A stretch of DNA of 64,000 nt, from positions 1,824,857 through 1,888,856 of the forward strand of contig NZ_CP168006.1 of the NCBI RefSeq assembly GCF_041521385.1, in the 5' to 3' direction. The notes under the pieces were generated by a model. The model was not told the origin of the DNA, did no database searches, and saw nothing but the letters and a program-made list of their open reading frames with translations. The stretch is from Alcaligenes faecalis. Its GTDB lineage: Bacteria > Pseudomonadota > Gammaproteobacteria > Burkholderiales > Burkholderiaceae_B. Each line of letters starts with the position of its first letter. Within the stretch, counting starts at the first letter, position 1. Positions 1 through 64,000 of the stretch are shown piece after piece. Both the position numbers and the translations under genes were made by a program.

Positions 1-658
1 GTTGTTTAAGCTTGCGATACAAGTGGGTGCGCTCCAGACCGGTACGCTCCGACACGCGTGTCATACTGTGATTTTCACGGCGCAGATGATACTCAAAATA
101 AATGCGCTCGAACTCGTCACGCGCTTCGCGCAATGGCAGATCCAAAGAGATGCTGCCTAGCTGAGACTCATCCTGCTCGACTTCAGGGACGGCCATGGCT
201 GGTGCCAGACCGGGAGCCATTGCTGCTGCATCCGGACGACGATCACCCCCTTGAGCCATCGGGCGAGCTGCGACTGCCAGCGATTTGGGGGCAACAGTAC
301 GCTCCAGCCCCGAGGCTACGGTCTTGAGCAGTCGCTGCATGGTGATGGGTTTTTCCAGGAAATCCACCGCCCCAATACGGGTGGCTTCCACCGCGGTATC
401 CACCGTGGCATGGCCACTCATCATGACCACAGGCATATCCAGCAAGCCTTGGGAGGCCCACTCTTTGAGCAGGCTGACACCGTCCGTGTCTGGCATCCAG
501 ATATCCAGCAAGACCAGATCGGGACGGCCCCGCAAGCGTGCCTCGCGAGCCTGGGCGGCATTTTCTGCCAATTGCACGGTGTGCCCTTCGTCGTAAAGAA
601 TTTCCGACAAAAGTTCCCGAATGCCGATTTCGTCATCAACTACCAGAATTCTGGCCAT
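1..658 (-). CDS. NtrX-like response regulator without AAA+ domain (3' end outside window)
   Basis: Cytoplasmic response regulator, probably the partner of the NtrY-like kinase encoded 22 bp upstream. The 219 visible residues hold a receiver domain (about 1-120) with acidic residues D8/D9, phospho-acceptor D52, S81 and K103, then a low-complexity Ala/Pro/Met linker (about 121-165) and a Fis-type helix-turn-helix (about 172-219). The frame is still open at base 1, but Fis-type regulators usually end a few residues after this point. Classical NtrX and NtrC have a central AAA+ sigma-54 activation domain of about 240 residues between these parts; it is absent, so the protein should bind DNA without activating sigma-54 polymerase directly. 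The start is ATG at 658. Family assignment is firm; the NtrX label is inferred from the neighbouring NtrY-like kinase. Confidence 0.88.
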   Translation of the reverse strand, partial: MARILVVDDEIGIRELLSEILYDEGHTVQLAENAAQAREARLRGRPDLVLLDIWMPDTDGVSLLKEWASQGLLDMPVVMMSGHATVDTAVEATRIGAVDFLEKPITMQRLLKTVASGLERTVAPKSLAVAARPMAQGGDRRPDAAAMAPGLAPAMAVPEVEQDESQLGSISLDLPLREARDEFERIYFEYHLRRENHSMTRVSERTGLERTHLYRKLKQ

Positions 659-680
659 AAAACGTCACCTACGTGATTTT

Positions 681-3065
681 TTACGCATTATCGTTTGCTC
701 GCCGCCCAGAGTCCAGACGAATATGCTGGCCAGCAAGCCGGGTAAAGAGGATGGAAATGCGAGCCCCCCCCTCACGACGATTGGAAACATCGATTCTGCC
801 GCCGTGCTCCTCGATGATTTTCTTAACTATAGCAAGTCCCAGACCCGTACCGGTGGGCTTGGTGGTTACGTAAGGCTCAAAAACACGCACCAGCATCTGG
901 GGATCAAAACCAGGTCCGTTATCTGACACCACAAAACTGACTGCACCAGAAGAATCGGAACCTTCTACGCCCGCAATCATGGTTTTAACAAATACATGCG
1001 CCTGGTCAAGTGATTGATCCTGAGCCGCCGCTTCACGGGCATTGGCCAACAGATTATGGATAACCTGACGCAGTTGCGTCGGATCCCCTTGCACCATGGG
1101 CAAATCGGGGTCCAGCTCCACATCGATCGCCACACTATAACCATCGTCCCGGACCATGCCTTCTTCCGGGTCCCAACCATATAAAGTCAACACTTCAGTA
1201 ATCAGCTCGTTCAGATTCAGAGCTTGCATCTGAGTAGCGGGCTTACGAGCATACTCTCGGAAATCTTCCACCATCTTTTTCAGCGAACTAACTTGATTGA
1301 CGATGGTATTGGTATAGCGCAGCAACATGGCAGCATGGACGTCATCCAACTGCGACTCCAGTTTCATGGCCAGACGTTCGGCAGACAACTGAATAGGCGT
1401 CAAGGGGTTCTTGATCTCGTGTGCCAGACGTCGGGCCACCTCGCTCCAGGCCACCAGACGGCTGGCGGAAATCACGTCAGTAATATCGTCAAACACCACC
1501 AGATAGCCGGTTGGTTGACCATCCACACGCAACAAGGTACCACGAGCCAAAACGGTGACGATAGTATCACGCGCTTCATTACCTTCTTGCATTTCCAATT
1601 CAAACTGCTGCTGCCAATAAGGGTGATCCGAGCCCATGGCCTGATGCGTGGAAAAGGCTTCTCGTATCACCGAAGCAAAAGTCACGGCCCCTTCCAGCGT
1701 TTCCAACGGACGCCCTTTAATCGAGCGCAAATCCACCTGCAAGATACGCTGCGCGCCCTGGTTGAACATGGTGACACGGAACATCTCGTCAAAAGCCAAC
1801 ACACCACTGGACAGGTTACTGAGCACCGACTCCAAGTACATATTGGAGCGTTCCAACTGCAGGCGATTTTTCTCAACCATGCGACGCGCTTCATCCAACT
1901 GTCGGGTCATGGCATTGAAAGAGCGCGTCAGTTGGCCGACTTCATCCTTGGCAGGTGGCTCAGGCAAAGCACGGTAGTCCCCTACCCCCACCGCTTGCGT
2001 CCCGGCGGCCAGCGTCAATAATGGGCGCGTCAGGCGGCGCGACAAGGCCAAGGCGGCCGCCACTGCCGTAAACACAGCCAGGATCAAAGCCAGCGTCAGC
2101 GTAATACCGTAGAGCTTGCGCAAGCCCTGACGAGACAAGGCCAGCTCCTGATAATCCCGAAACCCTTGCTGCACCTGGTTGGCATTGCGTGCAATCTTGT
2201 CCGGCACAGGCTGAATGACCTGCAGCCAGCGCGAGTCTGCCGTACCACTCAAGGTCGCCGCAAAGCGATTGGGATCCGCCAAAGGCAGAACCGTGCGCAG
2301 GCGCAAGCCTGTTGACTCTGCAGGTACCCCGCCTTCATCGAGCCCGTTATCGTGAACAGGGGCATCATCATCCACCTCGGCAGCCGAATAGCGGCCTGCA
2401 ATACGCAGCTGATTCATCACGCTGGAGGGCGGCATATCAGGTAGCAGCGTGTCATAGCGGCCCGAGGAAAAGGCAATCAAACGACCATTGCCCGAAAACA
2501 CCATTGCCTCCGTCACCCCGCTGTTCTCACGCAAGGAGATCAGCAAACTGCTGTACTGCGCACTATCTGCCTTGTTCAGTGCCGACACCATTTCATTTGC
2601 CCGACCTTCCAGCTCGTTCAACTGCGAATCCAGGGCGGCGCGGCCCAGGCTCAAGCCCGACTCCAGCGCCGAATCCACCCGTACATTGAACCAGGACTCG
2701 ATAGAACGTGACATGAACTGCACCGAAAGCAGATAAATCAGCGCCCCCGGAATAATGCCGATCAAGGTGAAATAAAAAGCAAAGCGCGCCGTCATACGGG
2801 CACCAAACTGACGTCGGCGTATTTGTCTGAACAGACGAATCGTCAGCAACAGCACCCAGGAAATCAGCGTGGCGGCCAATACACCGTTAAGCACCAACAG
2901 CAAGTCATACTGCTGTGCGTAGCGCGAGGCGTTGCCCGTAGACCAGACAAGAAGCGAAAACAGCGCCAAGGCGCTGACCCCCGCTCCGAACAGAGCGGTG
3001 CGCAAGATCCAACGAATCAAGGTTGGGGCTCGTCGACGGAGACGGAAAAGGAAAAGGTTTTCCAT
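681..3065 (-). CDS. NtrY-like membrane sensor histidine kinase
   Basis: Inner-membrane histidine kinase of 794 residues that should phosphorylate the response regulator directly downstream. Three hydrophobic segments lie near residues 17-44, 55-79 and 92-120, then a long sensor region and a fourth membrane segment near 318-345, followed by HAMP and PAS-like regions. The HisKA phospho-histidine box reads AHEIKNPLTP. The ATPase domain shows the N box (NLLANAREAA), a G1 box (DNGPGFD) and a G2 box (TGTGLGLAIV). This is the NtrY architecture linked to nitrogen and redox sensing in proteobacteria; the signal cannot be read from sequence. Its start overlaps the end of the DUF4390 gene by 49 bp, which suggests translational coupling in an rsmB-DUF4390-kinase-regulator operon. 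Confidence 0.9.
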   Translation of the reverse strand: MENLFLFRLRRRAPTLIRWILRTALFGAGVSALALFSLLVWSTGNASRYAQQYDLLLVLNGVLAATLISWVLLLTIRLFRQIRRRQFGARMTARFAFYFTLIGIIPGALIYLLSVQFMSRSIESWFNVRVDSALESGLSLGRAALDSQLNELEGRANEMVSALNKADSAQYSSLLISLRENSGVTEAMVFSGNGRLIAFSSGRYDTLLPDMPPSSVMNQLRIAGRYSAAEVDDDAPVHDNGLDEGGVPAESTGLRLRTVLPLADPNRFAATLSGTADSRWLQVIQPVPDKIARNANQVQQGFRDYQELALSRQGLRKLYGITLTLALILAVFTAVAAALALSRRLTRPLLTLAAGTQAVGVGDYRALPEPPAKDEVGQLTRSFNAMTRQLDEARRMVEKNRLQLERSNMYLESVLSNLSSGVLAFDEMFRVTMFNQGAQRILQVDLRSIKGRPLETLEGAVTFASVIREAFSTHQAMGSDHPYWQQQFELEMQEGNEARDTIVTVLARGTLLRVDGQPTGYLVVFDDITDVISASRLVAWSEVARRLAHEIKNPLTPIQLSAERLAMKLESQLDDVHAAMLLRYTNTIVNQVSSLKKMVEDFREYARKPATQMQALNLNELITEVLTLYGWDPEEGMVRDDGYSVAIDVELDPDLPMVQGDPTQLRQVIHNLLANAREAAAQDQSLDQAHVFVKTMIAGVEGSDSSGAVSFVVSDNGPGFDPQMLVRVFEPYVTTKPTGTGLGLAIVKKIIEEHGGRIDVSNRREGGARISILFTRLAGQHIRLDSGRRANDNA

Positions 3066-3601
3066 GGAGTAGCCAGTGTCCAGGCAGAACTATTGATGGC
3101 GTCCACTTGAAACGGACGGGCCAGCAAAGAGGTATCCAGGCGCAGACGCACACGACCTTGGTATTGCTGGTCGCGGTCCAGATCTGCCACATACGCCACG
3201 GCCCAGCCGCGAATGTGCCGCAGCATGGCCAGTGCGTCATTCATGGAGGATTCGGGTAAAGACAGGTCCCCGGTGCCCACACGCCACTGACGGGTCAGAG
3301 CGTTGTACACAACCCGCCAGGTTTGTTGTTCCTTAACAACGTTTTTATCAAACCAATACCAGCGTGGCTGGGCCAATTCCACTTCAACCGTGAAATACAG
3401 CGGCACCCCTTTCTCGGCAGCAGTGCGCAACTCCGGACTTAACTCGAATTCAACATCCGCGTCGATATAGAGTTTTTCGTCCCGAATATGGGGCTCGACC
3501 TTGACAACCCGCTCTCCCGAAGTAGCGACCGGCACAATCGTATTGGCCGAGCTTAGCGCGCAGTTGAAAATCAGCAGAAAAGACAGAAAAACGCGCCACA
3601 T
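3017..3601 (-). CDS. DUF4390 domain protein, exported
   Basis: Small protein of 194 residues with an N-terminal signal sequence (MWRVFLSFLLIFNCALSSA) and a mature part rich in beta-strand and in Trp/Tyr, matching the DUF4390 family that sits between rsmB and ntrY-like genes in Betaproteobacteria. Its biochemical role is unknown. A TTG at 3625 would give an eight-residue longer form, but the ATG at 3601 places the signal peptide at the very N terminus, so I prefer it. The 3' end overlaps the kinase gene by 49 bp in another frame. It probably acts in the periplasm or at the inner membrane, perhaps with the kinase; that link is inference from position only. Confidence 0.8.
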   Translation of the reverse strand: MWRVFLSFLLIFNCALSSANTIVPVATSGERVVKVEPHIRDEKLYIDADVEFELSPELRTAAEKGVPLYFTVEVELAQPRWYWFDKNVVKEQQTWRVVYNALTRQWRVGTGDLSLPESSMNDALAMLRHIRGWAVAYVADLDRDQQYQGRVRLRLDTSLLARPFQVDAINSSAWTLATPWKTFSFSVSVDEPQP

Positions 3602-3649
3602 CGTGATTAACCGCAAAAAGGACAAAGTCAGAGCCCTAATTGTGACAAG

Positions 3650-4999
3650 TCAAACCGGGCGCGTAAATAAGGCGTAGAAAAAACCGTCGCCATCTGCCAG
3701 TGATCGTCCCGCAACACCGGGCAAAATCTGGCCGGGAGAATCCAGAAGCTGCGCTTCGGGGTGGCGGGCCAAAAACGCCTCGACCTGTTGTTCCCCTTCT
3801 GCCGGAAAAATCGAGCAGGTCGAATACAGGAAATGTCCGCCGGGCCGCAATGTGGACCACAAGGCATCCAGTATAGCGCTTTGCAAACGCGCGGTATCGG
3901 CAATATCTGACTCGCGGCGCAACCAGCGAATATCGGGGTGACGACGCACAATACCTGAAGCGGTACAAGGCACATCAGCCAGGATGGCATCAAAGGGCTG
4001 ACCATCCCACCATGGGGCCGGACGCGCCGCATCACCCCGTTTGAGTTCAACCTTATCGCTTTCCAGGCCAAGACGACGCAGGTTGTGGCCGACACGTTCC
4101 AGACGCTCGCCATCGGAGTCCAGGGCCAGCAAGGACACATCCGCCTGTTCCAGCAAATGAGCGGTCTTGCCACCTGGGGCCGCGCACGCATCCAGCACGC
4201 GCATGCCATCCTTGACCGGCAAGAGCAAACCAGCTTGCTGAGCCGACCAGTCCTGCACCGACCACCAGCCCAGATCAAAACCAGGAATCGCCTGAACCGG
4301 CATGGCCTTGTCCAAGGTAACAGCACCCACGCCGGGGCTACTGGAGGCAATACCGGCTTCGGTCAGGACCGCCTGCAAACGCTCCACTGAACAGCGACGC
4401 TGATTCACACGCAAGGTCAAAGGACCGGGGCGATTGGCCGCTTGCAACAACGCCTCCCAATCACGCGGGTAAGCACGACGCAACTCCTTGACCCACCAGC
4501 CGGGGTGATTCCAGCGTGCTTCGGGGCGGCTTTCTACCTGAGACAAAATCATCTTGCGTTCGCGCGTAAAGCGACGCAGCACCCCATTCACCAAACCCTT
4601 GGACAGACGCAGCGCGGCCTGGCTATCAGCCGCACGCACGGCCTGATCCACCACCGTATGCACGGCATAGACCGGCACATCCGGGCGATCCTCAAAAGTC
4701 TTGGCATCCTCTTGCACACGCATGGCCGTATCCAGCAAAGCCAGCGACACCATCAGCAAGGCATCCAGCCAGGTATTGCTGGGCTGACGGGGCACCAGCG
4801 TAATACGAATCTGACGGGCATGGCCCAGACGACGCAACACATGGAAGCTGACCGATTGCACCGCCGCACGGGCAGGCGCTGGCGTTGCAGCCAAACTTTC
4901 AGTCAGGGACTTGCCCGCCAGCACGCCTTCAATATGGCGCGCACTCAGCAGCATGACTTCGGACAGGGGCAAGGAGGGGGAAAGATGGGTGTCGGACAC
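3650..4999 (-). CDS. rsmB: 16S rRNA (cytosine-967-C5)-methyltransferase RsmB
   Basis: SAM-dependent methyltransferase that makes m5C967 in 16S rRNA. It has an N-terminal NusB-like RNA-binding domain (about residues 15-150) and a C-terminal Rossmann methyltransferase with the motifs LDACAAPGGKT (SAM), DVPCTASG (PC motif) and STCSIFPAEGE (catalytic TCS cysteine). The tail GDGFFYA is typical. The frame stays open far upstream, antisense to rimO, but that extension does not resemble RsmB. GTG at 4999 gives 449 residues; ATG at 4954 gives 434, close to the E. coli length of 429; ATG at 5089 would add a hydrophobic stretch unlike the family. None of the three has a good ribosome binding site, so the start is uncertain by about 15 residues. 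It is divergent from rimO. Confidence 0.9.
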   Translation of the reverse strand: MSDTHLSPSLPLSEVMLLSARHIEGVLAGKSLTESLAATPAPARAAVQSVSFHVLRRLGHARQIRITLVPRQPSNTWLDALLMVSLALLDTAMRVQEDAKTFEDRPDVPVYAVHTVVDQAVRAADSQAALRLSKGLVNGVLRRFTRERKMILSQVESRPEARWNHPGWWVKELRRAYPRDWEALLQAANRPGPLTLRVNQRRCSVERLQAVLTEAGIASSSPGVGAVTLDKAMPVQAIPGFDLGWWSVQDWSAQQAGLLLPVKDGMRVLDACAAPGGKTAHLLEQADVSLLALDSDGERLERVGHNLRRLGLESDKVELKRGDAARPAPWWDGQPFDAILADVPCTASGIVRRHPDIRWLRRESDIADTARLQSAILDALWSTLRPGGHFLYSTCSIFPAEGEQQVEAFLARHPEAQLLDSPGQILPGVAGRSLADGDGFFYALFTRPV

Positions 5000-5158
5000 A
5001 GAACAACCGCTAGAAAAGAAAAATATGACTGCGACTGTAGCACTATTTGCCGCATAAACCGGGCTCAAACGCACAAGATCCGCACGCATCCGGGCATGGG
5101 ACGGTAAAATCAAGCCTATTTCCCAATTTCGAGCCCTCAAGCTCCAGAAGGACCCTCT

Positions 5159-6478
5159 ATGAGCGCCCCAAAAGTCGGATTCGTAAGCCTGGGTTGTCCC
5201 AAGGCCCTGGTTGATTCCGAACGAATTCTTACCCAACTGCGCACCGACGGCTATCAGATCACCCCCAGCTACGACAATGCAGATGTAGTGGTGGTCAATA
5301 CCTGTGGCTTTATCGACAGCGCCAAGGCCGAATCGCTGGAAGCGATCGGCGAGGCACTGGCTGAGAACGGCCGCGTCATTGTCACCGGCTGCATGGGTGT
5401 GGACGAAGGCCTGATTCGCGACGTACACCCTTCCGTACTGTCCGTCAGCGGCCCCCAGCAATACGAACAGGTACTGCGCGCCGTACGTGAAGCCGCCCCA
5501 CCTTCGCTGGATCACAATCCCTATATTGATCTGGTGCCGCCACAAGGCATCAAGCTGACCCCACGTCACTACGCCTATCTGAAGATTTCCGAAGGCTGTA
5601 ACCACAGCTGCAGTTTCTGTATTATCCCGTCCATGCGCGGCAAGCTCGTCAGCCGTCCTGTCGGCGATGTCCTTGGCGAGGCCGAACGTCTGGTCAAGGC
5701 TGGCGTCAAGGAGCTGCTGGTGATCTCCCAGGACACCAGCGCCTACGGCGTAGATATCCGCCAACGTACCGGCTTCTGGAATGGCCGCCCCGTCAAGAGC
5801 AGCATGCTGGACTTGAGCGCCGCCCTGTCCGAACTGGGTGCCTGGGTGCGTCTGCATTACGTCTACCCGTACCCTCATGTAGACAACATCATTCCCCTGA
5901 TGGCCGAGGGCAAAGTGCTGCCCTACCTGGATATTCCCTTCCAGCACGCCAGCCCTTCCGTGTTGCGCGCCATGAAACGCCCTGCCTTTGAAGACCGCAC
6001 CCTGTCGCGCATCAAGCAATGGCGTCAGGACTGCCCGGATCTGACCATCCGCTCCACCTTCATCGTCGGCTTCCCCGGCGAGACCGAGGAAGACTTCCAA
6101 TACCTGCTGGACTGGATGACCGAGGCGCAGTTGGATCGCGTCGGCTGTTTCCAGTATTCCCCCGTGGAAGGCGCCCCCGCCAACAAGCTCGACGGCATTG
6201 TCCCCGACGAAGTCAAACAAGAGCGTTGGGAACGTTTCATGGAACATCAACAAGCCATCTCCACCGCCCGCCTGGCCGCCAAAGTGGGCCGCGAAATGGA
6301 CGTGCTGATTGATGAGATTGATGAGGACGGCGATGCCGTTGGCCGCTCCAGCGCCGACGCCCCCGAAATTGACGGCAACGTCTTCATCACCAGCGAACAA
6401 AAACTGGAACCGGGCCAAATGGTGCGCGTGCGCATTACGGATTCCAGTGAATATGACTTGTTTGGTGAAACAAGCTAA
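5159..6478 (+). CDS. rimO: Ribosomal protein S12 methylthiotransferase RimO
   Basis: Radical-SAM enzyme that adds a methylthio group to Asp88 of ribosomal protein S12. The 439 residues contain the N-terminal MTTase domain with cluster cysteines C13, C49 and C78, the radical-SAM CxxxCxxC at C147, C151 and C154, and a C-terminal TRAM domain (about 370-439). The opening ([17 protein letters not shown]) is diagnostic for RimO rather than MiaB. The length is normal. ATG 5159 follows an AGAAGGA ribosome binding site at good spacing. It is a single gene divergent from rsmB, ended by a GC-rich hairpin. Confidence 0.96.
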
Positions 6479-6506
6479 GCTCAAACGTCCTTCAGTTCAT
6501 TTGACA

Positions 6507-6532
6507 ACAGCCCGGCCCTCGAGCCGGGCTGT
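6507..6532 (+). terminator. GC-rich hairpin after rimO
   Basis: Perfect 10-bp stem (ACAGCCCGGC / GCCGGGCTGT) with a 6-nt loop, 28 bases after the rimO stop. No T-run follows (TCGCTTGC), so termination may be partial; the next gene starts only 12 bases downstream and may be read through from rimO. Confidence 0.6.
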
Positions 6533-6543
6533 TCGCTTGCGAC

Positions 6544-8217
6544 ATGACAAGAACAAGACTCATCGATCTGGCTGTTGTTATCGCGCTGGGATATTTCCAG
6601 TACTACCTTTTACACAACCATCTGGATTTCCTATTTCTGGATGAGGCGGGCCAATATCGATGGCTTGCGCTGGCGCTCTCTCTGACCCCACTGTTTGCGC
6701 TCTATTTTCTGCTACGGTTAGTTTTACCCTGTACGGTGGCCGGAGCCCTGACTGCAGGGACCTCCTTGGTACTGACAGAAATCAGCAATACCAAGCAAGC
6801 CCTGACGACCGAACCCCTGAGCTGGACGGATATCACTCGCACTGACAACCTGTCAGTTGTACCTCATTACATCAGCCAATCCCACATCATCTATGCCTTA
6901 CTGGTAGTCGCCGGGATTGTGCTGCTGATGCGCCTTGATCGAACTGCACGCTTAAAAAAGGCTGGAATTCTGCTGGTCGTCCTTTTCTCCCTGCTATCCC
7001 TCCACCCCTACTTGAATCGTATCGATACGCCGTTAAGTCACGTAGCGCAGTTTGAGCTGACTCGCCAGGACATCAACTACGTCGTCTGGGACTGGCCCAG
7101 GAATATCAGAAAAAACGGCCTGCTCACCCATTTGGTGCAAACCAGCCAGCGCCGCATACCCCCACCGCCTTCAACAGCAGAACGGGAGCAGTTTGATATT
7201 TTGAAAGCATCCAGTACTGACACATCCGTTCAGCCTTCCAACATCGTTGTGATTCTCTGTGAAGCATGCTGGCATGATGAACAGCATTTCAAAGAGGCTT
7301 TCAGTCCTTTGAAAAAGATTGGGTTTCAAGCCTTCCGTGCCATTGCTCCCGTATATGGAGGAGGAACCGTCAACTCAGCTTTTGAGCTCCTGACAGGGTT
7401 GCCCGCCAATGGAGCCTTAAATGGAATTATTTACCAGGAATACACGAAGCTGCTCTCCCCACAGGCGTGGAGCTGGCCCCGTAGTCTTGAAAACACCGGC
7501 TATGCCAGCGTTTCACTACACAATCACAATGCAATCTTCTGGAACCGGCACATTATTAATCCAAAGCTTGGGTTTCGACGGTTTCTTGCACTTGAGGACA
7601 TGAATTACGACGGCCCGATCTGGGCCAACGATGAGATTCTTTTCAAAGCTGCCACTCAAGAACGGCAAAACAGTGACAGGCCAAACTTTCAATTCATCAC
7701 AACCGTTTATACACACGGAGCCTACTACCCACGCGATGGAGATCACGGCGAGCAACATTATCAAGAAAAACTGACTCAAAGCCTGCGTGATGTGGCTGAA
7801 TTTGCCAACCAGCTCCTTGCCGACCACCCAGACTCCCTCATCCTTCTTGTTGGCGACCACAAGCCCGCCTTGACCCATTTTTTCCATCAAGAAAATATTT
7901 TCTCAGATGACTTTTTCATACGAACGGGGGAAATGAACGACGACTATATGTTCTCCCCCTCCGCCCCAAAAGAAATACTGGGTGACGTACCGGGCTATAT
8001 TTATTATCGTGGTCAGGATCTGGCAGCCCGCTTGAACCATCAGCCCTTTTTCTGCCTTGGCCAGATCATTAATGACGCGTCTGCAGGCGCTATCCTGCCG
8101 GCGTTCCAATACGCTCGGCATTATGATCTTTGCTCTTCGGCCCCAAATCTCACCTATACCCAGCGCAGTGAATCCTATCCAGGCTGGCTATATTCCGCCT
8201 CCCTCTTCGACTTCTGA
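6544..8217 (+). CDS. Membrane sulfatase-fold transferase (LTA synthase / OpgB / EptA-like)
   Basis: Inner-membrane protein of 557 residues. Several hydrophobic segments fill residues 6-160 (for example 42-68, 114-130 and 140-153); a periplasmic alkaline-phosphatase/sulfatase domain follows (about 230-500). Visible metal-site elements are E240 in ILCEACW, the likely nucleophile T275 in GGGTVNSAFELLTG, H391 and D438/H439 in VGDHKP. A Thr nucleophile rather than a formylglycine Cys points to phosphoglycerol or phosphoethanolamine transfer onto lipid or periplasmic glucan. The exact substrate is not readable. It stands between rimO and the carbonic-anhydrase-like gene, all on the same strand. ATG 6544 starts just after the hairpin; no strong ribosome binding site is visible. 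Confidence 0.82.
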   Translation: MTRTRLIDLAVVIALGYFQYYLLHNHLDFLFLDEAGQYRWLALALSLTPLFALYFLLRLVLPCTVAGALTAGTSLVLTEISNTKQALTTEPLSWTDITRTDNLSVVPHYISQSHIIYALLVVAGIVLLMRLDRTARLKKAGILLVVLFSLLSLHPYLNRIDTPLSHVAQFELTRQDINYVVWDWPRNIRKNGLLTHLVQTSQRRIPPPPSTAEREQFDILKASSTDTSVQPSNIVVILCEACWHDEQHFKEAFSPLKKIGFQAFRAIAPVYGGGTVNSAFELLTGLPANGALNGIIYQEYTKLLSPQAWSWPRSLENTGYASVSLHNHNAIFWNRHIINPKLGFRRFLALEDMNYDGPIWANDEILFKAATQERQNSDRPNFQFITTVYTHGAYYPRDGDHGEQHYQEKLTQSLRDVAEFANQLLADHPDSLILLVGDHKPALTHFFHQENIFSDDFFIRTGEMNDDYMFSPSAPKEILGDVPGYIYYRGQDLAARLNHQPFFCLGQIINDASAGAILPAFQYARHYDLCSSAPNLTYTQRSESYPGWLYSASLFDF

Positions 8218-8232
8218 TTTTTGCACATTGTT

Positions 8233-8757
8233 ATGCCTATCTATCAACTAGACGAACACAGCCCACAAATCGACGACAGCAGCTTTGTTGCCACAGAGGC
8301 CACCCTGATTGGCAAGGTCGTATTGAAAGAGCACAGCAGTGTCTGGCCCGGCGCCGTTATCCGTGGCGATAACGAAACCATTACCGTGGGTATAGGCTCG
8401 AACGTGCAAGAAGGTGCCGTACTGCACACCGACCCCGGCTACCCTCTGGATATTGGCGACCACGTCACCATCGGCCACCAGGCCATGCTGCACGGCTGTA
8501 CCATCGGTGAAGGCGCGTTGATCGGCATCCAGGCCGTCGTGCTGAACGGTGCCGTCATCGGTCGCGATAGCCTGGTTGGTGCCGGCGCACTGGTCACTGA
8601 AGGCAAAGTCTTCCCCGAGCGCAGCCTGATCATCGGATCACCCGCCAAAGCCGTGCGTACCCTGAGCGACGAAGACATTGCCAAGTTGCGCCAAAACGCC
8701 AGTGTCTACGCCAAACGCGGTGGCTACTACAAAACGGCCTTGAAGCGCATAGACTAA
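8233..8757 (+). CDS. Gamma-carbonic-anhydrase-family left-handed beta-helix protein
   Basis: Hexapeptide-repeat protein of 174 residues folding as a left-handed beta-helix trimer. Three histidines expected to bind the metal lie at H65, H82 and H87 (LHTD, GHQAMLH). The repeat pattern (IGEGALIGIQAVVLNGAVIG) and C-terminal helix match the YrdA/PaaY/CaiE group of gamma-carbonic-anhydrase-like proteins. Many members show weak or no anhydrase activity and some act as thioesterases, so the activity remains open. An in-frame TTG lies at 8221, but ATG 8233 matches the family start (MPIYQL). It begins 15 bases after the preceding stop and is probably cotranscribed. Confidence 0.85.
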   Translation: MPIYQLDEHSPQIDDSSFVATEATLIGKVVLKEHSSVWPGAVIRGDNETITVGIGSNVQEGAVLHTDPGYPLDIGDHVTIGHQAMLHGCTIGEGALIGIQAVVLNGAVIGRDSLVGAGALVTEGKVFPERSLIIGSPAKAVRTLSDEDIAKLRQNASVYAKRGGYYKTALKRID

Positions 8758-8883
8758 AAAAAGCAAGTACACGCTGGCCCCTCTTGGCCGTACACCACGC
8801 AGTTGAAGGTTGCTGAGGCAATCTCCAAACGGGGAGCGGCGAAGCCTGGCGATGGCAATCTGGACTGTCCTGATCCCTGCCCT

Positions 8884-8910
8884 CGTGCCATCGCCGTTGG
8901 CGATGGCACG
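8884..8910. repeat. Perfect 12-bp inverted repeat upstream of maiA
   Basis: CGTGCCATCGCC and GGCGATGGCACG are separated by three bases, about 86 bases before the maleate isomerase start. The core GGCGATGGCA also occurs at about 8850 as a direct copy. No T-run follows, so it could be a terminator of poor form, an operator, or an mRNA hairpin. It ends directly before the candidate maiA promoter. Confidence 0.6.
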
Positions 8911-8926
8911 TTGACAGATGATTGAT

Positions 8927-8954
8927 TTGCAAGGAAGAAAACGGGTCCTAGAAT
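8927..8954 (+). promoter_or_regulatory. Candidate sigma-70 promoter for maiA
   Basis: A TTGCAA -35 box (8927-8932) and a TAGAAT -10 box (8949-8954) are separated by 16 bases, which puts transcription start near 8961 and leaves a leader of about 35 bases before the ATG at 8996. Consensus matching was by eye only. Confidence 0.45.
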
Positions 8955-8995
8955 GAAGGCGTCAATCTAAAAACCACCCTCAGAGACAGATTCCT

Positions 8996-9757
8996 ATGAA
9001 AACCTACCGCATCGGTCAGATCGTTCCCAGCTCCAACACCACCATGGAAACCGAGATTCCTGCCATGTTGCAGGCTCGTTACGCCGAGTTTCCTGAAGAG
9101 CGTTTCACCTTTCACTCCTCACGCATGCGCATGATGCACGTGAACCCCGAAGAGCTGAAAGCCATGGACATCGCCAGCGACCGCTGCGCGGTTGAACTAA
9201 GCGACGCCCGCATGAGCGTGATGGCCTACGCTTGCCTGGTTGCCATCATGGCCCAAGGCGACGGCTACCACCGCGTCTCGCAAGCCCGTCTGCAAAACAC
9301 CGTTAAAGAAAACGGCGTGGAAATTCCTGTGCTGAGCTCGGCTGGTGCCCTGGTCGATACGCTGAAAGAATTCGGCTACAAGAAAGTCTCCATCATCACC
9401 CCTTACATGAAACCGCTGACCAAGCGCGTGGCCGACTACATCGAAGCTGAAGGCATCGAAGTTCAAGACTCCATCAGCCTGGAAGTGTCGGACAACCTGG
9501 AAGTGGGCCTGCTGAACCCAGAAAACCTGCTGGAGCACGTCCAGCGCCTGAACCATGACGGCGTGGACGCGGTCATCCTGTCCGCTTGCGTACAGATGCC
9601 TTCCCTGCCTGCTATCCAGCGCGCCCAAGACCAGATCGGCAAGCCCGTTCTGTCCGCCGCTGTTTGCACCGTGTACCAAATGCTCAAAACCCTGGGTCTG
9701 GAAACCCGCGTTCCTAACGCTGGCCACATCCTGTCGGGTGCCAAGCCACAAGCCTGA
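8996..9757 (+). CDS. maiA: Maleate cis-trans isomerase
   Basis: Cofactor-independent isomerase of the Asp/Glu racemase superfamily that turns maleate into fumarate; 253 residues. The two catalytic cysteines known for this enzyme fall at C80 (AYACLVA) and C198 (SACVQMP), the numbering reported for the Alcaligenes faecalis enzyme, and the opening PSSNTTMETEIPAM is characteristic. Maleate isomerase normally closes the nicotinate and hydroxypyridine degradation pathways, but no other pathway gene is present here. It has its own candidate promoter and an intrinsic terminator, so it looks like a single-gene unit; a LysR gene lies downstream on the same strand. Confidence 0.95.
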   Translation: MKTYRIGQIVPSSNTTMETEIPAMLQARYAEFPEERFTFHSSRMRMMHVNPEELKAMDIASDRCAVELSDARMSVMAYACLVAIMAQGDGYHRVSQARLQNTVKENGVEIPVLSSAGALVDTLKEFGYKKVSIITPYMKPLTKRVADYIEAEGIEVQDSISLEVSDNLEVGLLNPENLLEHVQRLNHDGVDAVILSACVQMPSLPAIQRAQDQIGKPVLSAAVCTVYQMLKTLGLETRVPNAGHILSGAKPQA

Positions 9758-9781
9758 TCAAACCGGCTTAGCAGTACACAG

Positions 9782-9813
9782 CCCTGCCAACCTTGCGTTG
9801 GCAGGGTTTTTTT
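9782..9813 (+). terminator. Intrinsic terminator of maiA
   Basis: A 9-bp stem (CCCTGCCAA / TTGGCAGGG) with a 7-nt loop is followed directly by seven T residues, 24 bases after the maiA stop. Confidence 0.93.
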
Positions 9814-9935
9814 ATGCTTGGACGTCATCAAAGCGTGCGGTAAAAAGCGCAGTTGTGCCAGATCATAAACAAATGCCAAACCACAAATGGCCATTCGTTC
9901 TCGATACAGACTGATGACACCCTTTGCCACGATGT

Positions 9936-9979
9936 CTATATGGGCATGGATGTAGATGCTACGCGAAGTAGCCATATAG
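9936..9979. promoter_or_regulatory. Inverted repeat before the LysR gene, possible operator
   Basis: CTATATGG (9936-9943) and CCATATAG (9972-9979) flank a 28-base centre that also holds short GTAG/CTAC repeats. It lies 76 bases before the LysR start. A LysR autoregulatory site or an RNA stem-loop is possible; the sequence alone does not decide. The rest of 9814-10055 shows no gene. Confidence 0.4.
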
Positions 9980-10055
9980 CCTAGGACGATGGCTCTCTGC
10001 GCGGTCACGGTCGCCCCATCTGCAGATCAGCAAAAAAAAGCGATATGATGCCTGC

Positions 10056-10943
10056 ATGAAACTGGACCTGCTGACCCTCAAACTGTTTGTCCGAATACTG
10101 GAAGAAGGCACGATCAGCCAAGCGGCAGAGCGTGAGCATATTGCTGCCGCGGCAGTCAGCCGTCGGATTGCAGATCTGGAGCAATCTCTGAATACAACAC
10201 TGCTGCTACGCACCAACAAAGGCGTCAGCCCGACCGCAGCAGGCCTGGAGCTGCTGTACCGTTCACGCGCCTTACTCAATAGCGCGCAAGAGATCGAGAC
10301 ACGCCTTCAAGCGTTCTCACAAGGCCAACAGGGGCTGGTACATATCCTGGCCAATACATCCGCTATTTCTCAGTTTCTGGCCGAGCCGCTGGGTGAGTTT
10401 GGGCGTTTGCACCCCGCTATTCCCCTGCAACTGGAAGAGCAGACCAGCCTGGACATTATTCGGGCCCTGGCGGAAGGGAAAGCCGACCTGGGCGTGTTTA
10501 CCCGCCTGCCCTACACAGCCGACATCGAAGCCTACCCGTTTCGCAGTGACAAACTGGTGGTGCTGGTGCCTATCCAACACCCCTTGGCTCAGCATGAAAA
10601 AATCCGCTTCGAGCAAACACTAGAGCATGAGCAAATTACGCTGCTGACTGGTACGCAACTGCATTACCAGATCACCAAAACCGCTATGGAAGCCAACCGT
10701 TCCGTGCGCATCCGGACTGAGGTTTCTGGCTACGACGCCATGTGCTTATTAATTAATGCTGGCATGGGTATTGGCATCTTGCCGCGCAAGAGCGCCAGCA
10801 TTTATCAGATTCCCAATACCCGCGTGATTGAGCTGGACGAAAAGTGGAGCCAGCGAGAAATTCTAATCAGTGTGCGCCGCCGCAGTGACCTGCAACCGAG
10901 CGCAGAAAGCTTGCTGAGCTTCCTGCTCGAGAGCGGCGCTTAA
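10056..10943 (+). CDS. LysR-family transcriptional regulator
   Basis: Regulator of 295 residues with an N-terminal winged helix-turn-helix (about residues 3-62, including GTISQAAEREHIAAAAVSRRI) and a C-terminal type-2 periplasmic-binding-like effector domain (about 90-290). The effector is unknown. It is not divergent from a target gene, as LysR genes often are: maiA lies upstream on the same strand and the HpaI aldolase gene lies downstream, convergent. Either could be its target, but neither link is shown. ATG 10056 was chosen because MKLDLLTLKLFVRI is the usual LysR opening. Confidence 0.92.
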   Translation: MKLDLLTLKLFVRILEEGTISQAAEREHIAAAAVSRRIADLEQSLNTTLLLRTNKGVSPTAAGLELLYRSRALLNSAQEIETRLQAFSQGQQGLVHILANTSAISQFLAEPLGEFGRLHPAIPLQLEEQTSLDIIRALAEGKADLGVFTRLPYTADIEAYPFRSDKLVVLVPIQHPLAQHEKIRFEQTLEHEQITLLTGTQLHYQITKTAMEANRSVRIRTEVSGYDAMCLLINAGMGIGILPRKSASIYQIPNTRVIELDEKWSQREILISVRRRSDLQPSAESLLSFLLESGA

Positions 10944-10950
10944 GAAAGCC

Positions 10951-10978
10951 GACCTTAGCCGGTGCTACGGCCAAGGTC
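10951..10978 (+). terminator. Hairpin after the LysR gene
   Basis: GACCTTAGCC and GGCCAAGGTC form a 10-bp stem with one mismatch and an 8-nt loop, seven bases after the LysR stop. There is no T-run (ATATCG follows), so this is a weak terminator candidate. Confidence 0.4.
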
Positions 10979-11063
10979 ATATCGTCTAATAAGCAGGCCC
11001 GGCCTTTGCAAAATAACTGAGACAGAGCAGCTATCCGCAAGAAGCCTGGCGAGCAAACAAGCG

Positions 11064-11870
11064 TCAATAAGCTGCGCCGGGCTGAGCAACTGGCACCTCA
11101 ACTTCATCCTTGAATTGACCCAACAACGCCGTTGCCGCCTGTCGCAACAACACTGCATCCACCCCTACGGCCACAAACAAGGCACCCAAAGACAAATAGT
11201 GATGCGCTGCCTCGACATTTGCCTGCAAAATTCCGGGGGCCTTGCCAGCCTTGCTGATACGCACAATCGCGTCCTCGATCGCTGACAACACGTCCGGGTG
11301 CCCTGGTTCAGTCAAATACCCCATGCTGGCCGCCAAGTCCGCCGGTCCGATGAAAATACCGTCCACGCCCTCTACCGCCAGAATTTCGTCCAGATTATCC
11401 AGTGCCTCACGCGTTTCCACCTGACAGATCACGCACATTTCCTGATTGGCTCGCGCTACATAGTCCGTGGTCTCCCCCCAGCGAGCAGCACGCGCCAAAG
11501 CCGCCCCCACCCCTCGAATACCGTGCGGAGGATAACGTGTCGCGGCAACAGCCGCTTTGGCCTGTTCGGCGTTTTGCACCATGGGAATCAACAGATTCTG
11601 AGCCCCCATATCCAGCAGCAGCTTGATCTGCACGGGGTCATTCCAACTAGGGCGCACAATAGGCGCAATGGGATGAGCCGAGACCGCCTGCAACTGCGCC
11701 AGTAAAGTCTGCACCGTATTGGGAACGTGCTCGCCATCCAGTAAGATCCAGTCATAGCCCAGACCCGCACACAGGTCTGCCACATAAGGGCTGGCCAAAC
11801 CATGCCACAAACCGATCTGGGACTTGCCCTGTTGCAAGGCCTGCTTGAATGTGTTTACCGGGTGCTTCAT
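11064..11870 (-). CDS. HpcH/HpaI-family aldolase
   Basis: Class II pyruvate-dependent aldolase of 268 residues on a TIM barrel, like 4-hydroxy-2-oxoheptanedioate aldolase (HpaI) and 2-dehydro-3-deoxyglucarate aldolase (GarL). Expected active-site residues are visible: H48 in DGEHVPN, R73 in VRPSWND, and metal ligands E152 in QVETREAL and D178 in IGPADLA. The physiological substrate cannot be told. It is the last gene of a likely unit with the SBP-permease-ATPase importer 59 bp upstream, which hints that the importer brings in a compound whose breakdown ends in aldol cleavage; that is inference. No other catabolic gene accompanies it. Confidence 0.9.
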
Positions 11871-11929
11871 GTCCTCTCCTTGCCATCTGCTTAGGCGTCA
11901 AACCAGCAGTGTAAGGCGCACAAAGCAGA

Positions 11930-12673
11930 TTACAAGGCCTGACCGACCTCTTTCACCAGTTCCCCAAAGCGAGGCGCCGTGCGATCTCGCGGGCGTGGCA
12001 AGTCCACCTCAATCCGGGCACTGACACCAGCCGGGCTGCCACCCAAAACGATAATGGTATCGGCCAGAAAAACGGCCTCATCAATATCATGCGTCACGAA
12101 CAGAACCGCTGCCGAACTGCGCTGCCACACTTGCACCAGCTCATCCTGCAAGGCTTGACGGGTCAAGGCATCGACCGCAGAGAAAGGTTCATCCATCAAG
12201 AGCAAATCCGGCTGTACGGCCAAGGCACGAGCAATCCCGACTCGCTGCACCTGACCGCCCGAGAGTTGATGCGGCCAGCGGTCTTTCAAATGCGTCAAAC
12301 CCACCTGATTCAAGGCAGCGTCCACACGCTGAGCGCGCTCTTGACGCGACAGGCCCAAACCTTCCAAACCATAGGCCACGTTGGAAGCGATACGCCGCCA
12401 CGGCAAAAGACGGCTGTCCTGAAACACAAAGGCATTGGCCCGACGGCCAGGACTATCTTGCAGCTTGGAACGCAGGTGCCCAAAGCTGGGCTGGCTCAAA
12501 CCGGCCGCGGCGCGCAACAAGGTGCTTTTGCCGACGCCTGAACCGCCCACAATCGCCACAAAATGTCCTGCCTGAACGTCCAGATTCACATCGCGGATCA
12601 CAGGAGCAGGCGCACCAGGGTATTGAAAACCAAACCCCTGAAACTGAATCAAGGCTGCCACTGAAGTACCCAT
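11930..12673 (-). CDS. ABC transporter ATP-binding protein (SsuB/TauB-like)
   Basis: Nucleotide-binding subunit of 247 residues. Walker A is GGSGVGKST, the signature is LSGGQVQRVGIARA, Walker B is LLLMDEP, and the switch histidine is in FVTHDIDEAV. The sequence type belongs to the nitrate/sulfonate/taurine importer group. ATG 12673 gives a family-like N terminus and overlaps the permease gene by 25 bp; ATG 12703 would add ten unusual residues. No strong ribosome binding site precedes either, consistent with coupled translation. It works with the permease and binding protein encoded upstream. Confidence 0.92.
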   Translation of the reverse strand: MGTSVAALIQFQGFGFQYPGAPAPVIRDVNLDVQAGHFVAIVGGSGVGKSTLLRAAAGLSQPSFGHLRSKLQDSPGRRANAFVFQDSRLLPWRRIASNVAYGLEGLGLSRQERAQRVDAALNQVGLTHLKDRWPHQLSGGQVQRVGIARALAVQPDLLLMDEPFSAVDALTRQALQDELVQVWQRSSAAVLFVTHDIDEAVFLADTIIVLGGSPAGVSARIEVDLPRPRDRTAPRFGELVKEVGQAL

Positions 12674-13476
12674 TTGTTGAAAGCCAGAAAAAGCATGTCG
12701 CACACGGTGTAAACCACCGAGATAATCAGCATGTAGACCACAACCGCATCGTAAGCACCCACACCCGCAGCGGCATTCATTTCCTGACCCATGCCAGGCA
12801 CACCCAGCAATTCAGCCGCAATCAGCGTCATCCAGGCCTGGCCGATACCGGCACGCACACCGCTCAACAAGCCGGGGCTGATCGCTGGCAAAACCACCGT
12901 CCAGGCACGAGCAAAATAGGAGTTATGCCCAAAAGCGGCAGCCAGCTCGTAATAACGGGGATCGACTGAGCGCACGGCACTGTAAGTCGCAAAGTAGTTC
13001 AGCCAGAACACACCGATTGCAATCACAAAGGCTGCACCAGTATGGCTGACCTTGAACCAGGCAATGGCAAATACGACCCAGGCCAGCGGCGGGATCGGAC
13101 GCAGCAAGCGAACCAAATAAGCTTGCAACAAATCAAAGCGATGGATCGTTGCCGCCGCCAGACCAAAAGCAATGCCCAAGAAAGTGCCTACGCCCAAGCC
13201 CCAGAAATAATGCACCAGACTGGACTGAGCTGCAGGCCAGAGACGACCGGCCTCAATCTCCTGGAGCAAGGCCGAGGGCAGACTCAAGGGATCAGGCAAA
13301 GTACCACGCGGAGCCCAGCCATAGGCATACGCCAGGCGCCACACCACGATAAACAAGGCCAAACCGGCGATCCCGTAGACAACCCGCTCCAGACCGCGAC
13401 GCCACAAGGCATCAACCCAGGCACCGGCAGGTGCAGGTGCCGCGGCGGGCAAACTGGCTTGTTTCGCAACGCTCAT
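12649..13476 (-). CDS. ABC transporter permease (SsuC/TauC-like)
   Basis: Integral inner-membrane subunit of 275 residues with about six membrane segments, the first near residues 34-52. The cytoplasmic coupling (EAA) loop is recognisable around YYELAAAFGHNSYFARAWTVVLPAISPG. It belongs to the BPD_transp_1 family of the nitrate/sulfonate/taurine type. Its ATG shares one base with the stop of the binding-protein gene (TAATG), which is strong evidence of an operon. The N-terminal 30 residues are Ala/Pro-rich and likely cytoplasmic. Confidence 0.92.
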   Translation of the reverse strand: MSVAKQASLPAAAPAPAGAWVDALWRRGLERVVYGIAGLALFIVVWRLAYAYGWAPRGTLPDPLSLPSALLQEIEAGRLWPAAQSSLVHYFWGLGVGTFLGIAFGLAAATIHRFDLLQAYLVRLLRPIPPLAWVVFAIAWFKVSHTGAAFVIAIGVFWLNYFATYSAVRSVDPRYYELAAAFGHNSYFARAWTVVLPAISPGLLSGVRAGIGQAWMTLIAAELLGVPGMGQEMNAAAGVGAYDAVVVYMLIISVVYTVCDMLFLAFNKWVLQWQP

Positions 13477-14489
13477 TACGGTGCTGCCTTCTCATAAAAG
13501 CGAACGTCAAACAGGCTTTGGACATCATCCAGCTTGGTCGCCAGTGTGCCTAACGAAACCTGGAAATCCTGCAACTGAACCGTGCCGTCAATAATCTTGT
13601 GAGGGTCTGGCTGAAATTGATCGCGCGAACGCTCGATAGCGGCCTGCACAATGTCTTTAGGTAAACGACCACCGCCTACATACTTTTGCACATAAGGCGT
13701 TGCCTTGGCAGGTTCGTCGCGCAGCATGGCCGTGGCACGCAGGTGAGCATTTACCAAGTGCTGAACCAGATCAGGATGGGACTTGATCAAACCCTCACGC
13801 ACCAACAGCACCGAGCCAGGCTCATTGGGAAACAACTGACTGCCGTGGGCCACGATTTTGGTATCAGGCTGACGCTGTAGAATCTGGCTGACCGTAGGCT
13901 CCAGGATGGCAGCGGCATCAACAGCATGATTGCTGAGCGCCTGCTGAATCTGAGCCTCACCTTGGTAAATAACCTCGACCACATCCGGGTCGACTTTCAG
14001 CATATTGCGCAGCCAATACTGCAAGGCAGCCTCAGGCACCGCCCCTTTGGGGTAGCTGGCCACCTTGGGCTTATGGCCCTTCTCCTGAGTGAACTTGGCC
14101 ACTGCGGCTGCGAAATCAGGCTTATCGGCATCCAGATAAGCGGCCAGATCGCCAATAGCCACCACACTAACCTGCTCCACGATATTGGACGCGACCACTT
14201 TGACGTCGGCCTCTTTAGCCTTGGCCACCAAAGCGGGGCCAATCCCCACATAGGCGACGTCCAACTGACCAGCGATCAGAGCTTGAGTCAGCGCGGGGCC
14301 GCTTTGAAACTGGACCAGCTTGGGGTCCGGTTGTCCCTGCGGCAATAAGTCGCCAGACCCTAAGCCCACGAACAATTGAGCCGCAGGCATGATGGGTAAA
14401 TAGCCGATCTCCAGAGCTTGCTCGGCAGCCTGTGCAGAGAAGGAGACAGACAGAGCAAGAAGGCCAGGGGCTAAATAACGGGAAAACAT
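13476..14489 (-). CDS. ABC transporter substrate-binding protein (SsuA/NMT1-like)
   Basis: Periplasmic binding protein of 337 residues with a signal peptide (about 1-21, cleavage after AQA). The mature part is a type-2 periplasmic-binding fold of the aliphatic sulfonate/taurine/nitrate group (LEIGYLPIMPAAQLFVGLG; QSGPALTQALIAGQLDVAYVG). It is the first gene of the importer operon. The substrate is not identifiable: typical ligands of the group include sulfonates, nitrate, bicarbonate and pyrimidine precursors, but the neighbouring aldolase instead suggests an organic carbon compound. Confidence 0.9.
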   Translation of the reverse strand: MFSRYLAPGLLALSVSFSAQAAEQALEIGYLPIMPAAQLFVGLGSGDLLPQGQPDPKLVQFQSGPALTQALIAGQLDVAYVGIGPALVAKAKEADVKVVASNIVEQVSVVAIGDLAAYLDADKPDFAAAVAKFTQEKGHKPKVASYPKGAVPEAALQYWLRNMLKVDPDVVEVIYQGEAQIQQALSNHAVDAAAILEPTVSQILQRQPDTKIVAHGSQLFPNEPGSVLLVREGLIKSHPDLVQHLVNAHLRATAMLRDEPAKATPYVQKYVGGGRLPKDIVQAAIERSRDQFQPDPHKIIDGTVQLQDFQVSLGTLATKLDDVQSLFDVRFYEKAAP

Positions 14490-14719
14490 AAGGATCTCGT
14501 GAAACAGGCGAAAACTGAAGCTTAAACCTGTTGGGGAGACGTATCTTTATTTGTTAATAACCACAGAAAATATAAGATCTTCTGCTCATAGCTGTAACTA
14601 CTGGTCGAACCCCGTATGGTTGGTAGGATTCCTTCTCACATCCCGCTATACAATAACGAGCATACTAAGACCGAGCGCCTAAATTGGTGCATAGCTTTCC
14701 CCATCAGAGGAGCTTTCGC
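14490..14719. other. Intergenic region between divergent ABC importer and polysaccharide locus
   Basis: About 230 bases without a gene, AT-rich around 14540-14580, presumably carrying promoters for both directions. I see TATACAAT at 14647-14654 as a possible -10 for the Wzz-like gene but no well-spaced -35. No JUMPstart-like or ops element was recognised. Confidence 0.5.
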
Positions 14720-15823
14720 TTGACTAGTCCGTCTATCCCCCCCTCTTCAGTTGAACAAGGCCCTACGATCTTTGATGTTCTGGATGCACTACGCGATAAC
14801 AAATTGCCTGTTGTCCTGCTATCGTTGGCGGGCATATTATGCGCGGCTGCTTACCTGTTCATAGCAGAACCCCGCTTTCGGGCGCACTCCACTTTAACTC
14901 CACCCACCCCCACTGACCTGGTCCATTTCAATACCGCCATTCGCACCCTGGGCCCTGAAACAGACGACATTCTTAATGAGCAGATCCGAGAAGCGAGCAA
15001 ACACCATCTTGCCGAACTTACTCCAGAAGCTGCTTTTCAAATTTTCACCCGGCATCTGAACTCCCCAAAGACCCTCGACGATTTTTTCGAAACGGTTTAT
15101 CTCGCTCATCTGAACAACGCGGATTTACCCGCCCAGGAAAGAGAAATACTACGAGAACAATTTTCGCAAGACCTCAATATCGTAAACTCCAACCCGAATG
15201 GTGTACCAACAGCAGAGGTCACCCTAAGTCATCGAGATCCCCAGTTAGCCAAGACCTGGACAAACCAGTTCGTTGCCATGGCGTTGCAAAAGAGCCGTGC
15301 TGAAGTTCTGCAAACAGTGCAAAGCACGGCAGATCTGGAGAAAAAGACAACCGGTTCCCAAATCACTGCTCTGCGCTTATTTGCTGAAACAGAACGACAG
15401 GCACAAATTTCGCGCATAAAGGACGCCCATGAAATTGCCCTGAGCATTGGGCTGGAACAGCCTTCCTCTACGGGTAATCTCATTACTTCTTATGCAGGAG
15501 ACAACTTGTACTTGCGCGGTGCAAAAGCTTTGCAAGCACAACTAGATACACTCCAAGAGCGCCAGAATAATGATCCTTATATTCCTACCCTGCCACTGCT
15601 AAAAGCTAAGCTGGACTTGTTAAGCAGCATCGATGTGGCTCAACTTTCAGGGCAAGTTGCGACCATAGATCAGCCCGCTATTGAACCAAGCACACCTTAT
15701 AAACCACGTACGTTAATAACTCTGGCCATAGGCCTACTAGGTGGCTTCGGCATGGCCTGTCTTTATATTTTGACCAGACTGTCGTATTTATTCAGAAAAA
15801 GATCAACGACTCTAACTCAGTAA
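14720..15823 (+). CDS. Wzz-type polysaccharide chain-length determinant
   Basis: Inner-membrane polysaccharide co-polymerase of 367 residues. One membrane segment lies near residues 30-50 and a second, Gly-rich one near 333-355, preceded by the Pro-rich IEPSTPYKPRT typical of Wzz; the long periplasmic part between is helical. There is no C-terminal tyrosine kinase. The chosen start is TTG 14720 because AGAGGAG sits seven bases upstream; a longer frame from 14684 lacks such a site. It is the first gene of the surface polysaccharide locus and should set chain length with the polymerase encoded next. Confidence 0.85.
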   Translation: MTSPSIPPSSVEQGPTIFDVLDALRDNKLPVVLLSLAGILCAAAYLFIAEPRFRAHSTLTPPTPTDLVHFNTAIRTLGPETDDILNEQIREASKHHLAELTPEAAFQIFTRHLNSPKTLDDFFETVYLAHLNNADLPAQEREILREQFSQDLNIVNSNPNGVPTAEVTLSHRDPQLAKTWTNQFVAMALQKSRAEVLQTVQSTADLEKKTTGSQITALRLFAETERQAQISRIKDAHEIALSIGLEQPSSTGNLITSYAGDNLYLRGAKALQAQLDTLQERQNNDPYIPTLPLLKAKLDLLSSIDVAQLSGQVATIDQPAIEPSTPYKPRTLITLAIGLLGGFGMACLYILTRLSYLFRKRSTTLTQ

Positions 15824-15838
15824 CCTCACACACTTACT

Positions 15839-16915
15839 GTGATCTACTACCTCTTTCTCTTTCTGGCACTGCTTTACCTCTACCTACTTGGAGTCTCTCT
15901 CAGGCTCCAAGTTTTCTTGTCGCTGCTAATACTGTGCATTTTTTCTGGCATACGCTTCAATGCAGGATATGACTACCCTGTTTATTATGATCTTAGCCAA
16001 AAAGATGACTACAACTGGTTCGAGCCTTTATCCCGTACTCTGATGGATATTGGCCATCACACCGATCCTGTTCTGTTATTTATTCTATCCAGCGCCTTGA
16101 TCGCAACGTTCTACTATCTCGCGTTCGATCGCTACAGCCGGCTCTACCAATGGCATCCGGTAGGTATTTTTGCCTTTCTAGGCCTACCTATCGCGTTTTT
16201 GGATAGCTTAGGAGTGATTCGTCAATTTATCGCTATCGCGATTTTTGTTTATGTTGCCAGCAACATCCATCGTCGCACATTAATTTCTATGGCTTGGCTG
16301 CTAATTGCAGCTCTGTTTCATAAATCAATCCTGGTCCTCTTCCCTCTGGTGATACTAAGACGTTGGTTATCCAAACCGCACTCTTGGCCCATCTATGTGC
16401 TAGTGTGGGCTTGCTTTCTAACATTAGGACCATTGCTAATTACCGCTGTCTCGCAATACACAGGCCTATACACCAGCTACTTTACCTTGCACCTCTCAAG
16501 CAGCGGCCTCAAGATTTATGCTTTACTTTCCTTGATATACATCTTCTTTTTGATAAACAGAAAATACATATTCGAAAAAAGTAATCATATCTTCTTATTT
16601 CATTGTTATTTCATTGGGATTCTACTCTTCTCGGCAGCCCTTCCTTTTGGAATTCATATATCAAGAATAAGCTGGGCACTACTGGCGGTTCACCCACTCT
16701 TATTCGGAATAGTGTTTTACAAAAAAACCCCATTCCTGCGTGGTGCTTTCATTGCAGCCTGTGCATTTACAATGAGCCTCTCGCTCTACCTTGCACATAA
16801 GAATCCCGAGCGGGATTTTTTGAACCAATACCAACCATTTTTTCTTTTAGATAAATTTCAACGAGATTTTGTCATCAAAAAATCCCTGCAAATAGAAATC
16901 CATCGCCCCGAATAA
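15839..16915 (+). CDS. EpsG-like polysaccharide polymerase (Wzy role)
   Basis: Polytopic membrane protein of 358 residues with about ten hydrophobic segments. The N-terminal pattern with GIRFNAGYDYPVYYD is characteristic of the EpsG family (a Wzy-like group with a conserved GxxxGxDY-type motif). Such proteins polymerise undecaprenyl-linked repeat units on the periplasmic face. It starts at GTG 15839, 15 bases after the Wzz-like gene, without an obvious ribosome binding site. The locus encodes a second Wzy/WaaL-type protein at 21204, so which one polymerises and which ligates is inferred: this one is the more likely polymerase. Confidence 0.78.
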   Translation: MIYYLFLFLALLYLYLLGVSLRLQVFLSLLILCIFSGIRFNAGYDYPVYYDLSQKDDYNWFEPLSRTLMDIGHHTDPVLLFILSSALIATFYYLAFDRYSRLYQWHPVGIFAFLGLPIAFLDSLGVIRQFIAIAIFVYVASNIHRRTLISMAWLLIAALFHKSILVLFPLVILRRWLSKPHSWPIYVLVWACFLTLGPLLITAVSQYTGLYTSYFTLHLSSSGLKIYALLSLIYIFFLINRKYIFEKSNHIFLFHCYFIGILLFSAALPFGIHISRISWALLAVHPLLFGIVFYKKTPFLRGAFIAACAFTMSLSLYLAHKNPERDFLNQYQPFFLLDKFQRDFVIKKSLQIEIHRPE

Positions 16916-16938
16916 AACCCAACCTTCCATATAAAAAA

Positions 16939-17736
16939 CTATATAATTAATTTTTTTCCATGAATTAATGTCGCAACGATCCTACTAACTATAAACAATA
17001 AATTGTATTCCATCGAAAACAACATTTTTAAATATTCTCTTAATAAATAAAGAATACGATTAATTTCATTTTTTTTCTTTACCCCCCTTCTGGTAACAGA
17101 ACCCATTCTCTCATAAACATAATAACAAACATCTCGATCAGCCTTCACAACTCTTTTTATTTTATTTGAAATTTTTGCCATAAATAAAGAGTCTTCCCCA
17201 ATCTTAAGATTCTCATCAAACCTAGTTTCCCCTATCATATTTCTATGTATTAATTTGGCACATGGAGAGGAAAAATATTTCCTAGATTTGTACTTTGAAC
17301 AAGTCACCTCCGGCAGTCTCTCGAAACATTTACCTATATAATTTTCCTTCAAATCACCTAGGTCAGATTCAAAATTATATGAGTTAGCTATACCCATAGC
17401 CTCATCAGAAGATTTAGCCAAAAGCCCTTCCAAATAATTTTCACTGATTACATCATCATCATCAATGAAAACAATGTAATCCTCTTTAGAGTTTTCAATA
17501 AGAAAATTCCTTGCCATCGACACCCCTGACTCTGGCAAATTGAACAATTCAAATTCAAAACAACTCTTCTCTAACACTTCCTTCAAATAGAAAAAAAAAC
17601 AATCCTCAGATCCATTTAATGCAATATAAACCTTAAAAGACTCCTTTCCTAAAGTTTGACAATTAATGCTATTTAAGCAGGCAGAAATATATCCACCCGG
17701 CTTATGCGTTGGAATTAAAACAGATATTTTTGACAA
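16939..17736 (-). CDS. Family 2 glycosyltransferase in an AT-rich insert
   Basis: Cytoplasmic GT-A glycosyltransferase of 265 residues: nucleotide-binding opening ISVLIPTHKPG, the DXD-like IVFIDDDDVI near residue 90, and an acceptor region including GEDSLFMAKI. It starts at TTG 17736. The gene and its flanks are strikingly AT-rich (roughly 30 percent G+C by eye against well over 50 percent around it) and it runs opposite to its neighbours, ending 23 bases from the polymerase gene. These are classic signs of recent transfer into a polysaccharide locus. The sugar it adds is unknown. Confidence 0.85.
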   Translation of the reverse strand: MSKISVLIPTHKPGGYISACLNSINCQTLGKESFKVYIALNGSEDCFFFYLKEVLEKSCFEFELFNLPESGVSMARNFLIENSKEDYIVFIDDDDVISENYLEGLLAKSSDEAMGIANSYNFESDLGDLKENYIGKCFERLPEVTCSKYKSRKYFSSPCAKLIHRNMIGETRFDENLKIGEDSLFMAKISNKIKRVVKADRDVCYYVYERMGSVTRRGVKKKNEINRILYLLREYLKMLFSMEYNLLFIVSRIVATLIHGKKLII

Positions 17737-18044
17737 TTCTCAAAACCTAAAAATATAATATAGATGATCAAAAAAATTACTTAAAGATGGAACGCCATAT
17801 TATAGAATCAGCTTACTTCCCCCCTCCCATAAGCGAGGGAACATTAAGCGTAGAACTTATCAATCTTGTACCCACGCGCTTCCAGGAACTTCTATTTCCT
17901 TCCCCCGATACGCGACCTACCGCCGGCCCTTACCTAGGTGACGTCATAAGCAGGATCATCCCTTACCCAAGACTGTACGGGTAACATATGTAGAAACGCC
18001 ATATAAGGCCATACTTGAAGATCCCGTATCTCTATTCGAAATTC
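17737..18044. other. 308-base spacer without a convincing gene
   Basis: Holds a 65-codon open frame (17787-17984, plus) without family resemblance or ribosome binding site, which I do not call. A 10-base direct repeat AACGCCATAT occurs at 17791-17800 and 17995-18004. TTACCC and GGGTAA around 17962-17983 could form a small stem. Probably promoter DNA for the two following glycosyltransferase genes and the divergent AT-rich one, possibly the scar of the insertion. Confidence 0.4.
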
Positions 18045-18803
18045 ATGACATCACAAACCGCCCCCCCTCTTGTCAGTGTCATCATGCCGGCCTACAACGC
18101 TCAAGCTACTCTGGTCGATTCTGCTCGCTCTGTACTTGAGCAGACCTACCCTCATCTTGAGCTTTTGATCATTAACGACTGCTCGACCGACAACACGAGT
18201 CAAGTCATGCAGGATCTGGCCCAAGAAGATGCCAGAATCCGTTTAATACAGTGTGAAACTAATGGGGGTGTTGCTCGGGCCCGTAATGCCGGGATAGAAC
18301 TTGCCCAAGGACAATACATCGCTTTTCTGGACTCAGACGACTTATGGCTACCTGAAAAGCTGGAAAAACAGCTCGAGCTAATGCACGTCACCAGCAAACT
18401 GGTTTGCACTAGCGCGTATTACCGATTCCGAGAGCCTGGACAGTGGCTGAGCACCTCATCCCCCCCTCAATACACCAGCTATCACCAGCTTCTTCAAGGC
18501 AATGTCATCGGCAATCTGACTGGAATGTACGACTGCCAAGCACTGGGTAAATTTTATCAGCAGCCCATTCGCCACGAAGACTATCTCATGTGGCTGGAAA
18601 TCACGCGTAAAGCGGGCACAGTCTGCGCAGTATCCGAACCCTTGGCAGCCTACCGAGTAGGCCATACCTCATTGTCATCAAACAAATTTAAATCGGTTCA
18701 ATGGACTTGGGAAATCTACCGCAAGCATCTGGGCCTGTCTGCGCCTTACAGCACGTATCTGATGCTGCATTACCTCAGCAAAGCCATCCTCAAAAGACTT
18801 TAA
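18045..18803 (+). CDS. Family 2 glycosyltransferase
   Basis: GT-A glycosyltransferase of 252 residues. The opening PLVSVIMPAYNAQATL binds the nucleotide sugar; NDCSTDNT and the DXD motif in FLDSDDLW follow; HEDYLMWLEI is the acceptor/base region. I chose ATG 18045; a TTG at 18015, with AAGG upstream, would add ten residues and cannot be excluded. It is followed after four bases by another glycosyltransferase gene, so the two are cotranscribed and probably add successive sugars to the lipid-linked repeat unit. Donor and linkage are unknown. Confidence 0.88.
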   Translation: MTSQTAPPLVSVIMPAYNAQATLVDSARSVLEQTYPHLELLIINDCSTDNTSQVMQDLAQEDARIRLIQCETNGGVARARNAGIELAQGQYIAFLDSDDLWLPEKLEKQLELMHVTSKLVCTSAYYRFREPGQWLSTSSPPQYTSYHQLLQGNVIGNLTGMYDCQALGKFYQQPIRHEDYLMWLEITRKAGTVCAVSEPLAAYRVGHTSLSSNKFKSVQWTWEIYRKHLGLSAPYSTYLMLHYLSKAILKRL

Positions 18804-18807
18804 TCCC

Positions 18808-19668
18808 ATGAATGTTTCATCACAGACCGCAGCCTGGGTAGACATACTGCTCGTCAATTACAACGGCGGTCACCAGATTCTGGAGACCATAGCGAGTATC
18901 GAGCGGCACAGTACACCCAATACTTATCGCATTACCGTCGTGGATAATGGCTCCAGTGATAATAGCTGTGATCAGATCGAGCAACGCTACCCGCAGATTC
19001 AACTACTGCGCACGGGCGCAAACAACGGGTTTGGAAAAGGCTGCAATATCGGTGCAAGCCACACCGATGCCCCTCAAATCCTGCTGCTTAATCCTGATGC
19101 CCAGTTACTCTGCAATGTGATCGAGATCTTTCAGCAGTATTTGGCAGTACCCCGTTCGGGGCCACAGCCCATTCTAGGGGGCTTATCCGTCGATAGCCAA
19201 GGCAAACCAAGTTATGCCTACGAGCACTTTCCCACACCACGGACACTACTTCTCAAAGCATTCGGGCTGGGGCGCCTACTGACTCCTTCGTACACCCGCA
19301 CAGAACCTCACCAGGTAGACTATGTTTCTGGCTCCTTACTACTAATCGGTCGCGAGCAATTTCAGCAGCTTCACGGCTTTGACGAGTCTTTCTTTCTCTA
19401 CTTTGAAGAAACAGACCTGCAGTATCGGGCAAGGCAACAAGGCATTGCTTCTATCCATGTCCCTGCCGCACGTTACTTGCACGAGTCAGGTGGTACATTT
19501 ACAGACGAGTCATTCCGGGGCCGTTGTTATAGCGACGGGATGAAAATCTATCTGAACAAGCACTACAGGCGCTGGGGGCCCGTCTTGCATCGCCTCTACC
19601 ATCTGATTCACGGCACTTTGCAACCGCTAAAAAACTGGGTCAAGAAACGCCTGTCATCAAGAGCCTAA
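18808..19668 (+). CDS. Family 2 glycosyltransferase, rhamnosyltransferase-like
   Basis: GT-A glycosyltransferase of 286 residues with the features of WbbL/RfbN-type rhamnosyltransferases: VNYNGGHQI at the N terminus, LLLNPDAQL as DXD-like motif, and the conserved block YVSGSLLLIGREQFQQLHGF followed by ESFFLYFEETDLQYRARQQG. With rfbBACD in the same locus, dTDP-L-rhamnose is the most probable donor; this is inference. The start follows the previous stop by four bases. The end overlaps the convergent phosphoglycosyltransferase gene by four bases. Confidence 0.87.
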   Translation: MNVSSQTAAWVDILLVNYNGGHQILETIASIERHSTPNTYRITVVDNGSSDNSCDQIEQRYPQIQLLRTGANNGFGKGCNIGASHTDAPQILLLNPDAQLLCNVIEIFQQYLAVPRSGPQPILGGLSVDSQGKPSYAYEHFPTPRTLLLKAFGLGRLLTPSYTRTEPHQVDYVSGSLLLIGREQFQQLHGFDESFFLYFEETDLQYRARQQGIASIHVPAARYLHESGGTFTDESFRGRCYSDGMKIYLNKHYRRWGPVLHRLYHLIHGTLQPLKNWVKKRLSSRA

Positions 19669-20936
19669 CGTGCTCCAAAACCTGTAGCCATCGTCTTTAG
19701 TGTCAGAAAGGTAATGTAGAGATCCAGCATGATCGAACAGTTCTTAATATAGTAAAGATCGTGCTGAATCTTGACCCGGGTATCTTCTGCATTGGAAACA
19801 TACCCATGTCGAACCTGCGCCCAGCCCGTAATACCAGGTTTGACGACATGACGGTAACTATAAAAAGGAATCAGTTCGTCAAACTCCCTCACAAAAGACG
19901 GTTGCTCTGGCCGCGGACCAATCAGACTCATATCCCCGCGCAATACGTTATAGAACTGCGGCAGCTCATCAATACGCAATTTACGAATAATCCGCCCTAC
20001 ACGCGTAATACGCGGATCATCTTCCCCTGCAAACTGCTCACATGCGTCTCGATCAAAACGCATGCTGCGCAGCTTGTATATGGTGAAAGGACGGTTACCT
20101 TGCCCTACTCGCACTTGCGAGTAGATCGCCTTGCCCGGGCTTTCCAGTCGAATCGCCAACGCCGTTAGCAGGCACACGGGCACTACAATAACAGAGCTCA
20201 ACAAGACAATCGTGTAATCGAAAACGGTCTTGCTTATCTCATATTGACGCGAGGGCAGCAACGAGCCGATATTGTTCTCAGACATTCGATCAATCCGCAC
20301 GCGTCCGGTCACCGACTCAAAAACCTGTCGGGCACTGTATACAGCAATCCGTTGCAATGCACAGCGAGTTAGAAAACGCTCGCCATTCGCATCCAGACAC
20401 GAAAAATCTGCCACAACCCCATCAAACCGTCGCCCAGTAAGATCAAAATCAGAAATATAACGGACGTCCAAGCCTGGCAGCCCAGTCAGGAAATCTGCCT
20501 CGCCACCAGGTAACACCGCTAATTTGACAATGCGATATCGACTAGTCAAAAAATACTCAAGATGCAGCCAGCAAACGGACAAGACACCGCTACTTAGCAA
20601 CAGGGCCCGCGATGCATCAAAGCGAAAGAAAAACGTCACCACATACAGCAGGATGTACACACAGAGCACCGTGGGCGCAATAAGCCACGCACTATGAGCC
20701 CCTGGATAGTCAGACGAACTTTTATTAATACTTAGCTTGCTGACGACAAAAGCACAACTGGTTAATATCCATGCTGTTAACTGCCCCACATCTGGATGGA
20801 GCAAAACGCGCGTTCCCCACAAACCTAAGGCGGGGGCAACGACCGTCACCAACAAGCCACATAACAGGGAAATAGGCAGAGACAGCAACAGCAACTCATG
20901 CAAACGCTGAAATCGACGAATTTTTAACTGGCTCAT
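19665..20936 (-). CDS. Initiating polyprenyl glycosylphosphotransferase (WbaP/WcaJ-like)
   Basis: Membrane enzyme of 423 residues that moves a sugar-1-phosphate from a UDP-sugar to undecaprenyl phosphate, the first step of repeat-unit assembly. Four N-terminal membrane segments (up to about residue 130), a central nucleotide-binding-like region, one re-entrant segment (about 245-270) and the bacterial sugar transferase domain with KLRSM, DELPQFYNVLRGDMSLIGPRP and KPGITGWAQV. The first sugar (Glc, Gal or an N-acetyl sugar) cannot be told. ATG 20936 gives a normal start; TTG 20954 is an alternative. It runs opposite to the rest of the locus and is divergent from the waaL-like gene. Confidence 0.92.
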   Translation of the reverse strand: MSQLKIRRFQRLHELLLLSLPISLLCGLLVTVVAPALGLWGTRVLLHPDVGQLTAWILTSCAFVVSKLSINKSSSDYPGAHSAWLIAPTVLCVYILLYVVTFFFRFDASRALLLSSGVLSVCWLHLEYFLTSRYRIVKLAVLPGGEADFLTGLPGLDVRYISDFDLTGRRFDGVVADFSCLDANGERFLTRCALQRIAVYSARQVFESVTGRVRIDRMSENNIGSLLPSRQYEISKTVFDYTIVLLSSVIVVPVCLLTALAIRLESPGKAIYSQVRVGQGNRPFTIYKLRSMRFDRDACEQFAGEDDPRITRVGRIIRKLRIDELPQFYNVLRGDMSLIGPRPEQPSFVREFDELIPFYSYRHVVKPGITGWAQVRHGYVSNAEDTRVKIQHDLYYIKNCSIMLDLYITFLTLKTMATGFGAR

Positions 20937-21164
20937 TCTGAATCGGTGGTCCAATATTTCAAGTTGGAGTCAAAAAACATTATACGCATAGGGTGTTACA
21001 ACTAAATATTGGGCGCATCGCGAAAACGCTTATATTTATCTATATAAATGAGAATCACTACTATTAAAATAATTCCTAAGTTATCTCATCTTCATGATTG
21101 CTGTGGATGCTAAGCTTTGTAAATTGTAACCTACAGCAACCTTTTTCAGACCGTTTAACAATAG

Positions 21165-21193
21165 TCAACACCCAATAAACCTACGCGTACAAT
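21165..21193 (+). promoter_or_regulatory. Candidate promoter of the waaL-like gene
   Basis: TCAACA (21165-21170) and TACAAT (21188-21193) are spaced by 17 bases; transcription would begin near 21200, leaving almost no leader before the ATG at 21204. The wider spacer 20937-21203 is AT-rich, divergent, and otherwise without a gene. It contains a TGAGAATC stretch near 21047 that faintly recalls a Fur half-site. Confidence 0.35.
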
Positions 21194-21203
21194 ACAGCCC
21201 ACC

Positions 21204-22475
21204 ATGCAACGACCTTCTTTCAATTTTGCCACATACGCACATTTAGGTATTAACCTGGGTTTTTCACTGTTTTTCGCCAGTATTCTATCGACTCGGAACG
21301 TATATGCCATTGCGGCAGGCCTATTGTTAGTCAGCTCGCTGGCATTGTGCTTACTACGCTCCCTCCAACCCAACCCGGCAAGTTCATTTAACAAAGGGCT
21401 GCCTGTACTGTTGCTCTTGATCTTCCTGAACGGGTTTGCCATGTGGCTTTATCACGGTGATGCCGTCCGTCAGCTTGACCTGATCAGCCGCTACGTGCTG
21501 CTACTGCCCATCCTGTATGCCTTGAGCAAGGTAACACTCAAACCTGACTGGATCTCAGCCTCCTTTGCATTGGGCAGCCTGTCCTCCCTATGGCTAGTTT
21601 ACGCACAATTAGGAGGTGAACTTCACAATGGCAGGGTTTATGGCTATACCGGCGCCATTCAGTTTGGCAATATTGCCCTCCTGCTTGGACTGTTTTGCAT
21701 GACGGCTTTACTTGCCCAATGGCGTACCAAAGAGTTCAAGCGAGGCCCTGCCGCTCTCTATGCCTTAGGAGCCCTCGCAGGCTTGTTCGCCTCTCTGGCT
21801 TCTGGTAGCCGAGGAGGATGGATTGCGTTACCCCTCGCCCTTGCCATACTGTTTATCGGATACACACCCAAACGCTATGCTGTGCGCAGCATCACAAGCG
21901 GTGCGCTGGCGGTCATCCTTGCCGGCGCCCTGCTGACACAAAGCCCCTTTGTTCAAGAACGATATAAACTGGCTACCCAAGACATTACTCAATTCCAGGA
22001 AGGCAACGCTAATACATCAATCGGCGCTCGCCTAGCAATATGGCAAGCTAACTGGGAGTTAATCAAGCAACGCCCTATTGCGGGCTGGTCCGATACTGAA
22101 CATCAAAAAGCACTGGAACAGCTCACACTAAACAGGGCCGACGCTCCGATTATTCTCGGCCTAGCAAATTCACACAATAACTATATTGAAACATGGCTGC
22201 ATTTTGGCATTAGCGGCTTATTTCTTTTGGTTTCTTTATTTGTTTTTTGTTTTTTCTATTTTGCCAAAAATATTCTCCACAAAAATCCATTAAAACAACA
22301 ATCAGCCATTAATGGATCTATCCTTATTGTGGTTTACTCAATATCCAACCTCACACAAAACATGATGGAAAGAAATAATACATTATTATTTTTTCTTCTA
22401 GCTCTTTCTATTTTTTGGAGTCTCATGAACTTCAGTAACATCGCTAACACTCGTGCGTCCTTATCCAAACAATGA
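21204..22475 (+). CDS. O-antigen ligase / Wzy-family membrane protein
   Basis: Polytopic membrane protein of 423 residues with about ten to twelve hydrophobic segments and a large periplasmic loop near residues 255-320 that contains the SIGARLAIWQANWELIKQRPIAGW block and the HNNYIETWLHFGISGL block; both are typical of the Wzy_C/WaaL family. It should transfer finished polysaccharide to lipid A-core, or polymerise it. The preceding divergent gene makes the first lipid-linked sugar, and a Wzx-type flippase overlaps it by four bases downstream. No ribosome binding site is seen before ATG 21204. Confidence 0.87.
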   Translation: MQRPSFNFATYAHLGINLGFSLFFASILSTRNVYAIAAGLLLVSSLALCLLRSLQPNPASSFNKGLPVLLLLIFLNGFAMWLYHGDAVRQLDLISRYVLLLPILYALSKVTLKPDWISASFALGSLSSLWLVYAQLGGELHNGRVYGYTGAIQFGNIALLLGLFCMTALLAQWRTKEFKRGPAALYALGALAGLFASLASGSRGGWIALPLALAILFIGYTPKRYAVRSITSGALAVILAGALLTQSPFVQERYKLATQDITQFQEGNANTSIGARLAIWQANWELIKQRPIAGWSDTEHQKALEQLTLNRADAPIILGLANSHNNYIETWLHFGISGLFLLVSLFVFCFFYFAKNILHKNPLKQQSAINGSILIVVYSISNLTQNMMERNNTLLFFLLALSIFWSLMNFSNIANTRASLSKQ

Positions 22476-23707
22476 GTTTAATTAAAAACTCTTTCTGGAA
22501 CTTAGCGGGATATGCTGCTCCACTCATTATTGCCATTCCAGCAATGGGCGCTATTGCTCGTCTATTAGGCGTCGAGCAGTTTGGTATTTTCACCTTGTTT
22601 TTTGCAGTCGTTGGCTACGCCAGTCTGTTTGACCTCGGTATCAGTCGTGCCGTCATTCGTTCCGTTGCCATAGAGCAAGACAACCCAGCAGGCATCCATA
22701 GCATCCTGGGTACCTCGACTATCCTTGTCGCTGCAAGCAGCTTGCTAGCATTACTACTTATCACTGGGTTCAATACCACGCTGGTTCAGTTGCTTTCAAT
22801 CAGCCCTGAGTACCAGACAGACAGTGCGCGAGCTTTTTCCATACTAGCCGTGACCATTCCCCTCGTACTACTGAGCTCGGTATGGTTTTCCTACTTGGAA
22901 GGCATGTCCAATTTTCGCCTTCTTAATATGCTCAGAACTCTCAGCGGAATCTTTCTCGCTATTTTTCCATTGATTGGCGTCTGGATGCATGCTGATTTGA
23001 GCCACGCTGTCTGGGGGCTCTTCTTTGGCCGTTTACTAACTGCCCTGATCGCCTATATCTGGAGCTTACCCGGCTCATCTCGCAGGTATTTGTTGCAGTG
23101 GAAAACAGCAACAGCGTTTTCCCTTTTCCGTTTCGGCGGCTGGCTAACCGTCAGCAATTTAATCAGCCCCCTAATGGTATATTTTGATCGTTTTCTGCTC
23201 TCTACAATGAATGGAGCCAAAGTCGTGGCCTTTTACACTGGGCCAGCAGAAGCAATCACCCGACTACTGGCCATACCTGGGTCAGTGGTCAGAGTCATCT
23301 TCCCCGTGCTCAGCGCACGCAGCGGCACTGGCAATGAAACACGGTTATCCTACCTGCTGCTATGTGGTGTATGTGGTGCCATTTCACTAACAGGCATTTT
23401 ACTGGCAAAGTGGATTCTACTTTTATGGTTAGGACAGGACTTTCTGGGAGATGCCGTTCCGGTACTTCAGATTCTGTTGGTCGGTTTTTTCTTTAATGCC
23501 GTTGCGCAGATCCCATACACCGTCATTCAAGCAGCTGGCCACTCACGTGTCACCGCCTTGCTGCACCTGGCCGAGATCATGCCTTATTTAGGGCTGCTCT
23601 ATTTGAGTATCAATCGGTGGGGCGTCATCGGCGCAGCACTGGCATGGACGATACGAGTCAGTGTAGATTGCCTGGCACTTGTCCTGTTGTCCAAACGATA
23701 CCGCTAA
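22472..23707 (+). CDS. Polysaccharide flippase (Wzx-like, MATE/MVF fold)
   Basis: Inner-membrane protein of 411 residues with about twelve hydrophobic segments in the oligosaccharide flippase pattern (NSFWNLAGYAAPLIIAIPAM at the start; FGGWLTVSNLISPLMVYFDRFLL mid-protein). It would flip undecaprenyl-linked repeat units to the periplasm. ATGA overlap with the upstream ligase-like gene shows cotranslation. The 53-base gap to rfbB suggests the rhamnose genes continue the same transcript. Confidence 0.9.
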   Translation: MSLIKNSFWNLAGYAAPLIIAIPAMGAIARLLGVEQFGIFTLFFAVVGYASLFDLGISRAVIRSVAIEQDNPAGIHSILGTSTILVAASSLLALLLITGFNTTLVQLLSISPEYQTDSARAFSILAVTIPLVLLSSVWFSYLEGMSNFRLLNMLRTLSGIFLAIFPLIGVWMHADLSHAVWGLFFGRLLTALIAYIWSLPGSSRRYLLQWKTATAFSLFRFGGWLTVSNLISPLMVYFDRFLLSTMNGAKVVAFYTGPAEAITRLLAIPGSVVRVIFPVLSARSGTGNETRLSYLLLCGVCGAISLTGILLAKWILLLWLGQDFLGDAVPVLQILLVGFFFNAVAQIPYTVIQAAGHSRVTALLHLAEIMPYLGLLYLSINRWGVIGAALAWTIRVSVDCLALVLLSKRYR

Positions 23708-23760
23708 TTCTCACTGTCCGAGTCTTATCTTTTGTCTAACCGCACTAACGAGATCTCTTC

Positions 23761-24825
23761 ATGCGCATTCTAGTCACCGGCGGCGCGGGCTTCATCGGCT
23801 CGGCAGTCATCCGCCACTTGATCCTGGATACGGATCACAGCGTCCTTAATGTCGACAAACTGACTTACGCGGGGAATCTGGAGTCTGTTGCTCCGGTAGC
23901 TCACAATCCCCGATACCAATTTGCTCATGCTGATATATGTAACGCCTCCCAGATGAGTCAGTTACTCACGCAGTTTTGCCCCGACGTGATCATGCACTTG
24001 GCCGCGGAGTCTCATGTGGATCGCTCTATCGATGGGCCCTCCGCATTTATTCAGACCAATATCATGGGCACCTACACCCTGCTGGAAGCCGCACGACAGT
24101 ACTGGTCAAGCTTGCAGGGTGAGGAACAAGCCAGGTTCCGCTTCCATCATATTTCTACCGACGAGGTTTATGGCGATCTGGACGGAACGGATCAATTGTT
24201 TGTTGAAACAACGCCATATGCGCCCAGTTCACCCTATTCTGCGAGTAAAGCCAGCTCCGATCACTTGGTCCGTGCCTGGCACCGCACCTATGGGCTACCG
24301 GTGCTGATTACCAACTGCTCCAACAACTATGGGCCATACCATTTTCCGGAAAAGCTCATTCCCCACGTCATTTTGAATGCACTGAAAGGTAAGCCTTTGC
24401 CGATCTATGGCAAAGGCGATCAGATTCGGGATTGGCTATATGTCGAAGACCATGCACGTGCATTGGTACTGGTTGCTACAGCTGGCAAGGCGGGTGAAAC
24501 CTATAATATTGGCGGCCACAACGAAAAGCAGAACCTAGAAGTCGTACAAAGCATCTGTACTATTCTAGAAAAATTAGCTCCTGGCAAACCCGAGGGGGTC
24601 AAACAATACGCCGATCTGATCACTTTTGTCACAGACCGCCCAGGTCACGACAAACGCTACGCAATCGATGCAAGCAAAATTGCCAATGAGCTAGGCTGGC
24701 GCCCAAAAGAAACATTTGAAACAGGACTGCGCAAGACCGTGGCCTGGTATCTGGAAAACACGGGCTGGTGGGAACGAGTGCTTAGCGGCGACTACCGTCT
24801 GGATCGTATAGGAAACAAGGCATGA
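23761..24825 (+). CDS. rfbB: dTDP-glucose 4,6-dehydratase
   Basis: Short-chain dehydrogenase/reductase of 354 residues, second step of dTDP-L-rhamnose synthesis. The NAD-binding GGAGFIG is at residues 7-13; the catalytic STDEVYGDL (Thr-Asp-Glu) lies near 135 and the YSASK active site near 165; [14 protein letters not shown] is a family hallmark. Length is normal. It leads the compact rfbBACD run, overlapping rfbA by four bases. RmlB is the synonym. ATG 23761 is preceded by GAGA at suitable distance. Confidence 0.97.
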
Positions 24826-25703
24826 AAGGCATTATTCTGGCAGGCGGGTCTGGGACTCGCCTTCACCCCATTACCATGGGCGTGTCCAAACAACTGCTGC
24901 CCATCTACGATAAACCGATGATTTTCTATCCTTTATCGGTTTTGATGTTGGCAGGCATTAGAGAAATCTTGATTATCTCCACCCCCGAAGATCTTCCCAG
25001 TTTCCGCAAACTACTCGGAGATGGCTCTCGCTACGGCTTGTCTTTGTCTTACGCTGAACAACCCTCTCCGGATGGATTGGCCCAAGCCTTTATTATTGGC
25101 GCCGACTTCATCGGCCAAGACAATGTCAGTCTGATTCTCGGAGATAATATCTTCTACGGATACGGATTTAGCCAGATGTTACGCGAAGCTGCAGAACGAA
25201 AAACAGGCGCAACAGTCTTTGGCTATCAAGTTAGTGATCCAGAACGCTTTGGCGTTGTCGAATTCGACGCACTAGGTAAAGCGATTTCGATTGAGGAAAA
25301 GCCCTCCAAACCCAAATCAAATTTTGCTGTCACTGGCCTGTATTTTTACGATAACCGGGTGGTCGACATCGCCCGTCAAGTCAGACCTTCCGCCCGCGGC
25401 GAACTGGAAATCACCGACGTCAACAATGCCTACCTGGAGTCCGGCGAATTACACGTCAGCCTTTTAGGCAGGGGCTTTGCTTGGCTGGATACAGGCACTC
25501 ACGAAAGCCTGCAAGAAGCGGGCACCTTCGTGCGCACGATTGAGCATCGTCAAGGTCTGAAAGTCGCCTGTCTGGAAGAAATTGCTTTCAATCAGGGCTG
25601 GCTAAGTCGTGAGCAGCTACACAAGCAAGCTCTGGCGTTGGCTAAAACGGGCTATGGCCAATACCTGCTGAAACTGGCTGGAGCGCAACATGAAGGTGAT
25701 TGA
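24822..25703 (+). CDS. rfbA: Glucose-1-phosphate thymidylyltransferase
   Basis: First enzyme of dTDP-L-rhamnose synthesis, joining dTTP and glucose-1-phosphate; 293 residues. The nucleotidyltransferase signature [11 protein letters not shown] is at the N terminus, followed by [21 protein letters not shown] and [19 protein letters not shown], all typical of RmlA. It begins inside the rfbB stop region (ATGA) and overlaps rfbC by 14 bases. Feedback inhibition by dTDP-rhamnose is a property of the family. No oddities seen. Confidence 0.97.
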
Positions 25704-26238
25704 AACTGTATTGAATGGAGTCATGATCATCGAACCACGTGTCTTCGGCGACGAACGAGGGTTCTTTAAGGAGACATTCAGTGTCGAACGATATCGTGAT
25801 CAAGCAGGCATTGCACTGCCATTCGTTCAAGATAATCATTCACGTTCACAACAAGGTGTTCTGCGTGGGATGCATTTTCAGCGCACCCGACCGCAAGGCA
25901 AATTAGTCAGCGTGACACGGGGTGCAGTTTACGATGTCGCTGTCGATATCAACCCCTCCTCACCTACGTTTGGCACCTATGTTGGGGTAGAGCTTAGCGA
26001 CAGTAATCACCGCCAACTATGGGTTCCCCCAGGCTATGCACACGGATTCTGTGTTCTGTCCGAGATTGCCGACTTCACCTATAAATGCACCGATTACTAT
26101 TCCCCCCAGGACGAGGCCGGACTGGCATGGAACTGTCCTGAAGTGGCAATAGCATGGCCAATCCAAAACCCGAAGCTATCTGAAAAAGACACACAATATC
26201 CAGGCCTTCAACAGTTGGCGACACAACAAAGAACTTGA
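25690..26238 (+). CDS. rfbC: dTDP-4-dehydrorhamnose 3,5-epimerase
   Basis: Cupin-fold epimerase of 182 residues, third step of dTDP-L-rhamnose synthesis. Family motifs are [28 protein letters not shown] (catalytic His in LRGMHFQ), [18 protein letters not shown] and [15 protein letters not shown]. It starts within the last codons of rfbA and is followed by rfbD after six bases. Length and start are ordinary. Confidence 0.97.
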
Positions 26239-26244
26239 GTATCC

Positions 26245-27168
26245 ATGTCACACACCCCCATTCTTGTTACAGGAGCTCAAGGCCAGCTAGGGCAATCCTT
26301 CCAATGGATACACAAGCTCGGACCCTTGGACAGCAACCTAAGTCTGCTCAGCCGAGATGAACTGGATATCACCCAACCAGACTCAATCGCACGCGCATTA
26401 GATCAGTACAAGCCAACAGTCCTAATCAACACAGCTGCCTACACCGCTGTCGACCAGGCAGAGTCCGAACCAGAGACAGCACACCTGATCAACGGCATAG
26501 CCCCCGGCCTTCTGGCCGCTGCCTGCGCTGAACGTGGCATAGGGCTGGTACATGTCTCTACAGACTACGTCTTTGACGGTCTGGCAGAGACTCCCTATGC
26601 CGAAGACGCCTCTACGCAGCCTGCCAGTGTCTACGGACAAAGCAAATTGGCGGGGGAACAAGCAGTCCTGGCTGCCCTGCCCTCGGCCATCATTTTGCGC
26701 ACTAGTTGGGTGTTCAGTCAGTTTGGAAAGAACTTTCTGAAGACCATGCTTCGCTTGGGCAAAGAGCACACCGAGCTGAACATTGTGGATGATCAGATTG
26801 GTGGCCCCAGCTACGCGCCACATATTGCTCAAGTATTACTGCAACTGGCACAACGGCTGTGTGAGTCCAAACAGGACACTGGCAAGCAGCAGTCTCCATC
26901 CGGCATCTACCATTTTGCAGGCCAACCCTCTATCAGTTGGTATGGCTTCGCCCAGGAAATCTTTGCCCAGGCCGTCAAACTGGGACTGCTTGCGCAGGCA
27001 CCAAGGTTGAACGCTATCGCTACTAGCCAGTACCCGACACCTGCCAAGCGGCCAGCACAGTCTAGTCTGCTACAAGGCAGGCTGGATGCTCTGCTAGGTG
27101 CACAACATATCGAAAAAGACTGGCAACACGGTATCGAGCAAAGTCTGCTTGCCCTGAAACAGATGTAG
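26245..27168 (+). CDS. rfbD: dTDP-4-dehydrorhamnose reductase
   Basis: NAD(P)H-dependent reductase of 307 residues completing dTDP-L-rhamnose. GAQGQLGQ is the dinucleotide-binding loop; INTAAYTAVDQAE, VSTDYVFDG and YGQSKLAGE (YxxxK active site) follow, then RTSWVFSQFGKNF. It is the last gene of the polysaccharide locus. After its stop come about 200 bases without a recognised feature, including a short CAGTTG repeat near 27320, and then a strong bidirectional terminator. Confidence 0.97.
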   Translation: MSHTPILVTGAQGQLGQSFQWIHKLGPLDSNLSLLSRDELDITQPDSIARALDQYKPTVLINTAAYTAVDQAESEPETAHLINGIAPGLLAAACAERGIGLVHVSTDYVFDGLAETPYAEDASTQPASVYGQSKLAGEQAVLAALPSAIILRTSWVFSQFGKNFLKTMLRLGKEHTELNIVDDQIGGPSYAPHIAQVLLQLAQRLCESKQDTGKQQSPSGIYHFAGQPSISWYGFAQEIFAQAVKLGLLAQAPRLNAIATSQYPTPAKRPAQSSLLQGRLDALLGAQHIEKDWQHGIEQSLLALKQM

Positions 27169-27376
27169 CAAACCAAGCCGCATGGGTGCCACAACCAAAG
27201 CGGATGGTGTGCTTATTCTGCCCTGTGGTAGCCGAGTTCGACCCATCAGGGACACCCACTGCCAGTCGGAATCTCTACCTATACCTCTGACATAGTCGCC
27301 ACTCAGGTAGTTGATTACTGCAGTTGCAGTTGCAGTCAGAAAAAGTAGATATTCAACCCCACCCTTCTGTCTACAG

Positions 27377-27420
27377 CAAACGCAAAAAAGCCACCCCCAA
27401 GGGTGGCTTTTTTGCGTTTG
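27377..27420. terminator. Bidirectional terminator between rfbD and atpC
   Basis: A perfect 20-bp inverted repeat around the loop CCAA: the arms contain GCCACCC/GGGTGGC flanked by a six-A and a six-T run, extended by CAAACGC/GCGTTTG. It can end both the rightward rhamnose transcript and the leftward atp transcript, whose last gene ends 15 bases away. Confidence 0.96.
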
Positions 27421-27434
27421 CTACCGACTTGAGC

Positions 27435-27857
27435 TTAGTGCTTGCGCGCGTTGCTCAGGCGTCGTGCTGCGGCGGCTTGAGCGGCCAGCATGGCCAACTC
27501 GGCTTCCACAACAGCGATGTCGGCTTTGTCCTTGGTGTTGCGCAGGGCTTCTTCCGCATGTTTGCGGGCTTCCAGAGCCTTTGCTTCATCCAAGTCGTGT
27601 GCGCGAATCGCGGTATCCGACAATACAGTGACTTTCCCAGGCTGAACCTCGAGTATGCCGCCAGCGACAAAGATATGCTCTTCGCTGCCATCGTCCATAA
27701 CGATCTTCAGCGTGCCGGGACGAATCCGCGAGATCAGTGGAGTGTGACCAGGCAAAATACCCAGCTCTCCAGCCTCGCCGGGCAGCGCCACGAACTTTGC
27801 CTCACCGGCAAAGATCGATTCTTCGGCACTGACCACGTCAACATGAAGCTTAGCCAT
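27435..27857 (-). CDS. atpC: ATP synthase epsilon subunit
   Basis: F1 epsilon subunit of 140 residues: N-terminal beta-sandwich (about 1-85, with [20 protein letters not shown]) and C-terminal helical hairpin (about 90-140) that can inhibit ATP hydrolysis. Start ATG 27857; an upstream TTG at 27863 is less likely. It begins 12 bases after the atpD stop and is the last gene of the atp operon. Confidence 0.97.
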
Positions 27858-27869
27858 GAGCAATCCTTT

Positions 27870-30244
<2,375 letters not shown>

Positions 30245-30298
30245 CACACTTTCCTGTAAGGGCATTATCGGGAGCCAGACTAGGCTGTCGACTCCCGC

Positions 30299-30341
30299 TA
30301 ATCATGACGCCGGGGTTTCCGGCGCCTGCCAACAATGATTA
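30299..30341 (-). repeat. Two-tier stem-loop in the atpA-atpG spacer
   Basis: Read on the minus strand, an outer 7-bp stem TAATCAT/ATGATTA encloses an inner GC stem CGCCGG/CCGGCG with loop AAACC. The outer arm begins with the atpA stop codon itself. No T-run follows, so it is more likely an mRNA processing or stability structure than a terminator. Confidence 0.6.
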
Positions 30342-31880
30342 GAAAGCGCCGTGCTTTTTGAAGTCCTGGATGGCTGCAACCAACTCAGCCTCGTCTTCTT
30401 TAACCAGTTCCTTCTTGCTTTCGATACGCTCAACCAGGGCAGCGAACTTGCTGCGCAGGTGATCTTTCAGGCCTTTCTCGAAAGGCAGAACCTGAGCGAC
30501 TTCCAGATCGTCGAAGTAACCGTTGTTCACAGCGTACAGGCTCACGGCCAGTTCCCACACAGCCAGAGGCTGATACTGGGGCTGCTTGAGCAGTTCGACC
30601 ACGCGCTTACCACGCTCCAACTGGCGACGGGTTGCGTCGTCCAGATCGGAAGCAAACTGAGCAAACGCAGCCAATTCACGGTACTGAGCCAAGTCGGTAC
30701 GAATACCGCCGGACAGCTTCTTGATGACCTTGGTTTGAGCAGCGCCACCCACGCGGGACACCGAAATACCGGCGTTAATAGCAGGGCGAACACCTGCGTT
30801 GAACAAGTCAGACTCCAGGAAGATCTGACCATCAGTAATCGAAATCACGTTGGTTGGAACGAAAGCGGAAACGTCACCGGCTTGCGTTTCAATGATAGGC
30901 AGTGCGGTCAACGAACCGGTCTTGCCTTTCACTTCACCGTTAGTGAATTTTTCTACGTACTCGGCGTTCACGCGAGCAGCGCGCTCGAGCAGACGGGAGT
31001 GCAGGTAGAACACGTCACCGGGGTAGGCTTCACGGCCTGGTGGGCGACGCAGCAACAGGGATACTTGACGGTAGGCCCAAGCTTGCTTGGTCAAATCGTC
31101 ATAAATGATCAGGGCGTCTTCGCCACGATCACGGAAGTATTCACCCATGGTGCAACCGGAGTAAGGAGCCAGGTATTGCATGGCAGCGGACTCGGAAGCC
31201 GAGGCGGCCACAATAATCGTGTACTCCAGAGCACCGTGCTCTTCGAGCTTGCGCACCACGTTGTTGATCGTGGAGGCTTTTTGGCCCACGGCAACGTAGA
31301 TACATTTAACGCCATTGCCCTTTTGAGCAATGATGGTGTCCACAGCCACGGCAGTTTTACCGGTCTGACGGTCACCAATGATCAGTTCGCGCTGACCACG
31401 GCCGATTGGCACCATGGAGTCCACGGCTTTCGTGCCAGTCTGCATGGGCTGGGAGACGGACTCACGGGCAATAACGCCAGGAGCCACTTTCTCGATGACG
31501 TCTGTCATCTTGGCGTTGATCGGGCCCTTGCCGTCGATAGGCATACCCAGCGTATCAACCACACGACCCAGCAGTTCGGGGCCAACGGGTACTTCCAGAA
31601 TGCGGCCAGTTGTTTTGACTGCGTCGCCTTCGGAAACACCAGTGTATTCACCCAGAATCACGGCGCCGACAGAGTCGCGCTCGAGGTTAAGGGCCAGACC
31701 GAACGTGTTGTTCGGAAATTCGAGCATTTCGCCCTGCATCACATCGGACAAACCGTGGATGCGCGTAATACCGTCGGTCACGGATACGACCGTACCTTGT
31801 GTACGAACGTCAGTCGACGCGCCCAGGCCTTCGATGCGGCTCTTGAGCAGTTCGCTGATCTCGGACGGATTAAGTTGCAT
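30339..31880 (-). CDS. atpA: ATP synthase alpha subunit
   Basis: Non-catalytic nucleotide-binding F1 subunit of 513 residues. The P-loop reads GDRQTGKT; the N-terminal [18 protein letters not shown] and the [11 protein letters not shown] block are typical, and the length equals the E. coli protein. ATG 31880 starts 35 bases after atpH. The 3' end merges with the stem-loop described at 30299-30341. Confidence 0.99.
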
Positions 31881-31915
31881 GTTCAGACTCCTGAAATCCT
31901 GTTTACTGACTCGCG

Positions 31916-32455
31916 CTATGCGGTCAGCGTATCGCGCATGCTGGCCAGCCGGGCCTGCACGGAAGTGTCGAGCACCTGGTCACCAACAATCACCCGAATA
32001 CCGCCGATAAGGTCAGTGTCGACGGTCACAGTCGGTTTTAGCTTCAGGCCAAACTTTTTCTCCAGCCCAGCGGTCAGCTCAGCAATCTGAGCCTCAGCCA
32101 TCGGGAAAGCACTGATAATCTGTGCCTGCGCCGTGCCTTCGAGTTGGTGTTTCAATAGATCAAACTGTTCTGCAATTTGTGGCAGCAGCAAGATGCGCTG
32201 GTTATCCACCAACAATTGAAGAAAGTTGCGAGCCTTTTCGGTGACCTGTGACTTAACCAGGCCCGTAAAGAGTTCGAGTCGCTGCCCATTATTCAGGCGC
32301 GGATCGTTCAGTGCCTCGCGCACATCGTGGAGACCGGCCACCTGAGCCATTTCGGACAACAGGGCCGACCACGATTCGAGACCCTGGCTGTCGTCGCGCA
32401 AGGCGGCGAACAGGGCTTCGGCGTAAGGTCTGGCAATAGTCGATAGTTCAGCCAT
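31916..32455 (-). CDS. atpH: ATP synthase delta subunit
   Basis: Peripheral stalk subunit of 179 residues linking F1 to the b dimer. [14 protein letters not shown] at the N terminus and the C-terminal block [29 protein letters not shown] are family hallmarks. It begins 14 bases after the atpF stop. Confidence 0.97.
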
Positions 32456-32469
32456 GGCCTGCCTTGATG

Positions 32470-32940
32470 TTAAAGTTCTGCCTTGAGCTGCTCGAGCAGC
32501 TGGGCATGCGCATTCGCGTCAACTTCGCGTCGCAAGATTTGCTCGGCACCCTTGACAGCCAAGGCAGCCACTTCGCTACGCAGACCTTCACGTACACGTT
32601 GCACTTCCTGGTTGGCGTCTTGCTGGGCCTGCGCAATAATGCGGGCTTTTTCGGCTTCGGCTTCACGACGAGCTTGCTCCAAAAGAGCAGTCGCTTGTTT
32701 TTCAGCGTCAACAATGCGTTGATGGTTTTCGGACTTGGCCGACGCATCCATCAGACTGATACGCGCTTGGGCCTGTGCCAGATCGGCCTTGCCTTTATCG
32801 GCAGCAGCCAAACCATCAGCGATTTTCTGACGACGATCATCGATTGCTTTCGTCAGTGGCGGCCATACGAATTTCATCGTAAACCAGGCCAAAACGAAAA
32901 ACACGATCATCTGAAAAAAGAGAGTCGCGTTTAAATTCAC
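32470..32940 (-). CDS. atpF: ATP synthase b subunit
   Basis: Fo peripheral stalk subunit of 156 residues: one N-terminal membrane helix (about 5-25, [20 protein letters not shown]) followed by a long charged Ala/Glu-rich coiled coil. Standard length. The 154-base spacer before it, after atpE, carries stem-loops that may lower its expression relative to the c subunit. Confidence 0.97.
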
Positions 32941-33094
32941 GGTCGTATCCCTTCAATACCACGTGTGTAGGATGCGGTATGCGTCCTGACACATGTATGT
33001 TCAAGTCGACAAGCGGTGCATGATCAAACCGAGCAACACACCGCTAACGACGACTGCCTGCCCATCTGCCAAAAACGGCAGCGGACTCGCCTTC
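32941..33094 (-). promoter_or_regulatory. Structured spacer between atpE and atpF
   Basis: Three inverted repeats are visible: CTGCC/GGCAG around 33066-33081 just after the atpE stop, AGCGGTG/CACCGCT around 33014-33054, and AGGATGC/GCGTCCT around 32969-32987 extended by GTGT/ACAC. Such structures fit segmental mRNA processing that allows many more c subunits than b subunits; this is inference. Confidence 0.5.
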
Positions 33095-33385
<291 letters not shown>

Positions 33386-33441
33386 TTAGCAGGCTAAGCC
33401 TGCTCCCCCCAACCAGACACCATTGTCCAGTCGGAATCGGA

Positions 33442-34323
33442 TTAATGGCCTTCGTGTGCTTGTCCGATATAGACAAGGGTAAGCATCATGAAGATGAACG
33501 CCTGGAGCAACACAATCATGATATGGAAGATTGCCCACACAGAACCGGCCAGAATGTGACCGATACCCAACCCCAGGCTGGCGCCATTAAACCCTGTCCA
33601 TGCGCCACCCAGCAGAGCGATCAACATGAAAACCAATTCACCGGCAAACATATTGCCAAACAACCGCATACCTAAAGACACAGACTTGGCCGCGTATTCG
33701 ATGCAATTGAGTAAAAAGTTGAAAGGCACAAGCACAACAGCCATCAGGCCAGTCGCGGTGAATGGTGCAGTAAACAGCTCTTTGACAAAACCGCCGGGAT
33801 GCTTGATCTTGATGCCGTAGTAGAACATCAGCAGCAGCACACCCATGGACATGCCCATTGGCACGTTCAAATCAGCAGTTGGCAAAATACGGTGGTAATA
33901 CAGAGGGTCGCTAGGCTCGGTACCCAGGCCGCTTTGAATGAAAAACCATGGCAAGGCATCAACCGGCAGCAAATCCAGCACGTTCATCATGAGGATCCAC
34001 AGAAACACGGTCAGCGCCAGAGGCGAGACAAACTTCCGGGACTCGGCATTGGGCACAATCGATTTGGCCTGATCCTCAACCCAATCGACCAGCATTTCTA
34101 CGAAAGACTGCAAGCGGCCTGGCACACCGGCTGTTGCGGCCGACGCGGCACGCCACAGAAAGAAAACCACAATCAGACCCATCAGCAGAGACCAGAACAT
34201 GGAGTCGTAGTTAATGACACCGAAGTTGGCCAGAACATCCTGTTTTTCACCCACGTTATTCAAGTGAACCAGGTGATGCTGGATGTACCCTGACTGAGGC
34301 GAAATATCACTAGCAGCAGCCAT
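33442..34323 (-). CDS. atpB: ATP synthase a subunit
   Basis: Fo proton-channel subunit of 293 residues with five to six membrane helices. The essential arginine is in the block [15 protein letters not shown]. The N-terminal 50 residues ([12 protein letters not shown]) fit betaproteobacterial AtpB. It follows atpI by 55 bases. Confidence 0.97.
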
Positions 34324-34378
34324 CTGTATTTACCCTGTGATGTATATGTTATGGGACAAGCCCGTGAAACAAAATTCG

Positions 34379-34864
34379 TTATGGCAGCTTGCGAAAAAAC
34401 AGCAGCAGCACATATCCCTTCAAGACACATAGCAAGCCAAAGAGCAAAGCAGGCCAAACCAACCAGCCTGTATTTGCCATGGCAGCCGTTGCCAGTGTCA
34501 ATACAGCAAAGCCAAGTTTGAAGGCTTCCCCCCAAAAGAAGGAAAGTGCGCCGGCGTTGCCGCCGCCCATCAAACCCAGCAAAAGACGCAATGCGAACAA
34601 TGCGTTAGGCACAAAATAAGCAGCCGCACCAATAAGTGCCGAGGCTGCTGCATATGCGCCGGAAATCCATGCCGACAGGCCAATCGCCAACAGACCCATA
34701 AAAGCCTGAGCAAGCAGTGTGCGCACAATCCCTTGCCCTGCCCGGCGAGCCATGCGGCTACGTTGCTCGGGCGTCAATACGACGGGTTCGGGAAATGGTG
34801 CTTTGTCCCCTGCTGCCTGCACCGTGGCGGTGGTGCCTGTTTGCTGATAAATCGGCTGATTCAT
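34379..34864 (-). CDS. atpI: ATP synthase subunit I
   Basis: Small membrane protein of 161 residues with four hydrophobic segments (about 50-70, 75-98, 110-128, 135-155) and a 35-residue hydrophilic N terminus. AtpI helps assemble the c ring or import magnesium in other bacteria. First gene of atpIBEFHAGDC; the operon promoter should lie in 34865-35147. Confidence 0.88.
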   Translation of the reverse strand: MNQPIYQQTGTTATVQAAGDKAPFPEPVVLTPEQRSRMARRAGQGIVRTLLAQAFMGLLAIGLSAWISGAYAAASALIGAAAYFVPNALFALRLLLGLMGGGNAGALSFFWGEAFKLGFAVLTLATAAMANTGWLVWPALLFGLLCVLKGYVLLLFFRKLP

Positions 34865-35147
34865 AATAGGAAACTGTCAGATAACGTTGTGTGGGTGGAT
34901 GTACTGCAAAGGCCTTGGCCAATCCATCCGCGCAATATTATCGGCCCCTTTTAAAAAGCCGGTGTCGTCAAACCCATAAAGTATAGCGTCTTTTTTTTGT
35001 TGTAAGCAAATTCAGCCTTGCTTGTTTGATACTTAATACAAGGCCGATATACACAATCCCAATGGCATCAAGGGGTCCGCTTATTTTGTAACATTGCAGC
35101 GCAGCAATTTTACAACACACCCCCTGATTTATCAGCGATTGGGAAAC
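34865..35147. other. Spacer upstream of the atp operon
   Basis: About 280 bases with no gene, AT-rich with an eight-T run at 34991-34998. It must carry the leftward atp promoter and the 3' end of the enoyl-CoA hydratase transcript. I cannot assign exact boxes. Confidence 0.45.
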
Positions 35148-35924
35148 TTAGCGATGCTTGAATTCGGGCTGACGTTTCTCGACGAAAGCACGCATGCCTT
35201 CTTTTTGATCGTCAGTGGCAAACAAGCCATGAAAGTTGCGACGTTCAAACAGCAACCCCTCTTCCAGAGACGACTCAAACGCGCGGTTCACGCATTCTTT
35301 GGCCATCAAAACTGACGGCAGTGACATGCTTGAAATAACCGTTGCGGCTTCAAGTGCTTCTTCCAACAGTTTGTCGGCAGGCACCACGCGGGCGACCAGA
35401 CCGGAACGCTCAGCCTCTTCGGCGTTCATCATGCGCGCGGTCAAAATCAAATCCATCGCTTTGGCCTTGCCCACGGCACGAGGCAGACGCTGCGTGCCAC
35501 CGAAACCGGGAATCACGCCCAGCTTGATTTCCGGTTGACCAAAACGGGCGGAGTCAGCCGCAATGATGAAGTCGCACAGCATGGCCAACTCGCAGCCACC
35601 ACCCAAGGCGTAGCCCGCAACAGCGGCGATGATGGGTTTGCGGAAACGGCGCAGCTCTTCCCACTGACCACCCAAATAATCCTGGGAGCTGACATCGTGG
35701 TAAGTCCAGTCTTTCATGGCGCCAATGTCAGCACCGGCCGCAAAGGCTTTTTCATTACCGGTCAGCACAATACAACCGATTTCGTTGTCGGCATCGTATT
35801 TCTTTAACAGGGCATACAACTCGGCGATCAGCTCGTTATTGAGCGCATTCAAAGCCTTGGGTCGATTTAATGTCAATAAAGCAACACGACCATGCACCTC
35901 TGCTTTGACTAAGGGTTCGTTCAT
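35148..35924 (-). CDS. Enoyl-CoA hydratase
   Basis: Crotonase-family hydratase of 258 residues adding water to 2-enoyl-CoA thioesters. The oxyanion-hole motif is [11 protein letters not shown]; the two catalytic glutamates are in [11 protein letters not shown] and [18 protein letters not shown], matching true enoyl-CoA hydratases (PaaF/FadB-like). No other beta-oxidation gene adjoins it. It is divergent from the M61 peptidase gene with only 34 bases between the starts. Confidence 0.92.
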
Positions 35925-35958
35925 GCTGACTCCCAGAAAAATTAAATAGAATAGGGGA

Positions 35959-37734
35959 ATGGAACCTACACCCGTACTTTACCGTGCCGAACCGACAGAT
36001 CTCGCCGGCCACCGCCTGACTGTCCAGATACAGATCACTTCCCCCCAAACAGATGGCCAGATCTTGAGCCTTCCGGCCTGGATTCCTGGCAGCTACCTGA
36101 TCCGCGACTTCTCGCGTCAGATCGAAAGCATAACTGCCTTCTCTGGCGAAAAGCCGGTTGCCATCCACAAGCTGGACAATCACCGCTGGCAGTGCGAGTC
36201 CTGTGAAGGCCCCTTGAACGTGCAGTACCAGGTCTATGCCTGGGACCTGTCCGTACGAGGCGCACATATTGATCAGACCCATGCTTTCTTTAATGGCACC
36301 AGTGCCCTGCTGGCCGTTGAGGGCCAGACCGAACAGCCTTGCCTGCTGGAACTGGTATCCAACAAGGACATGGAGGATTGGCAGGTCTACACCAGCCTGC
36401 CCGAAGCAACCGGCATACCGGGCGCGGCCGAACGTTATGGTTTTGGCCTGTATCGCGCCAGCAATTATGACGAACTGATCGACCACCCGATTGAAATGGG
36501 CACTCCCCAGGTCATCAGCTTCTTTGTCCACGGCGCCGAACACGAACTGGTCTTTACTGGCGTCATCCCCAATCTGGATTTGCCTCGCATCGCCCGTGAT
36601 GTAGAGAAAATCTGCGCCGCACAAATCGCTTTTTTTGAACCCGAAACCCGCCGCGCCCCCTTTCTGGACAGCAGCTCGCGCTACGTGTTCATGACCATGG
36701 TGACCGACGACGGTTACGGCGGCCTGGAGCATCGTGCCTCGACCGCCCTGATGGCTTCGCGCCGCGACCTGCCCACCCAGGGCCAGGACAAATCGGTGAA
36801 AAGCGCAGGCTACCAAACCTTTTTGGGTCTGGTCAGCCATGAATACTTCCACACCTGGAACGTCAAGCGCATCAAGCCTGCTGCATTTGCGCCCTATGAC
36901 TTGAGCCGCGAAAACCACACCCGATTGCTATGGGTGTTTGAGGGCTTCACGTCTTACTACGACGATTTGATGCTGCTGCGTTCGGGCGTGCTGAACGAAG
37001 CCGACTACCTAAAGCTGCTGGCCAAAAACATCAACGCCGTCGAGCGTGGCCCTGGCCGCTTCAAGCAGTCCGCCGCACAAAGCTCTTTTGATGCCTGGAC
37101 GCGCTTTTACAAGCAGGACGAGAACTCCCCCAACGCGCTGGTCAGCTATTACAGCAAGGGTGCCCTGATTGCCCTGGGCCTGGACCTGTGCATTCGCAAC
37201 CATACCCAGCAGGCCAAGGGCCTGGATGAGGTGATGCTGCTGATGTGGGAACGCTATGGCCGCGACTTCTATCAAGGCAAGCCACAAGGCATTCCTGAAG
37301 ACGCCATGCCTGCCTTGATTCTGGAAGCAACCGGCTACGACGCCACGGACTTCATTGCCCGCTATGTTGAAGGTTGCGAAGACCTGCCCTTGAAAACCTG
37401 GCTGGCCGAGCAAGGCTTGAAGCTGGAATGGCAAGCCTCCTCCAAGCTACCCAGCCTGAACGCCCGCTTGCGCCAAAGCGCGGGTCAATGCCAGTTGGCC
37501 ACTGTGTTTACCGATGGTGCAGCGCATCAAGCCGGCCTGTCTGCGGGTGACGCCCTGGTCGCGATTGACGGCTTGCGTGTCAGCGACACGACCAGCCTGG
37601 AGCGCCTGCTGGCTGCGTACGAGCCCGGCCAGACCGTTCAGGTCCACGCCTTCCGCCGCGATGAACTACACTGCTTCACGCTGCAACTGGCACGCCCTGC
37701 GTTGGACGAATGCGTCCTGAGCCGCCAGTCCTGA
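35959..37734 (+). CDS. M61-family glycyl aminopeptidase-like protein with PDZ domain
   Basis: Zinc metallopeptidase of 591 residues. An N-terminal beta domain (1-170) precedes the catalytic domain with HEYFH at 294-298 and the third ligand E328 in WVFEGF; a PDZ domain occupies about 495-580 ([12 protein letters not shown]). M61 enzymes release N-terminal Gly or Ala. No signal peptide is visible, so the cytoplasm is likely. GGGG lies close before ATG 35959. A hairpin follows the stop. Confidence 0.9.
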
Positions 37735-37744
37735 TTGACCCTCA

Positions 37745-37785
37745 CAGGCCCGCCACACCCAGCGGGCCTGATACTTTGTTTTTGC
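37745..37785 (+). terminator. Hairpin between the M61 peptidase gene and folB
   Basis: CAGGCCCGC and GCGGGCCTG form a 9-bp stem with an 8-nt loop, followed by ATACTTTGTTTTT. The T-run is interrupted by ten bases, so termination may be incomplete; folB starts two bases after. Confidence 0.65.
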
Positions 37786-37786
37786 C

Positions 37787-38146
37787 ATGACAACACGCCG
37801 TATATTTATCAACAATCTGGTGGTGCAAGCCTCTATCGGCATGCTGGATCACGAGCTGACTCAACGCCAGCCCCTGCATATTGATGCTGAATTCGACACC
37901 ACCATTACGCAGGACGTTCAGGACAATGACATCAGTACCGTACTGGACTACCGCCAGTTGCGCGAAGCGTTGATTGAAGTCAGCACGACCGAGCACACCC
38001 ATCTGCTGGAAACGCTGGTGGAACGCCTCGCTGATCGCATCCAGAATGATTTCCCGGCCGTGGAACGCGTTAAAATCCGGGCCAGCAAACCCGAGGCCTT
38101 TACCGATTGTGATGCCGTCGGCATCGAGATCGAACGCAGCCGCTAA
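37787..38146 (+). CDS. folB: Dihydroneopterin aldolase
   Basis: Folate-pathway enzyme of 119 residues turning dihydroneopterin into 6-hydroxymethyl-dihydropterin and glycolaldehyde; it acts as a tunnel-fold octamer. The family pattern [31 protein letters not shown] and the catalytic-region [11 protein letters not shown] are visible. The end is slightly shortened but within range. It precedes ttcA by 56 bases. Confidence 0.92.
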
Positions 38147-38202
38147 AGCCCCGCCCCGCGTCCCTGCCGGGGCCACGACGACACTTCTTTCCGCTTTTCC
38201 TT

Positions 38203-39258
38203 ATGTCCCAAGACACCAGCACCCTTCCTCCTTCCGAAACCGAGACCCCCGTGTTTGCCAGCAAGGCTGAACGCAAGCAACGCGTCAATGACAACAAGCT
38301 GAGCAAACGCATCATGCGTGAAGTGGGCCGCGCCATCGGCGACTTCAACATGATCGAGGAAGGCGACAAGATCATGGTCTGCCTGTCCGGCGGCAAGGAC
38401 TCCTACGGCCTGCTGGACGTGCTGATGACATTGCAAAAGCGCGCGCCGATCAAGTTCGACATCGTGGCCGTGAACCTTGACCAGAAGCAGCCCGGCTTCC
38501 CTGACCACATCCTGCCCGAGTATCTGGAAAAGCTGGGCGTGCCCTATCACATCGAAACGCAGGACACATATTCGGTAGTGACGCGCGTGATTGCCGAAGG
38601 CAAGACCATGTGCTCTCTGTGCTCGCGCCTGCGTCGCGGGATCCTGTACCGTGTCGCCAAGGAGCTGGGTGCCACCAAGATCGCCCTGGGCCACCACCGT
38701 GACGACATTCTGGCGACCTTCTTCCTGAACCTGTTTTACGGTGGCCGTATGAAGGGCATGCCACCCAAGCTGATGTCGGACAACGGCGAACATATTGTGA
38801 TCCGCCCTCTGGCCTACGTGCCCGAGAAAGACCTGATCGCCTACGCCAAGCTGAAAGAATTCCCCATCATCCCCTGTAACCTGTGCGGCTCGCAGGAAAA
38901 CCTGAAACGCCAGGAAATCAACCGCATGATTGCGGACTGGGACAAAAAATTCCCGCACCGTTCCTGGAACGTGTTTGGCGCCCTGACCCGCGTCGTGCCT
39001 TCGCACCTGATGGACCCCAAGCTGCATAACTTTGCAGACCTGAAGGTGACAGGACAGGCGGACCCGGAAGGTGATAAAGGTTTTGATCAGGATTATTTTG
39101 ATGATCACCTGCCCGAGAGCTTGCTGGCTGCAGGCTTTGAGGAAGACGCCGATAACTCAGTGCCTACTGCGCGTCAGGACGCCTTCACACCCGCACAGCC
39201 AGCAACATCTGGCGAACAGCAGATTGTGTTCATGAGCAAGCGTCGTTCCGGTCAATAA
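38203..39258 (+). CDS. ttcA: tRNA 2-thiocytidine biosynthesis protein TtcA
   Basis: ATP- and iron-sulfur-dependent enzyme that thiolates C32 of certain tRNAs; 351 residues. The PP-loop is [11 protein letters not shown], the cluster cysteines are in [10 protein letters not shown] and the third in CNLCGSQ, with [27 protein letters not shown] diagnostic in pieces. The 40-residue C-terminal tail (after about 310) is acidic and less conserved. A long terminator stem follows. Confidence 0.95.
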
Positions 39259-39318
39259 ACCTGGCACACAACGTAGCGTCGTGTTTGCTGCTTGCAAACA
39301 CACCTGCGTCAAACAATG

Positions 39319-39390
39319 AAAAGCCCCGATATAAACCGCCCGTCTCTAGACTGATGTCCAGGTTTTGGAGATTTATATCGGGGCTTTTTT
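39319..39390. terminator. Bidirectional terminator between ttcA and ubiX
   Basis: Arms AAAAGCCCCGATATAAA (39319-39335) and TTTATATCGGGGCTTTT (39372-39388) form a 17-bp perfect stem with a 36-base loop. A- and T-runs on the two sides allow ending of both the rightward ttcA and the leftward ubiX transcripts. The loop is unusually long for a terminator. Confidence 0.88.
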
Positions 39391-39415
39391 GCACCCACCG
39401 AATGGCTATCAGGCC

Positions 39416-39997
39416 TTAGCTCGGCTTTTGCGAACCATCCCAGCGTTCACCGGGCACCTGAATATCGAACAATTCAAGCACCCGCATCACTGTGTGATCG
39501 ACAATATCGGCTATGCTTTTGGGACGCAGGTAAAACGCGGGCATAGGCGGGAAGATAATCCCGCCCATTTCCGTCACGGCCGTCATATTACGCAAATGCG
39601 CCAGATTGAATGGCGTTTCACGCACCATCATCACCAGACGGCGACGCTCCTTCAAGGTAACGTCGGCCGCCCGGGTAATCAGGTTATCGGACAGGCCATG
39701 CGCCACAGCGGCCAAGGTACGCATCGAACAGGGCACAATCACCATGCCGGCGGTAGGAAAACTGCCACTGGCCAAGGTTGCGCCCACATCGCGGAAGCTG
39801 TGCACCTGATCGGCCAAAGCCTGGATCTCGTGCCTGCCGATATCCAGCTCATATTTGATGTTCAGCACCCCGGAAGGCGAGATCACCAAATGGGTTTCCA
39901 CATCCGGACAGGACTGCAGCACTTGCAGCAGACGCACGGTGTAGACCGCACCTGTGGCCCCGGTCATACCTATGACCAGGCGTCGCTTGGTGCTCAC
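39416..39997 (-). CDS. ubiX: Flavin prenyltransferase UbiX
   Basis: Makes the prenylated FMN cofactor for the UbiD decarboxylase of ubiquinone synthesis; 193 residues with a Rossmann-like flavodoxin fold. [16 protein letters not shown] at the N terminus, [13 protein letters not shown] and [12 protein letters not shown] are family hallmarks. It overlaps grxD by four bases at the end of the hemA-prfA-prmC-grxD-ubiX run. Confidence 0.95.
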
Positions 39998-40320
39998 TCC
40001 AGAGCCCCAGCCTCGCGCAGCATGGTTTCCAGTTCGCCGTTTTCGTACATTTCAGACACGATGTCCGAACCGCCGACGAATTCGCCCTTGATGTACAACT
40101 GGGGAATAGTGGGCCAGCTGGAGAAATCCTTGATGCCCTGACGCACTTCGGCGTCGTCCAGCACGTTGACCACCACCACCTGGCTCAAGCCAACAGCGCG
40201 CAGGATCTGCACGGTACGAGCGGAGAAACCGCACTGAGGAGCTTGAGCTGTGCCCTTCATAAACAGCACAACAGGGTTTTCCGTGACGGTTTCGCGGATG
40301 AAATCTTGAACTTCACTCAT
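39994..40320 (-). CDS. grxD: Monothiol glutaredoxin Grx4
   Basis: Iron-sulfur cluster carrier glutaredoxin of 108 residues with the CGFS active site at C30-S33 ([10 protein letters not shown]) and the glutathione-binding [17 protein letters not shown] region. Length is normal. It begins 21 bases after prmC. Confidence 0.97.
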
Positions 40321-40341
40321 GATGTTCTCTTAAGAAAAGAA

Positions 40342-41214
40342 TTAACACTGTCCACCTGTGACCCGCCGGATTCCTGCCAGATCTTCATAACTAAAGACCT
40401 GCTTGAACCCTGCCTGCCGCAGCATATTTTGCACATGGTCGGCCTGATCCCAGCCGTGCTCCATGAGAAGACTTGCACCGGGGTGTAGATACGGCCCGGC
40501 TCCCTGAACTATTGTACGCAAATCCGTCAAGCCGTCAGAGCCATCTGTCAGTGCCTGACGCGGCTCGAACCGCACATCGCCCTGCGCCAGATGTTCATCA
40601 TCCACTGCAATGTATGGAGGGTTGGACACGATCAGGTCAAAAGGTTCCTGGCCTGCCACGGCATCGTACCAACTCCCCAGGCAAAACTCGACTTTCCCAC
40701 ACAAACGCTGAGCATTTAGCCCCGCTTGCGCCAAGACCAACGTGCTGATGTCACTGGCCACCACATGGGCATCGGGGCGTGCCAGCGCCAGAGAAACTGC
40801 AATGGCGCCGCTGCCACAGCCCATATCCAGAATGCGGGGAGATGGAATGTTCTGCACGCGCTCCAGCGCACACTCAACCAGGGTTTCCGTATCAGGGCGC
40901 GGAATCAGCACCGAGGGCGATACCAAAAACTCATGGCCCATGAATTCACGGACACCGACGATATACGCCATGGGCTCACCCGCCACACGGCGGGCTTCCA
41001 GGGCTTGATAGGCTTGGATCTTGCCCAGCGGTAACTCGTCCGTGTCGTGCGCAATCAACCAGGAACGACCGACGCCCAGCACCTGCATCCACAGCATGTC
41101 ACGCTCCAGGCGCGGCAAGGGGCTTAGCGGCTGCAAGGCTCGCAAGGTACGGGGAGAATCAGCAGGCGTAGCCGCTTGGGGCGCAGCCTGCTCACCAGAT
41201 AGGCTCATGCTCAC
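40342..41214 (-). CDS. prmC: Peptide chain release factor N5-glutamine methyltransferase
   Basis: Methylates the glutamine of the GGQ motif in release factors; 290 residues. The C-terminal Rossmann domain shows [16 protein letters not shown] (SAM) and the catalytic NPPYI. The N-terminal 20 residues are Ala/Pro-rich and less conserved. It overlaps its substrate gene prfA by four bases, the usual arrangement. Confidence 0.95.
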
Positions 41215-42290
41215 GCCTGTGCCAGATCAGCCAGCAAACCGGCCTGATGCTCGGACAGCAAGGCCTTGATCAGCTCGTCCAGATCACCGTCCATGATGTA
41301 GCCCAGCTTGTACAAGGTCAGGTTGATACGGTGATCCGTCATGCGACCTTGCGGGAAGTTGTAGGTGCGGATGCGCTCGGAGCGGTCGCCCGTACCGACC
41401 AGGCTTTTACGCTCGGCGGCTTCTTTGTCGGATTGCTCGCGCTGCTGCTTGTCTTTCAGACGCGCGGCCAGCACCTGCAAGGCTTTTTCACGGTTACGAT
41501 GCTGGGAACGGTCGTCCTGACACTCCACCACCAAACCCGTAGGCAAGTGGGTCAGACGAACAGCGGAGTCCGTCTTGTTCACGTGCTGACCACCAGCACC
41601 ACTGGCGCGGAAGGTGTCCACACGCAAGTCAGCGGGGTTGATCGTGATCTCTGCCAAGCCTTCGGCTTCGGGCAACACGGCCACCGTACACGTAGAGGTA
41701 TGGATACGGCCCTGGGCTTCCGTCTCGGGAACGCGCTGCACACGGTGCGCACCAGATTCGAACTTCAGACGACCATATACATCCTGGCCTTCAATACGCA
41801 CGATGACTTCTTTGTAGCCACCCACTTCCGAATCGCTGGCGGACATGATTTCCGTGCGCCAGCCGCAGTTTTCGGCGTAACGCATGTACATACGCAGCAA
41901 ATCCCCGGCAAACAAGGCACTTTCGTCACCACCGGCACCAGCACGGATCTCAATGAACACGTTGCGGGTATCGTCCGGATCACGGGGCAACAAGAGGATT
42001 TGCAGCTCGTCCTCCAATTGGGCGATACGCTCTTTGCCCAGCTTGTATTCTTCCTCGCCCATTTCCTTCAATTCAGGGTCGGACATCATGTCCTGGGCCG
42101 CCTGCAAATCGCCCTCGGCCGCTTCATAGCTCTTGAAAGCCGTAACGACAGGGTCCAGCTCGGCACGCTCGCGCGACAGTTTGCGAAACTCATCCATATT
42201 GCTGGCAATTTCTGGCTCGGCCAGCATGGCATCAACTTCATGCAGACGGCGAGACAATTGCTCAAGCCGACTGCGCATAGAGTCTTTCAT
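41211..42290 (-). CDS. prfA: Peptide chain release factor 1
   Basis: Release factor for UAA and UAG, 359 residues. The peptidyl-hydrolysis GGQ is in [17 protein letters not shown]; the RF1-type stop-recognition tripeptide is PET in [10 protein letters not shown]. The start [12 protein letters not shown] at 42290 was chosen because the upstream 17 residues do not fit the family. It stands between hemA and prmC. Confidence 0.97.
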
Positions 42291-42388
42291 AGGGAACAGC
42301 CTAAAGGGAAAATCAGAAGGTCTGGGCGCAGTGCAAAGCAATCAGGCTGCACCGCAGAAAAGTCGGTGGACAGACAGCAGTTCAGACG

Positions 42389-43663
42389 CTAACGCCGACG
42401 GGTAGTCGAGGGTAACAGGCGAGGCAAAAGATCCAGCAGTTGCGCACGCTCTGCACCTTCGCTGCGCGTCAATTCGGCCATGGGGCCATGCATATACTTT
42501 TGAGTCAGGCCATGTGCCAGCATTTCAATGACCTCTGCCGGATCACCACCACGAGCCAGCATGCGACGCGCACGCTCCAGTTCGTGCTGGCGTACTTTTT
42601 CGACCGATTGCTGCACATTTAAAATAGCGGGCACAATCGCACGAGTGCCAAGCCAGTGCATATAGTGCTGCACCTGGGTGTCGATAATGGCTTCGGCCTG
42701 AACCACGGCGGCCTGACGTGCATCGGCACCCCGTTGCACAAAGCGGCCCAGATCATCGACGGTGTACAGGTACACATCGTCCAGACGGCCCACTTCGGTT
42801 TCAATGTCGCGTGGCACGGCCAGATCGACCATGACCACAGGGCGGTGACGGCGTGAACGTACTGCACGCTCCACCATACCCAAACCCAAAATGGGCAAAG
42901 TGCTGGCCGTACAGGACACCACCACATCAAAGTCCGCCAGACGCTCGGGTACATCCGCCAGCTTCATGGTGCTGCCCATAAAGCGAGACGCCAGGTTTTC
43001 AGCACGTTCCTGAGTACGGTTGGCGACCACGATGCTACAGGGGTTCACTGCGGCAAAGTGCGTAGCGCACAACTCGATCATTTCGCCAGCCCCAATAAAC
43101 AGCACCTTGGCCTGACCAAGATCACCAAACACACGCTCGGCCAAACGAACTGCCGCCGCCGCCATGGACACCGAATGGGCGCCAATCGCGGTTTGCGTAC
43201 GGACTTCCTTGGCCACCGAGAAGGTGCGCTGGAACAATTGATGTAGCAAAGTGCCTAGCGAACCGGCTTCGTTGGCGGCACGCACGGCATCTTTCATCTG
43301 CCCCAGAATCTGGGGCTCTCCCAAGACCATGGAGTCCAAACCGCTGGCAACACGGAACGCATGGCGCACGGCCTCGTTCTGGTTGTAGCGATACAAATGA
43401 GGGGTCAACTCGGCAGAGCGCAGGCTGTTGAAGTCTGCCATCCATTCGGGCAAACGTTCTGCAACATGAGGCTCGGCCGCACAGTAAATCTCGGTGCGAT
43501 TACAGGTAGACAGGATGGCTGCTTCACGGACACCGGTGCCAAAAGTGGCACGCAAGGTATCAAGCGCAGGCTTTAACACATCGATCGGAAACGTTACGCG
43601 CTCGCGCACGGCGACCGGCGCGGACACATGATTCAGACCGAAGGTTAGAACATCTACAGACAT
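42389..43663 (-). CDS. hemA: Glutamyl-tRNA reductase
   Basis: First enzyme of C5-pathway tetrapyrrole synthesis, 424 residues, reducing glutamyl-tRNA to glutamate-1-semialdehyde with NADPH. The nucleophile is C54 in [10 protein letters not shown]; the NADPH domain shows [11 protein letters not shown]; a C-terminal dimerisation helix follows. It heads the hemA-prfA-prmC-grxD-ubiX run. ATG 43663 fits the family start. Confidence 0.97.
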
Positions 43664-43960
43664 GAGCAGTACAGGCTATAGCCTTGAAAAAGACCAAGAC
43701 AGGCAGTTTTTGCGGACGCAAAACGCATGAAATTTAAGTGATTTTACGCCGCAAGCCGCCGTTTTGCCAAAAATGTTACTTGAATTGCCGTTTTGTGATT
43801 ACAATTGCCCTCCTTTGTGCAGCCTTCTTTTCCCTGAAAAGGGCCTCCCCCTAGGGATACGACAAATTTGAAGTCGAAAAGATGCATAAAATTTTTGTTG
43901 TACTATGCGCACAAATCAAAAACCGTGGTATAGTTCTATTTTTACCGAGCAGTACACGTT
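43664..43960. other. Spacer between hemA and tRNA-Phe
   Basis: Nearly 300 AT-rich bases without a gene. TATAGT at 43929-43934 is a good -10 for the tRNA gene; its -35 (TGCGCA region at about 43906) is weak. The leftward hemA promoter should also lie here. CCCTTTTC-like short repeats near 43832-43846 could form a small stem. Confidence 0.45.
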
Positions 43961-44036
43961 GGCCTGGTAGCTCAGTCGGTAGAGCAGAGGATTGAAAATC
44001 CTTGTGTCGGTGGTTCGATTCCGCCCCAGGCCACCA
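43961..44036 (+). tRNA. tRNA-Phe (anticodon GAA)
   Basis: A 76-base cloverleaf: acceptor GGCCTGG/CCAGGCC, D stem GCTC/GAGC, anticodon stem GAGGA/TCCTT with loop TTGAAAA (anticodon GAA at 43994-43996), T stem GGTGG/CCGCC with TTCGATT, and an encoded CCA end at 44034-44036. It is a single gene with its own terminator just downstream. Confidence 0.98.
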
Positions 44037-44048
44037 AAGAATTCACAC

Positions 44049-44080
44049 AAAAAGCCCAGTCAAACGACTGGGCTTTTTGC
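44049..44080 (+). terminator. Intrinsic terminator of tRNA-Phe
   Basis: AAAAAGCCCAGT and ACTGGGCTTTTT make a 12-bp stem, closed by C-G around the loop AAAC, ending in a five-T run. It starts 13 bases after the tRNA. Confidence 0.95.
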
Positions 44081-44196
44081 TTTCTATGGCCACATCGGGA
44101 AGCCCTATCCCATCAACGAGGAATGGGCACTGACCAGGTACGGCTGATCGCACCTTCAATAAGGCCCGTAGACTTGGTGAGGTGCCAAGCAGTCCT

Positions 44197-45855
44197 TTAC
44201 TCGGCCAGATGGACGCGATTGCGGCCATCCGCCTTGGCCCGGTACAAGGCCGCATCAGCCAGAGCCAGGGTTTCGTAAAGATCATTGCCATGCGCTGGGT
44301 AGCAGGCCACGCCCAAAGACACGGTCACGCTCTCCACTGCCTCAAAGGCGGTATTCGCTACCGCAAGGCGCAAACGCTCTGCAAACTCGCCCGCCGCGTC
44401 AAGACCCACCTCTGGCAACACAAGCACAAACTCTTCGCCTCCCAGGCGAGCCACAACGTCTTCCCGACGTACCTGAGCCATGATCAACTCTGCAATCGCC
44501 TTAAGCACCTCATCCCCAGCCGCATGACCGAACCGATCATTGACCGTTTTGAAATGATCAATATCAATCATCACCACCGCTACGGATTGCTCAGCCTCTG
44601 TCATTTCCTCCAGGGCAGCATCCAGACCGCGCCGATTCATCGTCCCTGTCAGGGGATCGGTTGCCCCCTGCTGATACAGCTTGCGAATCCGACTACCTAT
44701 CGCAGAAAAGCTGTGCATCAAGCCCTGTCGAATCAGAGCGGCCTCCACATACCACCCCCTAACAAACCGAATACGTCGAAAATCAGCGTGATTATCCAGA
44801 TTGGCAGCCGCAATTGCCAACTGGCGCAACGGATTGGCAATCAGCCCGGAGAAGTACCAAATTGCCAGCAGGCTCACAGCAAAGACTGGCAAGGAAAGCA
44901 AAAATGTACGCAACAGCAGCTCACCCGTATTGGCGAGCACTCGCTCTGTGGGACGCTGCGCAATAACAACCCAACCAGCGGTCGGAATCGCTGCCACACT
45001 GACCAGTTCCTGATCCCGTTTGACCACATCCGGCTCAGGCGATGCTTGCCTGCTGTTAATCAGTGACTGCTCGATCACCGCTACCACGTCCAGGGCTCTG
45101 GACCCTATCTGACTTTGCTCCGGATGATAAATAATGGCCTGCGAGCCATCGACGATGCGAAAATAAGTTCCTTCCTCATAGCTCAATTTATCCAGCGACT
45201 CCTGCAATGCACTGCGGCTTTGCAAGTACATCCCTCCACCCATAAAGCCCGCGTAGGCCCCATTCGGTGCGAAAACCGGAGTGGCAACCATTGTCATCCA
45301 TCGCCCCTCTCCCGCCTGAAATGCTCCTGTAACCATCGGCTCTGACCAAGCCTTGCCCTGGAACCGCTCCGGCCACAAGGGCAATGTCACATCCAACAAA
45401 GCAGAGTTTGGGCTGGCTGCCAACACGGAGCCTGACACATCAACCAAGACAAGCGCATCGAACGCCTTGGTGACCTCCATCACTTGCCTGAACTCTTCCC
45501 GTATAACGGCTGCATCAAGTTGCCCTGCCGTGATATCCAAAGCAGCACTTTTCAGCACCGCAGCCGATGACCGAAGAAAATCGTCACTGGCGTGTGCCAA
45601 CCTTTCCGCATAAGCCTGATTGACTCGTACACTTTGCTCGAGCAAAAGCCCCTGTTGCACCCGATAGGCGGCATGCAAGCTGCTGAACAAAACCAAAAGG
45701 ACGAAAGACAGGCACAACCACAAGATAAGACTTCGCAAATTAACTGACCAGCGTCGTGCGAACATTCGTCTAAAGCGCGGGATTTTTCTCATTGAGAACA
45801 ACGGCAGAACGATGATGGGTATCAACACCATTTTACGTAAGACCATCTGGAACAT
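44197..45855 (-). CDS. Membrane diguanylate cyclase with dCache-like sensor
   Basis: Makes cyclic di-GMP from two GTP. The 552 residues hold a membrane helix (about 43-65), a periplasmic dCache-like sensor (about 70-330) with WPERFQGKAWSEPMVTGAF and YLQSRSALQESL, a second helix (about 335-355) and a GGDEF domain (about 390-550). The active site reads GGEEF and an RxxD inhibitory site (RRED) lies five residues before it, so product feedback is expected. The start is uncertain: ATG 45855, 45792 and 45765 are all possible and none has a clear ribosome binding site; the later ones remove a hydrophobic stretch of doubtful reality. Confidence 0.92.
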   Translation of the reverse strand: MFQMVLRKMVLIPIIVLPLFSMRKIPRFRRMFARRWSVNLRSLILWLCLSFVLLVLFSSLHAAYRVQQGLLLEQSVRVNQAYAERLAHASDDFLRSSAAVLKSAALDITAGQLDAAVIREEFRQVMEVTKAFDALVLVDVSGSVLAASPNSALLDVTLPLWPERFQGKAWSEPMVTGAFQAGEGRWMTMVATPVFAPNGAYAGFMGGGMYLQSRSALQESLDKLSYEEGTYFRIVDGSQAIIYHPEQSQIGSRALDVVAVIEQSLINSRQASPEPDVVKRDQELVSVAAIPTAGWVVIAQRPTERVLANTGELLLRTFLLSLPVFAVSLLAIWYFSGLIANPLRQLAIAAANLDNHADFRRIRFVRGWYVEAALIRQGLMHSFSAIGSRIRKLYQQGATDPLTGTMNRRGLDAALEEMTEAEQSVAVVMIDIDHFKTVNDRFGHAAGDEVLKAIAELIMAQVRREDVVARLGGEEFVLVLPEVGLDAAGEFAERLRLAVANTAFEAVESVTVSLGVACYPAHGNDLYETLALADAALYRAKADGRNRVHLAE

Positions 45856-45904
45856 TTAGATTCCACTGACAATCCACGTCAACAATCCACCGCCGGCCAA
45901 TGAT

Positions 45905-46666
45905 TCAACCTCGTTGATACTGCAAACAGCGCCCCTTGTAAGACAACTCCTTGCCTTCGGGCATGAAGATAGGCCGGTCGCGTAAACACACTTGCCGCAC
46001 CAGCTCAAAGCCGTAGCGTCCCATTTCCTGAGTAAATTTATTGCGATACCCACGGTCCGGGTCTACCACCCAGACCTCGGCCTGCTTCTTCGCACGCTGG
46101 TCCACCAACTGGGCCAATTGGGCAGGCGTATTACCTTCATACAGCAAGTCGCTGCCCACGATCAGGTCGTAGCGTTGCCGGGCAGGCTTCAGTCCCAGGG
46201 ACGCCAGCAAAGCAGGGCAGGATTCCTCCCCCCACTGCGCATGAACATAGGGCAGATCGGACAAGCCATTCAAAGCCTGATTCAGCTTCAGAAAATGCGG
46301 CACCATGGGGTGGCAATCGCTGGCGTGAATTTGCGCACCCCGTTTATGCATCACCAGACTGGTCAGGCCCAAGCCGCAGCCCAACTCCAGAATGCTTTCA
46401 TCCGCCCGAATGGGGCGGTTTTTCAGTTTGCGCGCCAGTTGAATGCTGGATGGCCACACAAGACCAAACAAAGGCCAGACAGCCGGGCCTATTCCCAGAG
46501 ACTGGGCGTGTCCCAACGGGTCGGCATATTGCATGTGATCGGCCAAGGAACGAATACGTAACGATTCTGTAGGCGAGATTCGTATATGCTGGAGACGGGT
46601 TTTTAACTTGGCGGGCGTGGATGAGGTCGAGCCATATAAGTCTGACATAGACTGATGATCGTCCAT
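45905..46666 (-). CDS. Class I SAM-dependent methyltransferase (Methyltransf_16-like)
   Basis: Predicted cytoplasmic methyltransferase of 253 residues. The SAM site is ILELGCGLGLTSLVMHKRG; QIHASDCHPMVPHFL binds the ribose; YDLIVGSDLLYEG holds the catalytic-region DLLY motif typical of protein lysine methyltransferases of the METTL21/ETFB-KMT type. The substrate is unknown. ATG 46666 is preferred to GTG 46672. It is divergent from the second methyltransferase gene across about 100 AT-rich bases. Confidence 0.85.
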   Translation of the reverse strand: MDDHQSMSDLYGSTSSTPAKLKTRLQHIRISPTESLRIRSLADHMQYADPLGHAQSLGIGPAVWPLFGLVWPSSIQLARKLKNRPIRADESILELGCGLGLTSLVMHKRGAQIHASDCHPMVPHFLKLNQALNGLSDLPYVHAQWGEESCPALLASLGLKPARQRYDLIVGSDLLYEGNTPAQLAQLVDQRAKKQAEVWVVDPDRGYRNKFTQEMGRYGFELVRQVCLRDRPIFMPEGKELSYKGRCLQYQRG

Positions 46667-46768
46667 ATTCACACAAAAAGCTAATTTTGGCGTATTTTGC
46701 TGTTGTTTAAACTATAGATAGCCGAATTTAAACGAATTTCCGCTTAACGCCGCTGATAAGGACCGCTA

Positions 46769-47533
46769 TTGTTCAAAGACCTGATTAACGACCTCAACGA
46801 CCATTCCATCGTGGAACCTGACATCTTTCTGGACGTCCCCTTCGTCCCCAGTGACGACCGCGTCATCGACACCATGCTGCAACTGGCCCGGACCGGGCGC
46901 AAGGACATCCTGTATGACCTGGGTTGTGGCGATGGACGCATTGTCATCGCCGCCGCCAAAAAATACCGCTGCACCAGCATAGGCGTAGAGCTGGACCCGC
47001 TGCGTGTTGCCGACGCCATGGAGCAAGCAGGCCATGCAGGCGTGGAGTATCTGGTGGACTTTGTGGAAGAGGATCTGTTTACCGCAGACTTCAGCCAGGC
47101 CACCATCGTGACCTTGTACTTGATGGACACCATCAATGCCATCCTGCGCCCGCGCCTGTTGCAGGAGCTGCGACCCGGTGCGCGGATTGTGTCGCACGCC
47201 TTTGATATGGGCGATTGGGAAGCCGATGAAATCCTGCATGTGGGCGGCATCAAAATCTACAAATGGATTGTGCCGGCGCAGGTGGCAGGCGAATGGGAGT
47301 GGGAAGGCCTGGACGGAACAGACTACCGCTTGCAGCTCAAGCAGCGTTATCAGGATGTCAGCGGGAAAATCTGGATGAACGGCAAGCCCGCCCTGCTGAC
47401 GGACCTGTACCTGTCCGGCGATTGTCTGGAACTCAGCGCACAGGCCAATGCGGCCTCCCCCGTCATCAGCTCCAACCTGTACTTCGACCATCAGGAACTG
47501 CTGTCCGTAGAAGAGGTGGACGAAGAGGCCTGA
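46769..47533 (+). CDS. Class I SAM-dependent methyltransferase
   Basis: Predicted methyltransferase of 254 residues starting at TTG 46769, with AAGGA six bases upstream deciding the start. LYDLGCGDGRIVIAAAKKY is the SAM site; LRPGARIVSHAFDMGDWEAD closes the fold, and a C-terminal region of about 90 residues is of unknown type. Substrate unknown; small-molecule or protein methylation are both possible. A terminator follows. Confidence 0.85.
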   Translation: MFKDLINDLNDHSIVEPDIFLDVPFVPSDDRVIDTMLQLARTGRKDILYDLGCGDGRIVIAAAKKYRCTSIGVELDPLRVADAMEQAGHAGVEYLVDFVEEDLFTADFSQATIVTLYLMDTINAILRPRLLQELRPGARIVSHAFDMGDWEADEILHVGGIKIYKWIVPAQVAGEWEWEGLDGTDYRLQLKQRYQDVSGKIWMNGKPALLTDLYLSGDCLELSAQANAASPVISSNLYFDHQELLSVEEVDEEA

Positions 47534-47572
47534 TCCCGCAGGCCCCTGCTTCACAACACCGATACCCATATC

Positions 47573-47605
47573 AAGCCCTGGCACCCAAGCAGGGCTTTTG
47601 TTTTA
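47573..47605 (+). terminator. Terminator after the methyltransferase gene
   Basis: AAGCCCTG and CAGGGCTT pair around a 9-nt loop and are followed by TTTGTTTT. It ends at the tail of the convergent receptor gene. Confidence 0.82.
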
Positions 47606-50011
47606 GAACTGGTACTTCATCGTCAGCATGATTTTCTGGGGCGCACCATAAAAGCCCTGGGAATCCTCCGTCAGATCCACATACTTCTTGTCGAACAAAT
47701 TGTTCACATTCAACTGCGCCGACAAGCTGGGCGAGAAACGGTAATGCGCCATCACGTTGGCCAGCAACACGGAGCCTTGCTCGCGTCGGGCGCTAAGGTT
47801 TGGCGCCACGGTTCTATCCACATAAACATGACTGCGCCATTGCACACCGCCACCTATCGTCAGCTTGCCTTCAGTGCCCGGCACAAGATAGGAGGTCTGC
47901 AGATTAGCCAGATTCTGCGGTTCAGAGGTTTTGAAGGGACCGCCTTCGGCATTACGCACCAGATTACGGGAAAAACCTGCGGACACCTGCCAGCCTGGCT
48001 GGATTTCACCTGAAGCCTGCAGCTCGAAGCCCTCGCTGGTCACGCCCTTGGCCCCGCGATAAGCAAAATCGCTAGAACCGGGTACCGTCCTGTCGCCGTC
48101 TTTTTCGGCCACATTGTCCTGCTCGATGCGAAACAGTGCCAGCGACGTGTTGAGCTTGCCGTCAAAGTGTTCGGACTTCAGGCCCAGCTCGTAGCTCTTG
48201 CCCTGCACCGGGTCCAGATAGCCACCACTGGCGTCACGATAGGTCTGTGGCTGGAAGATATCGGTGTAGCTGAGATAGGCCGTGACGTTCTCGGTGAAGT
48301 CGTACAGCAGACCAGCGTAAGGCGTGAATACGTGATGGTTCATGGTGTCATCGCCGGACTCGCGCTTCCAGTTGGTTTGTCGGCCACCCACGATCAGCTT
48401 CAGGGAATCGCTCAAGGACAAGCGCAGAGCACCATAGACCGCATTCTGGCGCGTTTCCTGCTCACCCAGCAGCTGGAAACTCCCCCATACCGGCTCGGGA
48501 TAGGAGCCGTCCCATTCAAAGACATTGCCTACTGGCGTATTGCCTTGTGGAGCATGATTGCCGTAGCGGTAGTTGGACTTGCTGCCCATTACCCCCACCA
48601 ATGCCTCGTGCTCCTGCCCAAAGGCCTCAAATGGCCCGCTCAGTTCCAACGACGCGCTGTTCTGATCGAACTCCTGATGCGAGTTATTCAGCAAGGAAGT
48701 CATGCCCAGGCCGGTGACTGGATCAGGGTGGCCCATCAAATACACCAGCTTGGAGTCGTACTCGCTTTCCAGACGGCTGACATTGGCTTTCAAGGACCAG
48801 CCATTGGAAAAGCGATGGTCGATGCCCGCGTAGAAGGTATTGCTGGTCGTATCCCAGCGCGTCCAATCTGCTCCAACACTGAACGAGCGACGCCAATCCA
48901 GATCCCCGCCCTTGTTATCCAAGGTAGGCAGACCGCCCCAGGTCACCCCTGTCGGACGCTTGGCCTGGTGCTCCACCCCCACCCGCACAGTGGTGTCTGC
49001 CGTCAGATCCGCTTCCGCGGTTGCCAACCAGGCACGATTACGCGTGTGATAACGGTCGATATACGAGTCGCGCTCCTCCATCATCCCTGCCACGCGAGCA
49101 CGCACTGTACCGTCCTTGTTCAAGGGCGTGGATAGATCAATCGTGCCTCGATGCTGGTCCCAGGACCCTATGCCAACAGAAGCGGTGCCGGTAAACACAT
49201 CACTGGTCGCGCGTTTGCGCACGATATTCACCGAGGCGCCTGGATTACCCGCCCCCGTCATCAAACCAGTCGCACCACGCACAATCTCGATGCGGTCGTA
49301 CAGAATGGGATCAAAGTTGGACGTCCCGAAAAAGTCGTTCTGCGTGGCAATGGACACCCCATCGTATTGGTAAGTGTCGACATAGAAACCACGCGAATGG
49401 ATGTCGGTACGGTCAATATCCGACATGGAAGTCGCAATCCCCGTCACGGTCTTGAAACTCTCACCCAGTGTGGTCAGATTCATGTCTTCCATCTGCTGGC
49501 GTGTGATCACACTGACGGACTGCGGGGTCTCGCGTGGTGACAGGCGCAAACCTGTTGCTGCCGTAGTCGCCTGCACGGCATAGGAGCCCGAGCCTTCAGT
49601 AGACAGATCACGCCCCACCACACGAACCGGAGCCAGCTGAGTCGCCTCGCCTTGAACCGGGCGGGTCAGGGACACGTTCTTGCCCTTACGCCGGAACTCC
49701 AGGCCTGTACCTGCCAGCAAGCGGCTTAAGGCTTGATCCGCCGTCAAACTGCCGGACACAGAGGGAGCCGTCATCCCCTTAACCGCCTCAGGCAGATAGA
49801 AAATCTGCAAGCCGGCCTGTGCTCCCAGTTTTTCCAGCGCGGCCTCCAAGGGTTGCGCGGCAATGCTGATCGCCACCGGCGTTTCCTGCGCCCAAGCGTG
49901 GGGTGCATGCAGACCAATAGCCAGAAAAAGAGAAAGAGCGAGGGCGTTAAGACCAATCGATGTCGTACCCCGACGCGCGGCGGCGGAGGGTATAGCTTGC
50001 GTGTCCAGCAT
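47603..50011 (-). CDS. TonB-dependent siderophore receptor with STN signalling domain
   Basis: Outer-membrane ferric-siderophore transporter and signal transducer, 802 residues. A signal peptide (about 1-42, ending in AWA) is followed by an STN domain (about 45-120, ISIAAQPLEAALEKLGAQAG), the plug (about 140-260, with SVSVITRQQMEDMN) and a 22-strand barrel ending in the terminal Phe of MKYQF. The STN domain and the upstream fecI-fecR genes show a FecA-like surface-signalling receptor. The ligand is unknown; FoxA/FpvA-like ferric siderophores fit. Start ATG 50011 places the signal peptide correctly, with GGAA upstream. The frame extends 18 residues further. Confidence 0.93.
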   Translation of the reverse strand: MLDTQAIPSAAARRGTTSIGLNALALSLFLAIGLHAPHAWAQETPVAISIAAQPLEAALEKLGAQAGLQIFYLPEAVKGMTAPSVSGSLTADQALSRLLAGTGLEFRRKGKNVSLTRPVQGEATQLAPVRVVGRDLSTEGSGSYAVQATTAATGLRLSPRETPQSVSVITRQQMEDMNLTTLGESFKTVTGIATSMSDIDRTDIHSRGFYVDTYQYDGVSIATQNDFFGTSNFDPILYDRIEIVRGATGLMTGAGNPGASVNIVRKRATSDVFTGTASVGIGSWDQHRGTIDLSTPLNKDGTVRARVAGMMEERDSYIDRYHTRNRAWLATAEADLTADTTVRVGVEHQAKRPTGVTWGGLPTLDNKGGDLDWRRSFSVGADWTRWDTTSNTFYAGIDHRFSNGWSLKANVSRLESEYDSKLVYLMGHPDPVTGLGMTSLLNNSHQEFDQNSASLELSGPFEAFGQEHEALVGVMGSKSNYRYGNHAPQGNTPVGNVFEWDGSYPEPVWGSFQLLGEQETRQNAVYGALRLSLSDSLKLIVGGRQTNWKRESGDDTMNHHVFTPYAGLLYDFTENVTAYLSYTDIFQPQTYRDASGGYLDPVQGKSYELGLKSEHFDGKLNTSLALFRIEQDNVAEKDGDRTVPGSSDFAYRGAKGVTSEGFELQASGEIQPGWQVSAGFSRNLVRNAEGGPFKTSEPQNLANLQTSYLVPGTEGKLTIGGGVQWRSHVYVDRTVAPNLSARREQGSVLLANVMAHYRFSPSLSAQLNVNNLFDKKYVDLTEDSQGFYGAPQKIMLTMKYQF

Positions 50012-50111
50012 GAACAGAGTTCCAAAAAATAAGTACGCGCACGGTGCGCAGACACCCTTGGCCAAGGCTATGGGCTAGTCTGCTTCCGGTCTGGAAAGCA
50101 GGCCCCCATAA

Positions 50112-50151
50112 GTAAGACGCCGTAGCGAAAAATTTTCCGGAATGATTCTCA
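50112..50151 (-). promoter_or_regulatory. Candidate receptor promoter with Fur-like site
   Basis: On the minus strand GGAAAA (50138-50133) and TCTTAC (50117-50112), 15 bases apart, resemble a FecI-type ECF promoter. TGAGAATCATTCCGG (50151-50137) matches one half of the Fur 7-1-7 site well and the other poorly, and it abuts the -35. Matches were made by eye. Confidence 0.45.
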
Positions 50152-50162
50152 CTGCTCTTTTT

Positions 50163-50177
50163 GATACAAAATGTATC
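50163..50177. promoter_or_regulatory. Perfect inverted repeat GATACA-N3-TGTATC
   Basis: A 6-3-6 palindrome lying upstream of the receptor promoter candidate, followed by ATGATGCATGAT. It could be an operator for an additional regulator. Confidence 0.4.
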
Positions 50178-50270
50178 ATCAATGATGCATGATTTGCTTG
50201 GCGACAGGACTCGACAGCACAACATGATTCGTCTTCGAATCGCTGTTCACTGTCCGCACTTCACGGTTCG

Positions 50271-50368
50271 TGGCTTGTGGCTTGTGGCTTGTGGCTTGTG
50301 GCTTGTGGCTTGTGGCTTGTGGCTTGTGGCTTGTGGCTTGTGGCTTGTGGCTTGTGGCTTGTGGCTTG
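50271..50368. repeat. Tandem heptamer array, 14 perfect copies of TGGCTTG
   Basis: Ninety-eight bases made only of TGGCTTG units (CAAGCCA on the gene strand), between the fecR stop 28 bases away and the receptor start 260 bases away. A unit of seven is prone to slippage, and 7 is not a multiple of 3. A minus-strand open frame (50179-50379) crosses it and would read a PQATSHK repeat, but it has no ribosome binding site. Confidence 0.97.
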
Positions 50369-50395
50369 CAGTCAAGCATAAAACGAACCGAAACT

Positions 50396-51382
50396 TTAAG
50401 GCGCCATCAGCAAAGCGCTACCATCCGCCTGTCGCGCCACCAGGACTGGCGCAATATCCGGCAGGATATCCAGCGCCGCTGCTGGCTCCTCAATACTCAA
50501 TGTGCCCGATATGCGCAGCTTGGCGATCTGTGAGTCTGCCACCCGCAAAGGGTGATCCAGATAGCGGCTCAGCTCTTCTGCCAACGTCGTCAAAGGCACA
50601 TCGCGGAACACGATGCGCCCCTCTTGCCAGGCCGTAATCGCTTCCACACGCTCCTGCTCCAAAGGCGTCACCTTGTTGTTTACCGCGCCGGATACTTGCC
50701 CGGCCAATAACATCGCCCGGTCCCTGCGCCACCACGGACCGGTAGAAAGCTGCACCGATCCCTCGCGCACCGCCACGGTGACACCTTCAGCCTCTCGACG
50801 CACATTGAACTGCGTGCCGGTAACCAGCACCTGCGCTTGACCCGCGTCTACGGAGAAGGGTCGATTCTTGTCGGACTGTACGGCAAGCAGGGCCTCGCCC
50901 CGCAGCAACTCCACGCTACGGCGCGACGCGTAAAACGCGATGTTCACTTCCGTGTCCGTATTCAAATCCAGACGCGAACCATCCGGCAATTCAAACTGCT
51001 TGCGCTCGCCGCGTGCCGTCAACAGGCGCTGGGTAAACACTGGTGTCTCGGCCCACATCGAACGACTGAACCAGGCCCCGGCAGCCACCGCGGCAAACGT
51101 CGCCCCTGTACCCATCACCCAGCGCCGCCGCGCAAAGTTGGGCACCTCTTGCGCCGGACGATTCATGATCTCCCGCATCTCGTCCATGGGCAGATGATCC
51201 GCCACCTGCCAGACCTGCTGCAAGGAACGGTACTCCCGCTCATTAGCCGGATCCTGCGCCAACCACGCATCCCGCTCACGCTGTTCCTGCGGCGTCAGCT
51301 CACCGAGCTGCTCTCTGGAAAACCAGTCCAGCGCTTGCTCTTGGGGCAGATGAGAGGGGGTGGGCTTGTCGTTTTTAGGCAT
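50396..51382 (-). CDS. fecR: FecR-like anti-sigma / sigma regulator
   Basis: Inner-membrane signal relay of 328 residues between the receptor and the ECF sigma factor. The N-terminal DUF4880-type cytoplasmic part (about 12-60) contains the conserved ALDWFSREQLGELTPQE pattern; a membrane helix lies near 84-100; the periplasmic FecR domain shows ARGERKQFELPDGSRLDLNT. A C-terminal STN-like part binds the receptor. ATG 51382 fits the family start; GTG 51427 would add 15 residues. fecI lies upstream. Confidence 0.92.
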   Translation of the reverse strand: MPKNDKPTPSHLPQEQALDWFSREQLGELTPQEQRERDAWLAQDPANEREYRSLQQVWQVADHLPMDEMREIMNRPAQEVPNFARRRWVMGTGATFAAVAAGAWFSRSMWAETPVFTQRLLTARGERKQFELPDGSRLDLNTDTEVNIAFYASRRSVELLRGEALLAVQSDKNRPFSVDAGQAQVLVTGTQFNVRREAEGVTVAVREGSVQLSTGPWWRRDRAMLLAGQVSGAVNNKVTPLEQERVEAITAWQEGRIVFRDVPLTTLAEELSRYLDHPLRVADSQIAKLRISGTLSIEEPAAALDILPDIAPVLVARQADGSALLMAP

Positions 51383-51460
51383 GGCTCGCGTCGCCAGGGA
51401 CACAGGGCAAAAAACCGTGCCCTTCACTGATAAGACGTTTATGCATAAGGAAATCCGGAA

Positions 51461-51967
51461 TCAATGAGGGGCATAGTTTTGTAACTTTTTCTGAAGATGC
51501 CGTAATGCCCGCTTCATGTATTTTTCCACCGAGCTGGGCGTCAGATCCAGCTTCTCTGCAATTTCCTTTTGCGTATAGCCCTCTATTTTGTTCCACAAAA
51601 ACACTTGCTGGCACTTCAAGGGCAGCTCCTGCAAAGCCTCCCGCAACGCCTGGCTAAGCTGCTCCATGCGCAGATCACTTTCCGGGCCAGGGTCTACCGG
51701 ATGCTCCTCCTCGCGCAAATCGTGCAAGGGCACCACCTCATGGCGCGACTGGCGGCGGATTTCACTGATCAATTGGTTTTGCGCACTGCGATACAGATAG
51801 GCTTTTTGATTCAGTGCCGCAGCATGTTCACCGCGCAACAAGCCTTCAATGGAGTCCTGCGCGGCATCTTCCGCGTCCTGCGGCAAAGAACTGCGCTTCG
51901 CCCACGAGCCGATCAGCCCGCTGTAATGAGCGAGCCAGCCTTTCTTGGGCGAAGGTCGGCGGGACAT
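51461..51967 (-). CDS. fecI: FecI-like ECF sigma factor
   Basis: Sigma-70 family ECF factor of 168 residues that should direct transcription of the receptor gene. Region 2 covers about 20-80 (DAEDAAQDSIEGLLRG, KAYLYRSAQNQLISEIRR) and region 4 about 105-165 (LPLKCQQVFLWNKIEGYTQKEIAEKL). First gene of the fecI-fecR-receptor unit, with a Fur-like box upstream. It is divergent from sodC. Confidence 0.94.
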   Translation of the reverse strand: MSRRPSPKKGWLAHYSGLIGSWAKRSSLPQDAEDAAQDSIEGLLRGEHAAALNQKAYLYRSAQNQLISEIRRQSRHEVVPLHDLREEEHPVDPGPESDLRMEQLSQALREALQELPLKCQQVFLWNKIEGYTQKEIAEKLDLTPSSVEKYMKRALRHLQKKLQNYAPH

Positions 51968-52007
51968 GGCAAATGCAAGAGACGAATGTCGAATGAAGCG
52001 AGCATAT

Positions 52008-52022
52008 TAACAATAATTCTCA
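52008..52022 (-). promoter_or_regulatory. Fur-like box upstream of fecI
   Basis: On the minus strand TGAGAATTATTGTTA matches the Fur 7-1-7 consensus (TGATAATNATTATCA) at most positions. It lies 41 bases before the fecI start, where iron-loaded Fur would block the promoter. sodC is divergent from the same spacer, so it may respond to iron as well. Confidence 0.7.
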
Positions 52023-52154
52023 TTTAGATATAGAAAAGTCCCTGCGGTATGAATCCGCCTCTTACTGACAAAGAGAAACGTCTCTTAACGGCATCTCGTG
52101 CTCGCAATGCTAGGCTGTCCTAACTCTTGTTTATCCAGTAAAGGAATCAGCCTT

Positions 52155-52703
52155 ATGCGTTTTTCTTCCTTCAAAGCACGATGCGCAATGACCTTGGCCA
52201 CCGTCAGCGCCACCCTTGCCTTGTCGGCCCCTTCACTGGCGGACGTCATTATTCCCATGAATCTGGCTACCGAAAGTGGTGCTGGCGAGCAAATCGGCCA
52301 AATCAGCGTTCGGCAGACGGAACACGGTTTGGTCTTCACGCCAGATCTGAAGAACCTCAAACCCGGTGTGCATGGTTTCCATGTGCATGAGAACCCCAGC
52401 TGCGCCCCCAGCGAGAAAGACGGCAAGGTAACGCCTGCTGGGGCGGCTGGCGGCCATCTGGATCCCAACAAGACCGGCAAGCACGGTTTCCCATGGGGCA
52501 ATGGCCACCTGGGTGATTTGCCCGCCCTGTATGTCCAGGCTGACGGCAGCGCCAGCACCCCCGTTCTGGCCCCGCGCCTGAAGTCACTGGATCAGATCAA
52601 GGGCCGAGCCCTGATGATCCACGAAGGCGGTGACAACCACTCCGACCACCCTGCACCACTGGGCGGCGGTGCCGGACGCTTTGCCTGCGGAGTGATCAAG
52701 TAG
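52155..52703 (+). CDS. sodC: Periplasmic Cu/Zn superoxide dismutase
   Basis: Converts superoxide to peroxide and oxygen; 182 residues with a signal peptide (about 1-33, ending SLA). Copper ligands are in [11 protein letters not shown] and the C-terminal HSDHP block; zinc ligands lie in [12 protein letters not shown]. The disulfide cysteines are in NPSC and FACG. AAGGA precedes ATG 52155. An earlier in-frame start at 52098 does not fit a signal peptide. The next gene follows after 36 bases. Confidence 0.96.
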
Positions 52704-52739
52704 GCGCCTTCATCCCTTTAACTTTTTCAAGGAGATGCC

Positions 52740-53285
52740 ATGAACGAAACGATTGAATCTTCCTTTGAACAACTGCAAGAGATGATCAAGGACATTCGCT
52801 TTGCGATGTTCGTCACCCACGCACAAGGCGGCCAGCTTCATGCCTGGCCCATGACCACGCAACAGGCCAAAATGAGTTCGGAACAGGAGGACTTTGAGCA
52901 CGACAAGCTCTGGTTCTTCATGGCCAGGTCCAGCCAGGTGGTCCACAATCTGATCGCCAACCCGCATGTCAACGTCAGCTATGCCAACCCCAAGACTGAC
53001 ACCTATGTGTCGGTCTCGGGCATGGCCAGCGTTGTGGACTCCATGAATCAAAAGGAGCGATTCTGGAACACGCTGGTCGAGGCCTGGTTTGAAGAAGGCA
53101 TCACCGATGCGGATGTTGCTCTGGTCTGCGTACAGATAGACAGTGCCGAGTACTGGAGCGTGCGCGAAGGCAAACTGGCTCAGGCAGGCAAGATGCTCAA
53201 GGCAACCCTGACGGGCGAGCAACTGACAGAACTGGGGGAGCACGGCAAAATCAGCCCTGCCTCCAAACCAGATCGCTACATATAG
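52740..53285 (+). CDS. Pyridoxamine-phosphate-oxidase-like stress protein
   Basis: FMN-binding split-barrel protein of 181 residues, like general stress protein 26 (QEMIKDIRFAMFVTHAQGGQLHAWPM; KLWFFMARSSQVVHNLIANPHVNVSYANP). The family binds flavin; a true substrate is not known. A strong AAGGAG site precedes ATG 52740. It follows sodC closely, which suggests a shared oxidative-stress transcript. A terminator comes directly after. Confidence 0.88.
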   Translation: MNETIESSFEQLQEMIKDIRFAMFVTHAQGGQLHAWPMTTQQAKMSSEQEDFEHDKLWFFMARSSQVVHNLIANPHVNVSYANPKTDTYVSVSGMASVVDSMNQKERFWNTLVEAWFEEGITDADVALVCVQIDSAEYWSVREGKLAQAGKMLKATLTGEQLTELGEHGKISPASKPDRYI

Positions 53286-53311
53286 CCCCTGCTGCGTGAC
53301 TAAAACCTGAC

Positions 53312-53334
53312 GCCCGGCCTTGCGCCGGGCTTTT
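53312..53334 (+). terminator. Terminator after the stress-protein gene
   Basis: GCCCGGC and GCCGGGC pair around CTTGC and are followed by four T residues. Confidence 0.85.
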
Positions 53335-53369
53335 GCTGGCGCTCTGGTACGCAGGAGTTGCCGCCTTGA

Positions 53370-54410
53370 TCAACGACCTTCCAGAAACCGGGCAATACGC
53401 GTATACAAAGGTCCGGTCAGCACCAGCACACACACCATGCGGGCAACTTGGAATGAGGTCACCATGGGCGCACCCAACTGCAGGACTTTGGCGGTGATGG
53501 CCATCTCCGCAATCCCTCCGGGACTGACACCCAGCACCAGCGTGGGGTAAGGAATATCAGACAATCGATACAAGCCATAGGCAAAGCCAAAGGCCAAGGC
53601 CAGGTTGATGACAGTGCTGACGGCGGCAACACCGAGATAACGGGGCGCCCGACGGAAGAAATCCGGGCCGAACTTGTCGCCCAAGGCCCAGCCGATACAC
53701 AACTGCCCCAGGTTGGAAATCTCTACCGGCAAGCCCGACAAAATAATATCCTTATACGTCAGGATGGCCACCACCAGCAAAGGCCCCAACACCCAGGGAT
53801 TGGGCAGACGGAACACTTGAAAGGCCAACCCTGCAGCACTGCTCAATAACACCAACAGAGCCAGACCGGGCAGGTTCAAAAAGTCGGGTCTCAGCACAGC
53901 CCCAAGCTGTTCACCCGAAAAGCCCAGAGCCTCGAATGCGAAGGGAATAATCACCACCACCATCAACACCCGCAGGCCATGTGCAGAGGCGACCAGATCC
54001 GGACGTGCGCCGTAGCGTTCTGCCAGCCCGGTCATCTCGCTGGCACCGCCTACCGCGCTGGCAAACCAGGCCGTACGCAGGTCCGTACCGGCAAAGCGGG
54101 TCAACATGAAAGTGCCGATACAGCACAAGACCAGCGCAAACACCATACCCATCACAATGAACACGGCATTGCTGCCAATCAGGTGCACCATGGCAGGGGT
54201 GAAGTACAGCCCCAGGGATGCCCCAATCACCCACTGCCCTGCATTCCGCGCCAGCGGCATGCACGCACCGGGACTGCCGGCCATTTTGGTGGCCGCTGTC
54301 AAGATCAGGGCACCCAGCATCCAGGGCAAAGGCATGCTCAGCCAAGTAGCTGCCAGCGCACCTAACAAGGCCACGCCAAAACCCAGAACAATTCGAAACC
54401 AGTTAGCCAT
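53370..54410 (-). CDS. AbrB-family membrane protein
   Basis: Inner-membrane protein of 346 residues with about ten hydrophobic segments arranged as two homologous halves; each half has the AbrB duplication pattern (PWMLGALILTAA, NPWVLGPLLVV; SAVGGASEMT, GVSPGGIAEMAI). The family, sometimes mislabelled ammonia monooxygenase, has no firmly known function. ATG 54410 fits; the frame extends 15 residues upstream. It lies 77 bases after tctA behind two hairpins, so it may be a separately tuned part of the transport operon. Confidence 0.85.
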   Translation of the reverse strand: MANWFRIVLGFGVALLGALAATWLSMPLPWMLGALILTAATKMAGSPGACMPLARNAGQWVIGASLGLYFTPAMVHLIGSNAVFIVMGMVFALVLCCIGTFMLTRFAGTDLRTAWFASAVGGASEMTGLAERYGARPDLVASAHGLRVLMVVVIIPFAFEALGFSGEQLGAVLRPDFLNLPGLALLVLLSSAAGLAFQVFRLPNPWVLGPLLVVAILTYKDIILSGLPVEISNLGQLCIGWALGDKFGPDFFRRAPRYLGVAAVSTVINLALAFGFAYGLYRLSDIPYPTLVLGVSPGGIAEMAITAKVLQLGAPMVTSFQVARMVCVLVLTGPLYTRIARFLEGR

Positions 54411-54425
54411 AACAAACACGACAAG

Positions 54426-54479
54426 GCCAGGCCGCAGCCTGGCGCTTCCTCTCAAAATCCCCCACCAGACAAGTGGGGG
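54426..54479 (-). terminator. Two hairpins between tctA and abrB-like gene
   Basis: Read leftward, CCCCCAC/GTGGGGG (54459-54479) with a 7-nt loop is followed by ATTTTGAG, then GCCAGGC/GCCTGGC (54426-54443) with loop CGCA. The first may be an attenuating terminator. Confidence 0.6.
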
Positions 54480-54487
54480 TCACTTCC

Positions 54488-56011
54488 TTATGGCTTGTCG
54501 TGCCCTTGCTTGCGGGCGGCAAGATGACGCAACACGATCGGACCTACGCTCACTAGAACAGCAGCGATCCATAAGGCAATTGAAATAGTGCTCTCGAACA
54601 GAATGCCGATTTCGCCATTCGTAATCGAGAGCGCACGACGCAAATTCTGCTCCATCATATTGCCCAGAACCACGCCCAGCACCATGGGCGCCATCGGCAC
54701 ATTCATCTTGCGCAGAAAATAACCCAGGACACCGATACCAACGACCAGTTGCAGATCAAACGTCGTGCCATTGATGGCATAAACACCGATATAGCTGATC
54801 GCCAGAATACCCGGCACCAACAAGCGTGGCGGAATAGCCAGCATAGCGGCAAACACCCGCACCATAGGCACGTTCATCAAGAACAACATGACGTTGGCCA
54901 CCATCAAGGAGGCAATCAAGCCCCAGACAATCTGTGGCTGCGACTCAAACAGCACTGGCCCCGGCGTGATGTTGTACAGCGTCAGAGCGCCCATCATGAC
55001 CGCTGTCGTCCCCGAGCCGGGCACACCCAACGTCAACATGGGAATAAAGGAACCGGTTGCCGCACTGTTATTGGCCGCTTCGGGCGCAGCCAGGCCTCGC
55101 AGATCGCCCTGTCCAAACATGGCATTGGGGTCTTTGCCTTCGATGTATTTTTTCTCGTTAGCATAGGTTACCGCTGAAGCCACACTGGCCCCGGCACCGG
55201 GCAAGATACCGATAAAGAAGCCCATCACACCACCGCGTATGGTGCTCCACCAGGTCATACCCAACTCTTGAAAATTAAAGAGCTTACGCTTGCTTTTAGG
55301 CACTTCAATTGACACCCCACCCAGCAGATTCTCCAGCATCTGCAACATCTCGGCCACCGCAAACAAACCGATCACAACAACCACAAAATCAATACCGTCT
55401 GCCAGGTTCGGAATGTCAAAACTGTATCGATACACCCCGGAATTCGCATCCACCCCAATCGTCGAGATGAACAAACCCACCATGGCTGCCAGGATACCTT
55501 TAACGGGTTCATCGCCCAACAAACTCGTCAAGGCACAGAAGGCAAAGACCATCAGCACAAAGTACTCGGCAGGGCCGAAGGCAACCGCCCAACCCGCCAA
55601 TAGGGGAGCCAGCAGCACAATCCCGCAAATAGCGATGGTGGAACCGATAAAAGAAGCAAAAGCAGACAAGGACAAGGCCACGCTGGCCATGCCTTTACGT
55701 GCCAACGGATAGCCATCCAATGTCGTCATGACAGCGGCCGCTTCGCCCGGCACATTGATCAAGATGGAGGTAATGCGCCCACCGTATTCTGCCCCCACAT
55801 ACACGGCCGCCAGTAAAATCAAGGCAGATTCGGGCGGCAATTTCATGGCAAACGCAATCGGCACCAGCATGGCGACGCCGTTGATAGGCCCCAGCCCCGG
55901 CAAAACCCCCACAATGGTGCCAATAAAAGCACCAATAGCGGCCACCAGCAGGTTCTGGGCGGAGAAGGCGACACCAAAGCCGACACTTAAATATTCAAGA
56001 ATAGAGCTCAT
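54488..56011 (-). CDS. tctA: Tripartite tricarboxylate transporter, large permease TctA
   Basis: Integral permease of 507 residues with about ten to twelve membrane segments, twofold repeated. Signature blocks are GTIVGVLPGLGPINGVAMLVPIAF and GGVMGFFIGILPGAGASVASAVTYANEKK. It imports a carboxylate with TctB and the TctC binding protein. Its ATG overlaps the tctB stop (ATGA). The substrate (citrate or another carboxylate) is not readable. Confidence 0.94.
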   Translation of the reverse strand: MSSILEYLSVGFGVAFSAQNLLVAAIGAFIGTIVGVLPGLGPINGVAMLVPIAFAMKLPPESALILLAAVYVGAEYGGRITSILINVPGEAAAVMTTLDGYPLARKGMASVALSLSAFASFIGSTIAICGIVLLAPLLAGWAVAFGPAEYFVLMVFAFCALTSLLGDEPVKGILAAMVGLFISTIGVDANSGVYRYSFDIPNLADGIDFVVVVIGLFAVAEMLQMLENLLGGVSIEVPKSKRKLFNFQELGMTWWSTIRGGVMGFFIGILPGAGASVASAVTYANEKKYIEGKDPNAMFGQGDLRGLAAPEAANNSAATGSFIPMLTLGVPGSGTTAVMMGALTLYNITPGPVLFESQPQIVWGLIASLMVANVMLFLMNVPMVRVFAAMLAIPPRLLVPGILAISYIGVYAINGTTFDLQLVVGIGVLGYFLRKMNVPMAPMVLGVVLGNMMEQNLRRALSITNGEIGILFESTISIALWIAAVLVSVGPIVLRHLAARKQGHDKP

Positions 56012-56451
56012 AACCACTCTCCCAGGATGCCGGATGGCAGAACGACATCCAGGCCCAGGTCAAACAACAAGAACAGGCCTACGCCCATCACCAGCCCGCC
56101 CATAAGGGCCTGCCTCCAGGAGCCGCCAAACAGGCGCCCAACCAGTGCCGCCATAATCGTGGTGGCGACAATGAAGCCCAACCATTGAAAGAGCCAGGCA
56201 TAAGCCGCCAAATACGCCACCATCATCAAAATGCGGCCGTTGGCACCGGGTGGATTGGCAGCCACTTGCCCACCACCCTTGATCATCAAGCGCAAACCGC
56301 ACAAGGCAATAATCAATGCCAGCAGCAAGGGAAAGGCTTTGGGCCCAACCGGCTCATAGGAAAAGGGGGGCTCTAGGTCGTAGCCAAAGGCGGTGATCAA
56401 GGCGGCAAGCACCAACGCGCCCACGCCTAGCACGCGATCATTTAGCGTCAT
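56008..56451 (-). CDS. tctB: Tripartite tricarboxylate transporter, small permease TctB
   Basis: Membrane protein of 147 residues with four predicted segments (about 7-25, 40-58, 78-100, 110-135). The start is ATG 56451 because GGAGA precedes it; the 21 residues before it in frame are not family-like. It overlaps tctA by four bases. Confidence 0.9.
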   Translation of the reverse strand: MTLNDRVLGVGALVLAALITAFGYDLEPPFSYEPVGPKAFPLLLALIIALCGLRLMIKGGGQVAANPPGANGRILMMVAYLAAYAWLFQWLGFIVATTIMAALVGRLFGGSWRQALMGGLVMGVGLFLLFDLGLDVVLPSGILGEWL

Positions 56452-56539
56452 GATGGAATCTCCGGATTCACCCGCCATGCACGGCGGGGCACAAAGGCGG
56501 TGTTCCCGATTCAAAAAAGCTGGGGAACACCGTAAAGAT

Positions 56540-57532
56540 TTACTTCTTGATCAGGCCAAAAGAATCAGCCAAGTCCCGATACTGAACCACTCGCTGTTTT
56601 ACATACGCGTCCAGCTCGGAACCGGTCATATTGAACGAGAACAAACCCTGCTGTGTTTGCAAGTGAGCAAATTCAGGGGTCTTCATCAGACGATCAAAGA
56701 CTTGAACCCACCACTGATATTGTTCGTCAGAGACTTCGGGCCCCATGTAAAAACCACGGATAATCGGCCATTCAATATCAAAACCCTGCTCTTTGGCGGT
56801 AGGAATATCCGCCAGGGCGCCGTCCAGTCGCTTATCATTGAACACGGCCAATACGCGGATAGGGGCCCCACCTTCCAGCATCGTATGTGCCTCAGCAGCA
56901 TCACCCATATAGGCCTGAACGTGACCACCGCGCAACGCCGTCATGGCTTCGCCACCCCCTTCAAACGCGACAAAACGCATTTTTCGGAAATCCACATCAG
57001 CCGCACGCGCCGTCAAGGCCGCTTTCATCCAGTCCTGACCACCAACGGACCCACCGGCCCCCAACACGATCTTGCTCGGATCAGCCTTGAATGCCTCCAT
57101 CAAGGACTTCAGATCCTGGTAGGGTGAATCATTACGTACGATAGCAACACCGTAATCACTGCCTATCGACGCCAGCCAGCGCACATCATCCACCGAATAT
57201 TTGCCAAACTTGCCCTGCGCCAGATTGAGCAAAGAGCCACCGGAGAAGGCCGCAATCGCATTGCCATCACCCGGACGCTGCGCCACGATGTGGTTATACG
57301 CGACCGCTCCCACACCTCCAGGCATATACACGGTACGCATGGCATTTTCCAGCAGCTTGGTTTCCAGAAAACCATTGACGGCCACACGGCAGGTCAAATC
57401 AAAGCCGCCACCGGGTTGGGCCGGAGCAATACATTCAGGTTTGGAAGGTTGCTGGGCATGGACACCGCTCAAGCTGCTCAGACCCAGAATGCTGCTCGCA
57501 AACAGCACCCGTAGTTTCGTGTGAATAGTCAT
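56540..57532 (-). CDS. tctC: Bug/TctC-family solute-binding protein
   Basis: Periplasmic binding protein of 330 residues with a signal peptide (about 1-26, ending VHA). The two Bug ligand loops are APAQPGGGFDLTCR and LGAGGSVGGQDWM. AGGAGG precedes ATG 57532 strongly. It is first of tctCBA and follows tctE by 124 bases that hold a palindrome. The ligand is probably a carboxylate; exact identity unknown. Confidence 0.93.
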   Translation of the reverse strand: MTIHTKLRVLFASSILGLSSLSGVHAQQPSKPECIAPAQPGGGFDLTCRVAVNGFLETKLLENAMRTVYMPGGVGAVAYNHIVAQRPGDGNAIAAFSGGSLLNLAQGKFGKYSVDDVRWLASIGSDYGVAIVRNDSPYQDLKSLMEAFKADPSKIVLGAGGSVGGQDWMKAALTARAADVDFRKMRFVAFEGGGEAMTALRGGHVQAYMGDAAEAHTMLEGGAPIRVLAVFNDKRLDGALADIPTAKEQGFDIEWPIIRGFYMGPEVSDEQYQWWVQVFDRLMKTPEFAHLQTQQGLFSFNMTGSELDAYVKQRVVQYRDLADSFGLIKK

Positions 57533-57633
57533 TGGATCGCCTCCTGGATGATCGTCGTCGTTGTAATGGTTGCGACCTTACCGGAGCGAAGCTTTCGCCT
57601 AGCTTTCAATTACCCCAAAAACCGCCAATCTCA

Positions 57634-57645
57634 AGGGTATACCCT
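57634..57645. promoter_or_regulatory. Perfect 12-bp palindrome between tctE and tctC
   Basis: AGGGTATACCCT, about 100 bases before the tctC start and 11 bases after the tctE stop. A natural candidate for the TctD operator, though the exact TctD site is not known to me. Confidence 0.45.
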
Positions 57646-57656
57646 AGATTAAAAGA

Positions 57657-59063
57657 TCACTGTTTGAGCGCCTCAAACGCCAAACGCACGATCAGGCCGC
57701 GCTGCTGCGGTCCAGGCTGCAAGCTCATGCGAGCACCATGAATTTGAGCAATAGCCTGCACAATTGCCAGGCCCAACCCCGAGCCTTGCAAGGCCTTGCC
57801 AGCCTCTCCCCGCCGGAAGCGATGGCCCGCCTTGGCCATATCGTCTGCACTCATGCCCGGGCCGTCATCCTCCACTTGCAGATAACACATTCCGCCCTCT
57901 TGCCAGACAGACACAGTAATGCGAGCGGCCCGTGGACAGTACTTGATGGCATTGCTGACGATATTGCTCAAGGCCTGCTGCAACAGCCAAGCCTCTCCCG
58001 CCACTCGCACCGGTTTTGAAGGGACATCCAGTCCCAGATCCTGACGACGCGATCGGGCCAGGCCCCACAACTCGTCAACCACCTGCCCGGCCTGCTGACA
58101 CAGATCCACCGTTCCCAAAGCAGCACGGCTGCGCAACTGATCAGCCGCATCGCGCACCCGCGACAGGGCCACCATTTGATGCGTCATCTGGGCCGTATTA
58201 TTCAAACGCGACTGAATCGCCTCCAGCACCTCTTTCATTTCATCTGTCTTGGCCACGGTCAAGGCAAAATCCACCTGAGTCAGCAAGACGGCCAACGGCG
58301 TTTTCAACTGATGGGACGCATCATCCAGAAATTGCTGCTGCTCGCGTGATTTACGCGCATAGCGATCCATGTGCAAATTAATGGTCTGCACCAAAGGACG
58401 CACTTCTCGGGGCAGACTGGCCTCGCTGATGGGCTCCAGATTATCGGGAGAACGATACCGTACCTCTGCGCTTAACTTGCGCAAAGGGCGCAAAGCCAGC
58501 AAGGTTCCCACCAAAATCAGCACCGTAAACAGGCTGAGAACCGCCACATCCTGAATCAGGTTCTGCACAATGACTTTACGGATGAACTCGTCGCGCTCGC
58601 TTACGTTCTCGCCAGCCTGGATCAAGACCCGACTATCCTGATACGTCTGCAGCCGTCCCCCTGACTCCAGCGCCACCGCCGCAATACGCAAAGGCTCTCC
58701 CAAATAGTGGGCGTCATAAAAAACAGGCTGATTACTCACCAGCCTGCCCCGCGGCAACGGCATACCGGTATAACCAATTTCCGACAAACCATCTTCGGTG
58801 GCCACCCGGAAATACACCTGACTGCTGATGGTGTATTCCATGAACTCCATCATGTAGTAGGACTGCTCCATGGCCAGTCCACCGCTAATGGTCAGCACAT
58901 TGGCTGACATGGATTTCAACGCCCCCGCCAGGGCCCGATCGAACGCCGCATTCACCTGATCCTTCAGCGTCATGCTGGAAATGAACAGGGACACGGCCGA
59001 TGTCAGCAAAGCCGCCGGAATCAGCATGACCAACAAGGTGCGACGCAGACTGCTCAAGGCCAT
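57657..59063 (-). CDS. tctE: TctE-like sensor histidine kinase
   Basis: Membrane kinase of 468 residues: helix near 9-30, periplasmic sensor domain (about 35-165) of the TctE N-terminal type, second helix (about 168-190), HisKA with DASHQLKTPLAVL and ATPase boxes ISNAIKYCP, VEDDGPGMS and GSGLGLAIV. It should control tctCBA through TctD in response to external carboxylate. It follows tctD by 24 bases. Confidence 0.93.
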   Translation of the reverse strand: MALSSLRRTLLVMLIPAALLTSAVSLFISSMTLKDQVNAAFDRALAGALKSMSANVLTISGGLAMEQSYYMMEFMEYTISSQVYFRVATEDGLSEIGYTGMPLPRGRLVSNQPVFYDAHYLGEPLRIAAVALESGGRLQTYQDSRVLIQAGENVSERDEFIRKVIVQNLIQDVAVLSLFTVLILVGTLLALRPLRKLSAEVRYRSPDNLEPISEASLPREVRPLVQTINLHMDRYARKSREQQQFLDDASHQLKTPLAVLLTQVDFALTVAKTDEMKEVLEAIQSRLNNTAQMTHQMVALSRVRDAADQLRSRAALGTVDLCQQAGQVVDELWGLARSRRQDLGLDVPSKPVRVAGEAWLLQQALSNIVSNAIKYCPRAARITVSVWQEGGMCYLQVEDDGPGMSADDMAKAGHRFRRGEAGKALQGSGLGLAIVQAIAQIHGARMSLQPGPQQRGLIVRLAFEALKQ

Positions 59064-59087
59064 AGCGGCTCCTGCAAAGGCATGGAC

Positions 59088-59771
59088 TTACGGTTCCTCT
59101 TCGCTGACCGGCTCCAGGCAATAGCCTACGCCGCGCAAGGTAATGATGTGAACATCCGAGGCCTGCAGCTTCTTGCGCAAACGATGTACCAGCACTTCGA
59201 TGGCCTCGATATTGATTTCGTCTTCATCTTTTTCGTTAAGCCGGTCCAAAATGAACTGCTTGTTCACGGGCTCGCCACTACGCTGCACCAGAATACGCAA
59301 TACCTCGGCCTCGCGCGGCGACACGGACAACAGCACACCGTCCAGCGTAAAACGCTGCGTGGACAAGTCATAGACCAGGCTGGCACATGCCATGCGAGGC
59401 TTGTCCTTGCCACGGCTACGACGAATCAAGGCGTTGAGGCGGGCCACCAGCTCTTCGATACGAAACGGCTTGGGCAGGAAATCATCTGCTCCGCACTCCA
59501 GCGCCTCTACCCGCTCCTGCAAGGAATCACGCGCTGTCAAAATCAACACGGGAGTGCGGTCATCCTCCGAGCGCAAACGTGCCAGCAAGGCGCGCCCATC
59601 CATACCCGGCAGGCCCAGGTCCAGAACCAGCGCATCAAACTCCTCGATCTGCAAACGGTGATAGGCCACCATCCCGTCGTTGGACCACTCAACCGAAAAC
59701 CCTTTCTTTTGCAGGCTGCGGGTCAGCCACAGGGCCAAATCAGGCTCGTCTTCAATCAATAAAATTCGCAT
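59088..59771 (-). CDS. tctD: TctD-like OmpR-family response regulator
   Basis: Regulator of 227 residues: receiver domain (1-115; D8, D9, phospho-acceptor D51 in LVLDLGLPG, K101) and OmpR/PhoB winged helix (about 130-220, INIEAIEVLVHRLRKKL). Typical PmrA/QseB/TctD type. First gene of tctDE-tctCBA. Confidence 0.93.
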   Translation of the reverse strand: MRILLIEDEPDLALWLTRSLQKKGFSVEWSNDGMVAYHRLQIEEFDALVLDLGLPGMDGRALLARLRSEDDRTPVLILTARDSLQERVEALECGADDFLPKPFRIEELVARLNALIRRSRGKDKPRMACASLVYDLSTQRFTLDGVLLSVSPREAEVLRILVQRSGEPVNKQFILDRLNEKDEDEINIEAIEVLVHRLRKKLQASDVHIITLRGVGYCLEPVSEEEP

Positions 59772-59837
59772 GGCGGATGGTAGAAAAGAAAACAGAACAG
59801 GAGCAATAGTACGCCGCCGGAGCTTGTCAACCGCGCT

Positions 59838-60770
59838 TTACGCGCTAACCGGCTCGGTCAGCTCCAGCACAAACCGACGTAGCCAGCGACTTTCTTCATC
59901 GTGTTCTTTATTGATATCCCAAATCATGGACACCACAAACGACGGGACACGCAAGGGCACCGGGGATACGGCCAGACGGCTATTGCACTCGGCAAAAGAG
60001 CGGGCGGCATAATCAGGCATGGTCAGCACCAAAGGGCTGCCAATGATTGCGTTGATCGCACCGGAAAAGTGAGTGAACGAGGCCTTGACCTTGCGCTGCA
60101 GACGCTCGGCATCAAATAGCTCATCAACAAACCCCCGCAAACCATCAAAAGACACACGTCCATGATGCGCATGCAGATACTCCGGCTTGCTGATAGGTGC
60201 CGAAAACTGGATAGACTCCTTATCGTATATGCAGATATACGAGGCCGGAAACAGCACTTGGGACTTGTGCATGGTGCTTAGCAATTTGGGGCTGGAGCAG
60301 ATCGCCAGATCCGCCCCGTGCTCTTGCATGCTTTGCGGCCACACATAGCTATTGGTTTGATAGAAAGAAAAACCGATCGTCCAGCCTTGCTCATCGGCCA
60401 TGCGAATCATGCGTTTGGCCAGCATATTTTCCAGATCATCAGACAAGGCGATACGAAAAACCCGACTGGAGCGGCGTGGATCGAATTCTTGATCAGAGGT
60501 AACCAGCGCCGAGATGCTTTTCAAGGCTTCCGATATCTGCGGGGCAATCTCCAAGGCGCGATGCGTCGGCGTCATTCCGTGCGATCCACGCGTAAATAAC
60601 TCGTCATTGAACACCACCCGCAACTTGCGCAAGGACGCACTAACCGCCCCCTGGGTCAGAAACAAGGCATTGGCGGCTTTGGTGACGCTGCGCTCGTTCA
60701 TCAAGCATTGAAACACCAGCAGCAGGTTCAAATCCACGCGCCTGATATTAGCAATATTAATGAAAGCCAT
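59838..60770 (-). CDS. LysR-family regulator (NodD/NahR-like)
   Basis: Regulator of 310 residues with helix-turn-helix at about 12-70 (VDLNLLLVFQCLMNERSVTKAANALFL in part) and an effector domain from about 95. This opening is that of the NodD/NahR/LinR branch. It is divergent from the MFS-nitrilase genes with 103 bases between the starts, so it is their likely controller. Confidence 0.92.
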   Translation of the reverse strand: MAFINIANIRRVDLNLLLVFQCLMNERSVTKAANALFLTQGAVSASLRKLRVVFNDELFTRGSHGMTPTHRALEIAPQISEALKSISALVTSDQEFDPRRSSRVFRIALSDDLENMLAKRMIRMADEQGWTIGFSFYQTNSYVWPQSMQEHGADLAICSSPKLLSTMHKSQVLFPASYICIYDKESIQFSAPISKPEYLHAHHGRVSFDGLRGFVDELFDAERLQRKVKASFTHFSGAINAIIGSPLVLTMPDYAARSFAECNSRLAVSPVPLRVPSFVVSMIWDINKEHDEESRWLRRFVLELTEPVSA

Positions 60771-60873
60771 TTTTCTAATTAGTTTGAATGATTATTTAGC
60801 TTGATTAGACTAAAAATTAACCACAACCACAATAAGGGTCAGGTATTTACCTTCCCCGCTTGAGGAGACCTCT
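60771..60873. promoter_or_regulatory. Divergent promoter region with LysR-type repeats
   Basis: CTAATTAG (60775-60782) and a TTAGT...ACTAA pair (60779-60783 and 60809-60813) lie next to the LysR start. The MFS gene has GAGGAG before its ATG. The strip is AT-rich on its left half, fitting overlapping divergent promoters. Confidence 0.5.
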
Positions 60874-62196
60874 ATGGGCACTGCCACCATCGCCCCTTCA
60901 CACGCCAATGCGGCCCCCCCAGGCCAGCCGACCCTGAGTCGAAAACAAGTTGTTGCCGTCGGTATCGGCAACTTTATGGAATGGTTTGATTTCGCAATTT
61001 ACGGCTACTTTGCCGCCGTTATCGGCAGCATTTACTTCCCATCTGACGCCACGGGCGTTTCCCTCTTGTCGTCCTTGGCCGTGTTTGCAGTGGGCTTTGT
61101 CTCGCGCCCCTTTGGCGCCCTGATTCTGGGGCCCATTGGCGACCGCTTTGGTCGCAAGACCGTGCTGATGATTACTGTCTTTGGCATGGGTGTCTTTACC
61201 ACCTTGATCGGCCTGCTACCCGGCTATGCCACCATCGGCATTGCCGCTCCCACCCTGTTGGTCATTCTGCGCTTTCTACAAGGGATGATGGTAGGCGGTG
61301 AATGGTCGGCTGCCGGTATTTTTCTGGTGGAAAGCGCCCCCGCCAACCGTCGCGCCAGCGCCGCCAGCGTGGTGACCTTTACAGCCGGCATTGCTTTTCT
61401 GACAGGAACCGCCACGGCGGCCGCCATCAACACAACCTTGACCGAAGCCCAGGTCTACAACTGGGGCTGGCGTGTGCCTTTCGTGCTGTCCATCGTGATG
61501 ACCTTCATTGCCGTATTTATCCGCCGCAAACTGAACGACACCCCGGTCTACCACGAGCTGCAGGAAAAGAAAGCCAACAACACCCTGGCGCGCGTCTCGC
61601 CCAAGGACAAGTTCAACGCCTTTGTGCTGTCCTTTGCATTCTCCGCGCTGTTTCTGGTGTCGCTGTACTACTTCATCACCTACGCCAATAACCACCTGGT
61701 TTCCATTCTGGGCATGAACAAGACAAACGCTCTGTGGCTGTGCAGCGCCGCGTTGGTGGTGTATTGCATTTTGCACCCGCTGGTGGGCCGTTTCTCGGAC
61801 CACTACGGTCGTCGCAAACTGGCCTTGTTCGCCGCCGCCGGCCTGACCATCATGGCTTACCCCGTTTTTCTCATGATGAACACCGGCAAACCGGCTCTGA
61901 TCCTGCTGAGCCTGACTATCCTGGCTTTTCTAGTCGCCATTTCTGCCGTCATGAACGTGGTACTGCTGGTGGAGGTATTCCCAGCCTCGATCCGCTCCAC
62001 TGGCGCGGCCTTGGGTCACAACGTCTCGTCAGCACTGCTGGCCGGCCCTGGCCCCTTCATTGCTGCTGCCCTGATCCAGTACACCGGCAACCCTAACGTA
62101 CCCGCCTGGTACCTGGCTGCCGTATCCCTGCTGTGTTTCCTGATCCTGTATACCCGCCTGCCTGAAACCAAAAACGTGGACTTGTCCGCAGGCTGA
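60874..62196 (+). CDS. MFS transporter, metabolite:H+ symporter type
   Basis: Twelve-segment inner-membrane transporter of 440 residues of the MHS branch (ProP/KgtP/ShiA). FMEWFDFAIYGYFAAVIG after an N-terminal hydrophilic tail, and GDRFGRKTVLM as the loop 2-3 motif, are diagnostic. It sits 20 bases before the nitrilase gene and likely imports the nitrile or a related acid; this is inference. Confidence 0.92.
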   Translation: MGTATIAPSHANAAPPGQPTLSRKQVVAVGIGNFMEWFDFAIYGYFAAVIGSIYFPSDATGVSLLSSLAVFAVGFVSRPFGALILGPIGDRFGRKTVLMITVFGMGVFTTLIGLLPGYATIGIAAPTLLVILRFLQGMMVGGEWSAAGIFLVESAPANRRASAASVVTFTAGIAFLTGTATAAAINTTLTEAQVYNWGWRVPFVLSIVMTFIAVFIRRKLNDTPVYHELQEKKANNTLARVSPKDKFNAFVLSFAFSALFLVSLYYFITYANNHLVSILGMNKTNALWLCSAALVVYCILHPLVGRFSDHYGRRKLALFAAAGLTIMAYPVFLMMNTGKPALILLSLTILAFLVAISAVMNVVLLVEVFPASIRSTGAALGHNVSSALLAGPGPFIAAALIQYTGNPNVPAWYLAAVSLLCFLILYTRLPETKNVDLSAG

Positions 62197-62216
62197 TTTT
62201 TAAAGGAGAGCTCGTT

Positions 62217-63173
62217 ATGAGCAAAGTTGCTGTTATACAAGCGGCGTCCATCCCGTTTGACTCTGCCAGCAGTGTCGAAAAAGCCGCTGCCATCTTGCAG
62301 CGGGTATCGGCCAACGGCGCCACCCTGGCGGTCTTTCCTGAAGCCTTTCTGGGTGGTTATCCCAAAGGCATCAGCTTTGGCAGCGTGATCGGCAACCGCC
62401 GCCCCGAGGGCCGTGCCCTGTACCAGATGTATGTGGAAGGTGCTGTCATTCTGGGAGGCCCCGAACTGGAAGCCCTGGCCGATGCCGTTACTCAAACTGG
62501 TGTCTACACCGTGATGGGTGTGATCGAAAAAATGGGCCGCACCTTGTATTGCACCGCACTGACGCTGGCTCCCGGCAAAGGTGTGGTGGGCATCCACCGC
62601 AAACTGATGCCGACCGGTCAGGAACGTCTGGTATGGGGCTTTGGCGATGGCTCCACCCTGGGCACCGTCAACACCCCTATGGGCCGTATCGGTAACGTGA
62701 TCTGCTGGGAAAACTACATGCCAGCCCTGCGTCAGACCATGTACGCTCAAGGCACCGAACTATACTGCGCCCCCACGGCAGACGACCGCCCTACCTGGGC
62801 CTCGTCCATGATTCACATCGCCGTTGAAGGTCGCGTATTTGTACTGTCCGCTTGCCAGGCCATCCGCCTGAACGACTACCCCGAGTCCTTCCAGAAAGAG
62901 TTTGCCCTGCCCGGCGAATTTGCTCCAGACAGCTACGTGATGCGTGGTGGCAGCATGATCGTCAGCCCTACCGGCGACGTGCTGGCCGGTCCGGTGTTCG
63001 ACGAAGAAACCGAACTGTATGCCGATCTAGATATGGATCTGCTCAAACAAGCCAATCTGGACTTTGATGTTTACGGCCACTACTCGCGTCCTGACATCTT
63101 CTCACTGCATGTCGACACCCGTGCCAAACAGGTAGTGAAACTGCAAACCGAAGACTCTTGCCCGCAAGACTAG
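62217..63173 (+). CDS. Nitrilase
   Basis: Carbon-nitrogen hydrolase of 318 residues turning a nitrile into an acid and ammonia. The triad is E42 (FPEAFLGGYPKG), K129 (HRKLMPTGQERLVWG) and C163 (ICWENYMPALRQ). The CWEN and RKLMPT patterns separate true nitrilases from amidases and from cyanide dihydratases of other type. It differs clearly from the longer arylacetonitrilase known from A. faecalis. Substrate range cannot be read. A good GGAGAG site precedes ATG 62217. Confidence 0.93.
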   Translation: MSKVAVIQAASIPFDSASSVEKAAAILQRVSANGATLAVFPEAFLGGYPKGISFGSVIGNRRPEGRALYQMYVEGAVILGGPELEALADAVTQTGVYTVMGVIEKMGRTLYCTALTLAPGKGVVGIHRKLMPTGQERLVWGFGDGSTLGTVNTPMGRIGNVICWENYMPALRQTMYAQGTELYCAPTADDRPTWASSMIHIAVEGRVFVLSACQAIRLNDYPESFQKEFALPGEFAPDSYVMRGGSMIVSPTGDVLAGPVFDEETELYADLDMDLLKQANLDFDVYGHYSRPDIFSLHVDTRAKQVVKLQTEDSCPQD

Positions 63174-63189
63174 GATACTTTTTCAGACA

Positions 63190-63229
63190 CAGCCTGCCCG
63201 AAGCGCCGCACCTGGGCAGGCTGCCTTTG
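63190..63229 (+). terminator. Hairpin after the nitrilase gene
   Basis: CAGCCTGCCC and GGGCAGGCTG form a 10-bp stem with a 14-nt loop, followed by CCTTTG. Confidence 0.72.
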
Positions 63230-63265
63230 TTCCATCAGCCCAGGCAGCCAATCCAGCAGTCATTG

Positions 63266-63706
63266 CTAAAGGCTCGAGACCGACCGCCCTTCTTGCAAAA
63301 CGCGTGACCGCAAAACGGCCTCTGGGGCAGCAATCTGCAACTGTGCCTCATCCAAACCCATTCCTTGAGCCAGTTGCGCCAACATCGCCAGACTGAGCGG
63401 CACCAAGCCTTTTTCCAGCACCTCGTACTCCGCCGTACTCATACCTAATCGAGAGGCCAAACGCTCACGCTTGATCTCCAGATATTCCCGCCAGGCACGA
63501 ATAAGCGTCCAGCGATGCTTGTGCATATCCTTAAGTACTGCGTAGGGGATACCCCTTTCCGAGCGCACAAAACGCGGCGCGGCCATCAGCTTGCGCACGC
63601 ACTCGTCATGCATGGCATCCCGTGTCAACAGATGGGTATACAGCATGGCCTGCTCAGGTAGCGTACGGGGATCAATATCTTCAGTGCTCAACAAGTATGT
63701 ATTCAT
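63266..63706 (-). CDS. XRE-like helix-turn-helix protein
   Basis: Protein of 146 residues without a sure family. The C-terminal half carries an XRE/Cro-type helix-turn-helix (about 72-125: RAWREYLEIKRERLASRL, STAEYEVLEKG), with the layout of antitoxins and small regulators. The N-terminal 70 residues contain a MHDECVRKLMAAPRFVRSERGIPYAVLKD segment given here in part only. No toxin-like gene adjoins. The start is ATG 63706, with another ATG directly before it. Confidence 0.72.
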   Translation of the reverse strand: MNTYLLSTEDIDPRTLPEQAMLYTHLLTRDAMHDECVRKLMAAPRFVRSERGIPYAVLKDMHKHRWTLIRAWREYLEIKRERLASRLGMSTAEYEVLEKGLVPLSLAMLAQLAQGMGLDEAQLQIAAPEAVLRSRVLQEGRSVSSL

Positions 63707-63854
63707 CATGGCTGACAGACCTAGGGATGTAAGAGGTGACGGTGAACCATGAACTTACCGAGCCGTTCCACCCTGTTCTGTCAGATAATTCTGAAACTGT
63801 CCCCAGCCCACCCTATTGGCTTATCCTGATCAAGCAACACGCCTGCACAGACCA

Positions 63855-63885
63855 TAAAAAATGCCTCTGAACACGTTCAGAGGCA
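63855..63885 (-). terminator. Leftward intrinsic terminator beside the CAA array
   Basis: TGCCTCTGAA and TTCAGAGGCA pair around a 4-base loop. The A-run at 63856-63861 gives a U-tract only for a leftward transcript, so it ends a gene lying right of the window. Confidence 0.85.
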
Positions 63886-63913
63886 CTCGTCCAAAACACA
63901 GCACTGCGCATAT

Positions 63914-64000
<87 letters not shown>

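What the first reader, a model, noticed from the sequence alone, without database searches (positions are those of the whole stretch)
50271..50368. Fourteen perfect heptamers between fecR and its receptor gene: possible phase-variable iron uptake
Seen: 14 exact TGGCTTG units in the fecR-receptor spacer, upstream of the candidate ECF promoter. Known: tandem repeats of this size change copy number by slipped-strand pairing, and surface receptors are common phase-variable targets. Inferred: copy number could alter mRNA structure or promoter spacing and so receptor output. The purity of the array implies recent or continuing expansion.
Basis: partly seen in the sequence, partly recalled or inferred. 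Interest (0 to 1): 0.72.

Follow-up and report, generated by a model that had tools for sequence, protein, structure and literature searches.

The report
Variable heptamer array behind fecR
A perfect run of fourteen 7-base repeats lies just past the end of an iron-signalling gene in an Alcaligenes genome; sister species carry other 7-base units in other numbers at the same spot, which looks like an unstable, mostly tolerated spacer repeat rather than a switch for the iron receptor.

Summary
In detail: 14 exact TGGCTTG units at 50271-50368. The array starts 27 nt after the fecR stop and ends 259 nt before the ATG of a FauA/FpvA-like receptor, about 132 nt upstream of the candidate ECF -35 box.

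Six of 10 genus genomes hold the orthologous fecR. Four carry the array with exactly the same 27-nt and 259-nt flanks; only whole heptads differ: 14 (CAAGCCA), 3, 2, and 19 (12 CGAGCAA + 7 CAAGCAA). Two lack the array but keep the promoter boxes and an intact receptor frame. The flank is single-copy.

Similar arrays lie at other genus loci beside unrelated genes, over-represented between convergent genes and rare between divergent ones. This resembles the intergenic heptamers of Xanthomonas.

Best explanation: a slippage-prone heptamer minisatellite in the fecR trailer, hypervariable between species and largely tolerated. A receptor switch is possible but unsupported. Caution: this genome's assembly looks gap-filled (a perfect 24.5-kb octamer array beside an N, long N runs), so the count and purity of 14 are not secure.

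The parts
50271..50368 (-). array of 14 perfect heptamers (TGGCTTG on +, CAAGCCA on the transcript strand)
50264..50390 (-). span between and including the 8-bp inverted repeat arms CGGTTCGT (50264-50271) and ACGAACCG (50383-50390) that enclose the array
   Evidence: perfect pairing in G000 and G005, one mismatch in G004 and G008
50396..51427 (-). fecR (anti-sigma/signal transducer); array begins 27 nt after its stop
51461..51967 (-). fecI-like ECF sigma factor gene
47603..50011 (-). TonB-dependent siderophore receptor with STN domain, FauA/FpvA-like
50112..50138 (-). candidate ECF promoter: GGAAAAT (50132-50138), CGTCTTAC (50112-50119); motif class recalled
   Evidence: both boxes present in 6 of 6 orthologous spacers
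50139..50150 (-). Fur-like GAGAATCATTCC (consensus recalled)
   Evidence: exact in 5 of 6 orthologous spacers, one substitution in G005
50162..50178 (.). palindrome TGATACAAAATGTATCA beside the promoter block
   Evidence: its core is exact in 4 of 6 spacers

Best explanation
The array is a heptanucleotide minisatellite in the 3' trailer of fecR that gains and loses whole 7-base units, most likely by replication slippage. Probably two or three CAAGCNR-like heptads were already at this site in the common ancestor of four Alcaligenes species. In two lineages (this genome and G005) different founder units were amplified separately, so the unit differs by species while position and phase do not. 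The site tolerates this because it lies between the fecR stop and the upstream edge of the receptor's own promoter block, about 132 nt from the -35 box. Shown: position, phase, whole-unit length differences, different units, absence in two species with promoter boxes and receptor frame intact, similar arrays elsewhere in the genus. Inferred: slippage as mechanism, the ancestral state, near-neutrality, and that the receptor is transcribed from the promoter inside the fixed 259-nt block.
For: Fixed 27-nt and 259-nt flanks with 14/3/2/19 heptads in 4 of 4 array-bearing species; units CAAGCCA, CAAGCAG/CAAGCAA, CAAGCAA/TAAGCCA, CGAGCAA/CAAGCAA. No array in 2 of 6 orthologous spacers (179 and 228 nt long), with GGAAAAT and CGTCTTAC boxes in 6 of 6 and receptor frames of 801-802 aa in 6 of 6. 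Array flank single-copy, one match in each of 4 of 10 genomes. In a 2.18-Mb sample of 8 genus genomes, 28 pure arrays; of the 18 that could be classed, 9 convergent, 8 tandem, 1 divergent, against 21/53/26% of intergenic bases (convergent excess p 0.006, divergent deficit p 0.03). Similar turnover at two other sites: octamer CTCGTTTG behind a ruvA-like gene with 9.5 copies in G002, 7.4 in G001, 4.8 in G008, none in G004, G005, G007 and G009, two other octamers in G006; CAA site with 14.3 copies in G008, 5.7 in G002, a hexamer instead in G005 (6.5) and G004 (4.8), none in G006 and G007. A polysaccharide-deacetylase locus has TAAGCCG or TGAGCCG arrays of 5.3-10 units in 4 of the 4 genomes that hold the gene. 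MutS1 is present in 10 of 10.
Against: No within-species or read-level data, so ongoing instability is inferred from species differences. The 259-nt block between array and ATG has the same length in all four species, which could also mean constraint on something upstream of the promoter. The enclosing inverted repeat is perfect in two species with a paired difference, a hint of structure, though mismatched in the other two. The 91 nt beside the array fold better than 189 of 200 shuffles (z -1.80). The array sits upstream of a surface receptor, a usual place for contingency repeats. The array statistics rest on a home-made gene caller and 18 arrays, the focal one included.
Confidence: 0.72

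Rival explanations
1. Phase-variable receptor: copy number at the array changes receptor transcription, in the manner of the hmw1A promoter repeats of Haemophilus influenzae.
For: Heptamer array of similar copy number upstream of a surface receptor gene; copy number differs widely between species.
Against: Array about 132 nt upstream of the candidate -35 box, whose distance to the ATG is the same in the four array-bearing species; array absent in 2 of 6 orthologous spacers and only 2-3 units in 2 more; similar arrays next to genes of mixed function. hmw1A repeats overlap promoter boxes and enter the mRNA (PMC8262952, passages).
Confidence: 0.12
2. Length-tunable readthrough: the array, transcribed behind fecR, changes how much fecIR transcription runs on into the receptor gene, for instance as a Rho-loading (rut-like) stretch.
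For: On the transcript the array is 43% C and 14% G and unstructured, as Rho prefers (recalled); it starts 27 nt after the fecR stop; an 8-bp inverted repeat encloses it.
Against: The sister arrays have lower C/G ratios (1.2, 2.0 and 1.2 against 3.0) and 0, 1 and 0 YC steps against 14; array missing in two species. No transcript data.
Confidence: 0.08
3. Assembly artefact: the true array in this genome is shorter or less pure and was extended by gap filling.
For: Same assembly has a perfect 24.5-kb octamer array (3,064 copies) ending at an N where relatives have 0-9.5 copies, a (CAA)29 and a (GCAACA)16.5 that end at N, long N runs, and two mutS1 matches of equal score 50 kb apart.
Against: No N touches the fecR array and its flanks match relatives in length and sequence; G005, with no N in the stretches read, has 19 units at the site.
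Confidence: 0.08

Closest known systems
Intergenic heptamer repeats (GGGAATC)n of Xanthomonas and (GGGGA[C/T]T)n of Nostoc (PMC4692102; sections 13 and 16 and passages read)
   Same: Heptamer period; tandem; mostly intergenic; reported average 28 nt from the 5' neighbouring ORF (27 nt here); mostly the same gene pairs but different length and sequence in sister species; divergent spacers avoided; neighbours of mixed function; authors consider phase variation unlikely.
   Different: There one G-rich, quadruplex-forming unit occurs at about 180 places per genome; here the unit is not G-rich, differs between loci and species, and the 3-unit TGGCTTG word occurs at one place in the genome.
Haemophilus influenzae hmw1A/hmw2A (ATCTTTC)n promoter repeats (PMC8262952; passages read)
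   Same: Heptamer array of similar copy number upstream of a surface protein gene.
   Different: Repeats there lie between and overlap two promoters and enter the mRNA from P2; here the array is outside the promoter block and is missing in two relatives.
FecI-FecR-receptor cell-surface signalling operons (recalled); receptor nearest FauA and FpvA by sequence
   Same: ECF sigma, FecR and STN-bearing receptor in that order on one strand.
   Different: Carries a variable tandem array in the regulator-receptor spacer.

Membership tests
Intergenic heptanucleotide tandem repeat (minisatellite/SSR) | head-to-tail 7-bp units, non-coding | tested here: met
   between called genes; the + strand ORF 50161-50637 was not called as a gene
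Intergenic heptanucleotide tandem repeat (minisatellite/SSR) | copy number differs between related genomes in whole units | tested here: met
   14, 3, 2, 19 units in four species
Phase-variable contingency locus | repeat lies in the promoter, the 5' UTR or the reading frame of the controlled gene | tested here: inconclusive
   about 132 nt upstream of the candidate -35 box, outside the frame; transcription start not measured
Phase-variable contingency locus | copy number varies within a strain or among isolates | not testable with these tools
   one genome per species held; no reads
Phase-variable contingency locus | expression changes with copy number | not testable with these tools
   needs a bench test
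Phase-variable contingency locus | array kept in related species with the same gene (supporting, not strictly defining) | tested here: not met
   absent in 2 of 6 orthologous spacers, 2-3 units in 2 more
Mobile or dispersed repeat element (REP, MITE) | several copies per genome | tested here: not met
   array flank has one match in each of 4 of 10 genomes
FecI-FecR-receptor signalling operon | ECF sigma, FecR and receptor with STN domain | tested here: met
   Pfam Sigma70_r2/r4, FecR, STN+Plug+barrel

The most novel reading that the evidence does not exclude
The heptads form a length-quantised regulatory spacer: copy number sets readthrough from the sigma/anti-sigma genes into the receptor (for example by loading Rho on an unstructured C-rich array enclosed by an inverted repeat). 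Species then replace the unit while keeping position and phase, giving a tunable link between signalling and uptake.
Probability: 0.07. Interest if true: 0.7.

Novelty: new member of a known kind. Interest (0 to 1): 0.36.

Why it matters
It is a clean natural series (0, 2, 3, 14 and 19 units, with otherwise equal spacers in the four array-bearing species) for asking how long bacterial tandem arrays are born, swap their unit and die at one place. It also shows why a repeat near a surface gene is not by itself a contingency locus. Six literature searches listed no paper that I recognised as describing it or period-7/8 arrays in Alcaligenes; the one genus survey opened used motifs of 1-6 bp (PMC5827749, passages). 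The site could serve for typing isolates.

Tried and rejected
Dispersed or mobile element: rejected, flank single-copy. Coding repeat: rejected, the antisense frame 50161-50637 was not called by the codon model and the unit differs between species. A family-wide conserved array: rejected, the exact 3-unit word is in 2 of 268 family genomes; the second, G041, has about 13 units 39 nt past the stop of a 278-aa ApaH-like frame (label recalled, no family search run), an unrelated locus. Structured RNA array: rejected, the array folds no better than shuffles (z -0.10) and array plus near flanks worse than average (z 1.37); the 91 nt of flank on the receptor side fold somewhat better than shuffles (z -1.80), the G004 stretch does not (z 0.64). 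Decayed heptads beside the array: lag-7 matching in the first 70 nt of the flank is weak (p 0.058, 0.157, 0.037, 0.042 in four related, non-independent sequences, and other lags such as 5 and 10 are also high), so I make no claim. Loss of MutS: rejected, MutS1 in 10 of 10. Sigma-70 promoter scan: 0 found; terminator-like sites 3 against 2.3 expected.

Full report
Observation. The window holds 14 exact TGGCTTG units at 50271-50368. The two-unit word does not occur in 100 shuffles and 20 Markov copies of the window give no period-7 run of 18 nt or more. The genes next to it are on the minus strand: FecI-like sigma (51461-51967), FecR (50396-51427), then a TonB-dependent receptor with an STN domain (47603-50011). 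The receptor's best sequence matches among solved structures are the alcaligin receptor FauA (3efm) and the pyoverdine receptor FpvA. On the transcript the unit is CAAGCCA.

Host. FecR relatives found in named genomes are Alcaligenes faecalis AU14 (92%), Alcaligenes sp. SORT26 (84% for the orthologue, 44% for a second gene) and Paenalcaligenes suwonensis (42%), so the window is most likely from Alcaligenes. Of 10 genus genomes, 6 carry the orthologous fecR at 76-100% identity; the other 4 have only relatives of 41% or less.

The same site in relatives. I read the spacer of all 6 orthologues. The distance from fecR stop to array is 27 nt and from array to receptor ATG 259 nt in all 4 array-bearing species. 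Between these lie 14 units here, 3 in G004 (CAAGCAG, CAAGCAG, CAAGCAA), 2 in G008 (CAAGCAA, TAAGCCA) and 19 in G005 (12 CGAGCAA then 7 CAAGCAA). G007 and G006 have spacers of 179 and 228 nt without the array. A GGAAAAT / CGTCTTAC pair that I read as an ECF promoter (motifs recalled) is present in 6 of 6; a Fur-like GAGAATCATTCC is exact in 5 of 6. The receptor frames are intact at 801-802 aa with 86-99% identity to this one. Variation in length among the four is thus confined to whole heptads at one point, as expected for slippage, and the promoter block does not depend on the array.

Not a dispersed element. The 110 nt beside the array have one match in each of 4 of 10 genomes and none in the other 6. 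The exact 3-unit word is in 2 of 268 family genomes: this one and G041, where about 13 units lie 39 nt past the stop of an ApaH-like frame (label recalled).

A genus habit. A degenerate YRAGCVR three-unit pattern hits 7 of 10 genus genomes; the reversed-pattern control hits 1 of 10 (9 matches in G005, not followed up; perhaps another heptamer array). The arrays lie at several loci: behind a polysaccharide deacetylase gene in G005-G008 (5.3 to 10 units of TAAGCCG or TGAGCCG), near an OmpA-type lipoprotein gene in G002 and G004, and between LysR and Rieske genes in G008. The deacetylase gene itself occurs in only 4 of 10 genomes, all 4 with an array. In 2.18 Mb sampled from 8 genomes, 28 pure arrays of period 3-15 were found, 6 of the 26 not touching an N having period 7. 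Eighteen could be classed: 9 convergent, 8 tandem (this one included), 1 divergent, while 21, 53 and 26% of intergenic bases are of these kinds (convergent p 0.006, divergent p 0.03). Left out of that test: 8 arrays of unclear setting and 2 inside called frames, the only two arrays that touch an N being among these ten. Two more sites show similar turnover. Behind a ruvA-like gene (label recalled) the octamer CTCGTTTG has 9.5 copies in G002, 7.4 in G001 and 4.8 in G008; the stretches of G004, G005, G007 and G009 have no octamer array, and G006 has two other octamers (7.9 and 6.5 copies). At the CAA site at the window's end G008 has 14.3 copies, G002 5.7, G005 and G004 a CTACAA-type hexamer (6.5 and 4.8 copies), and G006 and G007 none.

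Assembly caution. This genome's assembly has a perfect 24,514-bp octamer array (3,064 copies) ending at an N, a (CAA)29 ending at an N, a (GCAACA)16.5 ending at a long N run, other long N runs, and two mutS1 matches of equal score 50 kb apart. I read these as gap-filling and duplication, though some N may be operator masking. The fecR array touches no N and its flanks agree with relatives, and G005 shows that long arrays at this site exist; but the count of 14 and its purity should be checked in reads. The higher array density of G000 (17 of the 28 arrays in 776 kb of the 2.18 Mb) may be inflated for the same reason.

Mechanism. The most likely account is an old heptad site in the fecR trailer that expands and contracts by slippage and from time to time re-expands from a changed unit, tolerated because it lies outside the receptor's promoter. 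MutS1 is present in 10 of 10; loops of seven bases are poorly seen by MutS (recalled), so no repair defect is needed. The RNA of the array is unstructured. An 8-bp inverted repeat encloses it, perfect in G000 and G005 with a paired difference and mismatched at one pair in G004 and G008, too little to claim a conserved structure. A Rho-loading reading fits this genome's composition (43% C, 14% G) better than that of its sisters.

Known kinds. The Xanthomonas/Nostoc heptamers (PMC4692102; sections 13 and 16 and passages read) agree in period, position (average 28 nt from the 5' neighbouring ORF), avoidance of divergent spacers, and species differences at the same gene pairs; their authors identified no regulatory role. 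hmw1A (PMC8262952, passages) is the functional analogue that a phase-variation claim would need, but its repeats overlap promoter boxes. A survey of Alcaligenes repeats covered units of 1-6 bp (PMC5827749, passages). Of the papers listed by the six searches I opened only these three.

Verdict. It is a new member of a known kind, of moderate interest because of the natural copy-number series and the change of unit at a fixed place.

Noticed in passing
G000:C1:978364-1002877 (L168, L169, L106, L092): A perfect 24.5-kb array of 3,064 CTCGTTTG octamers between a ruvA-like gene and a dehydratase-like gene (labels recalled), ending at an N; in the relatives read the site has 0-9.5 copies, so it is most likely a gap-fill product.
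   Followed up: yes
window 63914-64000 (L086:771-857): (CAA)29 ending at an N just past the window, between an HTH gene and a second TonB-dependent receptor gene; 14.3 copies in G008, 5.7 in G002, a hexamer array instead in G005 and G004, none in G006 and G007.
   Followed up: partly
G000:C1:1234518-1237106 and 1284246-1286834: Two mutS1 matches with equal score and frame length, 50 kb apart, in this genome only of 10; perhaps a duplicated stretch in the assembly.
   Followed up: no
L102:6902-18183, L103, L118:3233-20000: Long N runs in the window's genome, one starting in a tandem repeat and one in a run of A.
   Followed up: no
L183:18807-19058 (G004): (TGCT)63, a 252-bp tetranucleotide array in a single-contig sister genome.
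   Followed up: no
L193 (G006, behind the ruvA-like gene): Two different octamer arrays, TTGCTTCG (7.9 copies) and CTCAATAG (6.5 copies), close together at the site where some relatives have CTCGTTTG.
   Followed up: no
L080:758-850 (G041, another genus): About 13 units of the same CAAGCCA heptamer 39 nt past the stop of an ApaH-like frame (label recalled), apparently independent.
   Followed up: partly
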